Below are positions 1-60,562 of a stretch of DNA of 60,562 bases, piece after piece. The first letter of the stretch is position 1; every line of letters begins with the position of its first letter. The notes beneath the pieces are model-generated. The model was not told where the DNA came from. It made no database searches and saw nothing but the letters and a program-made list of their open reading frames with translations. The DNA is from a virus. A program made the position numbers and the translations under genes. Location of the stretch: positions 1 to 60,562 of the IMG/VR virus record IMGVR_UViG_3300042938_001279; one strand, given 5' to 3'.

Positions 1-127
1 CCAAGGCCAAGGCCAAGGCTGCTCCGGCAAAGCCGGTCGCTCCGCCGGTCGCTCCCCCGAAGGTCTATGTCCAGCGGGTCGAAATCTACCGGGGTCGGGC
101 CCGGATCAAGGCTGTGACTCGTGACCA
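1..127. repeat. Terminal direct repeat, left copy (circular join)
   Basis: The first 127 bases are identical to the last 127 (60436-60562). The repeat lies inside one coding frame that reads smoothly across the join, so it is best explained as assembly overlap of a circular molecule. An exact 127 is also a common maximum assembly k-mer. It does not by itself prove a physical terminal repeat in the virion. Confidence 0.95.
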
Positions 128-242
128 GCTCGACAACGTCATCGCTCAGCTTCAGGCCTTGAAGTCTCACCCGTCCCTGCTGACCTACGCTGAGTGCCAG
201 GTGGCCTTCCCGTGGGACAAGGAGGCCAACCGCCCCGCCTGA
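1..242 (+). CDS. Lys/Ala/Pro-rich small protein, 3' part (continues from 60225)
   Basis: This is the 3' portion of a gene whose start lies at 60225; across the circle the protein is about 150 residues. The visible part opens inside a KAKAKA-type basic linker, passes through a Pro/Ala/Val stretch (KPVAPPVAPPK), and ends in a compact domain with VYVQRVEIYRGRARIKAVTR and a C-terminal TWDKEANRPA-like tail, stopping with TGA at 240-242. The frame matches the 60225 frame exactly after removing the 127-base overlap. The basic low-complexity linker resembles histone-H1-like or nucleic-acid-binding tails, but no family is recognised. It is the gene just upstream of the first terminator of the early arm. 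Confidence 0.8.
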   Translation, partial: KAKAKAAPAKPVAPPVAPPKVYVQRVEIYRGRARIKAVTRDQLDNVIAQLQALKSHPSLLTYAECQVAFPWDKEANRPA

Positions 243-319
243 CCCCTTCGGGGTCAGCAGTCATCGCAGTCCAAAACCCCCCAGTCATCGGAGAAATCCG
301 GTGGCTGGGGGGTTTTTTT
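241..319 (+). terminator. Double hairpin terminator
   Basis: A perfect short hairpin GACCCC-TTC-GGGGTC sits directly on the stop codon (241-255). It is followed by a 12-bp perfect stem, AAAACCCCCCAG at 273-284 pairing with 305-316, ending in a run of seven T (313-319). This is a canonical intrinsic terminator for the Lys/Ala-rich gene. Confidence 0.85.
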
Positions 320-352
320 GTTGCCCTACCAAACCCTTCGGAGAAGCAGTTC

Positions 353-517
353 ATGGCCATTTCCAATGCTCCCCGGCTCGATTCCTACAGGCTGGAGACA
401 TGGAACGGTGAGAGGTGGCAGCTCATCGACAGGATTCCCGCCAAGAGCCGACGGCAGGCCGTTCGGCAGAACAAGATCGACATGGGCCGGTCGGTCTGGA
501 GGATCGTCAAGGCCTGA
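353..517 (+). CDS. Small basic protein, 54 aa
   Basis: An ORF of 54 residues starting MAISNAPRLDSYRLETW and ending SVWRIVKA. The ATG at 353 is chosen over an upstream in-frame start because that would place the terminator at 273-319 inside the gene. A leader TTGCCCTACC...CTTCGGAGAAG with GGAG as ribosome binding site precedes it, closely matching the leader of the next gene. It is rich in Arg, Lys and Trp. No family is recognised; it belongs to the string of one-gene early cassettes. Confidence 0.6.
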   Translation: MAISNAPRLDSYRLETWNGERWQLIDRIPAKSRRQAVRQNKIDMGRSVWRIVKA

Positions 518-545
518 CGACGACGACGCAGTCTGTTCGAGAGAG

Positions 546-587
546 ACCCCGGAGTTGGTGGGAAACCACTGACTCCGGGGTTTTTTT
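546..587 (+). terminator. Intrinsic terminator
   Basis: Stem ACCCCGGAGT (546-555) pairs perfectly with 572-581, with a further TGGT/ACCA pairing inside, and ends in seven T. It separates the 54-residue gene from the next early gene and is followed by a leader like the one upstream (TTGCCCTA...CTTCGGAG). Confidence 0.85.
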
Positions 588-623
588 GTTGCCCTATCCA
601 ACCACCCCTTCGGAGTCAGTCTC

Positions 624-863
624 ATGATTTCACCGCGTGTCGATGCCTTGCAGAGCCTTCGGGAGTATGCACAGGACAGGTTTCCGGGACGGTTCTCGAT
701 CGAGACTCAGGTCATCAGGCAGGGCAGGTTCTGTGTGTCCATCTGGGTCTTCGGAGAGGCCGGGGAAGAGGACATGGTCAGGCATTCCGCCATCTGCCAG
801 TCCATCTTGGAGGCCGCGGTCTCCCTCCGGGAGGAGCTTTGCGAAGTCTGGGCCAACGTGTGA
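624..863 (+). CDS. Hypothetical early protein, 79 aa
   Basis: A 79-residue protein beginning MISPRVDALQSLREYAQDRF, with an alternating hydrophobic central strand (FCVSIWVFGEAG) and a helical C-terminus. It looks like a small alpha/beta fold. ATG at 624 follows the shared CTTCGGAG leader. The TGA stop is embedded in TGATCGATCG, the start of the repeated terminator cassette. No family recognised. Confidence 0.65.
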   Translation: MISPRVDALQSLREYAQDRFPGRFSIETQVIRQGRFCVSIWVFGEAGEEDMVRHSAICQSILEAAVSLREELCEVWANV

Positions 864-916
864 TCGATCGATCCCCCGTGTGCCCGCTGCCCCTTCGGGG
901 TGGGCCACGGGGTTTT
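861..916 (+). terminator. Repeated terminator cassette, copy 1
   Basis: TGATCGATCGATC overlaps the upstream stop, then CTGCCCCTTCGGGG, GGGCCACGGGG and a short T run follow. The CCCCTTCGGGG core can form a tight hairpin. Closely similar cassettes occur at 1401, 4389, 59830 and 60105, each between two plus-strand genes. Confidence 0.75.
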
Positions 917-962
917 GGCGGCGACGACGGTGGTTCCGCTTCCCTCTCAGCAAGGACATTCC

Positions 963-1130
963 ATGCCTGATCCAGCACAGATTCGAGTCGAAGAGCTTCT
1001 CGAAGTGGCTTCGGAGGAGGGACTGCTCACCGAAGTGGTGGTGGCTGCCCTCCGGGAGATGAAGGCTCACCCAGACATCTCAGTCGAGGAGGCCATGGAG
1101 AATGGCCTGTACAGATGGGTTCATGGATGA
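963..1130 (+). CDS. Hypothetical early protein, 55 aa
   Basis: A 55-residue acidic helical protein starting MPDPAQIRVEELLEVASEEG and ending YRWVHG. The ATG at 963 is preferred because the longer in-frame start at 900 lies inside the terminator cassette. An AAGGA-type ribosome binding site (CAAGGACATTCC) precedes it. Function unknown. Confidence 0.55.
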   Translation: MPDPAQIRVEELLEVASEEGLLTEVVVAALREMKAHPDISVEEAMENGLYRWVHG

Positions 1131-1183
1131 TCAAGGTTAGTAGGTCTTAGCTGTTTCCCTATCCCTTTCCACAGGAGAGTTTC

Positions 1184-1399
1184 ATGTCTGTCACTCGTGG
1201 TCGTTCGATCAGTCGCATCTTCACCAGCACCTTCACCCTCAAGGTCAAGCACAACAGGACTGATGCTTGGCAGTCCATCGACAGTGTCCTCGCAATCTCC
1301 GCGGTGGAGGCGCTGAAGGGGTTCCGCTCCCGACGGGCCAAAGGTCTGGATTCCTTGGAGCGGAGCTTCTACCGATGGAAGGTCGTGGCTGGCAAGTAA
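1184..1399 (+). CDS. Small basic protein, 71 aa
   Basis: A 71-residue Ser/Arg-rich protein: MSVTRGRSISRIFTSTF then a region ending SFYRWKVVAGK. A clear ribosome binding site (ACAGGAGAG) sits 5 bases before the ATG; the same ACAGGAGAGTTTCATG leader is reused by the gene at 1498. Basic composition suggests nucleic-acid or host-protein contact, but no family is recognised. Confidence 0.65.
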   Translation: MSVTRGRSISRIFTSTFTLKVKHNRTDAWQSIDSVLAISAVEALKGFRSRRAKGLDSLERSFYRWKVVAGK

Positions 1400-1400
1400 T

Positions 1401-1452
1401 TCGATCGATCGCACGCTCACGCTGCCCCTTCGGGGAGGGCCACGGGGTTTTT
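1401..1452 (+). terminator. Repeated terminator cassette, copy 2
   Basis: TCGATCGATCGCACGC, then GCTGCCCCTTCGGGG, GGGCCACGGGG and five T. Same architecture as the cassettes at 861 and 4389, and followed by the same GTGGCGACGGTTCGG leader type. Confidence 0.75.
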
Positions 1453-1497
1453 CCAGTGGCGACGGTTCGGTTTCACTTCGTTTCACAGGAGAGTTTC

Positions 1498-1731
1498 ATG
1501 TCTTCATCGATGGTCAAGCAGCTTCGGCTAGCTTCTCGTGTCCTCGGCAGTCGCTCAGTCCTCAATACCCTCCAGTCCATTCGTCAGTCGGACCTGTTGG
1601 GTGGTGATGTCCATGCTGCCAACGAAATCGCTGACGTTCAAAGGGCGATCCGCCGTGTCCTCAAGGTCACCCGTCAGCTCGACAAGCTGATGGCTGTCCA
1701 CAACGTCAAGCCTGGAAAGGAGGTGGCCTGA
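1498..1731 (+). CDS. Hypothetical early protein, 77 aa
   Basis: A helical, basic 77-residue protein (MSSSMVKQLRLASRVLGSRS ... VKPGKEVA) with a strong AGGAGAG ribosome binding site. Its TGA (1729-1731) overlaps the ATG of the next gene by one base, so the two are translationally coupled. No family recognised. Confidence 0.65.
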   Translation: MSSSMVKQLRLASRVLGSRSVLNTLQSIRQSDLLGGDVHAANEIADVQRAIRRVLKVTRQLDKLMAVHNVKPGKEVA

Positions 1732-2132
1732 TGGATGGCAACGAAGTTGTCGGTGTCGCTCTCATCAAGAGCATCTGCCCCCGCTGCTGTTCAACGACTG
1801 ACGATGCCATTGTCATGAACACCCGGCTGACGAAGAAGAATGCCGATGAGGTCAAAAGCCTTCACGGCAAGGTGACTTCGGCTCAGTGGTGCAAGGATTG
1901 CAAGGCTGTCGTTGATGGTGGCGGCATCTGGCTTGTCGAAGTTGACCCCGACCAGTCTGAACTGGACGACGATGGCACGATCAAGAACGAGAATGCCTAC
2001 CGGACAGGCAGGGCTTGGGCAATCCGAAGGGAGGCTGCCGAGAGAATCTTCACAGTCCCTCCGGCCCCGATGATGTTCATAGATCAGAGGGCTGCCACGC
2101 AGATCGGACTTCCCGAGCCGACTGAATCCTGA
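1731..2132 (+). CDS. Zinc-ribbon-like protein, 133 aa
   Basis: A 133-residue protein with two cysteine pairs near the N-terminus: CPRCC at about residues 17-21 and CKDC at about 55-58. This is the spacing of a zinc ribbon. The rest is mixed alpha/beta, with the segment MMFIDQRAATQIGLP near the end. An AAGGAGG ribosome binding site lies within the preceding gene. Zinc ribbons of this kind in phage early regions often bind DNA or host RNA polymerase; that role is inference only. A strong terminator follows at 2157. Confidence 0.7.
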   Translation: MDGNEVVGVALIKSICPRCCSTTDDAIVMNTRLTKKNADEVKSLHGKVTSAQWCKDCKAVVDGGGIWLVEVDPDQSELDDDGTIKNENAYRTGRAWAIRREAAERIFTVPPAPMMFIDQRAATQIGLPEPTES

Positions 2133-2156
2133 CCTCACTGACTACCGCTTCTTCGC

Positions 2157-2202
2157 AACCCCCGGTTCATCGTCATTACTGACGGTGGGCCGGGGGTTTT
2201 TT
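2157..2202 (+). terminator. Intrinsic terminator
   Basis: AACCCCCGG (2157-2165) pairs with CCGGGGGTT (2190-2198), followed by a six-T run. It ends the 1498-2132 pair. Confidence 0.85.
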
Positions 2203-2236
2203 GTTGTCTGGTCTCACCCTAACCATTGGAGTTCTC

Positions 2237-2593
2237 ATGCCCACCACGATGCTGAAGCCGACGAAGACAGTCAGCCATGTCGAGATGATCGAAGTCCGCA
2301 AGGCCGATGCCGCTGCCCGGCTGGAGTACCACCAGGATCGGCAGCTTCAGGCTCAGAACCTGCGGAAAGAGTTCGGATATCTGGGTGACGACGAGACAGT
2401 CTTCGCCATGCACTGGCTGGCTGTTGCCTTCACCGCTGTCCCAAGTCTGGCTAAGTGGGCTGCCACCAAGACCGTCGATGGTCGGAAGCCAAGTCCGGTG
2501 CAGCTTCAGAAGCTGGCCTTCAAGTGGTTGCTCCAGCCAGTCTCTGCTGCTTCGAGGGGGAAGGTCTTCGGTGCCCTCACCGGAGCAGCATGA
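2237..2593 (+). CDS. Hypothetical early protein, 118 aa
   Basis: A 118-residue protein starting MPTTMLKPTKTVSHVEM. It has an N-terminal charged helix, then a hydrophobic helix around MHWLAVAFTAVPSLAKW, and a basic C-terminal half. ATG 2237 is preferred over the in-frame start at 2201, which lies in the terminator T run; TTGGAG precedes it. No family recognised. The following small membrane gene begins immediately after its stop. Confidence 0.6.
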   Translation: MPTTMLKPTKTVSHVEMIEVRKADAAARLEYHQDRQLQAQNLRKEFGYLGDDETVFAMHWLAVAFTAVPSLAKWAATKTVDGRKPSPVQLQKLAFKWLLQPVSAASRGKVFGALTGAA

Positions 2594-2773
2594 GTGAGCG
2601 AGGCCGCCCTGCTTGGTGGTCTTGCATTCTTGATCTTGTACTCCCTCGGTCCACTGGTCTTTGGAGTGGCAGTCGGAGTGATTCTCGTTGCCTGTTTCCT
2701 AGCTCTAGTCCTCTACATCACTGGTCAGTTTTTCGTGTTGATTGGTTTCCTAGTTCAGTCCCTTCACCCATAG
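2594..2773 (+). CDS. Small membrane protein, 59 aa (GTG start)
   Basis: GTG at 2594 directly follows the upstream TGA and opens a 59-residue frame ending in TAG at 2771. The product begins MSEAALLGGLAFLILYSLG and is almost entirely hydrophobic, with two likely membrane helices (about residues 5-25 and 27-50) separated by a short Gly/Pro turn. It could be an early inner-membrane protein, for example for superinfection exclusion or host modification, but this is inference. The alternative is an ATG at 2590 in another frame that would extend the next gene; that product lacks normal composition. Confidence 0.55.
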   Translation: MSEAALLGGLAFLILYSLGPLVFGVAVGVILVACFLALVLYITGQFFVLIGFLVQSLHP

Positions 2774-2781
2774 AGAACACC

Positions 2782-3159
2782 ATGCCCAAGAACGAAACCG
2801 TCGATGAGTTTTCCGCCCTCATGGCAGACATCTGCAAGGACAACCCCGAGATTGTGGAGGCTGTCAAGCTGGCTGTCGAAGCTCCGGTGGCTGTCGCCAC
2901 GCCGAAGCCTGCTGCCGACAAGGCCGATGCCAAGAAGCAGCGTGACCCCGTGGCCAAGACCATGATCGATTTCCCCGGATGTCCCTTCGAGTCCTCGGTG
3001 GCTGACGACAAGGGCTACCTGAACATGGGGTTCACCAAGTACAGCCGAGCCTTCCTCTACGAGGACAAGCTGGAGCAGGTGATTCGATTCTTCCAGCAGC
3101 ATGGCGATGCCTATCTCGCCGTGGCCAAGGCCTCTGGACTGCGTAACCCCGGCAAGTGA
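2782..3159 (+). CDS. Hypothetical early protein, 125 aa
   Basis: A 125-residue protein starting MPKNETVDEFSALMADICKD. A central Ala/Val/Pro/Lys-rich linker (about residues 38-60) joins an acidic N-terminal helix to a C-terminal domain with MIDFPGCPFESSV and a Tyr/Phe-rich helix (YSRAFLYEDKLEQVIRFF). ATG 2782 was chosen because a much longer upstream extension would overlap both neighbouring genes. Function unknown. A strong terminator follows. Confidence 0.65.
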   Translation: MPKNETVDEFSALMADICKDNPEIVEAVKLAVEAPVAVATPKPAADKADAKKQRDPVAKTMIDFPGCPFESSVADDKGYLNMGFTKYSRAFLYEDKLEQVIRFFQQHGDAYLAVAKASGLRNPGK

Positions 3160-3165
3160 CCACTG

Positions 3166-3209
3166 CCACTGGGGTAGAGGAATGGATGCCTCTATCCCAG
3201 TGGTTTTCT
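3166..3209 (+). terminator. Intrinsic terminator
   Basis: CCACTGGGGTAGAGG (3166-3180) pairs over 15 bases, with one G-U, with 3189-3203. An eight-base loop separates the arms and TTTTCTTTTCC follows. Confidence 0.85.
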
Positions 3210-3238
3210 TTTCCTTCCTTCAACCAATGAGGTGACTC

Positions 3239-3301
3239 GTGGACTGGCTTGAAGACATCGTGGATTTCATGAACACACATGCCTTTGATGAGGACGAGTG
3301 A
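3239..3301 (+). CDS. Possible 20-residue peptide
   Basis: A GTG-started frame encoding VDWLEDIVDFMNTHAFDEDE lies between the terminator and the next gene, ending three bases before its ATG. The peptide is acidic and amphipathic, and a weak GAGG lies upstream. It may be a leader peptide or chance; nothing else supports it. Confidence 0.25.
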   Translation: MDWLEDIVDFMNTHAFDEDE

Positions 3302-3304
3302 AGT

Positions 3305-3589
3305 ATGAAGCGACGACTCATGGATGAGCTGGTTGCAAGGCGGCGGGCCAAGCTGTGGTCTGCCATGAATCCCGGTACCCCGAGAGAGATGGGCCGGTTC
3401 AGGAAAAACAGCATTGGTTGTCTGGTCACCCAGTGTTCGCTCTGCAAGGGGCATAAGTATCCGAAGCGTATTCCTTCCAAGAAAGAGGTGTTCGATGAAT
3501 GCGGCAACTGTGGGATTCGACGGGTCGGGGCTGGACGGTGCGTTTGCATGGTGGGAGCCGGGTCAGATGAGGGTCTCCGCGCTGCGTGA
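3305..3589 (+). CDS. Small zinc-finger-like protein, 94 aa
   Basis: A 94-residue basic protein, MKRRLMDELVARRRAKLW..., with CSLC (about residues 44-47) and CGNCG (about 66-70) forming a plausible zinc-ribbon pair, and further Cys near the end. Its last 95 bases overlap the start of the next gene in another frame, which is unusual, so its true 3' extent is uncertain. The domain up to the second Cys pair is before most of the overlap and looks genuine. Confidence 0.55.
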   Translation: MKRRLMDELVARRRAKLWSAMNPGTPREMGRFRKNSIGCLVTQCSLCKGHKYPKRIPSKKEVFDECGNCGIRRVGAGRCVCMVGAGSDEGLRAA

Positions 3590-4391
3590 TGCCCTCGACA
3601 AGGCCAATCTTTCCAACCTCCTGCCGAAGGCAAGCACCGTGCCGTCTGCCCTCAAGGAGACTCTCAGTGGCTTCGTGACTGCCGCAAACCTGAAGGTTCG
3701 TGGTTTGCCTATTGTCATCAACCCGCTCGCCAACGAGGTCAAAGGCTGCGAAGCGGTGCAGCGAAAGCCCGGTCAGCAGGTCAATGAGTTTGCCCACATC
3801 ATGTCGATCGTGCTGGACGAGACCACCGACAAGGTGCATATCGCCAGCCACAACCCGACGTTCTTCAGCATGCCCAACCAACGGGCTGTCGAGGACAAGA
3901 TGACCGATGTCTACCGGAACCAGCTCGACTGGTACCCCACTCCGATGGTGTCTTCCTGCTTGGCACGAGCCATCGAGCACCTCGGAGGCCTTCTCTGCCG
4001 CAAGACTGGAGGCGTCTACTACATCCCCGAGACTGCGATCGATCGGTTCGAGACTCTTGCGGATTACATGGACTCCGCCGAGGGGGACATGTCGATCACG
4101 ATCACCAAGTTTCCCCTCATCCCCGGAGAGAGGAGCTACCGGCTGGTCGCTCAGTCTCTGGAACGTGAGGTCAACGAGGCTGTTGCCGCTGTGGAGGAAG
4201 CTCTTCGGAGCATCGGCAAGCAGCGTGCCAATGGCAAGGTTTCGAGAACGGAGATGCTTGTTGCCTTGCTTGCCAAGGTTCAGAGCTACGGGGCAATCCT
4301 TGGCCTGCCGATGACTCATGTCCTCGAAGCAATTGCTAAGTGCCAAGAGGCTGTCGATGCCCACGCTGCGATCGAAGACCTGACACTCTGA
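3495..4391 (+). CDS. Hypothetical protein upstream of the AAA+ module, 298 aa
   Basis: Start ATG 3495 follows AAAGAGG. The protein begins MNAATVGFDGSGLDGAFAWW and continues into RVSALRDALDKANLSNLLPK, a mixed fold, and a long C-terminal helical region (LEREVNEAVAAVEEALRSIG). A start at 3567 is also possible and would remove most of the overlap with the 3305 gene; I keep 3495 because the AFAWWEPGQ segment reads as part of the domain. No enzyme motif is visible. It precedes the AAA+ ATPase and is separated from it by a terminator cassette. Proteins of this general layout accompany MoxR/VWA pairs in other phages to my recollection, but I cannot verify that here. Confidence 0.65.
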   Translation: MNAATVGFDGSGLDGAFAWWEPGQMRVSALRDALDKANLSNLLPKASTVPSALKETLSGFVTAANLKVRGLPIVINPLANEVKGCEAVQRKPGQQVNEFAHIMSIVLDETTDKVHIASHNPTFFSMPNQRAVEDKMTDVYRNQLDWYPTPMVSSCLARAIEHLGGLLCRKTGGVYYIPETAIDRFETLADYMDSAEGDMSITITKFPLIPGERSYRLVAQSLEREVNEAVAAVEEALRSIGKQRANGKVSRTEMLVALLAKVQSYGAILGLPMTHVLEAIAKCQEAVDAHAAIEDLTL

Positions 4392-4442
4392 TCGATCGAT
4401 CGCACACACCCGCTGCCCCTTCGGGGAGGGCCACGGGGTTTT
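4389..4442 (+). terminator. Repeated terminator cassette, copy 3
   Basis: TGATCGATCGATCGCAC overlaps the upstream stop and is followed by GCTGCCCCTTCGGGG, GGGCCACGGGG and TTTT. Nearly identical to the cassette at 1401. Confidence 0.75.
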
Positions 4443-4480
4443 GTCGCTGCCCTTCACCACCACCACCACGGAGATGATCA

Positions 4481-5647
4481 ATGACCACACCAGTGTTGAC
4501 CGAGCAGATGCGGCGAAAGAACTGGGCGATGGCGTGTGCCAACGTCGCTGCTTGGATCGTGGCCTTGGCCCGACGGAATGCCATGCTGTGGGGCTCACCG
4601 GGCAAGAGCAAGACTGCCAGCATGCAGGCCTTTGCCAGGGCTCAGGGCATGGAGTTCCTGCTGCTCATCGGCAGCAACATGGCACCGGAGGATGTCGGCG
4701 GAATCCCCCATGTCTTGACCGCTGAGCAGTTCTTCCGTGCCATGCCACCCTTCTGGGCAGAGCGACTGACCAGACCTGGCGTGGTGGTGGGATGCGACGA
4801 GTTTACCTGCACCCCGCCGTCGGTTCGGGCTCCGCTCCAGACCATGTTCTCCGATCGCAAGATCGGGCAGATGGATATTCACCCGGACAATATCCTGCTT
4901 GCCGCTGCCAATCCTCCGAAGTGGGCACCGAATGCAAGCCCGATGGAGAAGGCAATGGCAAACAGGTTTGTTCACTTCGACTTCATCCACAACTACGAGG
5001 CATGGAAGAAGGGCATGTCTTCGGAGCGTGATGAGTGGGGCAAGGTATGGATTCCTACCATGCCTGGTGACTGGCGTCGGTTCGTCCCCAAGTGGGGTGA
5101 CCTCATCAACTCCTACCTCGACAAGAACTCCAATGACCGGGACCAGCCGCCCCCGGAGAGTGACGACGAGAATGCCTACCCCACTCCTCGTAGCTGGCAT
5201 GTCCTTCGGGACTGCCTCGCTGCGGCGGAAGCTGTCGGTGCCCCCGGCATGGTGGAGTCTGCCCTCTGCCACGGTGCGATCGGCAAGGTGGTCGGCGCCA
5301 ACTTCCTCAGGTTCAAGGCGACCCTCGACCTGATGGACCCCGAGGAAGTGCTGTCCGGCAAGAAGCAGTTCAGGTTCGACTCGCTTCGGCCTGACTTGGC
5401 TTCGGCCATGCTGGTCAGTCTGGTCTCGGCACTGAAGTCCAACTTCACGACCGACCGACTGGACGTTGCCTCCGAGGTGTTCTGCATCGACATCGGCAAG
5501 CATGCCGCTGACCTTGCCTTCACCCAGCTTCGGCATCTGGTCAACACCCGACCGGAAGGATCACCGATCCCGCCGAAGTCTCTGAAGATCATCTCGGAGT
5601 TCGGCAAGAACGTGCCGCCCGAGGTTCGCAACCGGGGCAAGTCGTGA
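4481..5647 (+). CDS. MoxR-type AAA+ ATPase
   Basis: A 388-residue AAA+ ATPase. The Walker A region is LWGSPGKSKTA (residues 36-46), so the usual Gly before the catalytic Lys is Ser. Walker B is VVVGCDEF (D106, E107), sensor 1 is in LLAAANPP (N144), and ANRF at 160-163 supplies a likely arginine finger. This layout is that of MoxR/CobS-like ATPases, which remodel proteins with VWA-domain partners. The gene two positions downstream encodes exactly such a partner (6347). GGAG lies upstream of the ATG. Its 3' end overlaps the next gene by four bases. Family call is firm; the substrate is unknown. Confidence 0.85.
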   Translation: MTTPVLTEQMRRKNWAMACANVAAWIVALARRNAMLWGSPGKSKTASMQAFARAQGMEFLLLIGSNMAPEDVGGIPHVLTAEQFFRAMPPFWAERLTRPGVVVGCDEFTCTPPSVRAPLQTMFSDRKIGQMDIHPDNILLAAANPPKWAPNASPMEKAMANRFVHFDFIHNYEAWKKGMSSERDEWGKVWIPTMPGDWRRFVPKWGDLINSYLDKNSNDRDQPPPESDDENAYPTPRSWHVLRDCLAAAEAVGAPGMVESALCHGAIGKVVGANFLRFKATLDLMDPEEVLSGKKQFRFDSLRPDLASAMLVSLVSALKSNFTTDRLDVASEVFCIDIGKHAADLAFTQLRHLVNTRPEGSPIPPKSLKIISEFGKNVPPEVRNRGKS

Positions 5648-6132
5648 GTACCGGCAAGCCCATGAATCTGGATCGGTCCCTGCTTGAGAGCTTGTACCTC
5701 AAGCAGGGACTGACGGTGAAGGTGATAGCTACTCGGCTTGGATGCGGACCGTCCGCAGTCAACCGAGCAATCCTGAAGTTCGGCCTGACCAAAACCCCTA
5801 AGGACAAGACCATGCCACTGTTCATGCAAGAGATCGAGATCGTCAAGACCACGACCATGACCATCGTGTTCGAGGCAGCGGATGCCAAGGCTGCCGCCCT
5901 CATCGTGGAAGCCCTGGAAGACAGTGCAGACGAAGGCTTGTACGAAGAGATCGCTGACGAGGGATCGTCCGATGGGCATTCGACGCACGAGAACTTCAGC
6001 ATGCACGTCCTCTCCTTCCCGGAAGCAGAGACTCGTGGTGCTGCCCCCAAGCCCTGCCCCAAGGGGATTGCGAAGACCTATTCGATGAGCGATTTCGTGA
6101 ACGACTGGGTGACCGACAACGAGGAGGAGTGA
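5644..6132 (+). CDS. HTH-containing hypothetical protein, 162 aa
   Basis: A GTG start overlaps the AAA+ stop (GTGA). Residues about 12-48 (LLESLYLKQGLTVKVIATRL and the following GCGPSAVNRAILKFGL) look like a helix-turn-helix of the short homeodomain-like type. The rest is a beta strand region (TMTIVFEAADAKAAALIVEA) and an acidic C-terminus. It could be a regulator or an adaptor for the ATPase/VWA pair; it sits between them and is translationally coupled to both. Confidence 0.6.
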   Translation: MSTGKPMNLDRSLLESLYLKQGLTVKVIATRLGCGPSAVNRAILKFGLTKTPKDKTMPLFMQEIEIVKTTTMTIVFEAADAKAAALIVEALEDSADEGLYEEIADEGSSDGHSTHENFSMHVLSFPEAETRGAAPKPCPKGIAKTYSMSDFVNDWVTDNEEE

Positions 6133-6350
6133 TGCCAGCCACTGGCAAGAGGGAACTGGACGAGGACTACAAGCCGCTGGCCTTCGAGGAACTGGCAGCG
6201 GTGTTCCGGGTGGCCAAAGCCATGGAGGAGTACGTCGTCTGCTCCAAGAACCCGATGGTCGAGGACAAGAACGGGATGCTTGTGGACTTGGACACAGTCC
6301 ATAAGGCACTGACGAGGATCAAGTTCATCACCCCAGAGGAACAGTCATGA
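6132..6350 (+). CDS. Hypothetical protein, 72 aa
   Basis: A 72-residue helical protein starting MPATGKRELDEDYKPLAFEE, preceded by GAGGAGGAG. It overlaps the upstream stop by one base and the downstream start by four, so it is part of the AAA+/VWA operon. No family recognised. Confidence 0.6.
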   Translation: MPATGKRELDEDYKPLAFEELAAVFRVAKAMEEYVVCSKNPMVEDKNGMLVDLDTVHKALTRIKFITPEEQS

Positions 6351-8086
6351 CCACCGCAACGATTGACCCCGACATTTCCAGGATGTCGATGCGTGAGAGG
6401 GTAGTCCACTACCGGCTCATGACATTCCAGTGGTTCCCATACCTCACGCCATATGTCTACAGCTTGGTGCTGGTCGAGCGTCCCGGCATCGGGACCATGG
6501 CCGTCGATCGGCATGGCCGCATGTATTACGATCCTGCCTTCGTTGTCACTCTGACCTTGGAGCAAGGTGGCTACGTCGTGATGCACGAGACTTGGCATCT
6601 CGTGCTTCGCCACTGTCACCGATCGAAGGACATCATCGGTGAGAACCCGACAGCCCGTCAGCGTGGCAGGCTCAACACTGCCTATGACTGCGTGGTGTGG
6701 GAGTTGATGGAGCCGATTGCCCACCATGCTCCCGTCATCAAGGGCGGCAGCATCGTCACGTTCCCCCTGCTTCAGGCCAAGTACCCGAAGCTCAAGCGGA
6801 ACATGCTGCCGTCGATGATCTACTCCATCATGCTGGAGCAGGACGAGGAAGAGGAGCGGCAGGCTGAGCAGAGGCGTGAGCAGGAACGCAAGGAGCGGGA
6901 GGAGCAGGCCAAGCAACAGCCTCAGCAGGACGAGGACGACGAGACTGACGACGAGGATGCCGAGGACGAGGAGCAGGACGAAGACCCGGAGTTTGACCTG
7001 TCCGATGACGAGGACGAGTATGACCCTGCCGATGACAGCGAAGACTTTGAGGACACCCCGTCCAGCTACGAAGAGGATGGCGACGGCAAGGATGGCGATG
7101 ACGATGGAGATGCCGACGAGGACGAGGATGCCGAGGACTCCGAGGGTGGCGAGGGCGATGACGTTGGTCCGTTTCCCCAGCCCACCAAGCGTGAGAAGAA
7201 GGTCAAGCAGGAGGTCGATGCCGATGCGAGCGACGAGGGTGACAGTGATCAGGATGGCGACGACACCACCAAGGAAGGCGGCGACAGCAGCGGCGAGGCT
7301 GAAGGCGGGGAGGATGACAGGCCCCGAGACAAGTGGGAGGACATGACCCCAGTCGGTGATGGGTCTTGCTCGGACGGCCAGCCTCGTGACTACGAGGAAG
7401 AACCGAATGACAACTGGGACAGCTTCATCGAGGATGAACTGCTCGACCGGGTGGAGAAGGAGATCGAGAACTGCGATCGACAGCATGTCCATGGCATCGG
7501 CCGTGTGCCCGGCTGCCTGAAGGAGTCCATCTCCAGCAAGCTCCGGCCCCAGCCGAACCCTTGGGACAAGCTCCGTGCTGCCTGTGGACTGGCTGCCGCC
7601 AATCCCCGTGGCCGACCGGACTTCACCTTCCAGCGGCCCAACCGCAGGCAGGCTGCCATGCCAAGCGGTCTGATCCTCAAGGGGCAGCGGAAGTATTCAC
7701 CGAAGGCAGTGGTGATCCTTGACTCGTCTGGTTCCATGACCACGCAGTGCAAGGTCAAGTGCCTGGCTGTGGTGGCACAGGGACTCAAGGCAGTGGGTGA
7801 TTTCCGGGTGATCGTCGGTGACACGATGGTCAGGCTGGACGAGCGGTTCACTTCGATGCCTAGCAACTTCGAGTTCAAGGGTGGCGGCGGCACCTGCATG
7901 GTGACGCTCATCAAGTATGCCGAGGAGAAGTACCACCCGGACCTGATCGTGCTGGGTACTGACTGCGGAACGGGATGGCCGGACAAGCCGACCAAGGCTC
8001 AGCTTATCGTGGCTGCCACCCAAGATGGGTACGTTCCCTCTTGGGCAACGAGAGTTCTGATTCCTGACGAAGGGAAGGTGAAGTGA
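6347..8086 (+). CDS. Metallopeptidase-VWA fusion, partner of the AAA+ ATPase
   Basis: A 579-residue protein in three parts. Residues about 15-160 form a putative metallopeptidase domain with HETWH at 80-84 (HExxH) inside VVMHETWHLVLRHCHR. Residues about 163-350 are a very acidic Asp/Glu linker. Residues about 450-575 are a VWA-like domain with a full MIDAS set: DSSGS (D459, S461, S463), a Thr in GGGTC (T516) and an Asp in GTDCG (D539). This matches the DUF2201-type peptidase/VWA architecture known next to MoxR ATPases in bacteria, and the acidic linker recalls CobT. It probably acts with the 4481 ATPase as a metal-dependent complex. What it cleaves or remodels is unknown. Confidence 0.85.
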   Translation: MTTATIDPDISRMSMRERVVHYRLMTFQWFPYLTPYVYSLVLVERPGIGTMAVDRHGRMYYDPAFVVTLTLEQGGYVVMHETWHLVLRHCHRSKDIIGENPTARQRGRLNTAYDCVVWELMEPIAHHAPVIKGGSIVTFPLLQAKYPKLKRNMLPSMIYSIMLEQDEEEERQAEQRREQERKEREEQAKQQPQQDEDDETDDEDAEDEEQDEDPEFDLSDDEDEYDPADDSEDFEDTPSSYEEDGDGKDGDDDGDADEDEDAEDSEGGEGDDVGPFPQPTKREKKVKQEVDADASDEGDSDQDGDDTTKEGGDSSGEAEGGEDDRPRDKWEDMTPVGDGSCSDGQPRDYEEEPNDNWDSFIEDELLDRVEKEIENCDRQHVHGIGRVPGCLKESISSKLRPQPNPWDKLRAACGLAAANPRGRPDFTFQRPNRRQAAMPSGLILKGQRKYSPKAVVILDSSGSMTTQCKVKCLAVVAQGLKAVGDFRVIVGDTMVRLDERFTSMPSNFEFKGGGGTCMVTLIKYAEEKYHPDLIVLGTDCGTGWPDKPTKAQLIVAATQDGYVPSWATRVLIPDEGKVK

Positions 8087-8427
8087 TGGCCCATACACCG
8101 GGACCGTGGGTTACAGCAGACACGAAGTTTGCTAACGGCATCAGGACTGAGGTTGAGTCCGAAGGCGGCCTCGTCTGTTCCTGCATACGGACAGTGAATG
8201 CCCGCAAGGTTCGATCATGGGATGAGGTAGACGCCAATGCCAAGCTCATCGCAGCAGCACCGGACCTGCTGGCTGCACTGAAGCAGTGCCGTGAGGTGTT
8301 GTTGTACCTCTGCCACAACTGCCCGGCCTTTGAGGATGACGCCCCGGAGTTCAACAAGGGGGGCATCGGTTACGAGGCCTGCGGAAAAGCGATCGAGATC
8401 ATCAACAAAGCAGAAGGGGTGTCTTAA
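8086..8427 (+). CDS. Ead/Ea22-like phage early protein, 113 aa
   Basis: Begins MAHTPGPWVTADTKFANG and carries ANAKLIAAAPDLLAALK at about residues 49-65. These two signatures are typical of a widespread phage early protein family of unknown function often labelled Ead/Ea22-like. ATG 8086 overlaps the previous stop by one base; a GTG three bases upstream is less likely. Confidence 0.7.
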   Translation: MAHTPGPWVTADTKFANGIRTEVESEGGLVCSCIRTVNARKVRSWDEVDANAKLIAAAPDLLAALKQCREVLLYLCHNCPAFEDDAPEFNKGGIGYEACGKAIEIINKAEGVS

Positions 8428-8669
8428 TGATCGATCCATTCGAGGGCTACCAGGAAAAGATCAAGGAGCTTGAGCATGAGAACCGCACACTCCTGCTTGG
8501 CTGTCAGCTCATGTCCAAGATGGTTGGCGTCAGGGATGACGACGAGAGCGACGAGGAGTTCGAGTTGCAGAAGCTGGAGACTGCTGGCGAACTGATCAAC
8601 CATGTCTTGGACATCATCATCTGGCGGAAGATCGAGAGGCACCGAGAGAGCCATGAAGGAGACTGTTGA
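8427..8669 (+). CDS. Hypothetical protein, 80 aa
   Basis: An 80-residue helical, charged protein starting MIDPFEGYQEKIKELEHENR; the N-terminal heptads suggest a short coiled coil. One-base overlaps with both neighbours place it in the same operon. Function unknown. Confidence 0.6.
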   Translation: MIDPFEGYQEKIKELEHENRTLLLGCQLMSKMVGVRDDDESDEEFELQKLETAGELINHVLDIIIWRKIERHRESHEGDC

Positions 8670-8893
8670 TGCCAGCTACTCCGACTGAGCGACAGCGTGA
8701 CATGCTGGAGTTCATTGCTCGCCACGTCTACGAGCATGGCTACCAGCCTTCCTACCGGGAGATATGCGATCACTTCGGATGGGCTCACCCCAGTGCGGTG
8801 TCCTGCCACATGATGGCATTGGCCCGAAAGGGCTTGGTCAAGATGAACAAAGACGTTCGGGCTGTGGAGTTCCGCTGGAAAGATTACCTATAG
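8669..8893 (+). CDS. LexA-type winged-helix DNA-binding domain, 74 aa
   Basis: The whole protein aligns by eye with the N-terminal DNA-binding domain of LexA: TERQRDMLEFIARHVYEHGY, then PSYREICDHFGWAHPSAVSC and an HMMALARKGLV recognition/wing segment. There is no C-terminal autopeptidase domain, so it cannot self-cleave. It is probably a small transcription regulator that could compete for LexA-type operators. The ATG at 8669 is preferred to the TTG at 8666. Confidence 0.75.
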   Translation: MPATPTERQRDMLEFIARHVYEHGYQPSYREICDHFGWAHPSAVSCHMMALARKGLVKMNKDVRAVEFRWKDYL

Positions 8894-8906
8894 AACGGGG
8901 GATGGC

Positions 8907-10238
8907 ATGACGACGGCAGACGCTGCGGTTAAGTCACCTGCGAGGACGGTGCTGACCTACAGCTTGTTGATGAAGCTGTCGCTGGACCTCAGGGAAAGAG
9001 ATGCGACAGCATTCCTGAACCTGACGGCTGGCACTGGAACGGGGGCACTCGTTCGCGGACTGGTGGTCATGTGGAGTCTCAGGAGCAACATGTCCTACTT
9101 CAGGGTCTTCTACGAAAGGAAGAGCGGGCATAGCAAGGGAGCCAAGATCGAGATGGCATACATCTATGGCAACCCACGCCACGGCAAGATGTTCAGCTTC
9201 TACCAACTGAAGCTGATGCCCACTACTCCCATCGGCCTGATAGAGAAGCATCTTCCAGTCCACTTCCCGGCGGGGAAGATTCAGGCCCACACTCGCCGCC
9301 GGTTCACGCCTCTGTCAGTCACCAATGCAGATGGAGTTCTCTCTGGAATCACTGGCGACTGGTTCACAAAGAATGGAAGGTCAGCAAACCCGGGATTCCC
9401 CAGCGTCCCCGTCGCTATCAATGACACCACTGGACTGGCTATCACCAAAGACGAGTTCGATTCCAAGAACATAGGAAGCAGGAAGACGAATGGCTACTGC
9501 GATACGGGAGTGGTCCCCCACTCCAGCATCACCAAGTCCGAGTGGCTCCGGTCGGTGTCGTCCATACCGGGCATCGACCAACGGCTGGTGGTTGAGTGTG
9601 CGTTGCGATGCGTCAAGGCTGCCATGGAACTGACGGCAGAGTTCCCTGCCCTCCGTGCTGTCTACCTACCAGCATCGGCAACCTCTGAGGAGTGGACTGG
9701 CCACACGAATCAGCGGGAGTTCTTGATCAACGGAAAGCTCAGGAGTGCCGTTGCGATGAGGGTCGATGGCACTTCCCCAACGTGCCACTGGTTCATGCCC
9801 GAGATCATCCTGTACTGGGCCGAGCATTTCGACTCCAAGACCTTCGACACCGAATGGGCATTCCTCTCCATGGTCGTGCCACCTCACGGGAATCCCGAGC
9901 TTGATTCCTCTGGGCACGACAAGCCGTCGGTGCTGTCGCAACCCAGCAACGTAGGACTGCGGGCACACCAAACGCTCCGTGCCTTCAAGCCGGGGTGCGG
10001 GATGCACCAATCGGATTCCCTGCCTGCCTCGTTCGTCAGGCCCGACAGCAGGACGGCGAGGTCCGAGAGGGAGTTCGTGGCCAAGTGGGAGGAACACAGA
10101 GACCGGGCACTGGTCCACCTCTGGTCCGACGAGACGAGCCCGCTGATGCCCACTGGCTACTCGCTTGCGATGAAGCCCGGCGACCTGAAGGACCTGGTTT
10201 ACGGAAAGTTTGTGATCGATTCCCTTCCCATGCTGTGA
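8907..10238 (+). CDS. Unknown 443-residue early protein
   Basis: The largest early gene without a recognisable family. It starts MTTADAAVKSPARTVLTYSL and has no transmembrane segment, nucleotide-binding motif or clear zinc cluster. Notable segments are YFRVFYERKSGHSKGAKIEM, GNPRHGKMFSFYQLKL and CHWFMPEIILYWAEHFDS, giving a mixed alpha/beta impression with many His, Trp and Tyr. It follows the LexA-like gene after 13 bases. Confidence 0.7.
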   Translation: MTTADAAVKSPARTVLTYSLLMKLSLDLRERDATAFLNLTAGTGTGALVRGLVVMWSLRSNMSYFRVFYERKSGHSKGAKIEMAYIYGNPRHGKMFSFYQLKLMPTTPIGLIEKHLPVHFPAGKIQAHTRRRFTPLSVTNADGVLSGITGDWFTKNGRSANPGFPSVPVAINDTTGLAITKDEFDSKNIGSRKTNGYCDTGVVPHSSITKSEWLRSVSSIPGIDQRLVVECALRCVKAAMELTAEFPALRAVYLPASATSEEWTGHTNQREFLINGKLRSAVAMRVDGTSPTCHWFMPEIILYWAEHFDSKTFDTEWAFLSMVVPPHGNPELDSSGHDKPSVLSQPSNVGLRAHQTLRAFKPGCGMHQSDSLPASFVRPDSRTARSEREFVAKWEEHRDRALVHLWSDETSPLMPTGYSLAMKPGDLKDLVYGKFVIDSLPML

Positions 10239-10248
10239 GGAACAAGCC

Positions 10249-10476
10249 ATGATTCAAGCACTGGTGTTTTTGTATGCACTCACCTGGCTTTTCACCTATG
10301 AAAGCAGGTGGTCTTCGAGGACAATGTTCTGGTCCTTGTGGTGCAGTGACTTGGCTGTCCTGTTCCTGGGGGCAGGCACCCCGGTGCCACTCGGGATTCA
10401 TTTCCTGATGGCGATCGTCGGCCTGCTCTCCCCTGTGTTCCTACTCCAATGCACCATTTCACCATTCAAGGACTGA
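10249..10476 (+). CDS. Small membrane protein, 75 aa
   Basis: MIQALVFLYALTWLFTYESR opens a hydrophobic protein with two to three predicted membrane helices (about residues 1-16, 25-42 and 48-70). AGGAACAAGCC precedes the ATG. Function unknown; it pairs with the small membrane protein at 2594 as early membrane-directed products. Confidence 0.55.
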   Translation: MIQALVFLYALTWLFTYESRWSSRTMFWSLWCSDLAVLFLGAGTPVPLGIHFLMAIVGLLSPVFLLQCTISPFKD

Positions 10477-10477
10477 C

Positions 10478-10759
10478 ATGCCAATACCTGATAGACAGCT
10501 CGGAGTCTATGGCTACATCGTTATCTACAAGCCAAAGCCTGATGCTGAGAGTTGGATAGCAGAGCAGGATGACGAGTACAGGCATCTGCCTGCCCACTAC
10601 GCACTGATGGACGAGGCACTGGATCGAGTCGAGTTCCTACGCAAGAAGGGTGTCATGGCTCGGGTTGCCGCACTCGTGGCAGAGACCACTGACACCGCAG
10701 AAGAGTTCGAGGCAAACCGAAATGGCGAAGAAGACGACGGAGAAGAAGACGGTGGCTAA
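10478..10759 (+). CDS. Hypothetical acidic protein, 93 aa
   Basis: Starts MPIPDRQLGVYGYIVIYKPK and ends in a Glu/Asp/Gly-rich tail (GEEDDGEEDGG). The first 35 residues look like paired beta strands. Its last 38 bases overlap the start of the next gene in another frame; the acidic tail here and the basic head there arise from the same GAAGAAGACGAC repeat. Confidence 0.6.
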   Translation: MPIPDRQLGVYGYIVIYKPKPDAESWIAEQDDEYRHLPAHYALMDEALDRVEFLRKKGVMARVAALVAETTDTAEEFEANRNGEEDDGEEDGG

Positions 10760-11201
10760 GACTGCGGCGACCAAGAAGCGAGTGCCGACGGCAGTCTTTG
10801 TCCCCGCCTACCTGAAGGCAGTGGCGTCGGGCATGACTCGGGAAGACCTGGCTGCTCAGTTGGGCATCGAACCCAGCTCGATCTACCAGCGTGTCTATGA
10901 CATGTACCAGAAGGGTGCATGCCAGAAGACCTTCCCGCATCTCCCCACCACCGGGAAGCAGTCGTACCTCGACCGCATTCAAGCGGCAGTGGACGACTAC
11001 AGGAAGGGGAGCGGGAAGCCTGACTCCCTGACGACGGCGGCTCATCCCGCGATCGTTGCCGCTGTCACGAAGCAAGTCGGCAAGAAGGGGAAGCCCCCTG
11101 CCGAGAAGCCTGTTGACCCCCCCGTGACCGTCGATCCCCCTGTTGGGGACGACGGAGACCTTGACCCTTCAGCGGCGCTCGATCGCCTGCTGAACGGCTG
11201 A
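10722..11201 (+). CDS. Basic HTH protein, 159 aa
   Basis: Begins MAKKTTEKKTVAKTAATKKR, a lysine-rich histone-like tail, followed by a probable helix-turn-helix (MTREDLAAQLGIEPSSIYQR, about residues 39-58), and ends in a Pro/Val/Asp-rich acidic region. It is probably a DNA-binding protein. ATG 10722 gives a start inside the previous gene; an earlier in-frame start at 10650 would lengthen the overlap. A G+C-rich stem-loop follows. Confidence 0.65.
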   Translation: MAKKTTEKKTVAKTAATKKRVPTAVFVPAYLKAVASGMTREDLAAQLGIEPSSIYQRVYDMYQKGACQKTFPHLPTTGKQSYLDRIQAAVDDYRKGSGKPDSLTTAAHPAIVAAVTKQVGKKGKPPAEKPVDPPVTVDPPVGDDGDLDPSAALDRLLNG

Positions 11202-11210
11202 CCCGACACC

Positions 11211-11244
11211 GTGGGCTGGGCGTCACCTGTGGCGCCCGGCCCAC
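11211..11244 (+). terminator. GC-rich stem-loop after the HTH gene
   Basis: GTGGGCTGGGCG (11211-11222) pairs with 11233-11244 over 12 bp with one G-U and a 10-base loop. No T run follows, so it may be a pause, processing or attenuator element rather than a full terminator. Confidence 0.5.
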
Positions 11245-11259
11245 CACCGGAGACCAATC

Positions 11260-11457
11260 ATGATCGTTCTTTTCAAAGTGACATGGCATGACTCAGACCA
11301 CGGCAACAGGCAGGAGTGGTTCACCACAATGAACAAGGCGTGCAAGCTGCGTGCAAAGCTGGAAGAGGCATCCGAGTTGACCGAGGTCCATATCCCGAAG
11401 ACGAAGCTCGGCTTGTGCGATTGGCTCAACCAGAACTTCAACACGGACAACGGGTGA
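11260..11457 (+). CDS. Hypothetical protein, 65 aa
   Basis: MIVLFKVTWHDSDHGNRQEW followed by a short helix and strand; a compact 65-residue product with GGAGACC upstream. No family recognised. Confidence 0.55.
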   Translation: MIVLFKVTWHDSDHGNRQEWFTTMNKACKLRAKLEEASELTEVHIPKTKLGLCDWLNQNFNTDNG

Positions 11458-11460
11458 CGC

Positions 11461-11799
11461 ATGCCAATCATCAAACTCCATGAGTTCACGGCACGCGAGG
11501 AGGTGGCACTCACCGATCGATACGATGCAGCATTCGCTGCGGCTGGATGGAAACTTCTTTCTAGCTGTAGGGTCAGCAGGTCCATTCCGTTCTGCTCAAG
11601 ACACTCAGTGCTGATGTTAAGGTACGAAGGACTTCTCAAGGGGGTGATCACTCTCTGTTTCATCGATATCCCTATGGCTCACTGTGCCTACGAAAAGAGA
11701 TTCACCAATGCCTTGGAGAAGGACAACCTGAAGAACTTGGCTGCCGTCGGACTTACCGATGACGCGAACGCAAACGTCGCACTAAGGATGTGTCTATGA
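11461..11799 (+). CDS. Hypothetical protein, 112 aa
   Basis: MPIIKLHEFTAREEVALTDR begins a 112-residue protein with four Cys and a hydrophobic central segment (GVITLCFIDIPMAHCAY). The gene starts three bases after the previous stop and overlaps the next by four. No recognisable motif. Confidence 0.55.
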   Translation: MPIIKLHEFTAREEVALTDRYDAAFAAAGWKLLSSCRVSRSIPFCSRHSVLMLRYEGLLKGVITLCFIDIPMAHCAYEKRFTNALEKDNLKNLAAVGLTDDANANVALRMCL

Positions 11800-12086
11800 A
11801 TGTTCTGGGCTGGTTTTTCACTACCATCGGTGCGGTGGTGACGACGCTGACGCTATTGGGATTGATGAGCATCTTGATTGGATGTGCGTGCGATGCCATC
11901 GCTATCAGGATTCGAGACAAGCGGCATCTCTTCCTCACCCAGTGGGAGAAGAATGCCATGGCCAGTGCTGTCGGAATCTGCCGTCAGGCAGCGGAGGACA
12001 CACGCTCCAACGGCCCGGACTTCGACGGGGTGGAGCACGATCAGGTGGCGACGACGCTTGAAGCTATCCTCGCAAGGAGCAAGTGA
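11796..12086 (+). CDS. Membrane-anchored small protein, 96 aa
   Basis: MNVLGWFFTTIGAVVTTLTL and the following LLGLMSILIG form one long N-terminal hydrophobic helix (about residues 4-30); the remaining two thirds are soluble and helical. AAGGA lies 7 bases upstream of the ATG at 11796. Its stop overlaps the start of the recombinase gene. Confidence 0.55.
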   Translation: MNVLGWFFTTIGAVVTTLTLLGLMSILIGCACDAIAIRIRDKRHLFLTQWEKNAMASAVGICRQAAEDTRSNGPDFDGVEHDQVATTLEAILARSK

Positions 12087-13021
12087 TGCCCAAAGTCTAC
12101 GGATACACGAGAGCCAGCACGGGAAGCCAGTCGCTGACGTTTGACGTTCAGCAGGCTGCGATCAAGCGGTACTTCAAGGAGAAGCTGGAGCCGATTGGGT
12201 ACGAATGGGGTGCCATGTTCGAGGACAAGGCAGTCTCTGGCGGCAAGCCATTCACCGACCGGCCCGAGGGGCGGAAGCTGTGGGTGGTGTGCCAGCCCAA
12301 GGATGCCGTGCTGTGGATGAAGATCGACCGGGCTTTCCGGTCAGTGAAGGACGGCGCCAACGTGCTGTCCCTGTTCCGTGAGCGGGGCGTATCGATCCAC
12401 TCCATCGACATCGGGCTGGACACCAGCACTCCGATGGGTGAGTTCACCATGCACCTGCTCATCCTGCTGGCCCAACTGGAGCGGAGCTGGATCAGCAGCA
12501 GGACCAAGGAAGCGCTCGCTGCCCTGAAGGAAAGGGGGTACAAGAACCTGGGCAACAGCATCCCGGCTGGGTTCAAGCGGGTTGGCGGCACGAGGGACAG
12601 CGCCATCTACCCCGACATGAAGGAGAGAGAGATCATTGTCCTTGCCTATGAAGACTACATGGGAGGCGACAGTCTTGAGACCGTGTCCAACCGTCTCTTC
12701 TTCACTGGCAAGCGACGGCACAACGGCTCGGAGTTCAAGCCTGCGTGGCTGGCCTATGCCTTCCGCTGCTACCGGGCAGGGTGGCCGAAGGGACTGCGGT
12801 ACTTCCAGTTCAAGGCCGAGGTCAAAGAAAAGCTGAAGACCAAGCGACTCTCCAAGCTCAAGCTCCGCGACCTCGTGCAAGAAGAGTTCAGGTCAGGGTG
12901 CGTCGTTGACCGCACGCCTCAGTTTCTCAAGGATAGCGAACAGCCTCTTCTCGGTGTTCCTGAAGTCGAGACCAAACCTCCTGCCGAGGGATCGGATGCT
13001 GGCCCCCTCAAAGACGTATGA
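12086..13021 (+). CDS. Serine recombinase (resolvase/invertase type)
   Basis: A 311-residue serine recombinase. The catalytic motif is in VYGYTRAST near the N-terminus, with the nucleophilic Ser in YTRAS. Later signatures are DRAFRSVKDGANVLSLFRER, STPMGEFTMHLLILLAQLER and the RTKEALAALKERG helix that ends the catalytic domain. The C-terminal part (about 150-230) is a short recombinase/HTH region. The length is between classic resolvases and large integrases. It may resolve phage multimers or integrate the genome; no attachment site was identified. Its last 129 bases overlap the sigma gene tail-to-tail. Confidence 0.85.
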   Translation: MPKVYGYTRASTGSQSLTFDVQQAAIKRYFKEKLEPIGYEWGAMFEDKAVSGGKPFTDRPEGRKLWVVCQPKDAVLWMKIDRAFRSVKDGANVLSLFRERGVSIHSIDIGLDTSTPMGEFTMHLLILLAQLERSWISSRTKEALAALKERGYKNLGNSIPAGFKRVGGTRDSAIYPDMKEREIIVLAYEDYMGGDSLETVSNRLFFTGKRRHNGSEFKPAWLAYAFRCYRAGWPKGLRYFQFKAEVKEKLKTKRLSKLKLRDLVQEEFRSGCVVDRTPQFLKDSEQPLLGVPEVETKPPAEGSDAGPLKDV

Positions 13022-13408
13022 CTCGATCCACTCACGCTCTTCAGGGTCCATACTCTTCAGGCATGTCATCGCAACCTCACGCAGCTTGGTGTTGGGAGGG
13101 CACCGTCGCTGCGATTCTTCGACAGAGATTCGATAGACGCTTGTTGATCCCGTGCTAATTTCTTTTTGAATCTCACGCAGCATGGCGTTCTTGATGGCCA
13201 CCGAGAAGTAGGCAGACGGCCCGCCCTTGCCTGGCTTGTAAGTTCTGGCTGCATTGCAGCACGCCAGATACGCGGCTGACTCCAGGTCGCACATCGATGC
13301 AGCACTGCGAAGGCAAGGCATGCTGTCGATGAAGAGCTTGACGTACCGAGGCACCCACTTCGCGGCGTCCTTGGCTAGCTGCTGCTGCTCTGGAGTGAGG
13401 CCAGCCAT
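12893..13408 (-). CDS. Small sigma-70-family RNA polymerase sigma factor
   Basis: Protein of 171 residues. Residues about 30-80 resemble sigma region 2 (CDLESAAYLACCNAARTYKP followed by AYFSVAIKNAMLREIQKE). Residues about 115-165 are a region-4 helix-turn-helix (DPEEREWIESYVFEGASIRS, then LGRRFGLDFRNTEKRLFAI). It lacks region 1 and most of region 3, like ECF or diminutive phage sigmas. ATG 13408 has a GGAGGT six to seven bases upstream, better than the ATG at 13423. It ends the middle operon and is the natural candidate to recognise the four late-promoter motifs. Confidence 0.8.
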   Translation of the reverse strand: MAGLTPEQQQLAKDAAKWVPRYVKLFIDSMPCLRSAASMCDLESAAYLACCNAARTYKPGKGGPSAYFSVAIKNAMLREIQKEISTGSTSVYRISVEESQRRCPPNTKLREVAMTCLKSMDPEEREWIESYVFEGASIRSLGRRFGLDFRNTEKRLFAILEKLRRAVNDAP

Positions 13409-13623
13409 CAGGTTGACCTCCATCCATATCGGATTTGGAAGTCATGCCTGACTGAACGAGTGCAGTGCTTCTGGTGGCACGACTCGCATCTCCAATTGCC
13501 ATCGATAATCCCGAAAGCGTTGGTGTAATACTCGCCAGGACAACCGCAGTCATAGCATGGCAGCGGCTGTCCAATTGGCTTGGCCACTCTCTTTGGCCTG
13601 CCCCGCTTTCTCTTCTCATTCAT
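13408..13623 (-). CDS. AT-hook/zinc-ribbon protein, 71 aa
   Basis: MNEKRKRGRPKRVAKPIG contains an AT-hook core (RGRPKR), followed by CYDCGC and CESC cysteine pairs (about residues 23-28 and 47-50) forming a probable zinc ribbon. The combination strongly suggests DNA binding. It overlaps the sigma gene by one base (TGATG) and the upstream gene by four, so the three are coupled. Confidence 0.7.
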   Translation of the reverse strand: MNEKRKRGRPKRVAKPIGQPLPCYDCGCPGEYYTNAFGIIDGNWRCESCHQKHCTRSVRHDFQIRYGWRST

Positions 13624-13916
13624 GGCATTACCCCACGAACGGACTGGCAGTAGGCCTGGATTTTTTCACGCGCGCGGGCGGGATCAACGTCGAGAGCTTC
13701 GCAGCAATCCTCGAACGTGACTAGCCCAACTCCACCCTCCAGCCATCTCCTAGCTGCTTCTCTCTGATAGATCATCTCCTTGTCTATCTTCCTTCCGTTC
13801 TTGCTTTCCCATCTACTGCATCTGTCGGCAGAACGTACCACCGCTTGGAGCATTACCCCAACACACAGGTAATGCCATGCCCCAAGAACGGTTGCGTCTT
13901 CTATGGTTCGCGTCAA
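13620..13916 (-). CDS. Hypothetical protein, 98 aa (TTG start)
   Basis: The best start is TTG at 13916, overlapping the upstream TGA as TTGA with a GGAG eight bases upstream. The product has a YLCVGVMLQAVVRSADRC helix, a basic WESKNGRKIDKEM segment, and a C-terminal FEDCCEALDVDPARAREKIQ that looks like a helical DNA-binding or phage-regulator tail. Family unknown. Confidence 0.6.
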   Translation of the reverse strand: MTRTIEDATVLGAWHYLCVGVMLQAVVRSADRCSRWESKNGRKIDKEMIYQREAARRWLEGGVGLVTFEDCCEALDVDPARAREKIQAYCQSVRGVMP

Positions 13917-14227
13917 GCCTCAAGCTCCGCGATCATGAGTAGTCGGCAGATGGCGTTGGCAATGTGGTCTTCGCTGGTGTCGCCCCGCTGGTAGTCGAAG
14001 ACGTGCTTGATGGCGTGGTTGATGCACACCTCGATCGGGATTCCCTCTCTCCAGTTGTTCTCGCCATGAACCACGGCACCGCGGCCCATGGCGATAGCGG
14101 CACGGCGAAGGCCTTTGACGGGCAGGAGATCGTACCTCTCTGGGACTGCGGTGGCTGTGGCACCAGACGGAAACTGCTGGAGGACGCTGACCGCGGAGAT
14201 GGCGCTCTCGCTGAAGGCCTTCCTCAG
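13913..14227 (-). CDS. DUF5664-like protein (dATP/dGTP diphosphohydrolase type)
   Basis: Conserved features are RYDLLPVKGLRRAAIAMGRG, NNWREG, and HAIKHVFDYQRGDTSEDHIA followed by NAICRLLMIAELEA. These match the all-alpha MazG-like DUF5664 proteins seen in many phages, some of which act on dATP/dGTP. No ATG exists in frame between the upstream gene's stop and this domain. The best start is a rare CTG at 14227 forming CTGA with that stop, preceded by AAGGA. If so the protein has 104 residues. An alternative is ribosomal frameshifting from the upstream nuclease. Confidence 0.6.
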   Translation of the reverse strand: MRKAFSESAISAVSVLQQFPSGATATAVPERYDLLPVKGLRRAAIAMGRGAVVHGENNWREGIPIEVCINHAIKHVFDYQRGDTSEDHIANAICRLLMIAELEA

Positions 14228-14637
14228 GCTGTCCTTGAGCTGGTCGCATCTGAACTGGCCGATGAGGACGGCGGCTCGATCGTCGGATCGGACGGCTCTG
14301 GGGGCATCGGCTGGGAAAGGACGGCGAGGAACCTCGGCATATCCGCTAGCCGGAAAGTCACCAGCCATTCCGTTCTGCTCCTGCGATGGAACACCACCGG
14401 CAACTTGCCCTTGCACTGAGAGACTGCCTTCTTCATGGCAGCCACCACGTTCAATGCCTCCACCCACTTGCATTCGGCAAACAGGTCCGGGAGATGAGCA
14501 ACCCGTACATCCTCGTCCCCCGCATTGCCGCACCTCTGCTGAGTTCTCTCGACTTCCTTCCATCCCATCACCTCTTTCATCTTGTCCCTAAGGTCTCGTT
14601 CACCCCTCGCGCCTTTTTCTCTTTCATACTTTCCCAT
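14224..14637 (-). CDS. Holliday-junction-resolvase-like PD-(D/E)XK nuclease
   Basis: MGKYEREKGARGERDLRDKM starts a 137-residue protein with the resolvase-type order: GxRGERDL helix with the first acidic residue, an Asp in LPDLF, and ECKW (E-x-K) at about residues 63-66. A final FRLADMPRFLAVL segment and a Pro/Ser-rich tail follow. This is the pattern of Hjc-like or phage PDDEXK resolvases that cut branched DNA before packaging. ATG 14637 with GAAGGG upstream is preferred to TTG 14661. Confidence 0.7.
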   Translation of the reverse strand: MGKYEREKGARGERDLRDKMKEVMGWKEVERTQQRCGNAGDEDVRVAHLPDLFAECKWVEALNVVAAMKKAVSQCKGKLPVVFHRRSRTEWLVTFRLADMPRFLAVLSQPMPPEPSDPTIEPPSSSASSDATSSRTA

Positions 14638-14661
14638 GATCAACCCTTCTGCGTTGTGCAA

Positions 14662-14910
14662 TTAGCCAGCCACCACTGACCGGAGGTACCCTTCGCTGCC
14701 ATGCCTATCAGTTCTCTCGTTGAAGATAGCGTTTTGGTATTCCAGTGAAGGGACATGAGCCAGCCGCTCAATGATGCAGAGCAAGTCTCTCATGAGAAGA
14801 GCTTCGGTGCTGTGAGGGTGGCTGGTCATCACGAATTGCTTGGCCTGGAGAACAGCACGCTTCTCGTCAATGGTCCTGTTCGTCGCCGCTCTTTTGCTAT
14901 CTGCTGGCAT
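14662..14910 (-). CDS. Hypothetical protein, 82 aa
   Basis: A helical protein starting MPADSKRAATNRTIDEKRAV, with HPHSTEALLMRDLLCIIERL in the middle. ATG 14910 has AAAGGGTGG just upstream and overlaps the HNH gene by 14 bases; a GTG at 14928 is an alternative. No family recognised. Confidence 0.55.
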   Translation of the reverse strand: MPADSKRAATNRTIDEKRAVLQAKQFVMTSHPHSTEALLMRDLLCIIERLAHVPSLEYQNAIFNERTDRHGSEGYLRSVVAG

Positions 14911-15277
14911 TTGCCACCCTTTCGTCACGGGCCCACTGCGGCAGAGGCTTCGGGTCTTCCTTCAGCCCCACCCTGTGCAAGAGCTTGGCAAGAAACTCAA
15001 GGTCAAGCTCTCCGTCTTCTTCCAGCTTTGCCTGAAGGACATGGCCAAGGCTCAGGTTTCGTTGGCCCCCGATGTGGTACCCGTCATGGCACTCGTTGCA
15101 GACGCAGATTAAGTTGCGATGGTCGTGGTAGTCCAGACCACGGCGCCCGACGATGTGATGCAGGTGGAGCGCTCGACCGAACCGCCCTTTGCGCCACCAG
15201 CACACTGCACACCGGCAGCAAAGGTCTGCGTAGACCGCGAGCTGCCGGTTTGTCCTGTCTCGCTTCTTGCTCACCAT
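14897..15277 (-). CDS. HNH endonuclease
   Basis: A 126-residue HNH protein. CRCAVC and CVCNECH provide zinc-binding cysteines, LHLHHIVGRRGLDYHDHRNL holds the HH pair (about residues 40-41) and the central Asn, and the last His lies in ECHDGYH. HNH genes in phages are often packaging-associated nucleases or homing enzymes; here it sits in the recombination operon rather than next to terminase, which favours a DNA-metabolism role. The ATG overlaps the preceding TGA (ATGA). Confidence 0.8.
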   Translation of the reverse strand: MVSKKRDRTNRQLAVYADLCCRCAVCWWRKGRFGRALHLHHIVGRRGLDYHDHRNLICVCNECHDGYHIGGQRNLSLGHVLQAKLEEDGELDLEFLAKLLHRVGLKEDPKPLPQWARDERVANASR

Positions 15278-15615
15278 CAAAAGATTTCTCCGCCCGAACT
15301 GTCGGGCTTCCACTGAAGCCATCCGCCGTTGTCGAGCCGGTTGCCTTCCTTGTCTCGACGCCTCGGGTAAAGAACCCCAGTGTCTGTTTGCTTGCTGATC
15401 GTCAGCGTAGCATTGCACTCCCGGCACTTGATCTCGTGGAAGGTGTACTTGCCGTTCTTGCGGGTGATGAAGGCTGTGTCGTCCAGCCCGCAAGCTCCGC
15501 ACGTCGTGCTTCCGAAAGCCTCGCCAGCATGCGAGAGTTCCTCGAAGGCTTCCTCGATGGTCTTACCTTCGACCGTGACTTCGATCTTTCCGATCTTGTG
15601 CGTGACTCGTATCAT
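15277..15615 (-). CDS. Zinc-ribbon protein, 112 aa
   Basis: MIRVTHKIGKIEVTVEGKTI forms beta strands with IEEAFEEL as a helix; then CGACG and CREC (about residues 39-43 and 64-67) form a zinc ribbon, followed by ATLTISKQTDTGVLYPRRRD. The GEIF C-terminus runs into the HNH gene. This resembles phage single-strand-binding or DNA-repair accessory zinc ribbons, but that is inference. It is the first gene of the sub-operon after the 15616-15960 gap. Confidence 0.65.
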   Translation of the reverse strand: MIRVTHKIGKIEVTVEGKTIEEAFEELSHAGEAFGSTTCGACGLDDTAFITRKNGKYTFHEIKCRECNATLTISKQTDTGVLYPRRRDKEGNRLDNGGWLQWKPDSSGGEIF

Positions 15616-15960
15616 GTTCCATTGTCTCCGTTGTGTGTCATAGCTTCACTCTTAGAAACTACCCTAGACCCCATCCCTGCTGAAGGAGGAGGCGGCTCCT
15701 ACTTCAGGGTACCATTACCAGGACCGACCCCCTGCCTTATTGAGGGGTTCCTTCAGCGTGTGACCGGGGCGTTGGGGTTTGAATCTCAGCCACATCTACC
15801 AGTGGCCCGTTGCCCGGATTTCGTGCTGGGGTCGGGAGACTTGCGAGGACTAGCCTCTCCTGCATGGGCAGGCGTTGTTTAGGCTCGGGAGGTTTTGATT
15901 TCTAAAGCGGTGGTCCGTCCGAGGAATCCATGACACCGCGTCTCCAGCATAAGGGGCCTG
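15616..15960. other. Non-coding gap with several stem-loops
   Basis: No convincing gene. It holds a strong stem-loop (15680-15691 with 15696-15707, four-base loop, one mismatch), a second (CCCCT...AGGGG near 15730-15746), and CCTGC/GCAGG near 15859-15872. It separates the two halves of the minus-strand operon and may carry a promoter, attenuator or small RNA. A T-arm-like GTTTGAATC near 15777-15785 does not fit a tRNA. Confidence 0.5.
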
Positions 15961-16464
15961 TCAATATGGTGGCAGTAGATTCTCCATCTTACGCAGATTA
16001 ACCTGGGGAACGAACCAGGAAGGTCGCCTGCTGCCCGGGTCCCACTTCCACCTCTCCTGCTTCGCCTCAAGCCCGGAGAGCCATCCACGCAGGATGACCC
16101 TCCCGTCCAGCCCAACGCACGCCAGAACGAAACGTCGCTCGTCTGCGTCGTTGTTTCGGACGATGAGACTCCCGTCCTTCAGGGCTGTGGCCCGGACCTC
16201 GAACTCCCCGCAGTCCGGGATCGAGTGGAAGGTGTTGACCGAGTCCCCGCCGTAGACCCCGATCCACTTGGCGAAAGCCCGCTCACCGATGGCGCCAACC
16301 AGCTCCTCGTCTATGCGAGTTCGGATGGGCCGATCGTAGGTGGTGCGGTGGTTGAGCCCCTGCGCCTCTGATGCGGTGATCCGCTGGATGGCAGTGAAGA
16401 GGCAGGCCATGACCTCTTGGGTAGAGATGGACACGACAGTCGCCTGGCTTTCGGCAGAGATCAA
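15961..16464 (-). CDS. PD-(D/E)XK-like nuclease-fold protein, 167 aa (TTG start)
   Basis: Motifs in order: EELVGAIGERAFAKWIGVYG, EFEVRATALKDGSLIVRNND (an E-V-R core in place of E-x-K), ADERRFVLACVGLDGRVILR, GWLSGLEAKQ and SWFVPQVNLRKMENL. This order matches phage proteins thought to have a restriction-endonuclease-like fold. Start is TTG at 16464, overlapping the upstream TGA as TTGA. Catalysis is not proven because the usual Lys is Arg. Confidence 0.6.
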   Translation of the reverse strand: MISAESQATVVSISTQEVMACLFTAIQRITASEAQGLNHRTTYDRPIRTRIDEELVGAIGERAFAKWIGVYGGDSVNTFHSIPDCGEFEVRATALKDGSLIVRNNDADERRFVLACVGLDGRVILRGWLSGLEAKQERWKWDPGSRRPSWFVPQVNLRKMENLLPPY

Positions 16465-16883
16465 CCGTCCACCCCCTTCGCCTTGACCCCGGAGACGGCG
16501 AGAGCTGCTAGCCACTGCTCGTCTCGTGTCTTTGTCGCCTCGTTCCACCCCGTCCAAAAGGCGCTGCCAGTGTTGTAGATGCGATGCGGCACTTCCACTT
16601 CCGGCGCCTTGCTGCTGGCGAGGATGTTCTCAAGTTCCTGAGCAACGCTGTAGGACCAATTTGCCTTGGCAAGATTCGCGGCGTGCTGAATCGAGCCCCG
16701 CTCCTCCGCCGTCAACCAGCCGCTCGTGGGCTGCGGGGCTGCCGCGAAGGCCTGAGCAATCGCCTCCTCCAAAGTCGGCAGCGGGCCAGTCCGCTTGTCT
16801 TCTGCCGCGCGGACGACGATATCGCGGGCCGAATCGCTGCACCACGGGTGGCAGTTGCAGTCCTCGTATTGGTAGCCGTTCAT
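16461..16883 (-). CDS. Hypothetical protein, 140 aa
   Basis: MNGYQYEDCNCHPWCSDSAR opens with a small Cys/His cluster, then helical segments (PLPTLEEAIAQAFAAAPQPT) and an Ala-rich helix around IQHAANLAKANWSYSVAQEL. It overlaps both neighbours by four bases, so it is a member of the recombination operon. Function unknown. Confidence 0.6.
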   Translation of the reverse strand: MNGYQYEDCNCHPWCSDSARDIVVRAAEDKRTGPLPTLEEAIAQAFAAAPQPTSGWLTAEERGSIQHAANLAKANWSYSVAQELENILASSKAPEVEVPHRIYNTGSAFWTGWNEATKTRDEQWLAALAVSGVKAKGVDG

Positions 16884-17173
16884 CGCTCGTCCTCCTTCAC
16901 GTTTGCTCCAGAAATCCGCCAGAGAAGGTCGAGGTCATCCCGCTTGGTGCGGCCGACCTGCTCCGGGTAGAGCTTGAGCCGGTCGAGGACCAAGGCGATC
17001 CCGGAAACGGCATCCCGCTCCTCGGGCGTAAGCCGCTCCTTCACAAGCTCTTCTAGCCGCTCTGCAACTTCGAGCAGGCAAGCGTTGGTACAGGCGTCCT
17101 CGCTCTGGATGTCCCTGGCGAGGATTCGCACGGCGGAAATCAGAGTCTCGTCAGATGTTCGTCGTTCATTCAC
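16880..17173 (-). CDS. Hypothetical helical protein, 97 aa
   Basis: MNERRTSDETLISAVRILAR begins a helical, highly charged protein. No catalytic motif is visible. It lies one base after the helicase stop and overlaps the next gene by four bases; it may be a helicase accessory. Confidence 0.55.
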   Translation of the reverse strand: MNERRTSDETLISAVRILARDIQSEDACTNACLLEVAERLEELVKERLTPEERDAVSGIALVLDRLKLYPEQVGRTKRDDLDLLWRISGANVKEDER

Positions 17174-17174
17174 G

Positions 17175-18926
17175 TCATCGCTCCTCGTTGGTGTGAACTT
17201 CCGCGTCCCTCATGGCATACCTCCGGCCCTCTTCGAGCTGGCGTGCCGTTTCTTCTGCGCTCGGGAGGGATATCGATGAAGCTGCGAACAGCCTCTGCTT
17301 GCGCTCGGATGGGGTCTCGTGCCTGTGATTGTCGTTCTGGCTGGCTTGGATGTTGAACCTAGCTTTGTTCCTACGAGAGTCCAGTTCTTCAACGAAGACC
17401 TTCCTCCACATGGGCGTAAGGTTGGCGCTCCGTAAGGCCCACTCGATCCACCCCTTGTCCACCACCTTCATGGGCTGTCCCTTCCACTTCTTCCCGAAGG
17501 GGCACCTCCACTCACGGCGGCGGGCATCCTGTCGATCCGGTTCAGCGAAGGCATCCCGATCCTCGGAGTCCCACTCCACTCCGACGACAATGCCCTTCCG
17601 TCGCTTTCTCTCGGCCTCTCGGTTGAGCTTCTGCTCCTGCCGCTCCTGCTCCATCTCTGCCGCGACAGCCGCATCCAGCTCCTCCAGCGAAGCCTCCTTC
17701 TCCTCCATGGCCTCGACCACCTTGGCTCGGGCCTTCCCTGTCTGCTCGGACAGAACGTCCAATGCGCTGCACAGCTTGTGGCACCGGCTCGAATCCGTGA
17801 TGTCGTGGATCACGAAGCTGGGCTTTGCACTGGCAGCGATCGCCGCCCGCCTCTCCTCAGGCGGAGCCAGATCGAGACCATCGAGAACCCCCTCCAGGGA
17901 CCTCGTGGCTCGGCCGATCATCTGAGTGTATTTGTTGAGGGCCTTTGTTGGTTTAGCTAGAAAGATTTCACTGAGAGGTGGGAAGTCCCAGCCTGTGGTT
18001 AAGATGCCAACATTGATTATGAGCTCCCTATCACCTACCATGAACTCCTTGAGCTCGCTAGCGTAGACTTCATCGGACTGTTTGCTATGCACCAAACTAC
18101 AGGTCATCCCATGACGATCAACCATGATGTCTCTGAGAAGAATCGCCTGCTTGATCGAGTGGGCGAACACGATCCCCTTCGCCCCCGCCCGGTGGTTTCG
18201 GGTGATGAGCGCCGCGAGGTCTTGCAAGGCTTCTTCGGACCGCAGGATTTTATCCAGTTCCTCGGCCTGGAAGTCAGCCCCTGCCTTCTTGGCCAACCCG
18301 TCGAGGTTGATTGACTTGACGTAGTGGACCTTGACGCGAGGGGGCACTAGCCACCCGTCATCGATCGCCTTCCGCAGGGGCAAGCAGTAGGCCACCTCTT
18401 CGTAGAACCCGCAGAGAGCTTGCTTGTCCCCGCGGTAGGCCGTTGCCGTGACACCAAGGACCCGGGCCCCACCCTCCACCAGGGCATTGAGCATGTCCCT
18501 GGCGGAGGTGGTGAATCCCCAGTGAGCCTCGTCCACCACGACGAGATCAACCTTGCCGACGAACCGCTTGTAGCGGTCGTTGCGAATCAGGCTGTGCCAC
18601 GAGGCGACAACGAACTCCGACTCCGGCACTGCCCACAGGTCGGCTTGCTCCACATCAGGCGAGCAGTTCCTTAGGCTTCTGATTGACTTCACGGTCTGGC
18701 CAATCAGACTCAGCATCGGGACGATGATGAGGCTCCGTGCTCCGTCCTTTGGCAGTAGCGTGAAGGTCCTCGTCTTTCCCGTCCCGGTTGGGAGCTCGAT
18801 CAAGATTCGCTTCTTACCTGTCCGGTATGAGTTGCGAATCGCCGTGTGAGACTCTCGCTGGTAAGGCCTAAGTCGGTGGTCAAACAGTGGCAAGGCTTCG
18901 GACTTGTTGACATCCGGCGACGCCAT
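17175..18926 (-). CDS. SF2 DNA/RNA helicase, 583 aa
   Basis: A superfamily 2 helicase. It shows a Q-like YQRESHTAI, Walker A PTGTGKT (residues 46-52), motif Ia SLIIVPMLSLIGQT, DEAH at 133-136, VTATAYRG (motif III) and QMIGRATRS (motif VI). A charged helical region follows (about 430-490) and then a C-terminal domain with WRCPFGKKWKGQP. ATG 18926 overlaps the previous stop (ATGA). With the ERF and nuclease genes it probably serves recombination-dependent replication; no polymerase or primase is encoded nearby. Confidence 0.85.
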   Translation of the reverse strand: MASPDVNKSEALPLFDHRLRPYQRESHTAIRNSYRTGKKRILIELPTGTGKTRTFTLLPKDGARSLIIVPMLSLIGQTVKSIRSLRNCSPDVEQADLWAVPESEFVVASWHSLIRNDRYKRFVGKVDLVVVDEAHWGFTTSARDMLNALVEGGARVLGVTATAYRGDKQALCGFYEEVAYCLPLRKAIDDGWLVPPRVKVHYVKSINLDGLAKKAGADFQAEELDKILRSEEALQDLAALITRNHRAGAKGIVFAHSIKQAILLRDIMVDRHGMTCSLVHSKQSDEVYASELKEFMVGDRELIINVGILTTGWDFPPLSEIFLAKPTKALNKYTQMIGRATRSLEGVLDGLDLAPPEERRAAIAASAKPSFVIHDITDSSRCHKLCSALDVLSEQTGKARAKVVEAMEEKEASLEELDAAVAAEMEQERQEQKLNREAERKRRKGIVVGVEWDSEDRDAFAEPDRQDARRREWRCPFGKKWKGQPMKVVDKGWIEWALRSANLTPMWRKVFVEELDSRRNKARFNIQASQNDNHRHETPSERKQRLFAASSISLPSAEETARQLEEGRRYAMRDAEVHTNEER

Positions 18927-19060
18927 CACGCACCTCCTTCCGGCAAGGGCAACTGTCCTTCCAGGCATTGAGTCAGGGAGAACTCCGGGCAGCCGCACGC
19001 AGGGCACATTCCTGTCCCTCCTCGCACCAAGCCGCACCTGTTGCAGCTACGGTTGGTCAT
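18926..19060 (-). CDS. Tiny zinc-ribbon protein, 44 aa
   Basis: MTNRSCNRCGLVRGGTGMCP followed by ACGCPEFSLTQCLEGQL: two CxxC pairs in 44 residues. ATGA overlaps link it to the genes before and after. The same frame stays open back to 19558, so it could instead be the C-terminus of a longer product; the local codon pattern favours a separate small gene. Confidence 0.55.
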   Translation of the reverse strand: MTNRSCNRCGLVRGGTGMCPACGCPEFSLTQCLEGQLPLPEGGA

Positions 19061-19389
19061 CGCCTCAGGATTCGAGACAGGGCTTTCCCCGCGTCCTCGT
19101 ACTTGCTCGACCTCCTCCCCACCCACCGGCTCCCCGTCTCCTCCGGCGACCACGAGTCCTTCGTAAGGTCCCTGAGCCTTTCGATTTCTTCGGGGCCTGG
19201 AACGCTTTCCTCGTCCTTTGCCTTTGACCTCACCACCCCCTCCACTTGAAGCAGGCTGCGGATGAGGCTCCTCGGCCACCGGCTCCACCTCTGTTGGACC
19301 TTGAGCATGCTCATGCCCGACTGGTAGTCCTTGATAATCGCCCGCTTGATCGGCTCCGGGATCATTGCTTGATAGATCGGTTGGATCAT
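19057..19389 (-). CDS. Hypothetical protein, 110 aa (possibly the second half of a frameshifted gene)
   Basis: Starts MIQPIYQAMIPEPIKRAIIK, with GGAG nine bases upstream, and continues through KDYQSGMSMLKVQQRWSRW, PEEIERLRDLTKDSWSPEE and AGKALSRILRR. Codons in this frame end mostly in G or C, as in the genome's real genes, whereas the overlapping frame from 19558 does not here. A helix-turn-helix-like middle suggests a DNA-related role. See the entry for 19400-19558. Confidence 0.55.
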   Translation of the reverse strand: MIQPIYQAMIPEPIKRAIIKDYQSGMSMLKVQQRWSRWPRSLIRSLLQVEGVVRSKAKDEESVPGPEEIERLRDLTKDSWSPEETGSRWVGRRSSKYEDAGKALSRILRR

Positions 19390-19399
19390 CGGGTACATC

Positions 19400-19558
19400 T
19401 CCAAAGAACTCGAACGCCTTAGCCTCCAGTGCTGATCTTGCCAGCCTCAACTCCACGAACAGAACGGGCAGCCACTTCCCGACGAGAAGGGGGACTTCGT
19501 TCCTGTGTGCCCCAAACAGAATCTTCTCAAGGCTGTTGATCTCCTGATCACTCAGCAT
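19400..19558 (-). CDS. N-terminal ORF segment joined to 19057-19389 by a possible +1 shift
   Basis: MLSDQEINSLEKILFGAHRN, then VPLLVGKWLPVLFVELRLAR and ALEAKAFEFF, has genome-like codons up to about 19400. The frame then stays open to 18926 without a stop but loses the G/C third-position pattern, which passes to the +1 frame at TTC TTT GGA GAT. A +1 shift there would give ...AFEFF-EMYPMIQPIY..., one continuous protein. Programmed shift, genuine mutation or an assembly indel are all possible. Confidence 0.4.
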
Positions 19559-20402
19559 CGGGCACCTCCCTCTGAAGCGTGCGAACCACCTCTGCGTCGA
19601 GGACGTACTTCGCAGTCAGGGTCATCGCCTGACTGGAGGGAACGCTTCCCATGTCCACAAGGCTCTTGAGGTGAGCCACCACCTTCGTCGTCTGCTCAGG
19701 GCTGCCCTTGTGCTTGACGAACGCCGCTTCGGCACGCTTGAGCAGGTCGATCGCCGCCGCCGATGGCGGCTGTGACTTCGACTTCTTCTGCTGCTTCACG
19801 GGGGCAGGCAGGGAGACAGGTGGCGTAACCTCTGGCGTAACCTCTCCGCCCTCCGCAGCACCCTCGGGAGAAGCTGCGATGTCCACTGCCACCCGGGGCG
19901 CGGTGATCTTCTCGCTCACCATCTCCGTGACGGTTGGCTTTGCCGCTTCGGCCTGGGCCGCGACGTTCAGCTCTTCCTCAGATTCTTCGTCAGTGTCCAT
20001 CCATCCGCCGCACAATCCCTGCATGAGGATTTTTTTGGCGTAAGTGATGTTGATCTCCAGTAGCTGGATACCGGGGCGAGCATTCTCGTACCCCATGAGC
20101 AGTGGGCATGCTGAGCTGATCCACTCCCCGCTGGCGTGGTGCAGGGTGCCAACCCCAATCCACTGCCCAGTCTTCTCGTCACGCCCCATCTGAAACGTGG
20201 GCATCGTGAACCCGTTGGCCAGCAACCCAGGGAGCGTGGCATCCACGATGTCCCTGAGCGTTGCGTAGCGGAAGTTCTCCACCTTGTTGTGCCCCGACCG
20301 CTTGATCGGGAGGTACATGGCCTGAGCCTTGTTCAACGCCGCGTAAAGCTCTCCGAGATCGTTGGAGCTACTCACGCCTGTCAGTGCCGAGTCGAGTTTC
20401 AT
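19548..20402 (-). CDS. erf: ERF-family single-strand annealing protein
   Basis: From ATG 20402 the 284-residue protein reads MKLDSALTGVSSSNDLGELY, then AALNKAQAMYLPIKRSGHNK and FRYATLRDIVDATLPGLLAN. That arrangement of an N-terminal helix, a Lys-rich strand and RYATLxDI is the ERF signature. GTLHHASGEWISSACPL and YAKKILMQGLCGG follow. An acidic/proline linker and a C-terminal helical tail end it. ERF proteins anneal complementary strands in recombination and circularisation. It pairs with the exonuclease upstream, overlapping it by 35 bases. Confidence 0.85.
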   Translation of the reverse strand: MKLDSALTGVSSSNDLGELYAALNKAQAMYLPIKRSGHNKVENFRYATLRDIVDATLPGLLANGFTMPTFQMGRDEKTGQWIGVGTLHHASGEWISSACPLLMGYENARPGIQLLEINITYAKKILMQGLCGGWMDTDEESEEELNVAAQAEAAKPTVTEMVSEKITAPRVAVDIAASPEGAAEGGEVTPEVTPPVSLPAPVKQQKKSKSQPPSAAAIDLLKRAEAAFVKHKGSPEQTTKVVAHLKSLVDMGSVPSSQAMTLTAKYVLDAEVVRTLQREVPDAE

Positions 20403-21276
20403 ATTCGTTTTCCTTAGTCCAGTGGGGCATAAACAATTCAGTGAGCTGGTCATCCTCCGGGGTAGACCAGTCGTCCAGTGCCAGCCGGGAATGAAGATCG
20501 CGGCAGGTCTCGATAACATGACGCTCGCTCATGGCGAGGTACTCTTCGGGCAGCACGACTGCATGGCACTCGTAGGGAGCCACGGTCGATGAGACCACGA
20601 ACACAAACTGCTTCGCATCGAAGCCAGCAGCGCGTGCCAACTTCGTGTACATGGCAGCCTGGAATCCGTAGCCGTAATCATGCACCGCTTTGTGGAACAT
20701 CTTGAGCGGCTGCTGATCTCTCGTCGTCTTCAAGTCCCAGACGTAGCTCTCAGTTGCTGCGTCAGGACGACACCGGACGTTCAGTCCAGAGTCCGGGCAC
20801 TTCCACCTGATGGAGAACTCGCGGTGCTCCGTGCTCGCCGTGAGCATGCGGAAGATGGCATTTGACCCGATCATGCTCAGTTGGGCCCGGTAGGCGTCGG
20901 CCTCTTTGGGCTTGAGCAGGATCGCGTCTGGAGACTGGGATGCCACCCAGTCCTCACCCTTCTTCAACACTGCACCGTTCGCTCCGACAAACTCGGCAGG
21001 GATGACGGCAACCCTGCTCCACCACGCCTCGTCACCGATCTCTGCCCACAGATGAATCAGTGACCCCTTCGTCATCGCATCCGACTCAGTCGGAGGAATC
21101 GTCTTCGTGAGGTATCGCTCTCGAAACCAGAGCGGCCCCTTCGTCCTCAGACCCCAGAGCTGGGTCTTCGACCACCAGTCCGCATCGGAGTGGTAGGCCT
21201 CGTTCGTCTCGTCAAAGCGGAGAGTAGCTTGTGTACATACCGGCGGGCTACCCTCCCCATTACGGGAGGTGTGCAT
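20368..21276 (-). CDS. PD-(D/E)XK exonuclease (YqaJ/RecE-like)
   Basis: A 302-residue nuclease. GSLIHLWAEIGDEA (around 71-84) gives the His/Glu of the N-terminal motif, CRPDA gives D172, and VWDLKTT gives D181 and K183. A Gln-containing YGYGFQAAMYTKLA helix follows. This is the DUF3799/YqaJ-type exonuclease core that resects double-strand ends. Next to ERF it forms the classic exonuclease/annealing pair. It is the first gene of this operon; the only promoter candidate ahead of it is weak. Confidence 0.8.
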   Translation of the reverse strand: MHTSRNGEGSPPVCTQATLRFDETNEAYHSDADWWSKTQLWGLRTKGPLWFRERYLTKTIPPTESDAMTKGSLIHLWAEIGDEAWWSRVAVIPAEFVGANGAVLKKGEDWVASQSPDAILLKPKEADAYRAQLSMIGSNAIFRMLTASTEHREFSIRWKCPDSGLNVRCRPDAATESYVWDLKTTRDQQPLKMFHKAVHDYGYGFQAAMYTKLARAAGFDAKQFVFVVSSTVAPYECHAVVLPEEYLAMSERHVIETCRDLHSRLALDDWSTPEDDQLTELFMPHWTKENEYETRLGTDRRE

Positions 21277-21344
21277 GTTGGATACCTGGGTGTTACTTTC
21301 GGCCGGGTTGCCTCCGTGGCACCAGCCGACTTCCGACGAGACAG

Positions 21345-21370
21345 GTTATAGACCTGACCGCAAAAGTCAA
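21345..21370 (-). promoter_or_regulatory. Weak sigma-70-like promoter candidate for the recombination operon
   Basis: Minus-strand TTGACT (21370-21365) and TATAAC (21350-21345) lie 69 or more bases upstream of the exonuclease start. The hexamers are good but the spacer is only 14 bases, below the normal 16-18, so the call is tentative. The rest of the 105-base gap after the 1222-residue gene's stop shows nothing more. Confidence 0.35.
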
Positions 21371-21381
21371 GACCACCGCAG

Positions 21382-24300
21382 CTACTCGAAGTAACTCGTT
21401 GGCTGCGTGTTCCTTGCGCGTCTTCGCCTCGTCGGGACAATGCCGTGCTGGAGGTCCCTTTCTGCTTTCAGCTCCCGTGAAAGCTGACGGTCCAGAGACA
21501 TGAGGTCCACCAGCTCAGGGTCTGCAAATGGGATCGCTTCTTGCGGAATGAAGGGTTGCGTGAAGGAGCGGACGAGGGGGTCGTCTTCGAGGAGCTCGGC
21601 AATTTTCTTGCGAGCATCTCTCCTTCTCGTTTGGTCATCCACGTTCTGGAACTTCACGCCGCTGAACATGTTGACGCCGGTCTGGAATGCACGGTCCCGA
21701 ATGTCCGGGACCTTCTCTTCATCGATCATGCGGTTCATGATCTGAAGCACGCGGGGGGCGAAAGGGCTGGCATCGAGGATCGGCTTGGCGGCTCGAATGG
21801 CCTGACCATAGGCGCTGTCCGGGTGGATGCCGAGAAGCTCCTCAGCGATCTGCCCGGCTGCCGTGTCCATGTCCTTGATCGGGCGCTTGGTGAAGGTGTC
21901 GATGCCGGTGCCCATCTCCCACGTTGCCTTGATGAGAGGGTTGGCGTTCTTGCCAATGATGTCTTCTGCGCTCTTGAACAAAGAGCCTGAAGCATCGAGC
22001 GATCCATTGGCGTCGAAGACAGGCTGGAACATATTGATTTGATCTATGCCCGGGATGTCCACGTCCGTGATCCAGGGCTGGACACCCTCTTTGGCGCCAC
22101 CGAACGGAGTGCCAAAGCCGGAGCTCGGCATGCCGTAGCTGTTCCTGATCGACTCCGGGACGTAGCCCTCGTCATCCTTCCCGTTCTCCATGATGTCGCG
22201 GGGAGCACGCATCGTCAGTTGCGCGTACCGACCAGACGGATTCGCACCGATCATCTCGGCTGCGTTCATCGACATCCGCGACGTGTAGGCGTAGAAGGGG
22301 GCAAGCCTTCTCAGGTAGTCTCGCTCGAACGTGGTGAGCGACGAGTAGTCGATGTGCAGCTTCTTCGCCTTGGCGGCAGCCACTCTCGGGTTGAACCCCT
22401 GGAGAAGCATGCCGTTGTACCCGGCGAGACGGTTGATCTTGTCGGTGATGTCGCCTTGCCGTGCCCCGTACCGGGTGATGGCATTGGTGTTGTTGCGCTC
22501 GTCCACCAGCCCCTTGAAGAAGTTCCCTGGCTTCCATCCCTCGGGATCGAAGAGCTCCGAGTAGGCAGCGTTCTTCGTGGGGAGCGGCCCCTTGCCGCCA
22601 GCGAGTGCTCCCATGGCGTCGTATGCCTGGTAGGCCAGCGTGGTGTCGGGGCTCGACCCCGGCAGGAACTGGTCGATCGTGTGCGTGCCCTTGGCGATGT
22701 CCTGCGTGGCGCCAGCCATGTCCATGCTGCGGCCCCTGCCCATCATGTCATAGGCAGCGAGGTCTTCCTGGTACCGGCGAATGCGGTCGGCTGGCGGGAC
22801 GTTCTGGTACATGGGGACGCGGCCAAGGAAGTCGTCCAGCTCATCAAGCCTGCCCTGCATCAGTGACTTTGTCGCACCGTATCCGCGCATCACATCACCG
22901 GGGCTACCCAGCTCAACGATGTTCATGACCACGCCACCCAGCCAGTCCCTCGTGAACTTCGCAGGCCAGGCGAGTAAGGGCGCTTTCCACATGCGCGTGA
23001 TTGCGTCGGTCGCTTTCGTCAGCGCGTTGTGGAGCTCGGGCTTGGCGTAGTATTCCTTCATCCTGGTGATTCGTCGGATCGTGTCGTCGTCCACAGAGAC
23101 TGCGGACAAGTCCACCTGACCGTTGGCGTTGGCGAAGCGGCCGAGACGGTCCTCCATCTGCTGCTTGCCACCAGCGATTCGACTCATGCCCGGCGGCAGT
23201 GGGCCGATCGCCCCGCCCGACTCGTCCACTGAGTTGATGCCAAGGTTCCTGGTGAGCACGTTGGCCACTGAGTCATGGTTGCCGCCCTTGATGTAGGCCG
23301 GGCCGCCTTTCTTCGCTACCCCGTCCAGGATGTCGAAGGTGGCGTTGTTGACTCCCACTCCCTGGTAGTTGCCGACGATGTACCGAGAGAGGTCCTCCAA
23401 GGGCGAGGCACCGAAGAGGTCCACCTTGCCGATCGATGACGGGTCCATCTGGTGCATGATGTCGGCAAGCCTGCGGGCGTCCCCGAGTCCGTACATCGGG
23501 ACTGGATCGCCGTTCGGGAGCCTGCCGGTGGGGAACCTGCGGCCGACTTCGCTCTGAATCTCCTGAAGGATGTAGCCCGCCGCCTCGTCGTCTGTGTTTG
23601 CCGTGCGAGCGCGGCCCGCGATTCTTTTGTCTCTGCTTAGACGGTTAAGGAAGTCTGTTCCGCCAGGGGTATACATAGGACTGACACGACCAAGCTGGTC
23701 CCCAGTCATGGCGGAGTGGGCCTTGGCCCCAACCGGCTGTGGCGCCAGGCCGAGCTCTTCGATCCGGTCCAGGAAGTTCTCGTCGTTGGTGTGGCGGGGG
23801 AAGTAGTCGCCGCCGTAGTTGTCGGTGAACTCGTTGCTGGCGAGACCGGCCGTCCGCCGCATCTTGTTCATCGTTTCCTTGAGGCCGCCAGGTCGGTGCC
23901 AGTTCGTGATGAACTGGCCGATCTCCGGGTTGGCGGCAAGGATGGCTGCATCCCCCGGGTCTGCGTATCCCTCGATCGCGCGACGAAGAACTCGATTCAG
24001 AGCGGCCGGGTCCTTGGAGGCATTGATGACCTTGGCGAGAGGGGCGATGGTCTGGTTGACCAGGCGGCGCCCCTCTTCCCCCATCTGCCGCTTGGTGTCG
24101 TTGACCGCGAGGCCGATGATCTGGCCCTTCTCATCCATGGCCCCAGACAGGTCGTTGTTGACCATGGCGTTGGCCGCCCGCCCGGGAGCAGACCACCGCA
24201 GCGACTGGCCTGCGAGGTCCAATCCTGAGGCCAGGCGCTCGCCACCGGGGACGTTCATCCCGTAGAGGACCTGATCGGACAGGGGGAGCTTGAGGCCAAT

Positions 24301-25050
24301 GTCATACCGGAGGGGCTGATCCAGGATGCCGTCGAGGTTCTTTTGCGATCCGACGGTCCCCAGCAGCTCATCGTAAGCATCGGTGTTCGAGAAGGTCTTC
24401 GTCCCCCGGACGGCACCAGCCTGCGCGTCGGCCAGTTCTCGCAGGGTCTGACCGCGGGAAGCCATCCTCGGTCCTACCAACGGTCTTGCCAAAAGGTCTT
24501 GGTCGGTCAGCAGGTCTGCGGTCTTGCCGTTGAAGTTCTTGCTAAAGGACTCAAGAGCGTTCTTAGCATAGCTATCACCAACAGCATTAGCTGCAATCTT
24601 AGCTCGGCTTGCAGCAACCTGCGCTGTTCTCGGGAGCCCGGCCTTGAGTGCGGTGATGCCAGCCTTGCTCGCTCCGCCGCCGATCACGTTCAGCGGATCA
24701 ACAAGCACGCCCGCAGCAAACTCTGCGGCCGGTCGCCCCCAACCTCCGAGAGCATTCGCGTCCGGTTGCAGGTCCCACGATTCGAGCATTTGGCCCGGCG
24801 TGGTGCCGCTGCCAAGCTCTTGTCCAGACACCACATCCCGAAGCCACGAAGCAGGCGTGTCGATGAGGTCGAGCAGGGCACTGGCTCCCTGCATGGTTCG
24901 TCCCGCCACCATCCCGAGCAGGGACTCACGCTCCGCCTCGGTGAGCGGATCGCTTGCCATCCGCGGGTCCACCGGGAAGTACCCCCCGGACCCATACCCA
25001 ATCTGAGGAGCTCGCCTGCCAGCAGGTTGGTCGAAGTATCCAGCGGACAT
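21382..25050 (-). CDS. Very large internal virion-type protein, 1222 aa
   Basis: Starts MSAGYFDQPAGRRAPQIGYG. The bulk is helical with no enzyme motif. Near residues 945-970 is LHIDYSSLTTFERDYLRRLA followed by PFYAYTSRMSMNAAE, a segment typical of large phage polyvalent/internal virion proteins thought to be ejected with the DNA. The Arg-rich C-terminus (VPTRRRRARNTQ) would suit DNA or capsid-interior contact. It is the last gene of the late unit beginning at 31938. Confidence 0.65.
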   Translation of the reverse strand: MSAGYFDQPAGRRAPQIGYGSGGYFPVDPRMASDPLTEAERESLLGMVAGRTMQGASALLDLIDTPASWLRDVVSGQELGSGTTPGQMLESWDLQPDANALGGWGRPAAEFAAGVLVDPLNVIGGGASKAGITALKAGLPRTAQVAASRAKIAANAVGDSYAKNALESFSKNFNGKTADLLTDQDLLARPLVGPRMASRGQTLRELADAQAGAVRGTKTFSNTDAYDELLGTVGSQKNLDGILDQPLRYDIGLKLPLSDQVLYGMNVPGGERLASGLDLAGQSLRWSAPGRAANAMVNNDLSGAMDEKGQIIGLAVNDTKRQMGEEGRRLVNQTIAPLAKVINASKDPAALNRVLRRAIEGYADPGDAAILAANPEIGQFITNWHRPGGLKETMNKMRRTAGLASNEFTDNYGGDYFPRHTNDENFLDRIEELGLAPQPVGAKAHSAMTGDQLGRVSPMYTPGGTDFLNRLSRDKRIAGRARTANTDDEAAGYILQEIQSEVGRRFPTGRLPNGDPVPMYGLGDARRLADIMHQMDPSSIGKVDLFGASPLEDLSRYIVGNYQGVGVNNATFDILDGVAKKGGPAYIKGGNHDSVANVLTRNLGINSVDESGGAIGPLPPGMSRIAGGKQQMEDRLGRFANANGQVDLSAVSVDDDTIRRITRMKEYYAKPELHNALTKATDAITRMWKAPLLAWPAKFTRDWLGGVVMNIVELGSPGDVMRGYGATKSLMQGRLDELDDFLGRVPMYQNVPPADRIRRYQEDLAAYDMMGRGRSMDMAGATQDIAKGTHTIDQFLPGSSPDTTLAYQAYDAMGALAGGKGPLPTKNAAYSELFDPEGWKPGNFFKGLVDERNNTNAITRYGARQGDITDKINRLAGYNGMLLQGFNPRVAAAKAKKLHIDYSSLTTFERDYLRRLAPFYAYTSRMSMNAAEMIGANPSGRYAQLTMRAPRDIMENGKDDEGYVPESIRNSYGMPSSGFGTPFGGAKEGVQPWITDVDIPGIDQINMFQPVFDANGSLDASGSLFKSAEDIIGKNANPLIKATWEMGTGIDTFTKRPIKDMDTAAGQIAEELLGIHPDSAYGQAIRAAKPILDASPFAPRVLQIMNRMIDEEKVPDIRDRAFQTGVNMFSGVKFQNVDDQTRRRDARKKIAELLEDDPLVRSFTQPFIPQEAIPFADPELVDLMSLDRQLSRELKAERDLQHGIVPTRRRRARNTQPTSYFE

Positions 25051-25058
25051 GGCTTACC

Positions 25059-26492
25059 TCACGCTCCAGCATCGGGCATCTGTCTCGGGTCGTTCATGAA
25101 CGGCATGCCGTAGAACCAGTCGTCCACAACAAGCGGATTGTTCTGCTCTTCGATGTCCTGCCCTGTGGCAATCCTCCACAGCCTGCTTGCCTGCGGACTC
25201 CACGGAGTTACGCCAAGCATCTTCGACCACTTGGTGTATCCGGCCTTGCCCACGGTGAGCTTGTTCTTCGCCAAGTACGCATTGGTCCATTCACGGATGT
25301 GGTGATGGTCGTCCTCGGTCATGTCCGGCTTGTTGGTCAAGCCGCGAACCGTGTCCACTTCTCCAGTGACGATCGCGTCATTGACTGCTTCGGGCGGCGC
25401 TGCGCCACCGGGGTATCCATTCTTGACGAGAGTCTTCCTGGCTTCCATGCGTGCCGCCCCGGGTGGCAGCGAGTCCATCATGGACAAATCCTGCTGAGTC
25501 CTGAGCATTGGGTTCTGGGCAGCCATCCGGTCTCGCTCGTTCTTCCCCATGGCTTCCATGGAGCGGGCTTCGTCCTCGCCTCTCTGGGTATACGCGGCCA
25601 TGTTTCCAAGCCCAAGCTGCGGGTACATGGCGTGGTAGGAGAGCAGCACGCGAATGCGGTCTTCGGGCGTCTTGGCGTTGGCCAAGTCGTCGTGGAAGGT
25701 AACGGCAGCCCGGCTTGTTCCAAGGCGGCTGGCCATGTTGTCCTGCTTCGCCCGAGTTTCGATGGCATCCTGGATGTTCATCGCCCGGTCCGTTCGGAAC
25801 TGGTTCACCACGTTGTCGTTGACGAAACGCATGCGCTCGTTGTGGGACTTCCCGGCGTTGGCCGGATCGTCATAGGCGGCTTCGAGGTCGGCGCTGGTGA
25901 AGTCCGGCACGCCGTCGTTGTTGTTGTCGGCCCTGATCTCCTTCTTGAATCGCACGGCCAGAGAACGAAGAGCATCCGTCCTCTTTCGGCTTTCCTGCTG
26001 AGCGATCATGGGGGCGCCGGGCTTGTACCGCGAGCCGCCTCCGGGAATCTCCTCGATGGTGTACTTGCCGTCTTTTGTGAGGCGGTCGTGCCGCTGCCGG
26101 ACGGCGGCAACGTCCGCCTCAATCTGCGGCGAATTGCGCTCGTAAGCCTCTGGATCAATGCCAAAAGCACGGGCCTCATCATGCGTTGTCATCATGTCTG
26201 GCGAGGGCAGGACGGGAGCCCTTGGGACATAGCCTCCCGCCCCGTCGTTGACTCTCTGGTCCCAGGCGTTCATGCCGGTGCGGGGAAGTCGGGGGACCCC
26301 GGGGGTGAAAGGGGTGTAGTCCACAGCCTTGCGCTGATCGGGGGTGAGCTGTTCCAAGGGGACGCCTTCCGCCACCCCACGGCGCCCGGTCAGCACGCTC
26401 CCTGGCATTGGCCCCTGGGACTGCGGGAACTTCCTGGCGGCGCGAGCTCGCTCCTGGTTCTGGAGCATCTTGATTCGCTCTTGTTCGGTCAT
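25059..26492 (-). CDS. Internal virion-type protein, 477 aa
   Basis: MTEQERIKMLQNQERARAAR opens a highly charged, Gln/Arg-rich helical protein, with RHDRLTKDGKYTIEEIPGGG in the middle and a C-terminal WSKMLGVTPWSPQASRLWRI region. There is no known enzyme motif. It sits between two giant late proteins, so a structural or ejected role is likely. Confidence 0.6.
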   Translation of the reverse strand: MTEQERIKMLQNQERARAARKFPQSQGPMPGSVLTGRRGVAEGVPLEQLTPDQRKAVDYTPFTPGVPRLPRTGMNAWDQRVNDGAGGYVPRAPVLPSPDMMTTHDEARAFGIDPEAYERNSPQIEADVAAVRQRHDRLTKDGKYTIEEIPGGGSRYKPGAPMIAQQESRKRTDALRSLAVRFKKEIRADNNNDGVPDFTSADLEAAYDDPANAGKSHNERMRFVNDNVVNQFRTDRAMNIQDAIETRAKQDNMASRLGTSRAAVTFHDDLANAKTPEDRIRVLLSYHAMYPQLGLGNMAAYTQRGEDEARSMEAMGKNERDRMAAQNPMLRTQQDLSMMDSLPPGAARMEARKTLVKNGYPGGAAPPEAVNDAIVTGEVDTVRGLTNKPDMTEDDHHHIREWTNAYLAKNKLTVGKAGYTKWSKMLGVTPWSPQASRLWRIATGQDIEEQNNPLVVDDWFYGMPFMNDPRQMPDAGA

Positions 26493-26493
26493 G

Positions 26494-29400
26494 TCAGTAT
26501 GGCCTCGTCAGCGTGGATGGGGTCGCCTGATTGTATCTGGTCCTCAAGAAGCGGATGCGTTCCTCGGGGGTCAGTGCGTGGAACGGTTTGCGCGACTGCA
26601 TCTCTCTGGCAGCCATCGGGCTCATGCTGCCTGCTTCGCTTGCATCTTGATCACCTCCGCCCTTTCCTCCCGGTGCTGGAAAGAACGGATCGACGTTGGT
26701 GTTGCTGATTCCCTGACGAAGGGCATTGATGATCGCACCTCCGCCAACGGTTGCACCCACGACGGCTGCCGCCTTCCAGGGAAGCCTCCTCGCTGGCTTG
26801 CCAGGCTTGGCGTCCGCCTCGGGCTTCGGCTGGTCCACGGCAGTCGCTGCGTCGGCATCAGCAGTCACATCCAAATCGGGTGACGCGACAGTGTCTCCTT
26901 CAGGGGCCGATTCGGCATTCAGGTCTGGCGATGCCGCTTCGGCTTCTACAGGAACCTCGGCCTCACCCGGCTTGGGGTCTACATCGGCTTTGCTGTCTAC
27001 GCGAACGACGGCGTCATCGACTTCGTTTTCAGGAGCGCCGTACATCGCATCGACTTCGTCTTCAGGTTCGTCTTCAGGAGCGCCGTACATCGGGTCATCA
27101 AACTCGCTTGCCGTTTCCACTGGGGCCTTGGCCTCGGGGGCCGGAGAGGCGTCCGCCGGGTCAGCAGGCGCGGCCTCTTGCTCGGGCTGCGAAGCGACCT
27201 GATCAACCGGCTCCTGGCCAGCGGGCTCCTGCTTCTCCGACATGGACTCCAGGCCTGCGGTGTCATCCGCGGGGGCTGGGCCCACCTCCCTAGGCTCAGA
27301 GCCCTTCTTCGGAGCTGGCGTCTTCTTGTCGCCACGGGACGCTTCGAGCTTCTCGTTGATGTCGTCCAGCTTCCTCTGCATCGCCGGGTCGTCGGAGCCA
27401 TTGACCAGCGTGGCCATGTACTCCTGAAGTGCGGCCGATTCCTTGGCGGTCCGCTTCGACTTTGAGGCCACCTTGGACATGGCGATGTGCGGGTCCGGGC
27501 CGAGCTTCGGGGGCCGGGGCTTCGGGGTATCCTTTGCCGCCACCTTCTCCTGAAGCTCAGCCATGCGGTTCTTGCCAGCCGGGGCCGGGGCCGGAGAACC
27601 GGACTGCTTCTCGTATGCTTTGATCGCACCATCAAGACGCAGCAGTTCCTTGGAGGCTGCCTTGGCGGAAGCTGTGCCGGAGTTTGTGGCGATCTCCCTC
27701 CTCATCCGATTGGCTTCGGCCTTGGCTGCGGCGAGTGCTTCGGGAGAAACCTGGCCAGAGCCGAGGGTGGCGATGTGGCCCGATGCCGGTTGTGCTTTGG
27801 CGAACAGGCGGGACTTGGTGCTCCAGATGCGGGTGGGTGATGGCATCCACTCTCCGCTTGCCATCTTGTTGAAGTTGTTGGGGATGCCTTCGGGTGCAGC
27901 CGGGTTCTGTCCAAACTCCCGCAGGTACATCGCGCGGATGGCTTCGTACTTGTCGTCCAGCGTCCCGGGCTCGATACCCTTTTCCTCAAGGGTGGCGGAG
28001 TCCTGGGTGAACTGCTGGTTCGGGCTGTCCACGATCGGCCGGTCCACGCGGTTCTTGGAAGCGGCCACCTGCCTGGCGTCTTGCTTGGCGAGGTCGGCAG
28101 AGAGCTGCTCGTTGTTGGTCTTAGCCTTCTTTGTTGCAGGCTCGTTTCGGTTGAAGTTCACAGGGTCACCTGCCAGCGTCTCAGGAAGAGAGCCGTCGTC
28201 GATCGGGACTTCGTCTTCTCCAAAGCCTACTTCCTCAGCTTCGTCACCAGTCCCCTTCGTTGCCTTCCTGACTTGAGCATCTTCCATGAATTGCTCACGA
28301 CGACCGGGCGTGAAGAAGTGGTCGTCCATCAGCTCTTGGCCAGACATTCTTCGGATGTCCGACACCTCATCCATGAAGCCTGGGCTGGCTTGGCTGAACA
28401 TGCTTTCGAGCAGATTTCTGGACTGCTCCTGCGGCGTCCTCCCGTTGATGCCGGAGCCCTCCTCCATGGGCGAGTTGGCAGTGGCACCCTCAGCCTTCAT
28501 GCGTTCCCACAGTCGCTCCAGTGCGTTTCGCCGGAGGTTGTCGCTTTCGCTGTAGAGGAAGTCGTGAAGGTTCTTGTCGAACTGCTCCTGCGGCGTCCTG
28601 TCCTGAGCCAGCATCGCGGGGAGTTCGCGGTCAGACCGGGCCATGACCCTCGGCGGGATCGGTTCCCTGTCGGTCTTCCCTGCATCAAAGTCGGCCTTCT
28701 GCTGCTCGTACTTCCTAATCGCTTCGATCTGGCTGAAGGTCTTGGGGTCCACGAGATGGCGTGCATCTTCGTAGGGAACTTCATCCATGACGCGAACGGG
28801 CGTCGGTCGTGACGTGTCTGACAAGGCAGGAAGATCGGCGGGCGACTCCGGGAACGAAATGGAGTTCTCTCGGAGGATCGTCTGCATTTGGGGAATCGAC
28901 ATGCCCTGGGCTTGCTTGGTCAGGAACCTCCCCATGTCGCTGTTCGGGCTGACCGCATTCATCTTGCCGCCGGGCATGGTCTTCCCGGTCATGAGCTGCT
29001 GAGCGGTGAGCCTCTCCAGCTCCTGCCGGTATGCACGAGCGTCCTGAGGCAGCCGTTCCGGGATGTCCACGACGGTGGTGTTGAAATACTTGTCGAGCGG
29101 CTTGTTGACCTGCGAGCCGGGCTCGGAGTGAAAGGCAGGCTTGCCCTCTCGGTCTGTCTTGATGAGCTCGTCGTCCACGGCGCCAGCCGGGGCCGGGTAC
29201 CGCGGCGGAGGGATCACGACACCGGGGTCCTGGGGGGCCCACTCGTCTGCCCCCGTTCCTCCAAGCGTCCGCTCTCTGAAGCTCTCGCCTGACGGCTCTT
29301 CGTCTGAAACTCGGTAGGCTTCTTCTCCCCCGCGTCCAGGCATTCGCTCTGTCTTGGTCGTGCTGTCGCCGCTATTGACGCGCTCGACCTCCGCCATTCG

Positions 29401-30123
29401 CTCGGGGTTCCATTCGCCATCATGGAGAACCTTGACGAGGTCGTCGGCCATCGAGGACCAGCCAACAGCCACTCGGCCACCGGCGCCTGTTGGCGAAGTG
29501 CGCTCGTTCGGGAACTCGTTGGCGATTGCCCGGTAGACGTGATCCTTCCCCTCATCCGGGAGACGATCGAACTCGTCCTTGATGCGAACCGCGAACATCG
29601 GGTCTTCGTGAAACAGCGATTCCAGGAGAGCGTGAGCGCGGCCCCCGTCGCTGACGCCACGCTCCCTTGCGCGGATCGTCCGCTGCCCGGTCTTCGGGTC
29701 ATACTGCAACCCGGTCTTGGTGGACCTAGAAGTGCTCTTCTGGTGCAGGATGATGTCCATGAGCTGCTGAATGGCGGTCTTCTGAGCCCACCCCATGCCG
29801 CCGTCTTCGGTCGGAAGCTGCCGTAGTTGGCTGGTTCCGTGCCCGAGGTTGCCATCGACGCGAGTCTCGCCTGGGTCTGCAAGCCGGATGCGCGAGATGT
29901 TGTCGCCCGGCTTCTGGTAGCTGATCGGCGGGATGCCAAGCTCCGCCCGCATGGCGTTGATGTCCGCCTCGATCTCCGAGATGCGTGCGGGGTCCATGTC
30001 TGGAGAGAGAATGGGCGGTTCGACGGGCAGCCTGGGCGCGGCCTTTCCCCGGATGGGCCGGTCGCCCTTGCTCACTCGCTGGCCAGCATCAAGAGCCTTG
30101 GATACGTTCTTAGGAGTAGCCAT
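26494..30123 (-). CDS. Giant low-complexity internal protein, 1209 aa
   Basis: MATPKNVSKALDAGQRVSKG starts a protein rich in Glu, Asp, Pro and Ala. Its C-terminal third is dominated by acidic/proline repeats (PMYGAPEDEPEDEVDAMYGA). A single hydrophobic segment, WKAAAVVGATVGGGAIINAL, lies near residue 1110. The N-terminal half has long charged helices. Such architecture fits an elongated virion-interior or tail-tip protein that meets a membrane during ejection. Function is not established. Confidence 0.6.
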   Translation of the reverse strand: MATPKNVSKALDAGQRVSKGDRPIRGKAAPRLPVEPPILSPDMDPARISEIEADINAMRAELGIPPISYQKPGDNISRIRLADPGETRVDGNLGHGTSQLRQLPTEDGGMGWAQKTAIQQLMDIILHQKSTSRSTKTGLQYDPKTGQRTIRARERGVSDGGRAHALLESLFHEDPMFAVRIKDEFDRLPDEGKDHVYRAIANEFPNERTSPTGAGGRVAVGWSSMADDLVKVLHDGEWNPERMAEVERVNSGDSTTKTERMPGRGGEEAYRVSDEEPSGESFRERTLGGTGADEWAPQDPGVVIPPPRYPAPAGAVDDELIKTDREGKPAFHSEPGSQVNKPLDKYFNTTVVDIPERLPQDARAYRQELERLTAQQLMTGKTMPGGKMNAVSPNSDMGRFLTKQAQGMSIPQMQTILRENSISFPESPADLPALSDTSRPTPVRVMDEVPYEDARHLVDPKTFSQIEAIRKYEQQKADFDAGKTDREPIPPRVMARSDRELPAMLAQDRTPQEQFDKNLHDFLYSESDNLRRNALERLWERMKAEGATANSPMEEGSGINGRTPQEQSRNLLESMFSQASPGFMDEVSDIRRMSGQELMDDHFFTPGRREQFMEDAQVRKATKGTGDEAEEVGFGEDEVPIDDGSLPETLAGDPVNFNRNEPATKKAKTNNEQLSADLAKQDARQVAASKNRVDRPIVDSPNQQFTQDSATLEEKGIEPGTLDDKYEAIRAMYLREFGQNPAAPEGIPNNFNKMASGEWMPSPTRIWSTKSRLFAKAQPASGHIATLGSGQVSPEALAAAKAEANRMRREIATNSGTASAKAASKELLRLDGAIKAYEKQSGSPAPAPAGKNRMAELQEKVAAKDTPKPRPPKLGPDPHIAMSKVASKSKRTAKESAALQEYMATLVNGSDDPAMQRKLDDINEKLEASRGDKKTPAPKKGSEPREVGPAPADDTAGLESMSEKQEPAGQEPVDQVASQPEQEAAPADPADASPAPEAKAPVETASEFDDPMYGAPEDEPEDEVDAMYGAPENEVDDAVVRVDSKADVDPKPGEAEVPVEAEAASPDLNAESAPEGDTVASPDLDVTADADAATAVDQPKPEADAKPGKPARRLPWKAAAVVGATVGGGAIINALRQGISNTNVDPFFPAPGGKGGGDQDASEAGSMSPMAAREMQSRKPFHALTPEERIRFLRTRYNQATPSTLTRPY

Positions 30124-30434
30124 CAGGATTCCTTCTTGCCTTTGCTCTTGCTGTGCTTGGTGAACTCAAGCCCCCTCGGCATGTCGTCCTTCGTGACCTT
30201 TGGAGACTTGCCGCCGCCCTGCTCCGCGGCGAGGTCCACGAGATCGTCGTTTTCCTTCGACTCTTCTTCGGCTTCGTCGTCGTCGTCTTCGTCATCCGGC
30301 TTGTCTGACTCCTCGGCCTCTTTCTTTTTCCTGGCGCCGTGCGTCATGGCTGCTGAAGCCGCGTGGCGAAGAGCCAGCCGGAGCTGCCTGGGCGTCATCT
30401 CGTCTGGATCGAGTCCAATGAAGTGGTGTGACAT
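30123..30434 (-). CDS. Acidic Lys-rich hypothetical protein, 103 aa
   Basis: Starts MSHHFIGLDPDEMTPRQLRL. The middle has an extreme DDEDDDDEAEEESKENDD run, followed by a Lys-rich tail. ATG 30434 begins just after the previous gene's stop (30439); a longer frame from 30497 would overlap it. It is a member of the 31938-21382 late unit. Confidence 0.55.
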   Translation of the reverse strand: MSHHFIGLDPDEMTPRQLRLALRHAASAAMTHGARKKKEAEESDKPDDEDDDDEAEEESKENDDLVDLAAEQGGGKSPKVTKDDMPRGLEFTKHSKSKGKKES

Positions 30435-30438
30435 CGTG

Positions 30439-30960
30439 TCATTCCGTCCTGGAAAGGAGTGCGAGCCGGAGTTGCTGCCAGGCCTGTTGCTGGGCAAGGT
30501 TCATGTTCATGTTGCCGGACATCCGGGCCATCTGCTTCTGGAAGTTGGCCTGATTCATCCCAGTCTGGAGGCCGTAGTTGCTGTTGAGTCGGCCTTGGAC
30601 CCTCTGTTCGTATTCGCCTTGCTGATTGGCGTTGAACATCTGGTCTTCTGCCCTGATGCCAGCCGCTTGCTGAGCGCCATCGCCAACACCGCTGGCCTGC
30701 TGCTGAGCTGCCTGCATCTGCTGCTGAGCTCCGGCAGAGAACCCCTGCGGAGCGACCATCCCGGGACGGACGGCACCCTTCCGGTACCCGGCGGCAGTGG
30801 CGTTGTTGGCCGCTGCTTCCGTGACGGAGTCGGCAATCTTCCTGGGAGGTGCAAGTCCGGCGAGCGCAGATACCTGGTGCGGCTTCTGTGCTGCCTTGGG
30901 AGGCGTCATTCGCGGGTCGGATGAGATCACGAGAGCAGACCGAGCAATCCGGTCCTCCAT
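30439..30960 (-). CDS. Gln/Ala-rich structural-type protein, 173 aa
   Basis: MEDRIARSALVISSDPRMTP begins a Gln-rich helical protein with QQQMQAAQQQASGVGDGAQQ and MNQANFQKQMARMSGNMNMN. Composition resembles that of the two genes on its upstream side (30927 and 31369). These are probably related small internal or ejection proteins. It overlaps the previous gene by 34 bases. Confidence 0.55.
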   Translation of the reverse strand: MEDRIARSALVISSDPRMTPPKAAQKPHQVSALAGLAPPRKIADSVTEAAANNATAAGYRKGAVRPGMVAPQGFSAGAQQQMQAAQQQASGVGDGAQQAAGIRAEDQMFNANQQGEYEQRVQGRLNSNYGLQTGMNQANFQKQMARMSGNMNMNLAQQQAWQQLRLALLSRTE

Positions 30961-31364
30961 TGGTTTTGCATCTCCATCCTCTGACGCGCGACCTCTTGGG
31001 CCATCCCCATCTGACTCACCTGCTGGCTCACCGCTTGCTGGTATCGCTGCATCCGCTGGGCTCGCCCTTGCTGCGTGAGCTGCTCTTTCTGGGACTGAAG
31101 CTGGCCTTGAAGCTGTGCGTTCTGGGTTGCGGCGCCGCGAGCCACGTTCGCCTTGCCCTGCATCATCTGGCCCTTGGCGAAGTCCTGGACGGCTTGGTTG
31201 CCGGTCGCAGTCCCGGTGTTCGGCTTGACCTGGGCGTCGTGCTGGTACCCCTGAAGAACGGCGCCCGTGTTGATGCCCTGACCATTGGCATTCATTTGCG
31301 CCTGGTAGCCCTGCGGAGAAGGCATTCGCGGGCTGGGCATCTTGGGAGGCTTTTGGTTGATCAT
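30927..31364 (-). CDS. Gln-rich structural-type protein, 145 aa
   Basis: From ATG 31364: MINQKPPKMPSPRMPSPQGY then a long Gln/Ala/Met helix (AQLQGQLQSQKEQLTQQGRA, QRYQQAVSQQVSQMGMAQEV). It reads as an extended amphipathic rod. Likely a small internal virion protein by context; no family recognised. Confidence 0.55.
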   Translation of the reverse strand: MINQKPPKMPSPRMPSPQGYQAQMNANGQGINTGAVLQGYQHDAQVKPNTGTATGNQAVQDFAKGQMMQGKANVARGAATQNAQLQGQLQSQKEQLTQQGRAQRMQRYQQAVSQQVSQMGMAQEVARQRMEMQNQWRTGLLGLLS

Positions 31365-31368
31365 CGGT

Positions 31369-31938
31369 TTACCCGAGGAGTGAGCTGCGGAGAGGGTCGA
31401 ACGCATCAACCGGCTTACCGTTGACGGTCTTCGATCCCCCGAGGCCAGCCGCTCGCATGAGGGCTGCGTTCTTTGCTTGCTTGGCCTGGAGGTTTTGCTG
31501 GTTCATGGCCATGCTGGCCTGATGCCCGGCCATCTCGGACTGGTGCTTCATGTTTGCCAGGTACTGTTCGTGAGCCATCTGCTCAGAGTCGCGCGCCTGA
31601 CTGACACGGCTGTTCATCTCTCTGGCGATGGCGTCGTTCGTCTGCTGAATCGATGACGCCTGGTTGTTGAAGTGCTCCCGGGCGGCTGGGTGCATGTAGT
31701 CCATCTGCGTCGGAGCGGGCATTTGAGACGGCATCTGCTGGGCTCCGGGCGGCTGGCTGAGCTGCTGCTGCGGCGGGGGCGTTTGATTGCCGAATAGGCC
31801 TGGAGGGGCGACCTTCATCGGGCGGGCTGGCTTGCTTGGCTTTCGGGTTGGCTTGGCTGGCGGCCCGCCTGGCGCAAAGCCCGGCGTCCGCATCAGGTCG
31901 GACACGTCATCTCCGAACACCGGGAAGTTTTCGCTCAT
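31369..31938 (-). CDS. Pro/Gln-rich structural-type protein, first gene of a late unit
   Basis: MSENFPVFGDDVSDLMRTPG begins a 189-residue protein with a Pro-rich N-terminus (LSQPPGAQQMPSQMPAPTQM) and a Gln/Met/Ala helix (HQASMAMNQQNLQAKQAKNA). It is preceded by GGCAGGAG and by the late-promoter motif 16 bases upstream, so it heads the 31938-21382 transcription unit of internal virion proteins. Confidence 0.6.
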   Translation of the reverse strand: MSENFPVFGDDVSDLMRTPGFAPGGPPAKPTRKPSKPARPMKVAPPGLFGNQTPPPQQQLSQPPGAQQMPSQMPAPTQMDYMHPAAREHFNNQASSIQQTNDAIAREMNSRVSQARDSEQMAHEQYLANMKHQSEMAGHQASMAMNQQNLQAKQAKNAALMRAAGLGGSKTVNGKPVDAFDPLRSSLLG

Positions 31939-31951
31939 GGTTGCTCCTGCC

Positions 31952-31976
31952 CCCTATTTATGTCGCCATGACGCCG
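31952..31976 (-). promoter_or_regulatory. Late promoter motif, site A
   Basis: Minus strand carries ATGGCGACATAAATAGGG, whose TAAATA lies 16 bases before the 31938 start codon. A 25-base block here is identical to site B at 44611-44635. The TAA of the upstream gene (31958) is inside the motif. The -10-like ACATAAATA resembles the T4-type late promoter TATAAATA; assignment to the phage sigma factor is inference. Confidence 0.7.
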
Positions 31977-32392
31977 CTTTGTCCCTCGGCGTTCTTGCAT
32001 GCCATCAGAATCATGGACTTGGCCCACGTCCGATTGAAAGCTAGGTTTGCGAACACGCCTCGCTTTCTAGCTTCTTCCTCTATCCAATTGATCACAGTTT
32101 CAATGTTGTCTCGAACCCATTGTGATCCAAGCTGATCCATCTTGGCTGCGTGGGCATTGCACTCGCAGTCCCCCTTGGGAACGATCCTGAGCCACGCGAA
32201 CATCTTCTTCAGCTCTGTTCCCGGACCGGCTGGCGGAATCGCCTCTTCTCGCTTGCGGGGGTATGCGTAGTGGGTCTCATCGACCGTGATCATGTCTCCG
32301 TCCCTGGAGACGATGCACATCTCTACTTCGTCCCAGGTGTAGCCGCGCTCGGTGAGTCTGGCCTCGAACTGAGAGACTGGTCCTGTAATCAC
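31958..32392 (-). CDS. Hypothetical protein, 144 aa
   Basis: MITGPVSQFEARLTERGYTW begins a 144-residue protein with PGTELKKMFAWLRIVPKGDC and ECNAHAAKMDQLGSQWVRDN, containing a short Cys-x-Cys pair (DCECN), and EEEARKRGVF near the end. Its stop codon lies inside late-promoter site A. It looks like a globular zinc-binding domain seen in phage late genes, but I do not name a family. Confidence 0.6.
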   Translation of the reverse strand: MITGPVSQFEARLTERGYTWDEVEMCIVSRDGDMITVDETHYAYPRKREEAIPPAGPGTELKKMFAWLRIVPKGDCECNAHAAKMDQLGSQWVRDNIETVINWIEEEARKRGVFANLAFNRTWAKSMILMACKNAEGQSGVMAT

Positions 32393-32967
32393 GGAAACAC
32401 CTGCGCAGGGCAGCCTCCGTAGACAGCGTCATTCGGGTAGCACTTTCCGTCGCTGCACGCGATCCCGTTGACGGTCGTGCCCGACTTCAAGTAAAGCGTG
32501 CCGCTCCTCTGGGTGCCCTGGCCGATGTAGTCAGCCATCTCCTGCGACCCAAGACGGCAACTGTCTCGCGGGTCTATGGACACGTTCGGAGGGACGCCTA
32601 TGTAGCCCAACACTGGGTAGTAAATGCGGCAAAGCGTGTAAGGGTTGCTGGCGCCGTATGGCCTCCAGCTCTTGACGTAGGTGCCGGTCGGGCAGACCCC
32701 GTTTCGCTGGTCGATCTCGAAGTAGCAGAATGTCGGGCAGCCGATCTGGCAGTTGGCCTGGCACTCGGCCTGCGTGGCGTAGCCGCCAGCCTGAAGCCTA
32801 AACTCGCACAGGCCAGTGGCTCGGTTGCAGAACCATGTCCCGGGGTCTGGAGGAGGCGGAGGGTCGCAGCACTCGCACGGCGAGTCTGGGTTCAGGTCAA
32901 CGTCTGACCGAACCAGCTTTCCTCCCTTCCGCAGCAGCTTCTTCTTCCGCCGGACGAGCTTGGCCAT
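32389..32967 (-). CDS. Cysteine-rich protein, 192 aa
   Basis: Fifteen Cys in 192 residues after a Lys/Arg-rich start (MAKLVRRKKKLLRKGGKLVR). Examples are CECCDPPPPPDPGTWFC, LCEF, AECQANC, IGCPTFCYF and ACSDGKC. The patterns resemble disulphide-stabilised extracellular or chitin-binding-like modules. A virion surface location is plausible. The basic N-terminus is not a signal peptide. Function unknown. Confidence 0.6.
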   Translation of the reverse strand: MAKLVRRKKKLLRKGGKLVRSDVDLNPDSPCECCDPPPPPDPGTWFCNRATGLCEFRLQAGGYATQAECQANCQIGCPTFCYFEIDQRNGVCPTGTYVKSWRPYGASNPYTLCRIYYPVLGYIGVPPNVSIDPRDSCRLGSQEMADYIGQGTQRSGTLYLKSGTTVNGIACSDGKCYPNDAVYGGCPAQVFP

Positions 32968-32968
32968 T

Positions 32969-33607
32969 TCACGCCTCGCAGTCCGTGGTGTTCTTCAGGT
33001 CCTTCTCGATGGCGTCGAGCCGTCTTTTCATCTTGGCCATCTCAGCCGCCTGTAGCTTGAGGACTTCGCAAATGTCTCGCCCCTTGATGAGGCCCATGCC
33101 GTAGTCCTTGCAGCACTTCGGGCACCCGCCAAGGTCTCCGCCTGTCACCAAACGAATGCAGTCGTCCACCTTCTTGCGGAACCACGAGCAGTTGAGCCGC
33201 TCCAGCATCCTCGTCTCGAAACTTGCGAGTGCTGCCTGGATCGCAGACGACACCATCGAATCAATCAAATCCTTGATGGAGTCCCAGTCGATATCGCCGG
33301 GAGTTCCCGGGATTCCTGGCATGCCATCTTTCCCTGCTGTCCCGGTGCCGTTGTACCCCGGCAGCCCATCCTTACCGGCTTTTCCTGTGGCCCCGTCTTT
33401 GGCGTTTGCTTCCTTAGCCTTGGTGGCATTGAAGAAGTCGGGGTTATTGGCTGTCGTGGAATCGTAGGACCGAGGCCCTTGGCTTGTCGGAGTTGGGTTG
33501 TTGGACATGGACAGAAGCCGCTGGGCAATATCCAGGCTGTGACCGGCCGGGATGCCCGCTTGCGTGAAAAGGCCAGCGATCTGTTGCGCGGAGACGTTGC
33601 TGCTCAT
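32969..33607 (-). CDS. Collagen-like/coiled-coil protein, 212 aa
   Basis: A collagen-like Gly-x-y stretch (GATGKAGKDGLPGYNGTGTA and GKDGMPGIPGTPG, about residues 85-117) links an N-terminal head (MSSNVSAQQIAGLFTQAGIP) to a helical region. A Cys cluster (CPKCCKDYG) and a C-terminal coiled coil (AEMAKMKRRLDAIEKDLKN) follow. Collagen-like trimers are common in phage fibres. It overlaps the tail nozzle gene by four bases. Confidence 0.65.
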   Translation of the reverse strand: MSSNVSAQQIAGLFTQAGIPAGHSLDIAQRLLSMSNNPTPTSQGPRSYDSTTANNPDFFNATKAKEANAKDGATGKAGKDGLPGYNGTGTAGKDGMPGIPGTPGDIDWDSIKDLIDSMVSSAIQAALASFETRMLERLNCSWFRKKVDDCIRLVTGGDLGGCPKCCKDYGMGLIKGRDICEVLKLQAAEMAKMKRRLDAIEKDLKNTTDCEA

Positions 33608-36600
33608 TCTCCCTCTACCCCCATGACTTCAATTCCGTGAAGGATCACTGGGCCCGAGTCGTCTTGCTGACCAAACAGCTTGACGGCAACGTGAGCATCT
33701 GAGCCGCTGAAGTCCCGGATCGTTCTTCCAGCGAACACGGCGCGAGCCACTCCGTTTGAGTCGCCTTCCTGGTGCGGATTGATCTCCAGGTTGACGTAGG
33801 ACTGCGGCTGCGTTTGGTCTGCGATGAAACCCACGCCGCGATCTCTTCCGGCCACGTTCTTTCTCGGCGTGGTCGAGTTGTTGTAGAAGAGCTGGAGATA
33901 AAGCATGCACTTGGAAAGCGTGGTGCGATGAATCACTGAGACCGTTCTGCTGTTCTGCTGGTCGCCGTTCTTTGCGGTCTCATCTGTGATGAAGGCAAAG
34001 TTCCCTGACTTCCATGACCACGGCACTGGCGTTCCATCGTCGGTCAGGCCTTGCCCAAACTGCACGACACCGGGCTTGCCGGACAACTTCGATGCGCTGG
34101 CTGTGATCTGCGTGATCTGGCCGTCTGCCCCCCTGATCTCCGTTGCGCTGAAGAATTGCGACGGATATCCCTCCAGCCACGAGGTTTTCGTGTCCGGGTC
34201 ATAGACGATCTGCCTGGTCGGAAACTCGCCTTCATCTCCCGTGAAGCAGACATGGATGCGGATGACGCCACAGCCCCTGTCCGATCTCAAGAAAAACCGT
34301 TTCCGCTTAGAGAAGTCGATGGTCGGAAGGCTTGCGTCGGTGTTGGTTCTGACCATGGTTTCAAGAGCATCAAAGAGGCTTTCTGTCTGCCCCTGTTCAT
34401 TGATCTTGTAGAGACCGTCGTCATCAAAGACGTAGGCATCTCCCATGTAGATATCCCAGCACCTCTGATTCAAGCATCCGCGATAGGCAACGAGGGATGT
34501 CGTTGCATTCATGGCTGGGTTGTTCACCCAATTCAGCCTGTTGCAGTGCCGGGCCTGCATGACAAGGACTGCGCCTGCGTAAGGGATCATGGCTGTGATG
34601 TAGTCCGTGTCCCTCACGTTGGTTTGAAGAACCAGCTCGTTTGTTTCGGGCATGGACTCGGGCTCGTCGGCCTCTGAGTACATGATCGTGTTGGGCCTCT
34701 TGCCGGTTGTGTCCACTGCCAGAAGAGTGCGGTCCTGGAACACGATGCCGACCGAGAAGTCCGTGGACGCCACCCCGAATCTGTTTGCGTTGAGACTGCC
34801 ATCGTCCAGCAAGATCGGCATAGCCTCGAACCCGTCTCTGTTCACGTCCGTCAGGTCATAGTCGGAGAGCTTGTCCTCGAAGGGGAGCGTTGCGTCGGTA
34901 AGGGTGGTCACCCTGAAGAGCGTGATTGCTTGATCGCTGGTGCTTCTCCACAGCTCAGTTCCCGTCGCCCACTCAGGCTTTGGGTCCGGGATACGCCATG
35001 TGAGTTTTGCAGCGTGATCTCCGCAGTTCACCTCGTTGACTGGAGAAAGGCTCGACAGGACCGGGCCGCCTGCGTCCTTCGCCACTCTTGCATTCACCCA
35101 CCTGTAGTAGCACTGGTACTTGCCACGAAGAGTTGCTCGCATGATCGCAAGGCCACGAGCTCCGCCTACGTCGCCTTCTGTGTTGAGCAACTTGGGAGCG
35201 AACAGATATGTCTTGTTGGGGTTCTCAAGAAGCAGCTTCGTGATCCTGCCGTAGCAATCCACTTCCGTGTTGATGGTGTCCCCGTCTTCGGTGGTGAAGA
35301 CAGGGGGCGTCATGTAGCCCTTGCCTGCGTTTGCTGGCAGGGGATCAATTTGCCTCTGCTTGTAGGTGTTGAGCTGCGAGATGGTTAGCTTGTCTGGGCA
35401 CCGCGGGTCCGAAATGCAGTAACCGCGAGCTCGGAGCTGGCACGTCGCAGTGGTGTTGCAGTTCGGGCCGTTCGAGTATCCAGCCGAGAATCCAGATGCG
35501 GTGTGCAGCGTGGCGACGATCTCGTCCCCGGGCTCATACCCCGACCCAAAGTCATAGACTTGGGCTGTGATCGTGTAGTCAGCAAGATCAGTTCCGTCGC
35601 CAACCGGGTAGCACTTGAACTTTCCCCAGAAGGCATCCGGGAACATGAAGATGACCTTCGCTCCCCTGCCTTTGCCTCCCGTGGCTGGAACGATGACGCC
35701 GTTACCCTCTCTGGTGTACTCAGACAAGCAGAGCCAGTAGTAGAGCGGGTACTCGAATATCTCCCAGAAGACCGCTCCGGTGTCTGGGTCTCCTGCCGCA
35801 AACCCCTTCTTCAGCTTCAGGGCGGCGGCGGCGCCAGTCCCTGTGACCGCAAGCCCGGGTTGATCCCGGAACTGCACGCACGCAGTGGACGTGTAGCCAG
35901 TTCCTCCGTCAGTGACCTCGACTTCGGAGACTTGAGCATTGCCGATCCGGGCGATGGCCTTGGCCTGGCGGCCTGGACCGTTGTAGGGCTTTTCGTATGG
36001 AGTGCCCGCTGGGTCCAGCGAGAGTGCTGTGGCCCAGGGAGGGATCACGCTTTCGGTCGTGTTGGTGAACGGCCCCGAGGTGGCGGCGTTGCTCTGGCCT
36101 GGAGGGGGCCCGACGTAGACCGCAGGCGGCAGGTGATACCCGTTGCCAACGTCCGTTAGATCGATGCGGGCGACGTAGAAGCTGGGGCTGGAGTCGATTG
36201 CGATGACTGGCTTCGTGGCTGGGGCAGCCAAGCCCACTGGTCTAAGGCTTCCGTCACGGCTGCGTACAAGCCCCTGATTCCCGTGCCCCTGGTAGATGTA
36301 GACTTCGCCCCTCCGCCCCTGACAGAACGAGACCGGAAACTCCGGCCTGAGCGCGGTGCGCTTTTGGGAAACAGTCGCTTCAGTTCCGACAAGGTTTGTG
36401 ATCTCCAGGATGTTTCCAGCGTCATCGAACGCCATGACAGTGTCCGTGCTCCCGGACCCCACCGACAGCCCCCACATCTCCAGGAGCTTGTTTGCCACGC
36501 TCAGGATGGTCTTCATCCCGCCCCTGACAGTGAGCTGACCGGGGACCAGCGACATGACATTGAACTGCTCGGTGGCTGCACCGGGAGGGAGTTTGTAGGC

Positions 36601-36642
36601 GCTGGCAGCCTGGTACAGGCCAAGGAAGTTGGAGATTTTCAT
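33604..36642 (-). CDS. Tail nozzle/tail tubular protein B-like, 1012 aa
   Basis: MKISNFLGLYQAASAYKLPP begins the characteristic start of podovirus tail nozzle proteins, followed by FNVMSLVPGQLTVRGGMKTI. Repeated beta units with DxGxGY motifs (VGNGYHLPP, GGTGYTSTA, FGSGYEPGD) suggest a beta-propeller and barrel fold. It is followed in the genome by the adaptor gene (36639) with an ATGA overlap, as in T7/P22-like tail modules. There is no sheath or tube gene nearby. Confidence 0.7.
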   Translation of the reverse strand: MKISNFLGLYQAASAYKLPPGAATEQFNVMSLVPGQLTVRGGMKTILSVANKLLEMWGLSVGSGSTDTVMAFDDAGNILEITNLVGTEATVSQKRTALRPEFPVSFCQGRRGEVYIYQGHGNQGLVRSRDGSLRPVGLAAPATKPVIAIDSSPSFYVARIDLTDVGNGYHLPPAVYVGPPPGQSNAATSGPFTNTTESVIPPWATALSLDPAGTPYEKPYNGPGRQAKAIARIGNAQVSEVEVTDGGTGYTSTACVQFRDQPGLAVTGTGAAAALKLKKGFAAGDPDTGAVFWEIFEYPLYYWLCLSEYTREGNGVIVPATGGKGRGAKVIFMFPDAFWGKFKCYPVGDGTDLADYTITAQVYDFGSGYEPGDEIVATLHTASGFSAGYSNGPNCNTTATCQLRARGYCISDPRCPDKLTISQLNTYKQRQIDPLPANAGKGYMTPPVFTTEDGDTINTEVDCYGRITKLLLENPNKTYLFAPKLLNTEGDVGGARGLAIMRATLRGKYQCYYRWVNARVAKDAGGPVLSSLSPVNEVNCGDHAAKLTWRIPDPKPEWATGTELWRSTSDQAITLFRVTTLTDATLPFEDKLSDYDLTDVNRDGFEAMPILLDDGSLNANRFGVASTDFSVGIVFQDRTLLAVDTTGKRPNTIMYSEADEPESMPETNELVLQTNVRDTDYITAMIPYAGAVLVMQARHCNRLNWVNNPAMNATTSLVAYRGCLNQRCWDIYMGDAYVFDDDGLYKINEQGQTESLFDALETMVRTNTDASLPTIDFSKRKRFFLRSDRGCGVIRIHVCFTGDEGEFPTRQIVYDPDTKTSWLEGYPSQFFSATEIRGADGQITQITASASKLSGKPGVVQFGQGLTDDGTPVPWSWKSGNFAFITDETAKNGDQQNSRTVSVIHRTTLSKCMLYLQLFYNNSTTPRKNVAGRDRGVGFIADQTQPQSYVNLEINPHQEGDSNGVARAVFAGRTIRDFSGSDAHVAVKLFGQQDDSGPVILHGIEVMGVEGE

Positions 36643-37694
36643 GGGTAGCTACCGGGTTCCCCTCCGTCGAGGATCAGTGGTCCTGGGCTGGATGGCGAGC
36701 CGCCGTCCAGCGTGTTTCCTGAAGTCGATCCGCTGCTTCCCGAAGAGCCGGGCCCGGAGCCTGCGTTGTCTGCCCCGGGCCTCAGGTACCAGTACGAGTA
36801 GTAGCCAAACCGAGAGTCACGGCGACCCGAGATAGGAGCCTTGGAGTCTCGCTCGAACGCCAGCCTCAGGTCTCTTCCGTAGACTCCCATTGCCCCTTCG
36901 ATGTTTTTTCCAGTCAGCCTCGCCAACCATGTCTCGGCGCCCGACAACAAAGCAGTGTACATCTGGGGAGAAATGTCCAAGTAGTCAGTGATGATGTACT
37001 TGGTGTTCTGGTACTGAAGCGGTCCGGCCGGGCTCCATGCAGAAAGCTCGCCCGCACTGGTGACTGCATAGATCAACGCCTCATCGGAGTACCCGTTCAT
37101 GCCAGCGAGGCTTTCTGGATGAATTGCCGGGTCTCCTGAGAATCGGATCAGGCTTCCCGTCATCAGCTTTGAGAACTTCGTGTCTGTTCCGTGGGTGATG
37201 ACGCCGTCTGTTGTCACGGTTCCACACCTGGCTTGATCCTCCCATCCGGTGAATCTCAAGTCCCTCGGACGACGACGGTAGGTGAGCGTCATCGACGTGT
37301 CATAGGCCCATCCGTTGAAGACCCTCATCTCCCATCGGTCTGGCATGGAGATCGAAGGAGTGATCGTCCACACGATGTGAACCAACGACCTGAAGGTGGT
37401 GTTGATCAGTCGCTCAAACTCCATCGGGGAGACGTATTCGGCAACGATTCCCGTGGTTGGGAGAGCGACAGCATCGACGGAGCTTACGCCCCACGGGAGC
37501 TTGTAGCTGATGACTTGGTTGGAGGACGGAAGGGAAATGTTGTCCGTGCTGTGATACCAATCCCAAGATCGCACTTCCACCAAGTCTCTGTAGGCATGGA
37601 ACAGGGACTGCCTAAGAACTCGATGCTCTTGGTCTTGAGCTCCTCCGCCCACTGAAGACATGAGGTATTCGATGGCGTCGATCGCGGCGTACAT
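36639..37694 (-). CDS. Head-tail adaptor (tail tubular protein A-like)
   Basis: MYAAIDAIEYLMSSVGGGAQ begins a helical N-terminus followed by HRVLRQSLFHAYRDLVEVRS and WDWYHST, then beta strands including MTLTYRRRPRDLRFTGW, and a Gly/Ser/Pro-rich C-terminal tail. This fits the gp4/gp11-type adaptors that ring the portal of podoviruses. It sits between the long fibre and the nozzle. Confidence 0.65.
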   Translation of the reverse strand: MYAAIDAIEYLMSSVGGGAQDQEHRVLRQSLFHAYRDLVEVRSWDWYHSTDNISLPSSNQVISYKLPWGVSSVDAVALPTTGIVAEYVSPMEFERLINTTFRSLVHIVWTITPSISMPDRWEMRVFNGWAYDTSMTLTYRRRPRDLRFTGWEDQARCGTVTTDGVITHGTDTKFSKLMTGSLIRFSGDPAIHPESLAGMNGYSDEALIYAVTSAGELSAWSPAGPLQYQNTKYIITDYLDISPQMYTALLSGAETWLARLTGKNIEGAMGVYGRDLRLAFERDSKAPISGRRDSRFGYYSYWYLRPGADNAGSGPGSSGSSGSTSGNTLDGGSPSSPGPLILDGGEPGSYP

Positions 37695-37697
37695 GGA

Positions 37698-40022
37698 TCA
37701 CCCCGTGTAGCAGATGTTGTTGACAAACGGGCTGACGCGATAGTTCGTCGTCACCTGAGAGCCAGCCGAGACGAACTTATTGGCGCCGTAGGCTAGACCG
37801 TTCCATGCCGGAACCGCATTGGACTGGATCGGCATGACGGTGTTCCGAATGGTCCAGGTCACGCCGTCCGGGCTGGTGATGCAGGTTGCCTGTCCGTTGA
37901 GAGCCATGAAAAGGCCATTGCCGTAGGCCAAGCCCCTCCATTCCGACGAGGTTCCAATCGTCCTTGCAGTCCAGGCTGTGCCGTTCGTGCTGGTGTAGGC
38001 CGTCCCTCCACCGTAGGGCACCATGACGTAGAGCGAGCCGCTGTATGCGACCTCGAACGGGGCCGCTGCCGCAGTCCCGAAGTAGAAGTCTGCGCCCGCC
38101 AGCGTGACCTTGGTCCAGACGGCACCGTCCGTGGACGAATAGAAAAAGCCGTCCGTGAGTCTGGCAAACCACCGGCCGCCTGAGAACCTGATTTCTGCGT
38201 TGTTCCAGGCGGTGTTGTTCGTTGCCCCCGAGATGCTCGTGGAAATGGCAGTGAGCTGCCCGTTGAAAAACTGCCACAGGGCGCCAGAGGGGGCAGTGAC
38301 TGCGCCCGCCCACCCAGGGTCCGAAGGCCTTGCCGTGATGAGAAAGCGGTTCACTCCGAAGTCATAAGACCGAGCCTCGGAGAAACCCGGGGTTCCAGCC
38401 GACCACACAGGCGCCGCTACACCCCAGGTCATTCCATCGATCGAAGTCCCGACAGACATTGAGTTCCTTCCCAGAACCCAGCAGTCGTTGATTGCGAGGA
38501 ACAGCCCGCCGCCACGAGCAATCCGGCTGAACCGAGACGACACTGGGACCGGAGAAGGGCACGCCTGCCACGCAACCCCGTCCACGGAGTACGAATACCC
38601 GGTCGTGAACAGGCCTCCTGAAATGTCGCCGTCTGGGGCGTAGCTCAGGGCACCAAGCCTGCTGTAGCCAGAGGTATTCCACGGGTAATCTGTGGTCCCG
38701 GAGGCGAGCTTCCAGGACGATCCGTTGACCGTTGGCGCAGACCCAACAGTGACCGTAGCGATCTGGCTGAAGACTGTGCCAACGCTGCTGGTCGTGGCGG
38801 TGTTGCGATACCTGGCGCCGTTGTCTCCCGTGGAGACCGCGACCGTGAGCGATGTCGAGTTTGCTCCCGAGATTGCAGCCCAAGTCGAGCCACCGGCAGC
38901 CATCTTCTGCCAGGCGTAGACGATAGGGCTCTCGGTGGACTGAGCGATTGCCGTGAGCGTGATCGTGGCGCCCGATGTGACGGTGGTGTCGGCGGGGTTG
39001 GTCGTGAAGACCGTGGACTGCTGCGTGGCTGCGGCACTTGGAAGAACGAGGTTCAGCACGAAGTTTGGTGAAGTGCCAGTGATCGATGCAGAGGCTGCGG
39101 CTCCGGTCGAGACAGTGCCGATGGTCAGGGTTGGGCTCGGGCCAGCGGGCCCTTGGCTTCCGGCCACGCCTTGCAGACCCGGGATTCCCTGCGACCCGGT
39201 CGGACCCTGGGCTCCAGCCACTCCGGCGGCACCGGCCGGACCCACTGGGCCACGAAGCTGCCCGATGTCGAGCCAGCCGTTGGCCTGCATGGTGTTTGAG
39301 GTGGAGCCGCCGACGTAGAGGAAGCCGTCCCCGGTGGCACCGGCAGACGGGGTTCCAGACGGGATGGTCGTTCCAAGAATCCAGAGGTCACCTAAGGCCG
39401 GAGATGAGGCGGGAGGCCAGACCGTGATGATGCCGCGAATGACAGCAGCGGCTCCTCTTTCTCCCTGGGGTCCGGCCGCTCCAGTCGGGCCCGCCACGCC
39501 TTGGGGTCCCGCTGGACCAGCACTGCCCGTGTCGCCCTTGGGGAGGACGAGGCTGAGCGTGAGGTTCGGAGCGGTGCCCGAGAACGTGGCTGACGGCGTG
39601 GTCCCAGAGGTCACAGTGCCGATCGTGATTGCCGTGGCAGCCCCAGCAACGCCAGACTCGCCCTTGGGAAGGACCAGGTTCAAGATGGGGTTTTCTGCCG
39701 TCCCGGTGATGGTCGCACTGGCGGCCGTACCCTGAGACACAGAGCCGATGCTGATGGGGGCCGCGGAGCCGGGGTCTCCCTTTGGGCCAGCGGGGCCATC
39801 CGGGCCAGCCGGGCCGACGCTACCGGCCGGGCCAGCGATGCCAGGCAGGCCGCGGTCGGACTTGTAGGGCAGGTTGTTCCAGGTGGTGGTGCCGTCGCCC
39901 AGCTTGAAGCGGCCGGTGTCCTCCTCAACGCCAAACTCGGCACTGCCGAGCACCGGGTTGTCGAAGACCCACTCCATGGAGGTTCCGCGCCGAAGCAGGA
40001 TTTGCTGGTAGATCGTTGGCAT
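37698..40022 (-). CDS. Collagen-like tail fibre / receptor-binding protein, 774 aa
   Basis: Residues 1-55 (MPTIYQQILLRRGTSMEWVF, then EFGVEEDTGRFKLGDGTTTW) match the N-terminal fibre-attachment domain seen in many tail fibres. Collagen-like Gly-x-y blocks follow (LPGIAGPAGSVGPAGPDGPA and GSAGPAGPQGVAGPTGAAGP). Between them are repeats ending NLVLPKG. An Ig-like region at about 350-430 and a C-terminal set of repeated SxDGxxW-type blades (VDGVAWQACP, TDGAVWTKVT, TNGTAWTART, PDGVTWTIRN) form a beta-propeller. The gene is headed by late-promoter site C. Confidence 0.75.
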   Translation of the reverse strand: MPTIYQQILLRRGTSMEWVFDNPVLGSAEFGVEEDTGRFKLGDGTTTWNNLPYKSDRGLPGIAGPAGSVGPAGPDGPAGPKGDPGSAAPISIGSVSQGTAASATITGTAENPILNLVLPKGESGVAGAATAITIGTVTSGTTPSATFSGTAPNLTLSLVLPKGDTGSAGPAGPQGVAGPTGAAGPQGERGAAAVIRGIITVWPPASSPALGDLWILGTTIPSGTPSAGATGDGFLYVGGSTSNTMQANGWLDIGQLRGPVGPAGAAGVAGAQGPTGSQGIPGLQGVAGSQGPAGPSPTLTIGTVSTGAAASASITGTSPNFVLNLVLPSAAATQQSTVFTTNPADTTVTSGATITLTAIAQSTESPIVYAWQKMAAGGSTWAAISGANSTSLTVAVSTGDNGARYRNTATTSSVGTVFSQIATVTVGSAPTVNGSSWKLASGTTDYPWNTSGYSRLGALSYAPDGDISGGLFTTGYSYSVDGVAWQACPSPVPVSSRFSRIARGGGLFLAINDCWVLGRNSMSVGTSIDGMTWGVAAPVWSAGTPGFSEARSYDFGVNRFLITARPSDPGWAGAVTAPSGALWQFFNGQLTAISTSISGATNNTAWNNAEIRFSGGRWFARLTDGFFYSSTDGAVWTKVTLAGADFYFGTAAAAPFEVAYSGSLYVMVPYGGGTAYTSTNGTAWTARTIGTSSEWRGLAYGNGLFMALNGQATCITSPDGVTWTIRNTVMPIQSNAVPAWNGLAYGANKFVSAGSQVTTNYRVSPFVNNICYTG

Positions 40023-40035
40023 GCCCGGCCTCTTC

Positions 40036-40055
40036 CTCTGTTTATGTCGCTACCT
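40036..40055 (-). promoter_or_regulatory. Late promoter motif, site C
   Basis: Minus strand GTAGCGACATAAACAGAGG; the TAAACA is 16 bases before the fibre gene start (40022). It shares GCGACATAAA with sites A, B and D and is the most divergent copy. Confidence 0.6.
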
Positions 40056-40058
40056 AGA

Positions 40059-40205
40059 TCACGATCGCCACGCAGACGCCGTCCTCGGAAACGCCGTCCC
40101 GGCCACCCAGACGCCGTCTTGCTTCTTCCACACTCGACCGGCCTTCCACACGCCAGACACGCGAACCCACGCAATCACTTGCTGACGCAGGATCGTGAGC
40201 AGCAT
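40059..40205 (-). CDS. Tiny Trp-rich protein, 48 aa
   Basis: MLLTILRQQVIAWVRVSGVW then KAGRVWKKQDGVWVAG: two short GVW/VW repeats like those on phage fibre tips. ATG 40205 lies one base after the upstream TGA. It is one of the short genes between the propeller-like and collagen-like fibre proteins. Confidence 0.5.
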   Translation of the reverse strand: MLLTILRQQVIAWVRVSGVWKAGRVWKKQDGVWVAGTAFPRTASAWRS

Positions 40206-40206
40206 G

Positions 40207-40365
40207 TCACGCCTCCAGCTTTGCGAGTGTCGTTCTCGTGGACTCGATGGCTGTGTCGGTTCGCACGACGCCGTCCACGTCCCCAATAGAGGACAGATCG
40301 ACGCGCTGCTTTTCCAAGTGCGCAATCTTCCTTCGCAGAAGCTCTGACAGTTCCGGTATTGTCAT
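40207..40365 (-). CDS. Small coiled-coil protein, 52 aa
   Basis: MTIPELSELLRRKIAHLEKQ followed by RVDLSSIGDVDGVVRTDTAI: a helical hairpin-like 52-residue product. Its ATG overlaps the TAA of the preceding gene (TAATG). Small helical proteins of this type are frequent in phage tail modules. Function unknown. Confidence 0.5.
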   Translation of the reverse strand: MTIPELSELLRRKIAHLEKQRVDLSSIGDVDGVVRTDTAIESTRTTLAKLEA

Positions 40366-41789
40366 TAATACACCATTTGTCTCATGACGATCGACAGTGC
40401 GTTGGTCATAAAGTACACGAAGGGAATGTCTGTGCTGCCGTCACGATAGCGATGGACCCAGGCTCTGTTTCCGACAGAGGCAACGCCTTGCGTGTAGAGC
40501 ATTGTGGTCCATCCGTCCATCTCTCCAGTGGCGACGTCAAGCCGAAACCACCTACCCGTCGATTCCTTTTGGATGTAGATGTAGCCGTTTGCGTAGGCGT
40601 AGGAAGTCCCGATATTGAACGTCTCAGTTGCGGGAGCGTATAGCGCACCTGTCACCCAGGTGTTAGACGGGATGTCGTAATAGTCGAGGGCCGCGCCTGC
40701 CGAACCGCGAAACGCATAGATTCTGCGTCCGTTCAGGATTGCTGATTCGGACGCCCAGGCTGCATCGGTGGCGTTGAACACCCATATCGATTCAAACGAC
40801 GCGCTTCCGAGAGACGAGTTCGCAAGACTGGTCCACGCATTGCTCGCAGTTGAGTAGCGGTACATAATTCCGCCACCAGACGTCTTCAAGTACAAGAAGT
40901 CGTCGTTGCCTTCGATAGAGTAGGCCGAGGTGGCGTCGGGAGTTGTCGTCCACGCAGCGCCTACGGTAATGGAAGTGCCAGTGCTGGCACTGATCGTTCT
41001 GATCTGCCCGGCGCCCGTTCCAGAAACGATGCGAATCTGGTAGTTCACCCACTGGCTTGCCGTCCACGACTTTGATGTGTCGTTGAGCGTCGTTGAAGTA
41101 TTCGTGCCGCTCGACGTCCCTGTCCCAAAGGCGACCCGCCCTGTCCCTTGCCAAGAAGGGGTTGCCGTGAATCCGCTGTCATTGTTGATTGCCGGGAGGC
41201 CCGTGATGCCTATCGAGGTCCATGTGTTCGTTGCGAAGTCATAGAACCGCACGGACCCAGCGCCGACGGTCCCAGCGCACATGGCAAACCACCTCGGCGT
41301 CATAAGGCGGAAAGTCGTGGAAGCCGTGAAGGCAGCCGCCTGGGCAGCAACCGTGATGGTGGAGTTGGTGCCGGTCGTGTTTCGCAGGATCGGGATCGTG
41401 GCCCCAGCGTTCGGTCCCGACATGATGAAAAGACTGAAGCCCCTGAGGTCGCGGGCGAGGCTCAGCGTCGTAGCGATGGTGGTCGTGGTGCCGCCAGTGG
41501 CTGCAATCGAAGAGGCGCCAGCCGTGGGCCCGGCGCTCCAGTTCGTCCCCGCGACCGCTGCGCCACCAGCGACAGTTGATGCCAGGGCGGGGGACGGGAG
41601 CAGCACCCATCCTTCGCTTGCAGCGTTGAAGAGGTAGGCGACAGTTTGGCTTTGCACCAAAAGCGCCATTTGCTGAATGTTGTCCACTGCCGCAATTTCG
41701 CACCCGGGAACGTTCGCCACCGGGGATGGCGTCACCCATTCCCATCGCTTCTGGTCGAGGATTGCCCGGTTGCCTTGAGTCGTTGGCAT
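40365..41789 (-). CDS. Beta-rich tail/fibre protein with internal repeats, 474 aa
   Basis: MPTTQGNRAILDQKRWEWVT starts a beta-rich protein. Two similar strand units occur: SLARDLRGFSLFIMSGPNAG at about 108-127 and TSKSWTASQWVNYQIRIVSG at about 240-259, each followed by an I-R-T/IPIL-type strand. Kelch-like WxxL/YDxxSNTW segments (RFYDFATNTWTSIG, YDIPSNTWVTGALY) suggest a propeller. It probably forms part of a fibre or baseplate-like appendage. Confidence 0.6.
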   Translation of the reverse strand: MPTTQGNRAILDQKRWEWVTPSPVANVPGCEIAAVDNIQQMALLVQSQTVAYLFNAASEGWVLLPSPALASTVAGGAAVAGTNWSAGPTAGASSIAATGGTTTTIATTLSLARDLRGFSLFIMSGPNAGATIPILRNTTGTNSTITVAAQAAAFTASTTFRLMTPRWFAMCAGTVGAGSVRFYDFATNTWTSIGITGLPAINNDSGFTATPSWQGTGRVAFGTGTSSGTNTSTTLNDTSKSWTASQWVNYQIRIVSGTGAGQIRTISASTGTSITVGAAWTTTPDATSAYSIEGNDDFLYLKTSGGGIMYRYSTASNAWTSLANSSLGSASFESIWVFNATDAAWASESAILNGRRIYAFRGSAGAALDYYDIPSNTWVTGALYAPATETFNIGTSYAYANGYIYIQKESTGRWFRLDVATGEMDGWTTMLYTQGVASVGNRAWVHRYRDGSTDIPFVYFMTNALSIVMRQMVY

Positions 41790-41790
41790 G

Positions 41791-42267
41791 TCAGCTCACC
41801 GTGATGTTTTGGCGGAGGGAGGCTGCCGACATTCGGAGGAACGCCGGAATCACATCGAGAGCCGCCAAGCCGCCGATGTTTACTTGATTGGTAAGAGTTG
41901 AAACGGTGGTCACTCCAGTGACAGCCGTGACAGTGGCGACAGCAGTAACGCCGCTCACTGCGGTCACGGTATTGACGGTCCCCAGGCTTGAATCGACACC
42001 CAGGATGGCTCGCATCTTGCCCGAGACATCAGGCTGCGTGGTCGCCATCTGGCTCACGAGGATGCCGAGCCGAAAGCGGAGTGCCTCCAACGCTTCGATG
42101 AGTTCACCGACCGCAGCGACTGGCAGCGGATTGCTTGAAGACACCGAGCCTTCGCTCACGCCGTCGCCGCCGAGCGTCAGCTTGACCTGCTGGTGCAGAA
42201 CGCCACCAACATCGTCGGCAGCGATTGCTGCTCCTACTCCCGGCGTGATGTTCACGTTGTCAGGCAT
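41791..42267 (-). CDS. Hypothetical tail-module protein, 158 aa
   Basis: MPDNVNITPGVGAAIAADDV then a Thr/Val-rich repeat (TVNTVTAVSGVTAVATVTAV) and a short C-terminal helix (LDVIPAFLRMSAASLRQNIT). The repeat looks like a beta-helical stalk. This pattern is common among phage structural proteins of unknown function. Confidence 0.55.
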   Translation of the reverse strand: MPDNVNITPGVGAAIAADDVGGVLHQQVKLTLGGDGVSEGSVSSSNPLPVAAVGELIEALEALRFRLGILVSQMATTQPDVSGKMRAILGVDSSLGTVNTVTAVSGVTAVATVTAVTGVTTVSTLTNQVNIGGLAALDVIPAFLRMSAASLRQNITVS

Positions 42268-42270
42268 GCG

Positions 42271-42705
42271 TCACCCTGGGTACTGGATGTAGATGTCGCC
42301 GTCAGCGCCGCCCGATGGCAGGGCCGTGCCGCTGGTGATCTTTGTCTGGGCGTCAGTGATGCTGTATCCGGTGAGCGTCGTGGGCTTGTCGGTCAGGTCG
42401 TTGAAGGACGACACGCCGCCGCCGCCGCCGGATGGAGCGGGGAAGAAGCTGGCGTCATACTCGTCCTGAGTCAGCTCCTTGGCCTTCTTCACCGTGGCCA
42501 GCCCTGAGAACGCAACTAGGAGCGATTCGTAGCCCGGCTGGTTGTCGGTGAGGGACAGCAGCACTCGTCCCTTCTGGTCTTGCGGGGCCGTGGCGTAGGG
42601 GCTGATACAGGTCAGGCTGCCGGAGAAGCCAATCTGGCTGTCCACGCTGGCCCGAATCGCTTCGTACTCAGCGTTGGTGTCGAGGTTGAGGCGGAAGAAC
42701 TTCAT
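42271..42705 (-). CDS. Hypothetical fibre-associated protein, 144 aa
   Basis: MKFFRLNLDTNAEYEAIRAS opens an alpha/beta domain; a Gly-rich hinge leads to FNDLTDKPTTLTGYSITDAQ, a motif typical of phage fibre C-terminal regions (TGYSITDA). It overlaps the upstream lectin-like gene by four bases. Confidence 0.6.
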   Translation of the reverse strand: MKFFRLNLDTNAEYEAIRASVDSQIGFSGSLTCISPYATAPQDQKGRVLLSLTDNQPGYESLLVAFSGLATVKKAKELTQDEYDASFFPAPSGGGGGVSSFNDLTDKPTTLTGYSITDAQTKITSGTALPSGGADGDIYIQYPG

Positions 42706-43358
42706 GCGACCCCCCATTTCTCGGCGAGCTCGGCGTAGATCGACGCCTCCTGGCTGGTGGTGAGGCTGGAGTACAGGCGGATTTCGTTGATGCTCCCGTC
42801 CAGGAACCGAATGGGGGCGCTGGAGTTAGCCGCTCCGATCATCGAGAGCGATCCCGTGACGGTGATCGGTGACGAGACCGCTGAGGTCGATGCAGCGAAG
42901 CTGTTCTGCTTCACGAGGCTGGGGCCAACGGTGAGGATTCGCTTCGCACCTGTCGCCAGGACCCCACCCTTGACATGCGTGGAGCCTGACGAAACCAAGA
43001 TCGGACCCTGGGTGGCGTCGTTGTTGCTCGCCACCATGGCCGCTTGGGTGTTGGCGCCGCTGAGGAGCTGAAGGATCGTGCCGTAGGTCGAGCCGCCCGC
43101 CCGGGAGCCCACGATGAAAGCCCTCCAGGTTGCCCCGGGGCTGATCTGCGGCAGCGTCAGGCAGGCGTACTCGCCGTCAAACTGGACCGCCGGGTGCTGG
43201 CCGAGGACAGCGATGGGGCGGTTGAACTTGGACGGGGCACTGGCAACACCCCAGGAGTCCACGGGGCCATCTTGAGCAATGGACTTGGCGTCCAGCCACA
43301 GAAGCAGACCCGAGACAGCCCGGGGATTTCGCCTGATAGATGCAGCAGTGGAGAGCAT
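42702..43358 (-). CDS. LamG/concanavalin-like lectin-fold protein, 218 aa
   Basis: From ATG 43358: MLSTAASIRRNPRAVSGLLL then WLDAKSIAQDGPVDSWGVAS, FDGEYACLTLPQIS and the C-terminal DGSINEIRLYSSLTTSQEAS. A WLDA start and the INEIRLYSSLTT ending are the signature of phage-encoded LamG-like lectin domains. It probably binds host surface glycans. ATGA overlap with the previous gene. Confidence 0.7.
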   Translation of the reverse strand: MLSTAASIRRNPRAVSGLLLWLDAKSIAQDGPVDSWGVASAPSKFNRPIAVLGQHPAVQFDGEYACLTLPQISPGATWRAFIVGSRAGGSTYGTILQLLSGANTQAAMVASNNDATQGPILVSSGSTHVKGGVLATGAKRILTVGPSLVKQNSFAASTSAVSSPITVTGSLSMIGAANSSAPIRFLDGSINEIRLYSSLTTSQEASIYAELAEKWGVA

Positions 43359-44125
43359 CAGGCCCTCCAGCGGTTGACAACAGAGGACTTCGAGAGCCAG
43401 ACCTGGCCGCCGTCTGGCTGAAGAACAATGTCCCCGCCAGTCTGCGAGCGAACCCGGTTTGCTGCCGTCGAGGAAGCGGACTCGTTGGCGAAGGTAATCG
43501 TCCCGCCTCCGCTGGCGTTCTCGTTGCAAAACAGCACTGGCGCCGTAGCCACGATGCCAGTAATCGTGATGTTTCCGGTGCTGGTCACCCGAACGATGTC
43601 ATATCCCGAGACGTCTAGGTTGTTGCTGGAAGCGAGGGTCGTGACGAGCTCCCTGGGCAGGATCGGATCGCTGCCGTCAAGCGCATGGCTGGGTGCGTGC
43701 GAAGTTGGCGTGCGGGCGTTGGTCAGCCGGGAGTCGCCCGTGACGATGGCGTCCGTGATGCCGTATCCAGACACCGTCGTCGGGGTGCCGGTGATCGTGG
43801 ACCAGTCCTGATTGTGTGCAGCCGGGGCGAATGTTGACGGCACGCCCGACAGGCTGCCGTAGGCCACAGCCGGGCTGGTGCCAGCGGTGACGCGACCGTA
43901 CTGGTCAACCGTCACGCTGGTGTAGGTGCCCGCCGTGACGCCGCTGACTGGAAGCTGACCCACCGGGAGCGTTCCGGTGGTGAGCTGCGAGGCGTTCGTC
44001 ATCAGCGACAGCAAGGCACTGACCGCGCAACTGAACGTCGCTGAGCCAGCGGCGTTGTCGAACACGATCACGGAGCCCGATGTGGGAGTTCCCGCTGGAA
44101 ACGCTGAGAGTGTAGAGTCTGGCAT
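43358..44125 (-). CDS. Tail fibre-like protein, 255 aa
   Basis: MPDSTLSAFPAGTPTSGSVI, later GTYTSVTVDQYGRVTAGTSP and TVSGYGITDAIVTGDSRLTN. The TVDxYGRVTAG and SGYGITDA motifs are hallmarks of phage fibre proteins. A beta-rich C-terminal part contains VRVTSTGNITITGIVATAP. Part of the fibre cluster headed by site B. Confidence 0.7.
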   Translation of the reverse strand: MPDSTLSAFPAGTPTSGSVIVFDNAAGSATFSCAVSALLSLMTNASQLTTGTLPVGQLPVSGVTAGTYTSVTVDQYGRVTAGTSPAVAYGSLSGVPSTFAPAAHNQDWSTITGTPTTVSGYGITDAIVTGDSRLTNARTPTSHAPSHALDGSDPILPRELVTTLASSNNLDVSGYDIVRVTSTGNITITGIVATAPVLFCNENASGGGTITFANESASSTAANRVRSQTGGDIVLQPDGGQVWLSKSSVVNRWRA

Positions 44126-44128
44126 GGC

Positions 44129-44254
44129 TTACTTCTTGCCGATGATGTAGGTGCCGTTTTGGGCAATAAGCCTGTTCGCATTCTGCCCGGTGACGTTGAA
44201 CGGGGATTTTGGTGTGGTCGGCACACCGGCAGGGCGCATGCTTCCATTGCTCAT
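44129..44254 (-). CDS. Tiny protein, 41 aa
   Basis: MSNGSMRPAGVPTTPKSPFN then GQNANRLIAQNGTYIIGKK. ATG 44254 overlaps the upstream stop by four bases. Likely a small structural peptide; no family recognised. Confidence 0.45.
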   Translation of the reverse strand: MSNGSMRPAGVPTTPKSPFNVTGQNANRLIAQNGTYIIGKK

Positions 44255-44583
44255 GCTTTCACCACAGCCTGAGCAGTGCAGGTGCCAGCGTTGATGACGG
44301 CGCAGACCTGAACAGCCCCGTAGGCGGCGGCCGGGATTTCGTAGGCCCTGCCCGTCACGACAGGCGTCGTCAGGGCGTTCCCAGAAGCATCGCACAGGGG
44401 GACCGCGGTGCCCCCGTCGTCAAAGCAGACGTGCCAAGTGATCGTCGTCCCGGTGACCAGCGAATTGATGAACAGGAGCCCACCGGCAGACGCTCGGTAC
44501 GGAATGCGGTAGGCCGTGGCCGCGGTCGTTCCTACAGTCCCGGCCGGAATCTGGGAGAACGATCGCAAAATCTGGCATGCCAT
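44251..44583 (-). CDS. Hypothetical beta-rich protein, 110 aa, head of a late unit
   Basis: MACQILRSFSQIPAGTVGTT begins a beta-rich Ala/Thr-rich protein that includes LVTGTTITWHVCFDDGGTAV and a C-terminal CAVINAGTCTAQAVV. It may be a small virion or decoration-like protein. Late-promoter site B lies 30 bases upstream of its start. Confidence 0.6.
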   Translation of the reverse strand: MACQILRSFSQIPAGTVGTTAATAYRIPYRASAGGLLFINSLVTGTTITWHVCFDDGGTAVPLCDASGNALTTPVVTGRAYEIPAAAYGAVQVCAVINAGTCTAQAVVKA

Positions 44584-44610
44584 GGGTTGGCCTCTCGTGT
44601 GGTTCTTGCT

Positions 44611-44635
44611 CCCTATTTATGTCGCCATGACGCCG
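44611..44635 (-). promoter_or_regulatory. Late promoter motif, site B
   Basis: Minus strand CATGGCGACATAAATAGGG, with 25 bases identical to site A. It lies in the gap between the 44646 gene's stop and the 44583 gene's start, so it is free of coding constraint on either side. Confidence 0.75.
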
Positions 44636-44645
44636 GATTGACGCA

Positions 44646-45185
44646 CTACCTCTTCTTCTTCCAGGAAGGGGTGTGCTTTTCGACCACGAGGGCCCTGGCG
44701 TCGGATTTCTTCAAGTCCGGGTTCTTGGCCATCGCGGCTTTCGTGAGTCGCGCGATTGCCCGATTGCTGAGGGCTTTGGGCTCGGGCTTCGGTCGCTCGC
44801 TGCCCTCATGATTGACTATGCCTTGCACCGTTAGGTTTCTGGCCTTAGCAACTTTCAATACGTCGCTCGTGTCGCTGACCCAGGCCATCGGGTCCATGTG
44901 ACCCCGCTTGTCTGCTATTCCTGAGATGTACTGCTTGCCAGAGACGCTAATCCCGGCAGCCTGGGCCTCGCGGACGATCTTGTTCGCTTGGTGGACCGGC
45001 ATGTCGTTGAGCCAGCTTCCGTCCAGCCTCCCTTCCTGGAACGCGCGGTCCGTTCCCTTGGTGCCAGGGGGCTGCTGGAGAGCGCACATGATGGCAAACG
45101 CCTCCGTCTGGCCATCGAGGATCATGCGTCGATAGTGCAGCTTGACGTGCATCGGCGCGCGGGCAAGCTCGTGCGGGAATATCAC
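44646..45185 (-). CDS. Hypothetical protein after portal, 179 aa
   Basis: MIFPHELARAPMHVKLHYRR begins a helical, strongly basic 179-residue protein ending RALVVEKHTPSWKKKR. DRAFQEGRLDGSWLNDMP and VSGKQYISGIADKRGHMDPM are visible. It overlaps the portal gene by four bases. A DNA-contacting head role is possible from charge, but it is unproven. Confidence 0.6.
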   Translation of the reverse strand: MIFPHELARAPMHVKLHYRRMILDGQTEAFAIMCALQQPPGTKGTDRAFQEGRLDGSWLNDMPVHQANKIVREAQAAGISVSGKQYISGIADKRGHMDPMAWVSDTSDVLKVAKARNLTVQGIVNHEGSERPKPEPKALSNRAIARLTKAAMAKNPDLKKSDARALVVEKHTPSWKKKR

Positions 45186-47320
45186 GGGTTGAGCTCCGGT
45201 GGAATCTGAGGAGAAGGGGGGCCCCCGCCGCCGCCGTCACCGGGCGGAGGTGGACCGCTCGGGCCAGTCGGCGGCAAGCCCGGGTCCCCGGGAGGCAGCG
45301 GCGGGGGAGGAGGTGGAGGTTCCGGCAAGAGGTAGGGCGTCGGGTCAATGTCGAGGCTCTTTGCCCAATCGGATATCAGGGCGTTCCACACCGTCACCAT
45401 GCCGGTGGAGGCGAGCTGCTGTGCGATCGGGCCGATGGTCTGCATGGCCATCTGCATCTGCTCGACCTTCCCGGCCTTGTTGGGCTTGCGGGCGGAGCCT
45501 GCTTCGATGCGATACTGGAACTCTCGGGCAATGGCGTTGATGCCGATCGGGATGATCCTCTTGTCCCAGGCCTCGGCGCCGAGAGGGCCAATGATTGGGG
45601 CCACGTCCTTGCCTTCGAGGAGCCAGCGTGCCGCCAGTGCCTCTCGCCTTGCCAGCATGCTCATGGCGTCTTCTAAGACGTTTGCCATGTCGTCAGGACG
45701 GACGCTGATCTGCTCTGACTTGACCTGGGCTTCAGCAGCACTTCTAAACTGATTTCTGGTCATACCGTAAACTAATTCGGTAAGACCGACCCGTTTGTCA
45801 AACAACTCCATAAGAGCTGTAAGAATCTCCCAGATGTCGCGGTTCACCGACGGCATCGTCAGCACCGAGACAATCTCGTTGATGTTCCGCCCCATGGTCT
45901 CCGAGAGCTCCACCAGCGTGAAGCCGCCCTGCTCGTGCTTGAGAATCTGGTCCTTGAAATCCTGCTCGGCCGCCTTGTTGACGGCGATGACCGTCTTGCA
46001 CGACACCATGATCCTGGAGATCAAGAACGAGATGATCCAGTTGATGCACTTCAGTTCCGGGATGCCTGGCTTGATGTGACTGATCGGCCAGGAGTATCCG
46101 GTCTTGCGGTGGAACTGGAGCGCAACAAACGGCCACCCGTTGTTCTCGGTGTAGAAGGGGATCGGCCACCTGGTTCGACCGAAAAGCGTTTCCGGCATTC
46201 CGGTCTCGGGATCGATCTGCTCAAGAGCCACTGCCTTTGGCGCATTCAACGGAAAATCCACGCCTTCCGCGACCACGATGTAGCAGTTGTCACCCAAGGA
46301 ATCGAATCGATCTCGGAACTCCTTTGGGGACCCCTTGAGGGTGTGGCCGAAGCCGGTCTTGGACCAGATTTTCCAGTAAACCACCAGGTCGTTCGTCTGG
46401 CCGTTCTTCTTCTTGTTTCGATAGCCACGATCACCGATTGCGGCCTCGGATTCGTAGCTCTCGATGTGGCCCTTGAGGTCTTCGTCGTTGAGCTGATACT
46501 TCTTTCTCAGGTATCCAATTGGGTGAACGCACCGTCTTGCGCACCAGAGGATATCTTCCTGCTCGTCAGCGTCAGGGTCCCACTGGATGTTGTCGCTGGA
46601 GTCGAAGAAGCTGCCGATCACGCTGTAGGGCTCACCCTCGTCGCCTTCGAGATCGATGGATTCCGTCCACCACAAGCCGAGTCCGGTGACGATCGCCTCA
46701 TCGACACATTTCCTGGACTGCTCTTTGAGGTTGAGCTCGACGGGCGTGTAGTTCAGGTAGGCCTCCATCAGGCCTGCGACCGTTTTTCGGCTGTCCTCTT
46801 CCGCGGCTATGGCGTTGGACACCGCGATGAACTTCTGCATCGGGTCTTCGACCGGCATCCCCGTGTTCGGGTCGATCTGCGGCATCCCCGTCATGGGGTC
46901 AACCGGCGGCGGCGCCGATGGGTCAATGCCGAGCGTGAGCGGGGAGACCACCGGGAACTTCCGGGGAGTCACCGTGCGAACTGGGTTGCGGTGGTAGATC
47001 ACGCTCGCAAAGAGCTTGACTGCCTCAAACACCTTGTTCACCACGACCTTGAACGCTGGCGTGACGTTCTTGGCGATTGGAGATTGGGCGAGCTTGTCCG
47101 AGTCAGCCCAGAACCAGTCGCCTGTCCCGTCGAAGAAGTTGCGTGCTTCGTGGGCATCGTCGGTGAATATCTGCTTGTGCTCTTGCGACTTCTTGATCTT
47201 TCCCAGCCACGATGACGCGATGGCGCGAAGGGCATCCTCCATGTCTTTCGCAGACGCCTCTCCCTCCATGCCTTCGGCAGGGTTGTCGCTTTGGAGTCGG
47301 AGGTCTTCTTCGAGGCTCAT
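45182..47320 (-). CDS. Portal protein, 712 aa
   Basis: MSLEEDLRLQSDNPAEGMEG begins a large portal-type protein; VFEAVKLFASVIYHRNPVRT and a crown-region helix (KCINWIISFLISRIMVSC, LTELVYGMTRNQFRSAAEAQ) match podovirus-like portals. The C-terminus is an unusual Pro/Gly tract (PPPPPPPLPPGDPGLPPTGP). It lies downstream of terminase, as expected, and forms the DNA entry channel of the capsid. Confidence 0.8.
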   Translation of the reverse strand: MSLEEDLRLQSDNPAEGMEGEASAKDMEDALRAIASSWLGKIKKSQEHKQIFTDDAHEARNFFDGTGDWFWADSDKLAQSPIAKNVTPAFKVVVNKVFEAVKLFASVIYHRNPVRTVTPRKFPVVSPLTLGIDPSAPPPVDPMTGMPQIDPNTGMPVEDPMQKFIAVSNAIAAEEDSRKTVAGLMEAYLNYTPVELNLKEQSRKCVDEAIVTGLGLWWTESIDLEGDEGEPYSVIGSFFDSSDNIQWDPDADEQEDILWCARRCVHPIGYLRKKYQLNDEDLKGHIESYESEAAIGDRGYRNKKKNGQTNDLVVYWKIWSKTGFGHTLKGSPKEFRDRFDSLGDNCYIVVAEGVDFPLNAPKAVALEQIDPETGMPETLFGRTRWPIPFYTENNGWPFVALQFHRKTGYSWPISHIKPGIPELKCINWIISFLISRIMVSCKTVIAVNKAAEQDFKDQILKHEQGGFTLVELSETMGRNINEIVSVLTMPSVNRDIWEILTALMELFDKRVGLTELVYGMTRNQFRSAAEAQVKSEQISVRPDDMANVLEDAMSMLARREALAARWLLEGKDVAPIIGPLGAEAWDKRIIPIGINAIAREFQYRIEAGSARKPNKAGKVEQMQMAMQTIGPIAQQLASTGMVTVWNALISDWAKSLDIDPTPYLLPEPPPPPPPLPPGDPGLPPTGPSGPPPPGDGGGGGPPSPQIPPELNP

Positions 47321-47335
47321 GTGTTCCCCTGCCGA

Positions 47336-47389
47336 CCGGCGGCCGGTGTGTTCCTATGGATGCAATCACAAGTATCCACCGGCCGCCGG
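47336..47389 (-). terminator. Long stem-loop between 47394 gene and portal
   Basis: CCGGCGGCCGGTG at 47336-47348 pairs perfectly (13 bp) with 47377-47389, loop 28 bases. No T run on the minus strand, so it may be a processing or expression-balancing element rather than a terminator. Confidence 0.5.
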
Positions 47390-47393
47390 GAGC

Positions 47394-47756
47394 TTACGCC
47401 TTCTGCTTCGCCGCCCTGACCTTCAGCTCTGTCAGGAGCTGCCGCACGTCGTGCAGCGCTTTCTGGTTGGGGTGAAGCTCCCAAGCTCCCCACCTCATCC
47501 AGTTCCCTGCCAGCTCGCTTTCTCGCCAGAACGGGTCATCAACATGGCGAACGCTCGTCTTCTCGATGAACCCAAACGTCGGTGACCAGATCAGCACCGT
47601 CAGCGTGCTGGACCCTGGCGCCTGGGAAACCCATCCGTTTGCTGCTTGAAGCGGGTTCCTGTCAGCCGGGTTGACGTGGAACAGAATCTGGTCGCCCGGA
47701 ATCACGTCGGGCATCTTAAAGGACTGTGCTTCTTCGTTGGCCTGCGACTCTGACAT
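47394..47756 (-). CDS. Hypothetical protein between terminase and portal, 120 aa
   Basis: MSESQANEEAQSFKMPDVIP then PGDQILFHVNPADRNPLQAA and FGFIEKTSVRHVDDPFWRES suggest a small beta-barrel-like domain. A strong AGGAGG precedes ATG 47756. The C-terminal helix is basic. Position suggests a late role; function unknown. Confidence 0.6.
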   Translation of the reverse strand: MSESQANEEAQSFKMPDVIPGDQILFHVNPADRNPLQAANGWVSQAPGSSTLTVLIWSPTFGFIEKTSVRHVDDPFWRESELAGNWMRWGAWELHPNQKALHDVRQLLTELKVRAAKQKA

Positions 47757-47829
47757 GGGAGCCTCCTGTGTGAAATTGCCTCCGCGGGCAGACAAGACAT
47801 CACAGAAACTGAGATCGTGCAACCGTCAT

Positions 47830-49524
47830 TCACGCCACCCAGGACTTGGTATATGAATTAGGAGTCAGGTACACAGACCCGTTCACGTTCTTAGCTTCGT
47901 CTCTCTGCTTCTTCCATGCGTACCCCCACCATTCGTCTTTCTGGACGACCGGGACGTGGTATCGCGGTTCGTAAGCGCAGAGGTAGCGAAGACAGTCCAC
48001 GAGGTGGAAGTCTCCTCGCTTGTTTGGCTCGTCCTTCACGACAGTTTGAGTGCCGACGTGCTCGACCTTTTTCTTGTACCTCTTCATCTCGTTTTCGAGA
48101 TTGGGCATGGCGCCGCGCAGCACTCTAAGCCTGGGGGTTCCGTCTGGTCGAATGTGGAGAGCGGTGCGAACCGAATGCAGTCCGGCCTGGATGTTGTCCA
48201 CGCCGGGGATGAAGCTGGAGCCCGTGGCCTGGGAGCGGATGCCAAGGTTGGCAAGCTGCTCGGTGTACTGGTCCTGCGGGCTTCGGCCAGACCCGATGTC
48301 CGTGAGCCGACCTCCGTGCGAATCGATGAGGAAGGCAAAGAACTGCGTGCCTTGGGTCTTCTTCAGCATTTCCTGAGCGAAGATCACCGCATCGCAATTG
48401 CGGATGTAGAGCTCGTCATAGAGCAGGATCATCGTTCCTTCAGGCGGCACTGCGGCGAACGTGACCGCGGTGACCGAGTGCCCGGGATCGATCGAGGCGT
48501 ACCGGCACCACTCCGCCGGAACCTGGCCTCCGGGAAGGGAGGACTGATCGTACCCGTGGATCGACATGTTGAAGTTCGGGTAGACCTTGATCGAGTCGAT
48601 GTTGAACTCGCCCTCGGATCGTTGACGGAGCACGTTCTCACCGGCTGCCGACCAACGCTCCAGCATCTTCCTCTTCTCGTCCTCGGAGATGTGCGGGTTG
48701 TCCATGAAGCGAAGGATGTATCGCTTGATGTCTTTGTTGCCCGTCTCCAGCGCCTTCTCAGCCCGCTCGTTGAGGCTCATCAGCGCGTCATTCTTCGAGT
48801 GCGGCATGGCGGACCACGCGAAGTTCCCCGCGAGGTCAGGGAGGCGGGCCTGCATCTCAAGGACCCAGTCCTCGTTCTCGATGTCCTCATCGATGTGGAC
48901 TCGATTCGCCTTGAAGCCCTGCTGCGGCTTGGCTTCGCTGGAGAAGAAGTGAATCGTCCAGCCGTTGACCAGCTCGCAGACGTTGAGATAGTTGGCGGAC
49001 TTCAGGAGCCACGACATGCTCTTGATGAGTCGCGGCGGAATCAGGGGCGGGGCTGGCTTCGTTTCCTTCTCCCGACCGGCATCGGCCACGGGGTCAAACG
49101 CCCGCCAGTGTCCGGTCGCCTTGTCCCGGATCATCTTGAATGCGCCTGCCTTGAAGAGCATCGGGACGACTGTCAGGCCGATGTGCTTCCATCCGGCGCC
49201 GATGATGACGAGAACCCCGTTTTCCTTGGGGTACTTTCCAGGGACGGGGTGGGTTCCTGTTACAGCCCATGCGTCCTCGATAAACGTGCAGAGGGACTTG
49301 CCCGATCGATTGCCGCCGACCACGAGGATTTCACTCGCCGGGTCCTGGTGATACTCCCACTGCAACTCCGATGGCCGGTACATCTTGAGGGCTTCCGCCC
49401 GCCGAGAGGAAAGCTCGCTCTGCAAGCTCCTGAGTTCGTCTATCTGAAAGGTTGATAGGGAGCTGACCAAAGGGAGCGGCTGAGGACCCGGCTGGGGCTG
49501 GGGCTGGGATTTGGGAGACGACAT
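47830..49524 (-). CDS. terL: Terminase large subunit, 564 aa
   Basis: The packaging ATPase/nuclease. Walker A is GGNRSGKS (residues 70-77), Walker B is in ANRVHIDEDIE, and RuvC-like nuclease residues are YASIDPGHS, FLIDSHGG and HLVDCLRY. ATG 49524 gives 564 residues; it lies 194 bases inside the preceding gene, which is long but the frame before Walker A is protein-like. It cuts concatemers and pumps DNA into the head through the portal. Confidence 0.9.
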   Translation of the reverse strand: MSSPKSQPQPQPGPQPLPLVSSLSTFQIDELRSLQSELSSRRAEALKMYRPSELQWEYHQDPASEILVVGGNRSGKSLCTFIEDAWAVTGTHPVPGKYPKENGVLVIIGAGWKHIGLTVVPMLFKAGAFKMIRDKATGHWRAFDPVADAGREKETKPAPPLIPPRLIKSMSWLLKSANYLNVCELVNGWTIHFFSSEAKPQQGFKANRVHIDEDIENEDWVLEMQARLPDLAGNFAWSAMPHSKNDALMSLNERAEKALETGNKDIKRYILRFMDNPHISEDEKRKMLERWSAAGENVLRQRSEGEFNIDSIKVYPNFNMSIHGYDQSSLPGGQVPAEWCRYASIDPGHSVTAVTFAAVPPEGTMILLYDELYIRNCDAVIFAQEMLKKTQGTQFFAFLIDSHGGRLTDIGSGRSPQDQYTEQLANLGIRSQATGSSFIPGVDNIQAGLHSVRTALHIRPDGTPRLRVLRGAMPNLENEMKRYKKKVEHVGTQTVVKDEPNKRGDFHLVDCLRYLCAYEPRYHVPVVQKDEWWGYAWKKQRDEAKNVNGSVYLTPNSYTKSWVA

Positions 49525-50029
49525 CGTGGACCCTCTTGGCGTTGGTGAGGTGCAGGATGCTCTCGATTCGCTTGTCGATTTCCGACTGCAACTCCTCTTC
49601 GGAGTAGAGGTCGATCGGCTTGCGGGCACCCCCCTGTTCGGTGTTTTTGATGGTGACCCTGGAGATCATCTCCAGCACACCAGACCTGATCCGTGACCCT
49701 GGCTTGGCGTCCCAGAACTGCTTCATGAGGAGCGCGGAGAACCCGTTCACTCCCCCGAAGTTGTTCATGATCGCTTCGGTGAGCTCAGCGGTGTGCGGGA
49801 TGTTCGTGCCGCCAGAAATCTGCCTGCTCACGAACGACTCGACCGCATTGCTCTCGATCTTCTCCAGGTCCGACTGCCGCTTCCTTTTCTTCTGGCACTT
49901 CCGGCACACGCGACGGAACTTGTGCGTGCAGCCCGGCGCTTTGGCGAAATACTTCTTGGTCAGCGGGTACGGGAACTCGCACGCCTCGCACTGCTGCATC
50001 AAGATGTCATCGCTATCGTCTTCGCTCAC
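49331..50029 (-). CDS. Probable terminase small subunit, 232 aa
   Basis: Placed just upstream of the large subunit. MSEDDSDDILMQQCEACEFP and CRKCQKKRKRQSD form an N-terminal zinc ribbon; then a helical centre (TAELTEAIMNNFGGVNGFSA, LLMKQFWDAKPGSRIRSG) fits a small terminase with an unusual zinc-binding N-terminus. The C-terminal tail overlaps the start of the large subunit. Identity is from position and composition, not from a strong motif. Confidence 0.55.
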   Translation of the reverse strand: MSEDDSDDILMQQCEACEFPYPLTKKYFAKAPGCTHKFRRVCRKCQKKRKRQSDLEKIESNAVESFVSRQISGGTNIPHTAELTEAIMNNFGGVNGFSALLMKQFWDAKPGSRIRSGVLEMISRVTIKNTEQGGARKPIDLYSEEELQSEIDKRIESILHLTNAKRVHDVVSQIPAPAPAGSSAAPFGQLPINLSDRRTQELAERAFLSAGGSPQDVPAIGVAVGVSPGPGE

Positions 50030-50033
50030 GGAT

Positions 50034-50345
50034 TCACCTGTCGAGCTGCATGACCGAAGCGATCATGGGCCGCATGAGCTGGCCCTCGTCGCCTTGATTC
50101 AGCGCTCTTTGAAGGGTTCGCTCTCGCCAGTTTCCGTACTGGTCGAGAATCTGGCTGGCCATGGACGGCCCGAGCAGGGACTGATTGAGGGATTCCAGCA
50201 TGTCCTGATCCAGCGGGATCGGGGACGTGGAAGTTCCCTGAGCAAGCTCGTTGAAAGCGTCTGTCATGGACGCATCGGCAGCCGCCAGGTCAATGGGGCG
50301 TCCGCCCTGCCGCTCTCGGAGTAAGGCTCGAATGGTGTTGCTCAT
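50034..50345 (-). CDS. Hypothetical protein, 103 aa
   Basis: MSNTIRALLRERQGGRPIDL begins a helical 103-residue protein ending with QLMRPMIASVMQLDR. ATG 50345 follows the DUF6321-type gene after six bases. No motif recognised. Confidence 0.55.
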   Translation of the reverse strand: MSNTIRALLRERQGGRPIDLAAADASMTDAFNELAQGTSTSPIPLDQDMLESLNQSLLGPSMASQILDQYGNWRERTLQRALNQGDEGQLMRPMIASVMQLDR

Positions 50346-50350
50346 GTTCT

Positions 50351-50617
50351 TCAGCAGTCCCACTTGCGGAGCGACTTGTTGATCCGGCTGTCGGGGTCTT
50401 TGGCGGTCTTCTTGCTGGTGAGCTTCTTCTTCATGCCCTTCATGCGAGCACAGAACGAGTTTCGCCGCGGCCCACCTTCCGGCTGGGGTGCCTTGAGGTT
50501 GGCGTCGTTCTCGCGGTTGTAGGACGCTCGCCCGGCGGCATTCAGCCCGCCATCGGGGTCTTGCCCTTCCTTGCGGGTCCACGCTCGTTTCTGGAGCTTT
50601 CTGATAACGTCGCTCAT
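50351..50617 (-). CDS. DUF6321-like phage protein, 88 aa
   Basis: From ATG 50617: MSDVIRKLQKRAWTRKEGQD, then GGLNAAGRASYNRENDANLK and NSFCARMKGMKKKL. The GGLNxxGRASYNRE plus SFCARMxGM pair is characteristic of a small, widely distributed phage protein family. Its function is unknown; the basic, Arg-rich composition is consistent with nucleic-acid contact. Confidence 0.75.
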   Translation of the reverse strand: MSDVIRKLQKRAWTRKEGQDPDGGLNAAGRASYNRENDANLKAPQPEGGPRRNSFCARMKGMKKKLTSKKTAKDPDSRINKSLRKWDC

Positions 50618-50829
50618 GGTGCCACCAGAATGGTTTTCGGGACCTCGCACTCACCGTCTTCGCACTCCCCGGACATCTTGGCCTCGTCGGCCGGGGTCGG
50701 TTCGCCCGGGGTCATCGAAGCGGCAGCCACTGCCACGGCGGCAGCAGCGCGGGGGCGAGCGGCTTCGATTGCGTCCGGCTCAGCAGACAGGGAGGCCAAG
50801 GCAGCCAGGAGGTAGTTCCAGATGGTCAT
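50614..50829 (-). CDS. Hypothetical exported or membrane-linked protein, 71 aa
   Basis: MTIWNYLLAALASLSAEPDA gives a short hydrophobic N-terminus followed by an Ala/Pro-rich segment and ECEDGECEV near the end. It is the last of the run of small membrane-directed genes and overlaps its neighbours by four bases. Confidence 0.5.
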   Translation of the reverse strand: MTIWNYLLAALASLSAEPDAIEAARPRAAAAVAVAAASMTPGEPTPADEAKMSGECEDGECEVPKTILVAP

Positions 50830-51101
50830 TTGTCATCCTCTTTGCTGGCCCTCAGGTCATCTTTCCACAGCTCGAACCCCTGCTCGCACAGGGGAGGCGG
50901 GCCGCCCTCCTCGTTGGCGACTTCCCCGCTGCACTGCGGGCAATTTTTCCTGTGGCGGTCAAACCGCGGGGTCAGGATTGGCCTGGGGCGATCGGGGCGA
51001 TGGGCGGGCGATGGCTTGGGGGCGGGCGGCGGCCGGAGCTGGCACCCAAAAAGTGCAAGCCCAGAGAAGGCGGCGGCGAGGATGCAGCTCCGCATGCTCA
51101 T
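50826..51101 (-). CDS. Pro-rich lipoprotein, spanin-like candidate, 91 aa
   Basis: From ATG 51101: MSMRSCILAAAFSGLALFGC is a lipoprotein signal peptide with lipobox LFGC (Cys20), followed by LRPPPAPKPSPAHRPDRPR, a Pro-rich stretch, and a C-terminal CPQCSGEVANEEGG zinc-ribbon-like piece. Small Pro-rich outer-membrane lipoproteins with this start are typical of phage Rz1-type spanins. It is in a cassette with membrane proteins and a papain-like protease. The spanin role is inference. Confidence 0.6.
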   Translation of the reverse strand: MSMRSCILAAAFSGLALFGCQLRPPPAPKPSPAHRPDRPRPILTPRFDRHRKNCPQCSGEVANEEGGPPPLCEQGFELWKDDLRASKEDDK

Positions 51102-51208
51102 CGATCGACCCTCCGAACAACGGACACCGCAAGGACCGTTCCGACCACAGCGCCGAGGAGGGCGCCAACGAAAGCCAGCCCGCCGACAATCAAGAACATC
51201 TCGAACAT
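51098..51208 (-). CDS. Tiny membrane protein, 36 aa
   Basis: MFEMFLIVGGLAFVGALLGA then VVGTVLAVSVVRRVDR: one long Gly/Ala/Val membrane helix and a basic end. ATGA overlaps at both ends place it tightly in the cassette. It could be a small holin-like or antiholin-like peptide, but only hydrophobicity supports that. Confidence 0.5.
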   Translation of the reverse strand: MFEMFLIVGGLAFVGALLGAVVGTVLAVSVVRRVDR

Positions 51209-51489
51209 CACCAACCTCCCTCGTGATTGAGGATGCGGTTGCCCTGCTCGTCATACTTCACGATCGAGCCAATGGCGTCCTGGGATGGGTCATGCTCTTC
51301 CTTGAGCGGCGCCTTCTCGGCTGCCAGCGCAAACCACAGCCCGAACTTGGCGATCTTCGACAGAAACTTGAGGACCGGCCGGGGCTTCTCGTGAGGAATG
51401 AACGGCGAATGATCCGAGTGCGTGGCCCACCAGCCGAACGTGGCAGCGAGTACGGTGGCAGCAAAAAAGATGCGAGTGGTCTTGTCCAT
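51208..51489 (-). CDS. Membrane-anchored small protein, 93 aa
   Basis: MDKTTRIFFAATVLAATFGW has one N-terminal hydrophobic helix, then FLSKIAKFGLWFALAAEKAP and an acidic/Asn tail. Located between the protease and the 36-residue protein. Possible holin or spanin partner; unproven. Confidence 0.55.
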   Translation of the reverse strand: MDKTTRIFFAATVLAATFGWWATHSDHSPFIPHEKPRPVLKFLSKIAKFGLWFALAAEKAPLKEEHDPSQDAIGSIVKYDEQGNRILNHEGGW

Positions 51490-51496
51490 GTCTTCC

Positions 51497-52612
51497 TCAG
51501 AATGCCAGCGACAGTGACGGGGGATCGGCCTTCATCATCCAGTCGAAGTGATTCAGGTCTCGGTACTTGAACCCATCAACTCCGCCTATGGCGAAGCTGT
51601 CGCCCTGACTGATGATGGCGATGGCATCTTCTCTGCTGATCCAGAAAGAACCGTCTGGTTGGTCAGATGGCCACTTAGGACCTGTTACCCAGGTGCTTCC
51701 CCAAGAGTTCATAATGAGGATGCCGTCCTTCTTGCCATCGTTCTTAGCATACCTCACAGCAATTGCGACCATACAATGAGACCAGTTCCCTCCCCTAGGA
51801 AGGAATCCGTCTTGATCTCTTACCTTGGTCCTGGCAAATCCAATGTTGGAGCACACGGGCACTGGGTACCCAGACTCCAGTGCGGCACACAGGCCCTCCC
51901 ACGTTTCGATCAAGGCCACCTTCTGTGCCTTGTGGAGGTTCGCCTCTTTGGCAAGCTCCGCCGGAACTCCGTTGCGGCCCCAGTCCCTGGAGAGCGGGAT
52001 GGAGTAGGTGGTGAGGTCAAAGTTGCCGTACTTCTGGCGATAGAGGATGCCCCCTCGCCCGTTCTTCAGGCCTGACACCCACCTTGCAGCCGCTGCGCCG
52101 TAGCTCCCGTCGCCTCCCGAGTTCACGGATATTGGAGGCAGTCTGGCGGCCGTTCTCGATCCACCGTAAATTGGCTCAGTTGCCACCATAGGAGGCGGCT
52201 GTGCCAATCGTCCTTGCGTCCAGTCTACGCACTGGCCCACATAAGACCCCATAGCCCAGCCCATGCTTACGCACGTCCCGGCTTCCCCTTGATTGAATGG
52301 GCCGAGGGGCTTCTGGTAGACCGCTTGGTGAGCTTTGATCGCTGCCCGGTACGGGAACGTGTCCACTCCCCGGGCCTTTTGGATCACCTCCTCCCCAGCT
52401 TCCCGAAAGGTCGGCTTGTCCAGCTCACCCAAGAACTGACGCACGCCGTCGGGATCGGGCGTGTAGCCGTAGTTTGAAGTGTTGGTGCGCAGGCGGATAC
52501 TCACGTCCTCAAGAGCCCTGGTCAGGCTCCAGCCGAGGAGTGAGATGGCGATGCCAGCAAAAATCCACTTCCAGTGAAGGGGATTGCTCTGGGGGTCGTT
52601 ACTTGGCGGCAC
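51497..52612 (-). CDS. Membrane-anchored papain-like (C1) cysteine protease, 371 aa
   Basis: GTG 52612 has AAGGAG eight bases upstream and is preferred to an ATG at 52648. An N-terminal membrane helix (WKWIFAGIAISLLGW, residues 14-28) precedes the protease domain. Its papain signatures are oxyanion Gln108 and catalytic Cys114 in NQGEAGTCVSMGWA, His279 in NWSHCMVAIAV, and Asn302 in LIMNSWGSTW. All three catalytic positions are present. A C1 peptidase anchored in the membrane among tiny membrane proteins and a lipoprotein suggests a lysis or envelope role rather than capsid maturation. Confidence 0.85.
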   Translation of the reverse strand: MPPSNDPQSNPLHWKWIFAGIAISLLGWSLTRALEDVSIRLRTNTSNYGYTPDPDGVRQFLGELDKPTFREAGEEVIQKARGVDTFPYRAAIKAHQAVYQKPLGPFNQGEAGTCVSMGWAMGSYVGQCVDWTQGRLAQPPPMVATEPIYGGSRTAARLPPISVNSGGDGSYGAAAARWVSGLKNGRGGILYRQKYGNFDLTTYSIPLSRDWGRNGVPAELAKEANLHKAQKVALIETWEGLCAALESGYPVPVCSNIGFARTKVRDQDGFLPRGGNWSHCMVAIAVRYAKNDGKKDGILIMNSWGSTWVTGPKWPSDQPDGSFWISREDAIAIISQGDSFAIGGVDGFKYRDLNHFDWMMKADPPSLSLAF

Positions 52613-53051
52613 GAGCGCTCTCCTTGGCAACATCGCGGAGGGCGGCAACCCAGGCGTCTCGGTTCACGAGAGGCCCGGGATCGACTCCCAGCTTGGCAGT
52701 CAGATAGTCCCCGACGATTTTCTTGACGTGCGGCTGACGGGTGCCAATCGACTCGCCGTCCATCATGGCAATGCGAACGCGGCTTCGGAGCTCCTCGACC
52801 TGAAGCCCGGTGGTGTACCAGGGGCTCGGACGCTTGCCGTCGTCCGACAGTTCGTGGGCAATCTCCTCCACCATCACGGAGAAGTCGGCGGCATCCTTGG
52901 CCGCAGCCGGACCGATGAACTGTCCCTTGAGGGTCAGGCCGGAGACCGAATCTGGCACCACCTCCGGCCTTGGCGCCGAGTTCTTGCCGAGGTTCCACGC
53001 CAAAAAGGCGAGAACTGCCGCCACGAGATAAGGCCTGAGTTCCTGGTTCAC
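52599..53051 (-). CDS. Membrane-anchored hypothetical protein, 150 aa
   Basis: MNQELRPYLVAAVLAFLAWN gives an N-terminal membrane helix; the rest is soluble and mixed, including PEVVPDSVSGLTLKGQFIGP. ATGA overlap with its upstream neighbour and a 14-base overlap with the protease gene show operon coupling. Function unknown; same cassette. Confidence 0.6.
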   Translation of the reverse strand: MNQELRPYLVAAVLAFLAWNLGKNSAPRPEVVPDSVSGLTLKGQFIGPAAAKDAADFSVMVEEIAHELSDDGKRPSPWYTTGLQVEELRSRVRIAMMDGESIGTRQPHVKKIVGDYLTAKLGVDPGPLVNRDAWVAALRDVAKESARAAK

Positions 53052-53329
53052 TTTTCCTCCAGTGCCGCCTGGATGAGGTCAAACGCTGCCTTGAGCTCCG
53101 GCGTCAGCTTCTCGTCGGCAGCGAGCTTCTTGCGGACAAACGCCAGGTCCGGCTTGGCCAGCACGTTGGCGACCGGAAGGCCAGGGTGAGCGGTGTATGC
53201 AGGCGGAGGCGCTGGTGCCGCGGCAGCCGTGGATGCGAACTGCTGAGGCTTGCTGCCGGGTTCGTTGACTGCCGAGAGGATTTTCCACGCGACGTAGAGG
53301 CCCACGCACACAACAATGGTCTCGGTCAC
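53048..53329 (-). CDS. Small membrane protein, 93 aa (GTG start)
   Basis: GTG 53329 overlaps the upstream TGA as GTGA. VTETIVVCVGLYVAWKILSA is one membrane helix; a Pro/Ala linker and a short charged C-terminal helix (KKLAADEKLTPELKAAFDLI) follow. It probably sits in the inner membrane with the C-terminus soluble. Function unknown. Confidence 0.6.
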   Translation of the reverse strand: MTETIVVCVGLYVAWKILSAVNEPGSKPQQFASTAAAAPAPPPAYTAHPGLPVANVLAKPDLAFVRKKLAADEKLTPELKAAFDLIQAALEEK

Positions 53330-53679
53330 GCTGAGGCCCTCACGTCGGGAAGCGATCTGTCCAGAACGCCGGACAGGATGGCGATGATGAGCGATCGCGC
53401 GACAGGCTTGACGAACGGCCAGACCGTCCACTTGGCAAGAACTGGGACGCACTGGTCGGCCACAGCATCAAAGAGCATGCCGATGGCGATTTCCACGTCC
53501 TTTTTCTTAACCTTGCCTGGGACATCGAGGTCGTCCAAGCCAAGCGCCACCATCTTCAGCAGGGCAAATGCCAGGCTGCCAAAGTCAGCGAAGGAGAGGC
53601 CATCCTTGGCCTTCTCCCTCGCGTCATCGATGAACGCCTGGACCCGTTGCTCAAGCGTGAGAACCGGGCTGTCGCCCAT
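53326..53679 (-). CDS. Hydrophobic hypothetical protein, 117 aa
   Basis: MGDSPVLTLEQRVQAFIDDA, then FADFGSLAFALLKMVALGLD and PVLAKWTVWPFVKPVARSLI, followed by IAILSGVLDRS. Several amphipathic or hydrophobic helices suggest membrane contact. It begins 25 bases after the tRNA and opens the membrane cassette. Holin-like behaviour is possible but not shown. Confidence 0.55.
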   Translation of the reverse strand: MGDSPVLTLEQRVQAFIDDAREKAKDGLSFADFGSLAFALLKMVALGLDDLDVPGKVKKKDVEIAIGMLFDAVADQCVPVLAKWTVWPFVKPVARSLIIAILSGVLDRSLPDVRASA

Positions 53680-53704
53680 CGATTGTCTCCTCGTGTCGCT
53701 TCAG

Positions 53705-53777
53705 TGGGGGCGGCCGGACTCGAACCGGCGGCCTCCTGGTTATGAGCCAGGTGAGCTACCAACTGCTCCACGCCCCG
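53705..53777 (-). tRNA. tRNA-Met(CAT), initiator type
   Basis: A 73-base cloverleaf. The acceptor stem has six paired positions and a C1 x C72 mismatch, as in bacterial initiator tRNAs. D-stem GAGC/GCTC gives an A11:U24 pair, another initiator feature. Anticodon loop CTCATAA (CAT at 53744-53742) sits on a CCTGG/CCAGG stem. The T arm is GCCGG-TTCGAGT-CCGGC. CCA is not encoded. It starts six bases after the stop of the decoration-protein gene, within the head operon. The usual three G:C pairs of initiators are reduced to two plus a T:A. Confidence 0.9.
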
Positions 53778-53783
53778 CCAGAA

Positions 53784-54344
53784 TCAGGTTGCCGTCGGGA
53801 TGTGTGCGCTGTTGGACGTTCCGCCGACGATGATCCGCACCAGGCTGTTCGCTGCGGTGGCGATAGTCTCGCCCAAGCCGAGGCCCGCGATGGCGTTCCC
53901 GGACGTGCCGACTGCCATCTTCGTCCCGACGGTGGGAGTGGCCGCGGTGGCCACCGAAGTCGGGCCCTGGATGACACCCCAGAAAATATCCTTGATCGCA
54001 ACGCTCCCGGACGTGCCGTCGGGAAGCAGCGACGGAAGGTACTCGTCCACCACAGCCACCTGGAAGTCGGTGGTCACAGCGAGCGAGAGGGCGTCAGTGG
54101 TGCGGAACTTCACCAACTGGCCCTTGGTGAGCACGGCGCCCGTGTTGTTCCGCAGTGCGATGCAGCGGACGTACCGCGTCGGGAAGTTGACGATCCCGGC
54201 CGGATAGGTGGCAGGGTTCTGGTCCATGAAGACCTTCTCCATCCCGGCCGTTCCTACTCCGAAGGTCGGGTCGGAGAGGGTGGCGATTCCGCCGCCAAGG
54301 GTCTGGCCTCGCCCGAACTGTGGGTCTGCTGTGGTCGTGGGCAT
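53784..54344 (-). CDS. Capsid decoration-like protein, 186 aa
   Basis: Follows the major capsid gene. MPTTTADPQFGRGQTLGGGI begins a beta-rich protein with RYVRCIALRNNTGAVLTKGQ and VDEYLPSLLPDGTSGSVAIK, and a C-terminal LVRIIVGGTSNSAHIPTAT. DUF2190-type head decoration proteins have this size, position and beta-rich repeats. The tRNA lies six bases beyond its stop. Confidence 0.65.
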   Translation of the reverse strand: MPTTTADPQFGRGQTLGGGIATLSDPTFGVGTAGMEKVFMDQNPATYPAGIVNFPTRYVRCIALRNNTGAVLTKGQLVKFRTTDALSLAVTTDFQVAVVDEYLPSLLPDGTSGSVAIKDIFWGVIQGPTSVATAATPTVGTKMAVGTSGNAIAGLGLGETIATAANSLVRIIVGGTSNSAHIPTAT

Positions 54345-54403
54345 TGCTGTTGTCTACCTCGAAGGAATGGATGTGTGGTGAAAACTCTCGGTGGAACCTT
54401 GGC

Positions 54404-55531
54404 TCAGGCAAGGGCCTTGAGAGCGAAGAAGTTCCTGGGGGAGCGAAACCGGAGGTTGGCCAGGGTGCTCACGACGTACTTGTAGCTCTGGTTGCCCACG
54501 TCGTAGACCGGCCCCTCGACCACGAAGAGCGTGTCTTCCATGCACCGGAGTTCGAGGTTGTCGATCGAGAGCCCGTATCCGCACCCGACCGGCACGCCAT
54601 ACTCGGTGGAAATATCCACGCCGTCCTGCTGGAAGACATCCTTGAAGCCATAGCTTCGGAGTCCCTCGTTGCTGTTGGCGAGGATTCTTTCCTTGGAGTC
54701 GAGCTTGGTCTTGTAGTCGATGAACATCCGGCGATCCACCAACACCACGTCGATCTGGCTTTCCTTGGTGTCGTTGCGCTGAGCCTGGTTGATGCCCTCG
54801 CGGACCGCGAGCGTGCAGTTGTCGAACCAGGTGTAGGAGCTGCCACCGTTCTTGAAGGCACTGGACGTGTAGTTGATGATGATCGGGGAGTAGAAGTCAT
54901 ACTCCGGGTCGGCCGTACCGTTCGGCCACGGCACGCCGGGCTGCTGCGAGCCAGCGATGGCCCCGAGTCCCGTGTTGACGGTGGCGTAGGTGTCGCTCGG
55001 CCAGCCGTACATGTCGGCCGCGTTCGCCGTGGACCGCTTGCTGCCGTCGGTGATGTTCACCGTGCCGCTGCTTGCGAGGAACGACTCCATACCGTGGAAC
55101 CGCGTCTCGTTACCAACGGCATCGCCGTCGGTGTAAATCTCCTTCGAGAGATACTGCTTGAGGCTCGTGGTGAGCCGGTTCTGCATCTTCGAGGCGACCT
55201 GCACGAGGGCCGAAGCACCCGTGTTCTCCTTGAGCTCCTTGCGGTAGATCATGTCCGTGGTCTGGTAGCCACGGTACGGGAGCTGCGCGTCCACCCAGAG
55301 GTTCTGGCGAGCGAAGATGCGGGGCGTTTCGCCGTTGTTGCCAGTCACAGGCTGGTTGCGGTACTGCACCTGCCAGTCGATCCCGCGCCCGCCCTGATTC
55401 ATCAGGACGTTGCCGGACCCTTCCAGCAGCGCGAAGATTTTGAACGACCGAAGCATCGCCAGCTCCTCCTGACGGAGGTAGTTGACGGTCGTCGTTCCGA
55501 TTGTCCGTGCCCAGTCTGTGCTCGAAGGCAT
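54404..55531 (-). CDS. Major capsid protein, 375 aa
   Basis: MPSSTDWARTIGTTTVNYLR opens an HK97-like major capsid protein with a long helical N-terminus, GETPRIFARQNLWVDAQLPY, an internal loop (YTSSAFKNGGSSYTWFDNCT) and VVLVDRRMFIDYKTKLDSKE. It is preceded by the scaffold gene and followed by the decoration gene, the usual order. Confidence 0.75.
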   Translation of the reverse strand: MPSSTDWARTIGTTTVNYLRQEELAMLRSFKIFALLEGSGNVLMNQGGRGIDWQVQYRNQPVTGNNGETPRIFARQNLWVDAQLPYRGYQTTDMIYRKELKENTGASALVQVASKMQNRLTTSLKQYLSKEIYTDGDAVGNETRFHGMESFLASSGTVNITDGSKRSTANAADMYGWPSDTYATVNTGLGAIAGSQQPGVPWPNGTADPEYDFYSPIIINYTSSAFKNGGSSYTWFDNCTLAVREGINQAQRNDTKESQIDVVLVDRRMFIDYKTKLDSKERILANSNEGLRSYGFKDVFQQDGVDISTEYGVPVGCGYGLSIDNLELRCMEDTLFVVEGPVYDVGNQSYKYVVSTLANLRFRSPRNFFALKALA

Positions 55532-55542
55532 GCTTCAACCTT

Positions 55543-56718
55543 TCAAAGGAGTCCGCGCTTCGCTGCCGTGTCGAGGAGCATCTGCTCGTAGCTCGCTGGC
55601 CTTGAAGCGCGTGGGTCGTTGTTGGTGGTTCCCGCCGATCGATTCGGAGACCTGGATGCTTCTCGGCGGAGGAAGTCCATGTTGGCTTGTGCTCGGGCTG
55701 CTCTTGCTGCGTCCTGGCTGGACGTGTCTTGCTGGGGCGGAACAGGGGGAGCAGGGGGGGCGAACTGTTGAGCTTGCTGTGGCTGCCGAAAGAACTCGGG
55801 TTGCTGGTCAACTTCCATTCTTGCCGCGTAGTCGCGGAGCAGAAGGTCGTGTTCCACCTTGTCTCTTGCGTACTGCCATCTCTGCTGAGGGTTTGTGATC
55901 CCCATGGATCGCCCTTGCTCGACGTATTTATGTACGGCAATAGCTTCCGTTGTCACACTTCCGTCTTCGTTGAAGAGCCAGTCCGCGTTTTCCGAACGGA
56001 TTTGGTCCACGAACGACTCGTTGTCGCGCTGCGTCATCGTCTGCTGGACGATCTCTTGGGCGATCTGCTTGGCCCGCCCTTCGACCATGGGACCCAGGGC
56101 TGCCTCCGGGTCTTCGAGGAACTTCCTGGCGAAGTCCTGTTTGAATGCCATCTGCTCTTCGAGCGACTGCCGGGCGTCGATCGGGGCGTCCGGGGAGATG
56201 ACCTCGCGTCCCGTCTCGGGATCGCGGACGAGGAACCGCTTGTGCGAGTCGCGGACTTGCGGGGGATTCCACCAGGGCTTCTTCTCCTCGGCGGGCTTGG
56301 CCCCGGGGTGCTGCGCGGCGGCGGCGGGCGGCGCCATGCGTGCCTTCTGCCACTCATCGAACTGCGGTTTGTCGGCCAGGTACTTCTGGATGTTTGGGTA
56401 GAGCTGCTGGAACTGCGTGAGCTGCTGCGATGCGGCACGCTCCCTGACCGTCGTCTGGTAGAGGGCGTGAGCGATCTGCTGCTCCGAGAGGTCCCTGAAC
56501 TGCGGCAGTTGCCGGAAGTTGTTCATCACCTCCCAGTTCGACCGCGCGGCTGCGGCGGCTTGCGGCGGCTGGCCCGGGGCGGCCTGCTGCGGAGCCCGCT
56601 GCTGAGGGGCAGAAGACTGGGGAGTTGCACCTGAATCAGATGACCCGGAGTCCTGCGATTCCGAGACATCGACATCCTGATCCACAACGTCTGCCGAACC
56701 GTCAGTGGGCATTGACAT
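55543..56718 (-). CDS. Scaffolding protein, 391 aa
   Basis: Highly charged, Gln/Pro/Ala-rich helical protein beginning MSMPTDGSADVVDQDVDVSE, with PQSSAPQQRAPQQAAPGQPP near the N-terminus and a long helical centre (KQDFARKFLEDPEAALGPMV). It ends in a basic tail with RREASRSPNRSAGTTNND. Position directly before the capsid gene and composition indicate scaffold. AAGGAG precedes the ATG. Confidence 0.75.
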   Translation of the reverse strand: MSMPTDGSADVVDQDVDVSESQDSGSSDSGATPQSSAPQQRAPQQAAPGQPPQAAAAARSNWEVMNNFRQLPQFRDLSEQQIAHALYQTTVRERAASQQLTQFQQLYPNIQKYLADKPQFDEWQKARMAPPAAAAQHPGAKPAEEKKPWWNPPQVRDSHKRFLVRDPETGREVISPDAPIDARQSLEEQMAFKQDFARKFLEDPEAALGPMVEGRAKQIAQEIVQQTMTQRDNESFVDQIRSENADWLFNEDGSVTTEAIAVHKYVEQGRSMGITNPQQRWQYARDKVEHDLLLRDYAARMEVDQQPEFFRQPQQAQQFAPPAPPVPPQQDTSSQDAARAARAQANMDFLRREASRSPNRSAGTTNNDPRASRPASYEQMLLDTAAKRGLL

Positions 56719-56780
56719 GAAAAGTTCTCCTTGGGTGGACGAAGATCACAACCTATGGGAGACGATCACGCAATGGTAAT

Positions 56781-58256
56781 TCACATGGGGCCGAAGCCAG
56801 ACCACTCCCTGAGCAATGGATTAAGGTCGCTCGTTGGGCTCTTTTTGGCTGGCGGCATGGTGTTCGCCTTGTAGTTGCGGCGCTGGCGCAGTCTGTCGTT
56901 CGTTTCTTTCATGTTTGCGTCATACCCCTTCATCTGTTCTTTGAACTGGTCGTCGGGTAGATAGCTTCCTTCAAGGTCAGGCCTGTTCTCTACTCCTGGT
57001 TTCATCATCTGCCCAGCCGAAGGGATCGCTGGCGACAACGCGGCGCTCGCCCCGAACGTCAGAGGCAGCGACGTGACTCCTTCCTCGACAAACTCTGAGC
57101 CGTAGCCACCAAACAGGCCGGTCAGGAGAGTGAGCGGGTCGAAGGGGGCGTCCGAGAGGGCCGAGGCCGTATTTGACCCCACCCAACTCGGGACCTGTCC
57201 TGTCTTCGCGCGGTGGTAGTCGTCAAACCCCATGCCCTGCTGCGAGTCCGAGGCGTCTGCGAGCGCCCCGCCGACAGCCTTGTGCCGCTCGTCCGCGGTC
57301 TCAGCGGGCTCGGTGAGCACCGGGGAGATGGCCCGGGACCACTGGTTGTCGAGCTGGCCCGCCGAAGCTCCCATCTGATCGGCCAGTTCCGATGGCTTGA
57401 GCAGGCTCGCCCCGAGGTTGCGGGCGAAGTCATACCCCGTAGCGGCCAGATGCCCCAGGACGTTGCTGTTCCTGGAGTTGGTGACCCACTCCGGCTCAGC
57501 CGCCGTCGGGTCCTTCGAGGTCATGGAGTGCATGAAATGCGACAGCGGGGACGATGCCGCCCCCACCATCCCGGCGGCGAACTCCGGGTTGTAGAGGGCA
57601 TCGAACTCCGCCTGCGGCGTCGAGTGGTGTTTGAAGTTCGCAGTCGCCCAGACCCCGTTGGCGCCGGGGCTGTAGGCGTGCGTGGCGTTCTCGCCGCGGT
57701 TGTAGTAGTGCAGGGCGTCTTCGATCGGCCGCCGCGCGGCACCCATCCCTGGGTTGGGAGCGAAATACTGCATCACCGACTTGAGCTCGGCGTCCTTCTC
57801 GGCGGCAGAGTCTAGGCTCCGGTCGCGGTTGGCCAACGCTTCGAGGTATTCGCGGTCGCGCATCCAGGCGTGATTCTGCTGATCACCCGGGGAAAGCTTG
57901 AACTTCTCTGGCTCGCCCTGCTCGGCCCGGTCTTCGGGAGTCCACCCGGGGCCCACTTCGCCCCGCCGCATCTGCTCACGCCACTGCGGAATCCTCTTCT
58001 TGGGGGTGTTGAAGAGCCAGTCCACGTCGTGCGGCTGCTCGGCACGCGGATCACCGACGCGAGCCAGCTTCGTCCAGTTCTCGTGGTGCAAGAACGGACT
58101 GTTTTGTGGGAAAGGACCTTGGGACTTTCCGTGATAGATGTGGTCTGCCACTTGATTGAGATGCTCAGGGCTCATGCCCAAGCCAGCTCTCTTCGCTAGG
58201 CGACCAACAACGTCACGCAGTTCCGGGAGTCCCTTCGGTTCAGACGGCGGGGGCAT
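56781..58256 (-). CDS. Late structural/internal protein, 491 aa
   Basis: From ATG 58256: MPPPSEPKGLPELRDVVGRL. The N-terminus is helical; the middle contains DADLP-type charged helices and LDALYNPEFAAGMVGAASSP, and a hydrophobic stretch LTLLTGLFGGYGSEF lies near residues 385-400. The C-terminus is basic. It overlaps the upstream gene by 17 bases. Probably an internal capsid or ejected protein; no enzyme motif. Confidence 0.6.
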   Translation of the reverse strand: MPPPSEPKGLPELRDVVGRLAKRAGLGMSPEHLNQVADHIYHGKSQGPFPQNSPFLHHENWTKLARVGDPRAEQPHDVDWLFNTPKKRIPQWREQMRRGEVGPGWTPEDRAEQGEPEKFKLSPGDQQNHAWMRDREYLEALANRDRSLDSAAEKDAELKSVMQYFAPNPGMGAARRPIEDALHYYNRGENATHAYSPGANGVWATANFKHHSTPQAEFDALYNPEFAAGMVGAASSPLSHFMHSMTSKDPTAAEPEWVTNSRNSNVLGHLAATGYDFARNLGASLLKPSELADQMGASAGQLDNQWSRAISPVLTEPAETADERHKAVGGALADASDSQQGMGFDDYHRAKTGQVPSWVGSNTASALSDAPFDPLTLLTGLFGGYGSEFVEEGVTSLPLTFGASAALSPAIPSAGQMMKPGVENRPDLEGSYLPDDQFKEQMKGYDANMKETNDRLRQRRNYKANTMPPAKKSPTSDLNPLLREWSGFGPM

Positions 58257-59343
58257 CGGGCGACTCCTGGTTCGAGGCAATGTGGGGGCCGAGTTCAAGG
58301 AGGGCTTTTCGCTCTGGTGCGGTCAGGCCCTTGAGGAGCTGCTGCCAGTAGAACTGGAGCTGGTTCCATCCATGGGCCTGCTTCCCCTTCCTGGGGCCGT
58401 ATTGCATGGTCGGGTCGTCCTCGAATGGCGAGAACACCGGGGCGGGCCGGAGCTTTGTGTCAAAGTCCGGGTTCCGCTGCACGGGATCGACCGGGCGCCG
58501 AAGCATGTCGCTGAACATGTCTGCCCAGTCCTCCGGTTCCATTGGCGCCTGGCCGGTGAGGCCAAAGTTCAAAGCCCTGGTCATGGACATGTCGGCGGCA
58601 ATCTCGTTCATCTTGTTTTTGTGGCCGAGTTGCAACGCCATTGCCGCGGTCTGTCCCGGGAGCGGCGTTTCGCCGGACCTCCGCCACGCCGCCTCGATGC
58701 CTTGTTGGCCGCGAGTCTTCCCAAAGATTCCCTTCGAGGCACTGGAGTTCGCTCGCTCGTTCAGGATTCCATCGATCTCGTCCTGGTTGAGGTGGTGCCC
58801 CCATTCGTGCTCCCCGACCGCAGATATCGGGTATCCCGGCTCGAAGGAACCCATCTTCAGGGGGTTCAGTTCGATGAGATTGGGCAGGTACGATCCCATG
58901 TGGGCCGTGCTTCCGACCACCGTGTAGGCGGGCTCCCGGAGGGCGTTGTCCCTGAAGTCCTTGAAGAAGTCGCCGGACGGGGAGTCGGGGTCCATGTCGA
59001 TGTCGATCGAGGCATTGCCACCTTCGGCGTCGAGGATCGACTCACGCAACCTCCTCCACATGGCTTCCCCGAAGCGGCTCTTCTGGAACCCGTCGCCGGT
59101 TTGCCGGGCGATCTTCGCCGGGCCTGGCGGACCATACGAATCCTCGTCACCCTCATAAGACTCCCAGTCATCGAAGGAATAGAAGCCAGCATCATCTGGC
59201 TCCCCGTTCTTCCTGGAATACGAGTAGAGGCTGTCGAGCTCCTTGGCGGAAATGCCCTTGGATGGAGTGATCCTCGCCGCTGGTTGCACCGGAGCACGCA
59301 CCGGCCGGGCCAGCTTCCGGGCAACCTGATTCGGGAACGCCAT
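58240..59343 (-). CDS. Late metallopeptidase-like protein with HExxH, 367 aa
   Basis: HEWGHH at residues 179-184 gives HExxH with an extra His, and NEIAAD near 246-251 supplies a downstream Glu (E247), the gluzincin-like zinc-site pattern. The N-terminus is basic and disordered (MAFPNQVARKLARPVRAPVQ). It is the first gene of the head operon, under late-promoter site D. A capsid-maturation or injected peptidase is likely; the start is ATG 59343, since the longer frame from 59367 would overlap the promoter. Confidence 0.7.
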   Translation of the reverse strand: MAFPNQVARKLARPVRAPVQPAARITPSKGISAKELDSLYSYSRKNGEPDDAGFYSFDDWESYEGDEDSYGPPGPAKIARQTGDGFQKSRFGEAMWRRLRESILDAEGGNASIDIDMDPDSPSGDFFKDFRDNALREPAYTVVGSTAHMGSYLPNLIELNPLKMGSFEPGYPISAVGEHEWGHHLNQDEIDGILNERANSSASKGIFGKTRGQQGIEAAWRRSGETPLPGQTAAMALQLGHKNKMNEIAADMSMTRALNFGLTGQAPMEPEDWADMFSDMLRRPVDPVQRNPDFDTKLRPAPVFSPFEDDPTMQYGPRKGKQAHGWNQLQFYWQQLLKGLTAPERKALLELGPHIASNQESPDAPAV

Positions 59344-59362
59344 GAGGTGATCTCCTTCTTCC

Positions 59363-59384
59363 CCCATTTATGTCGCCACGAAGC
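59363..59384 (-). promoter_or_regulatory. Late promoter motif, site D
   Basis: Minus strand GTGGCGACATAAATGGGGG, its TAAATG 21 bases before the 59343 start. It shares TGGCGACATAAAT with sites A and B and heads the head-morphogenesis unit. Confidence 0.7.
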
Positions 59385-59440
59385 ATCGGTGTCGCAGGGG
59401 TCAATGCTTGCTGAAGGCTGGGTTCTGGGAGCTTCGCCGT

Positions 59441-59479
59441 GCTGGGGACCCCCTGTCCAGCTTGCTGGGGACCCCCTGT
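59441..59479. repeat. Direct repeat pair, GCTGGGGACCCCCTGT
   Basis: Exact copies at 59441-59456 and 59464-59479, start-to-start spacing 23. Each carries a near-palindromic GGGGACCCCC core, as in operators or iterons. Confidence 0.7.
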
Positions 59480-59696
59480 TGAAAACGGGAAAAAATCCTG
59501 GAGGTGAACGTGACTAGGGACCAGCATCGCCCGGGGGGGCGCGGGTGGGCCCCCTGATCCGCGGGATCGATCGCCCGAAGGTCTTGCTACGCAAGGACTT
59601 AGGTCTGCCATCATACGTTGACGGGCCGGGCCAGACCTGGAAAAACACCCTGTTTTGACGACCTCCTACACCACGCGCGGTACCCCGGGCGGGGGA

Positions 59697-59810
59697 GCGC
59701 AGAACTGCGTGCGGATGCGTGCGGTACTCCGCGGGGTGTTCGGTGATCGGTGGTCTGGTGGTCAGTGGTCTGGTGGTCTTCCGTGGCACCCCGCGCAGAA
59801 CTGCGTGCGG
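59697..59810. repeat. Repeat pair GCGCAGAACTGCGTGCGG plus tandem repeat
   Basis: GCGCAGAACTGCGTGCGG is at 59697-59714 and 59793-59810 (start-to-start 96). Between them lies a tandem pair of GTGGTCTGGTGGTC at 59750-59763 and 59765-59778 (period 15). Confidence 0.7.
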
Positions 59811-59829
59811 TGCTCCGCGTGCGTGTGCG

Positions 59830-59875
59830 TGATCGCGTCGTGCGCACGGCCCCTTCGGGGAAGGCCACGGGGTTT
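59830..59875 (+). terminator. Repeated terminator cassette, copy 4
   Basis: TGATCGCGTCGTGCGCAC leads to GGCCCCTTCGGGGAAGGCC and GGGGTTT: the outer GGCC/GGCC and inner CCCC-TTC-GGGG pairing form a nested hairpin. No gene is evident immediately before it, so here it may close an upstream leader transcript. Confidence 0.6.
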
Positions 59876-59933
59876 CGATGTTGCCGTCGTCGCTTCGATG
59901 GCTGTTCGGTGTCCGCTCCCCGGAGTCTCCCCC

Positions 59934-60107
59934 ATGTCTGCGATGGTCTGTCCCCTGTGTGATGAGGTCTCTGAGAACCCGAAGGGGGAGTGCCCCGAGC
60001 AGTTCGCCTGTCAGACCTGCCGGGACAAGGTCAAGGCGAACCTGTGGAAGCCCTCGTGGGCGAAGGATGGGTCGATCGACTGGGCCTTCCGTCGCAAGCA
60101 GGCCTGA
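59934..60107 (+). CDS. Small zinc-ribbon protein, 57 aa
   Basis: MSAMVCPLCDEVSENPKGEC then FACQTCRDKVKANLWKPSWA: two CxxC pairs in 57 residues, typical of a small zinc ribbon. GGAG lies eight bases before ATG 59934. It is the first gene of the plus-strand early arm; an extension from 59655 would consist of repeat-derived sequence and is rejected. Confidence 0.65.
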   Translation: MSAMVCPLCDEVSENPKGECPEQFACQTCRDKVKANLWKPSWAKDGSIDWAFRRKQA

Positions 60108-60157
60108 TCGATCGGTCGTGTGTGTGTGCGTGGCCCCTTCGGGGTAGGCCACGGGTT
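60105..60157 (+). terminator. Repeated terminator cassette, copy 5
   Basis: TGATCGATCGG overlaps the upstream stop. GTGGCC (60130-60135) pairs with GGCCAC (60147-60152) around CCTTCGGGG, and GGGTTTT follows. Same design as copies 1-4. Confidence 0.8.
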
Positions 60158-60224
60158 TTCAGTGTCGCCGTCGGTTGTTGCCGATGGTCGTTCGGTTCGG
60201 TTCTCTCACGCAAAGGTTTCTCAC

Positions 60225-60562
60225 ATGGCTGCTACTCTCGACATGGTCAAGCTGATGGGTCTCCCGGTCGCTGCTCTGGAGGGCATGAAGTCCGTCTTCG
60301 ACGGTGACAACCTCAAGCTCATCGAGGCCGCTCTGGCGGTCCACACGGCGAAGCCGGGCAAGGCCAAGGCCAAGGCCGCTCCTCCGAAGGAGGAGGAGGA
60401 GGCTGAGTTCATCCCGGAGCCGGAGGCTCCCAAGGCCAAGGCCAAGGCCAAGGCTGCTCCGGCAAAGCCGGTCGCTCCGCCGGTCGCTCCCCCGAAGGTC
60501 TATGTCCAGCGGGTCGAAATCTACCGGGGTCGGGCCCGGATCAAGGCTGTGACTCGTGACCA
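60225..60562 (+). CDS. Lys/Ala/Pro-rich small protein, 5' part (continues at 1)
   Basis: MAATLDMVKLMGLPVAALEG starts a helical domain with MKSVFDGDNLKLIEAALAVH, then a basic KAKAKA linker. The frame continues at position 1 after the 127-base overlap and ends at 242. It is expressed in the early plus-strand arm after the 60105 terminator; leader GTCGCCGTCGGTTGTTGCCG is of the repeated type. Confidence 0.75.
   Translation, partial: MAATLDMVKLMGLPVAALEGMKSVFDGDNLKLIEAALAVHTAKPGKAKAKAAPPKEEEEAEFIPEPEAPKAKAKAKAAPAKPVAPPVAPPKVYVQRVEIYRGRARIKAVTRD
60436..60562. repeat. Terminal direct repeat, right copy
   Basis: Identical to 1-127. Removing one copy gives a circular unit of about 60435 bp. Confidence 0.95.

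Follow-up and report, generated by a model that had tools for sequence, protein, structure and literature searches.

Why phages carry tRNAs is a long-standing question to which codon usage is the usual answer, but an initiator tRNA cannot be accounted for by codon usage. Phage-encoded initiator tRNAs are already known. For example, Caulobacter phage CcrPW carries an initiator tRNA annotated as tRNA-fMet, lone fMet tRNAs have been published for phiLM21-like prophages of Sinorhizobium (PMC12429752), and an initiation role has been proposed for the fMet tRNA of the Erwinia jumbo phage pEa_SNUABM_47 (PMC9686651). Additionally, 271 phage records in INPHARED match an initiator consensus, amongst them those of mycobacteriophages, Cellulophaga phage phi4:1, Lak phages and Pseudomonas phage D3. 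The original prediction for the locus described here held that phages usually carry elongator tRNAs; given these INPHARED records, CcrPW and the two published cases, this is only partly right, as phage tRNAs are not essentially elongators only. Phages have also been said to generally avoid tRNA-fMet where VapC targets it (PMC10264068), whereas many phages in the present data do encode it.

The tRNA analyzed here adds another example. It lies in a 60,562-bp IMG/VR virus record (the whole stretch of DNA analyzed, hereafter the window) and, as in CcrPW, pEa_SNUABM_47 and the phiLM21-like prophages, it is an initiator-class tRNA-Met in a phage, which is sometimes the sole tRNA. Unlike those tRNAs, it is located within the head operon, in an uncultured clade of probable planctomycete phages, and has a G3:C70 pair and a UGG:CCA anticodon stem at positions 29-31. 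As in the window, a lone, unannotated initiator-type tRNA is found near terminase or portal genes in Erythrobacter phage R6L, Xanthomonas phage DoCa5 and Nocardia phage P3.1, but these are unrelated phages, and their tRNA stands beside terminase or portal genes rather than after a decoration gene.

ARAGORN and Rfam found a single tRNA in the whole window, at 53705-53777 on the minus strand (RF00005, 65.8 bits, E 4e-12); a weak initiator-model match of 26 bits at 19366-19443 (plus strand) was dropped as not tRNA-like by eye. The tRNA is complete and reads CGGGGCG T G GAGC AGTTGGTA GCTC A CCTGG CTCATAA through the anticodon loop and CCAGG AGGCC GCCGG TTCGAGT CCGGC CGCCCCC A thereafter, with discriminator A73 and no encoded CCA (CTG comes next). 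Direct reading bore out the hallmarks named in the original prediction, i.e., the unpaired C1xC72 of the acceptor stem CGGGGCG/CGCCCCC, A11:U24 in the D-stem GAGC/GCTC, and the CAU anticodon on an ordinary CTCATAA loop with U33. Shifting the acceptor stem so as to pair position 1 was ruled out, as every register tried yielded at best six pairs along with the C1xC72 mismatch. Within the anticodon arm, CCTGG-CTCATAA-CCAGG, the three G-C pairs that initiators usually have are represented by two (G30:C40 and G31:C39), and the third, G29:C41, is replaced by U29:A41. Further deviations are G3:C70, where all 75 cellular training initiators have C3:G70 (G2:C71 is present), A26, and a short D-loop of 8 nt. 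The U29:A41 and G3:C70 pairs and the 8-nt D-loop had gone unmentioned in the original prediction, as had the strand.

The assignment to the initiator class was examined with two covariance models, one built from 12 cellular initiators and one from 12 cellular elongator-type CAT tRNAs. The window tRNA scored 85.2 bits with the initiator model and 69.1 bits with the elongator model (16 bits apart), so that this check, which had been proposed with the original prediction, did not return an elongator. As controls, a true planctomycete initiator scored 93.4 and 70.3 bits, and the true elongator of the same genome 51.0 and 79.3 bits, respectively. A position-wise log-odds score trained on 75 initiators and 34 elongators gave +17.4 for the window tRNA; in leave-one-out scoring, initiators ranged from +56 to +82 and elongators from -162 to -43. 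The C1xC72 mismatch is itself known from at least 119 cellular initiator loci. An elongator tRNA-Met or a tRNA-Ile2 is excluded by the lack of a paired 1:72 and of Y11:R24, together with both types of score; the tRNA is thus of the initiator class, as predicted, but deviant in detail.

The details may matter for function. The 1x72 mismatch, G2:C71, C3:G70 and A11:U24 help formylation, and the three G:C pairs of initiators help the 30S-to-70S step (PMC7949028). G3:C70 and U29:A41 depart from these features, and the activity of the window tRNA may therefore be altered, perhaps reduced. In Planctomycetota, G29:C41 is usual rather than strictly defining, as about one fifth of the listed cellular initiators have A29:U41. 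Planctomycetota initiators share with the window tRNA the 1x72 mismatch, A11:U24 and the CTCATAA loop, and some have the same 8-nt D-loop, AGTTGGTA, or A29:U41. They differ from it in the acceptor stem, the CGGGGCG pattern having no exact cellular match in the GTDB collection, and U29:A41 was confined, among the planctomycete matches listed, to a prophage copy.

The position within the head operon, including the six bases between the stop codon of the decoration gene and the 5' end of the tRNA, was confirmed by open reading frames, PHROG and structure matches. That preceding gene (53784-54344, minus strand) encodes a 186-aa protein resembling capsid decoration or head-fibre proteins. It had no Pfam or PHROG match, and its low-confidence structure model (pLDDT 61) gave the phi29 gp8.5 head-fibre base as the best Foldseek match (E 2e-4), followed by weaker matches to TW1 and Pam3 capsid or capsid-stabilizing proteins and to DUF2190 phage proteins. 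These model-based matches, and the adjoining gene for the 375-aa major capsid protein (54404-55531, minus strand; PHROG 9953 major head protein, 5e-5; a family of 408 loci), suggest that it is plausibly a decoration protein. Further upstream lies a gene for a 391-aa protein (55543-56718, minus strand) that in this family always precedes the capsid gene. On the other side of the tRNA, a 25-nt leader (53680-53704, minus strand) with a GAGGAG Shine-Dalgarno sequence at 53692-53687 separates its 3' end from the ATG (53679) of a gene for a 117-aa protein that is conserved in the clade (53326-53679, minus strand).

The same strand carries the genes for the terminase large subunit (47830-49629), recognized through its relatives and through tblastn, which gave distant matches to large terminases annotated as such, and for the portal protein (45182-47320), which is 31% identical to a planctomycete-prophage protein matching a PHROG portal family. 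Pfam and PHROGs otherwise gave almost no matches for the structural proteins of the window. When the head region was searched for promoters and terminators, nothing rose above chance, and no such minus-strand site was found near the tRNA. The suggestion that an initiator copy would serve GTG, TTG and CTG starts is weak, as the phage tRNA has the CAU anticodon of any bacterial initiator; start codons in the window were read by the longest-ORF rule alone.

Conservation of the tRNA was evaluated in two close relatives. In L002, whose capsid protein is 98% identical to that of the window, the tRNA is identical (73/73) and occupies the same place; in L003 (90% capsid identity) it is identical at 67 of 73 positions, again in the same place (L003:6598-6670). 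All three clade members keep the same spacing, with 6 nt between the stop codon and the tRNA and 25 nt between the tRNA and the following ATG. Four-fold sites of the surrounding genes are only 57% (decoration gene), 66% (capsid gene) and 76% (downstream gene) identical between window and relative, so the tRNA is not there by chance, and its 67/73 identity is consistent with purifying selection.

All six differences between the window and L003 tRNAs, at positions 26, 28, 29, 33, 41 and 42, fall in the anticodon arm. The 28:42 and 29:41 pairs changed on both sides with pairing preserved, i.e., by compensatory change, so that L003 has G29:C41 in place of the U29:A41 of the window, and position 33 is U in the window and C in L003 (loop CCCATAA). 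Counted as four independent events, their placement within the 18 anticodon-arm positions has p of about 0.004 under a uniform model, although real constraint is non-uniform, and the clustering, coming from one pair of sequences, is suggestive only.

The window phage is a member of a large uncultured family, and most of that family lacks the tRNA, which is thus dispensable. Terminase relatives at 39-72% identity have no tRNA near their head genes. A capsid-profile scan gave 408 loci, and among the best 80 of these, in which tRNAs were assessed, a convincing tRNA was found only in the window clade and in L293; likewise, 26 whole records from the family gave strong tRNA matches only in these. 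L293 (66% capsid identity) has its own initiator-type tRNA (76.7 bits with the initiator model and 57.7 with the elongator model), located upstream of the head genes, unlike that of the window. The head-operon tRNA is therefore confined to the close clade of the window, and two other family members, L293 and a prophage in planctomycete genome G580, carry an initiator-type tRNA elsewhere. In two further relatives, G802 and G805, the 3' half of an elongator-type CAT tRNA is present (L341:1501-1573 and L342:1494-1563), overlapping the start of an ORF judged by eye to be tyrosine-recombinase-like. These halves are probably attP cores, which suggests that temperate members of the family exist.

Cultured relatives gave only local terminase matches of 25-28% identity by tblastn. 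Host assignment by tRNA identity was abandoned, as the acceptor pattern had no cellular match, and a terminase profile was used instead. The profile matched one of 392 planctomycete genomes (G580, E 1e-114) and none of 246 actinobacterial or 150 gemmatimonadotal genomes. The G580 match lies in a prophage that encodes an integrase alongside relatives of the capsid, portal and terminase proteins of the window; its initiator-type tRNA (L228:11631-11704) is distinct from the initiator found at another place on that contig. G109 holds an unrelated planctomycete prophage, and here too a second initiator-type tRNA is present (L219:9670-9742), its 27-43 arm identical to that of the window. The terminase-profile match and these prophage tRNAs make Planctomycetota the likely host phylum, though the evidence is modest. 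Both prophages thus carry a divergent second initiator besides that elsewhere in the genome. The G580 prophage also has a GroES-like co-chaperonin gene (PHROG 3188; L228:10956-11414, minus strand). Elsewhere, a 10-Mb planctomycete assembly contains 15 tRNA genes arrayed over 2 kb (L226, G205:C138:5000-7000). Many of them have a GGTGC T-loop, an initiator-type tRNA-Met is included, and the array may be a tRNA-array element or a jumbo phage.

The C33 seen in L003 recurs in other viruses. A fixed initiator pattern with either U33 or C33 was compared across viral and cellular collections, and the C33 form (loop CCCATAA) was found in 76 viral contigs (L351-L425), of which 68 matches were verified as full tRNAs (54 distinct; the sole tRNA of the locus in 46/68). 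The same form was absent from all 590 cellular genomes of two phyla (0/294 planctomycete, 0/296 actinobacterial). The U33 pattern occurred in 153/294 and 168/198 cellular genomes. At least 119 viral stretches have the U33 pattern, a lower bound that may include proviruses with host flanks, so the viral C33 fraction is not a true frequency. Pseudomonas phage D3 (L163) likewise carries a C33 initiator-type tRNA, and several viral C33 loci adjoin integrase genes.

Among 36 distinct lone C33 loci, six have a terminase large subunit gene as the closest ORF (120 aa or longer) to one side, and another four have a portal, capsid or neck gene there. Six of 36 exceeds the roughly 2 in 60 expected (binomial p of about 0.001, a rough value with gene numbers assumed). 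Lone C33 loci by packaging or head genes are L355, L364, L379, L392, L394, L418, L396, L367, L423 and L421, and L166, L170 and L172 also have a lone initiator-type tRNA immediately beside, or at most a few genes away from, genes for terminase, portal, capsid or neck proteins. Such lone tRNA genes recur in many unrelated phages, and several are unannotated.

U33 forms the turn that tRNAs need in the A site of the ribosome, a site that initiators bypass. Eukaryotic initiators have C33 (PMC9023262). A C33 is thus suited to a tRNA that serves in initiation alone. The eukaryotic cytoplasmic initiator shares this base with L003 and with the 68 verified viral tRNAs, but the latter are bacterial-type tRNAs in viruses of prokaryotes, and the likeness is apparently convergent. 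It is conceivable, though we hold it only tentatively, that viral initiators are a distinct class that recurrently swaps the near-universal U33 for C33, often lone beside terminase, portal or capsid genes and uncuttable by host toxins that target the anticodon, with the window carrying the U33 allele and its close relative the C33 allele.

We see an even chance that the window tRNA is a genuine phage-encoded initiator that supplies late infection and is kept because the host pool is limiting or attacked. Its expression, processing, charging, use and benefit are read here from sequence. It would be transcribed within the head-gene mRNA and released from the late transcript by the RNase P and 3'-end processing enzymes of the host. 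After addition of CCA, the host would charge it with methionine and formylate it, and it would then supply translation initiation late in infection. The most likely reason for keeping a copy of its own would be a host initiator pool that turns limiting or comes under attack in the course of infection. Change in the anticodon arm with pairing preserved, and loss of U33, would be expected under escape from initiator-targeting enzymes such as VapC, which cuts initiator tRNA at A38/C39 (PMC4105405). We favour escape, given that the changes occupy the arm where VapC cuts and that other phage tRNAs show similar changes: those of cluster C mycobacteriophages differ from the host in the anticodon arm, as the phage tRNA does here, and anticodon-loop changes in phage tRNAs have been read as nuclease escape (PMC10264068). 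This argument draws on L003 and on the whole arm, as the loop of the window tRNA itself is the ordinary one. The explanation is further supported by recurrence, in that L293, the G580 and G109 prophages and the 76 C33 viral contigs have initiator tRNAs of their own.

Three other explanations were weighed against this supply of a phage-owned initiator. An extra copy might simply lift initiation capacity during heavy capsid synthesis, with no role in defence, as originally proposed. The head-operon location would suit such a role, as would the effect of initiator abundance on the rate and fidelity of initiation (PMC7949028) and the lone initiator-type tRNAs beside TerL, portal or capsid genes of unrelated phages; yet a dosage effect predicts a host-like sequence, whereas the anticodon arm differs between close relatives, position 33 flips, and most relatives manage without the tRNA. 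We therefore consider it rather unlikely. Less probable again is that the tRNA acts mainly as an RNase P site that ends the capsid-decoration mRNA 6 nt past its stop codon and separates the downstream genes. The tight packing (6 and 25 nt) conserved in three clade members and the lack of a promoter-like or terminator-like minus-strand site nearby agree with it, but any tRNA would serve this purpose, and yet the conserved class is always initiator, with the 1x72 mismatch and A11:U24 kept. That the tRNA is a passenger marking a site of recombination or attachment that came from a host initiator gene appears the most improbable of the three, despite the attP-like elongator-type halves at the recombinase-like ORF of G802 and G805 and the viral C33 loci next to integrase genes, as the window tRNA is complete, shows compensatory change, and belongs to the late head operon, a long way from the single recombinase identified in the window (a Resolvase domain at 12083-13021). 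An attP-type remnant, i.e., a 3' half by an integrase, was ruled out, since the window tRNA is entire and is flanked by capsid genes and by the late genes downstream, in contrast to L341 and L342.

As codon usage cannot explain an initiator, lone initiators in capsid and packaging operons offer a clean test of capacity, escape and mRNA processing. The window (U33) and L003 (C33) alleles, identical outside the anticodon arm, form a pair suited to comparison against VapC-type toxins.

Two other features of the window were observed. The head operon encodes a 383-aa protein (51497-52648, minus strand) with no Pfam or PHROG match, in which the segments GTCVSMGWAMGSYVGQC and SHCMVAIAV resemble a papain-type active site by eye. 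At 4481-8086 (plus strand), a MoxR-like AAA ATPase (weak AAA_3 match) is followed by a DUF2201 metallopeptidase/VWA protein, a pair that is unusual for a 60-kb phage.
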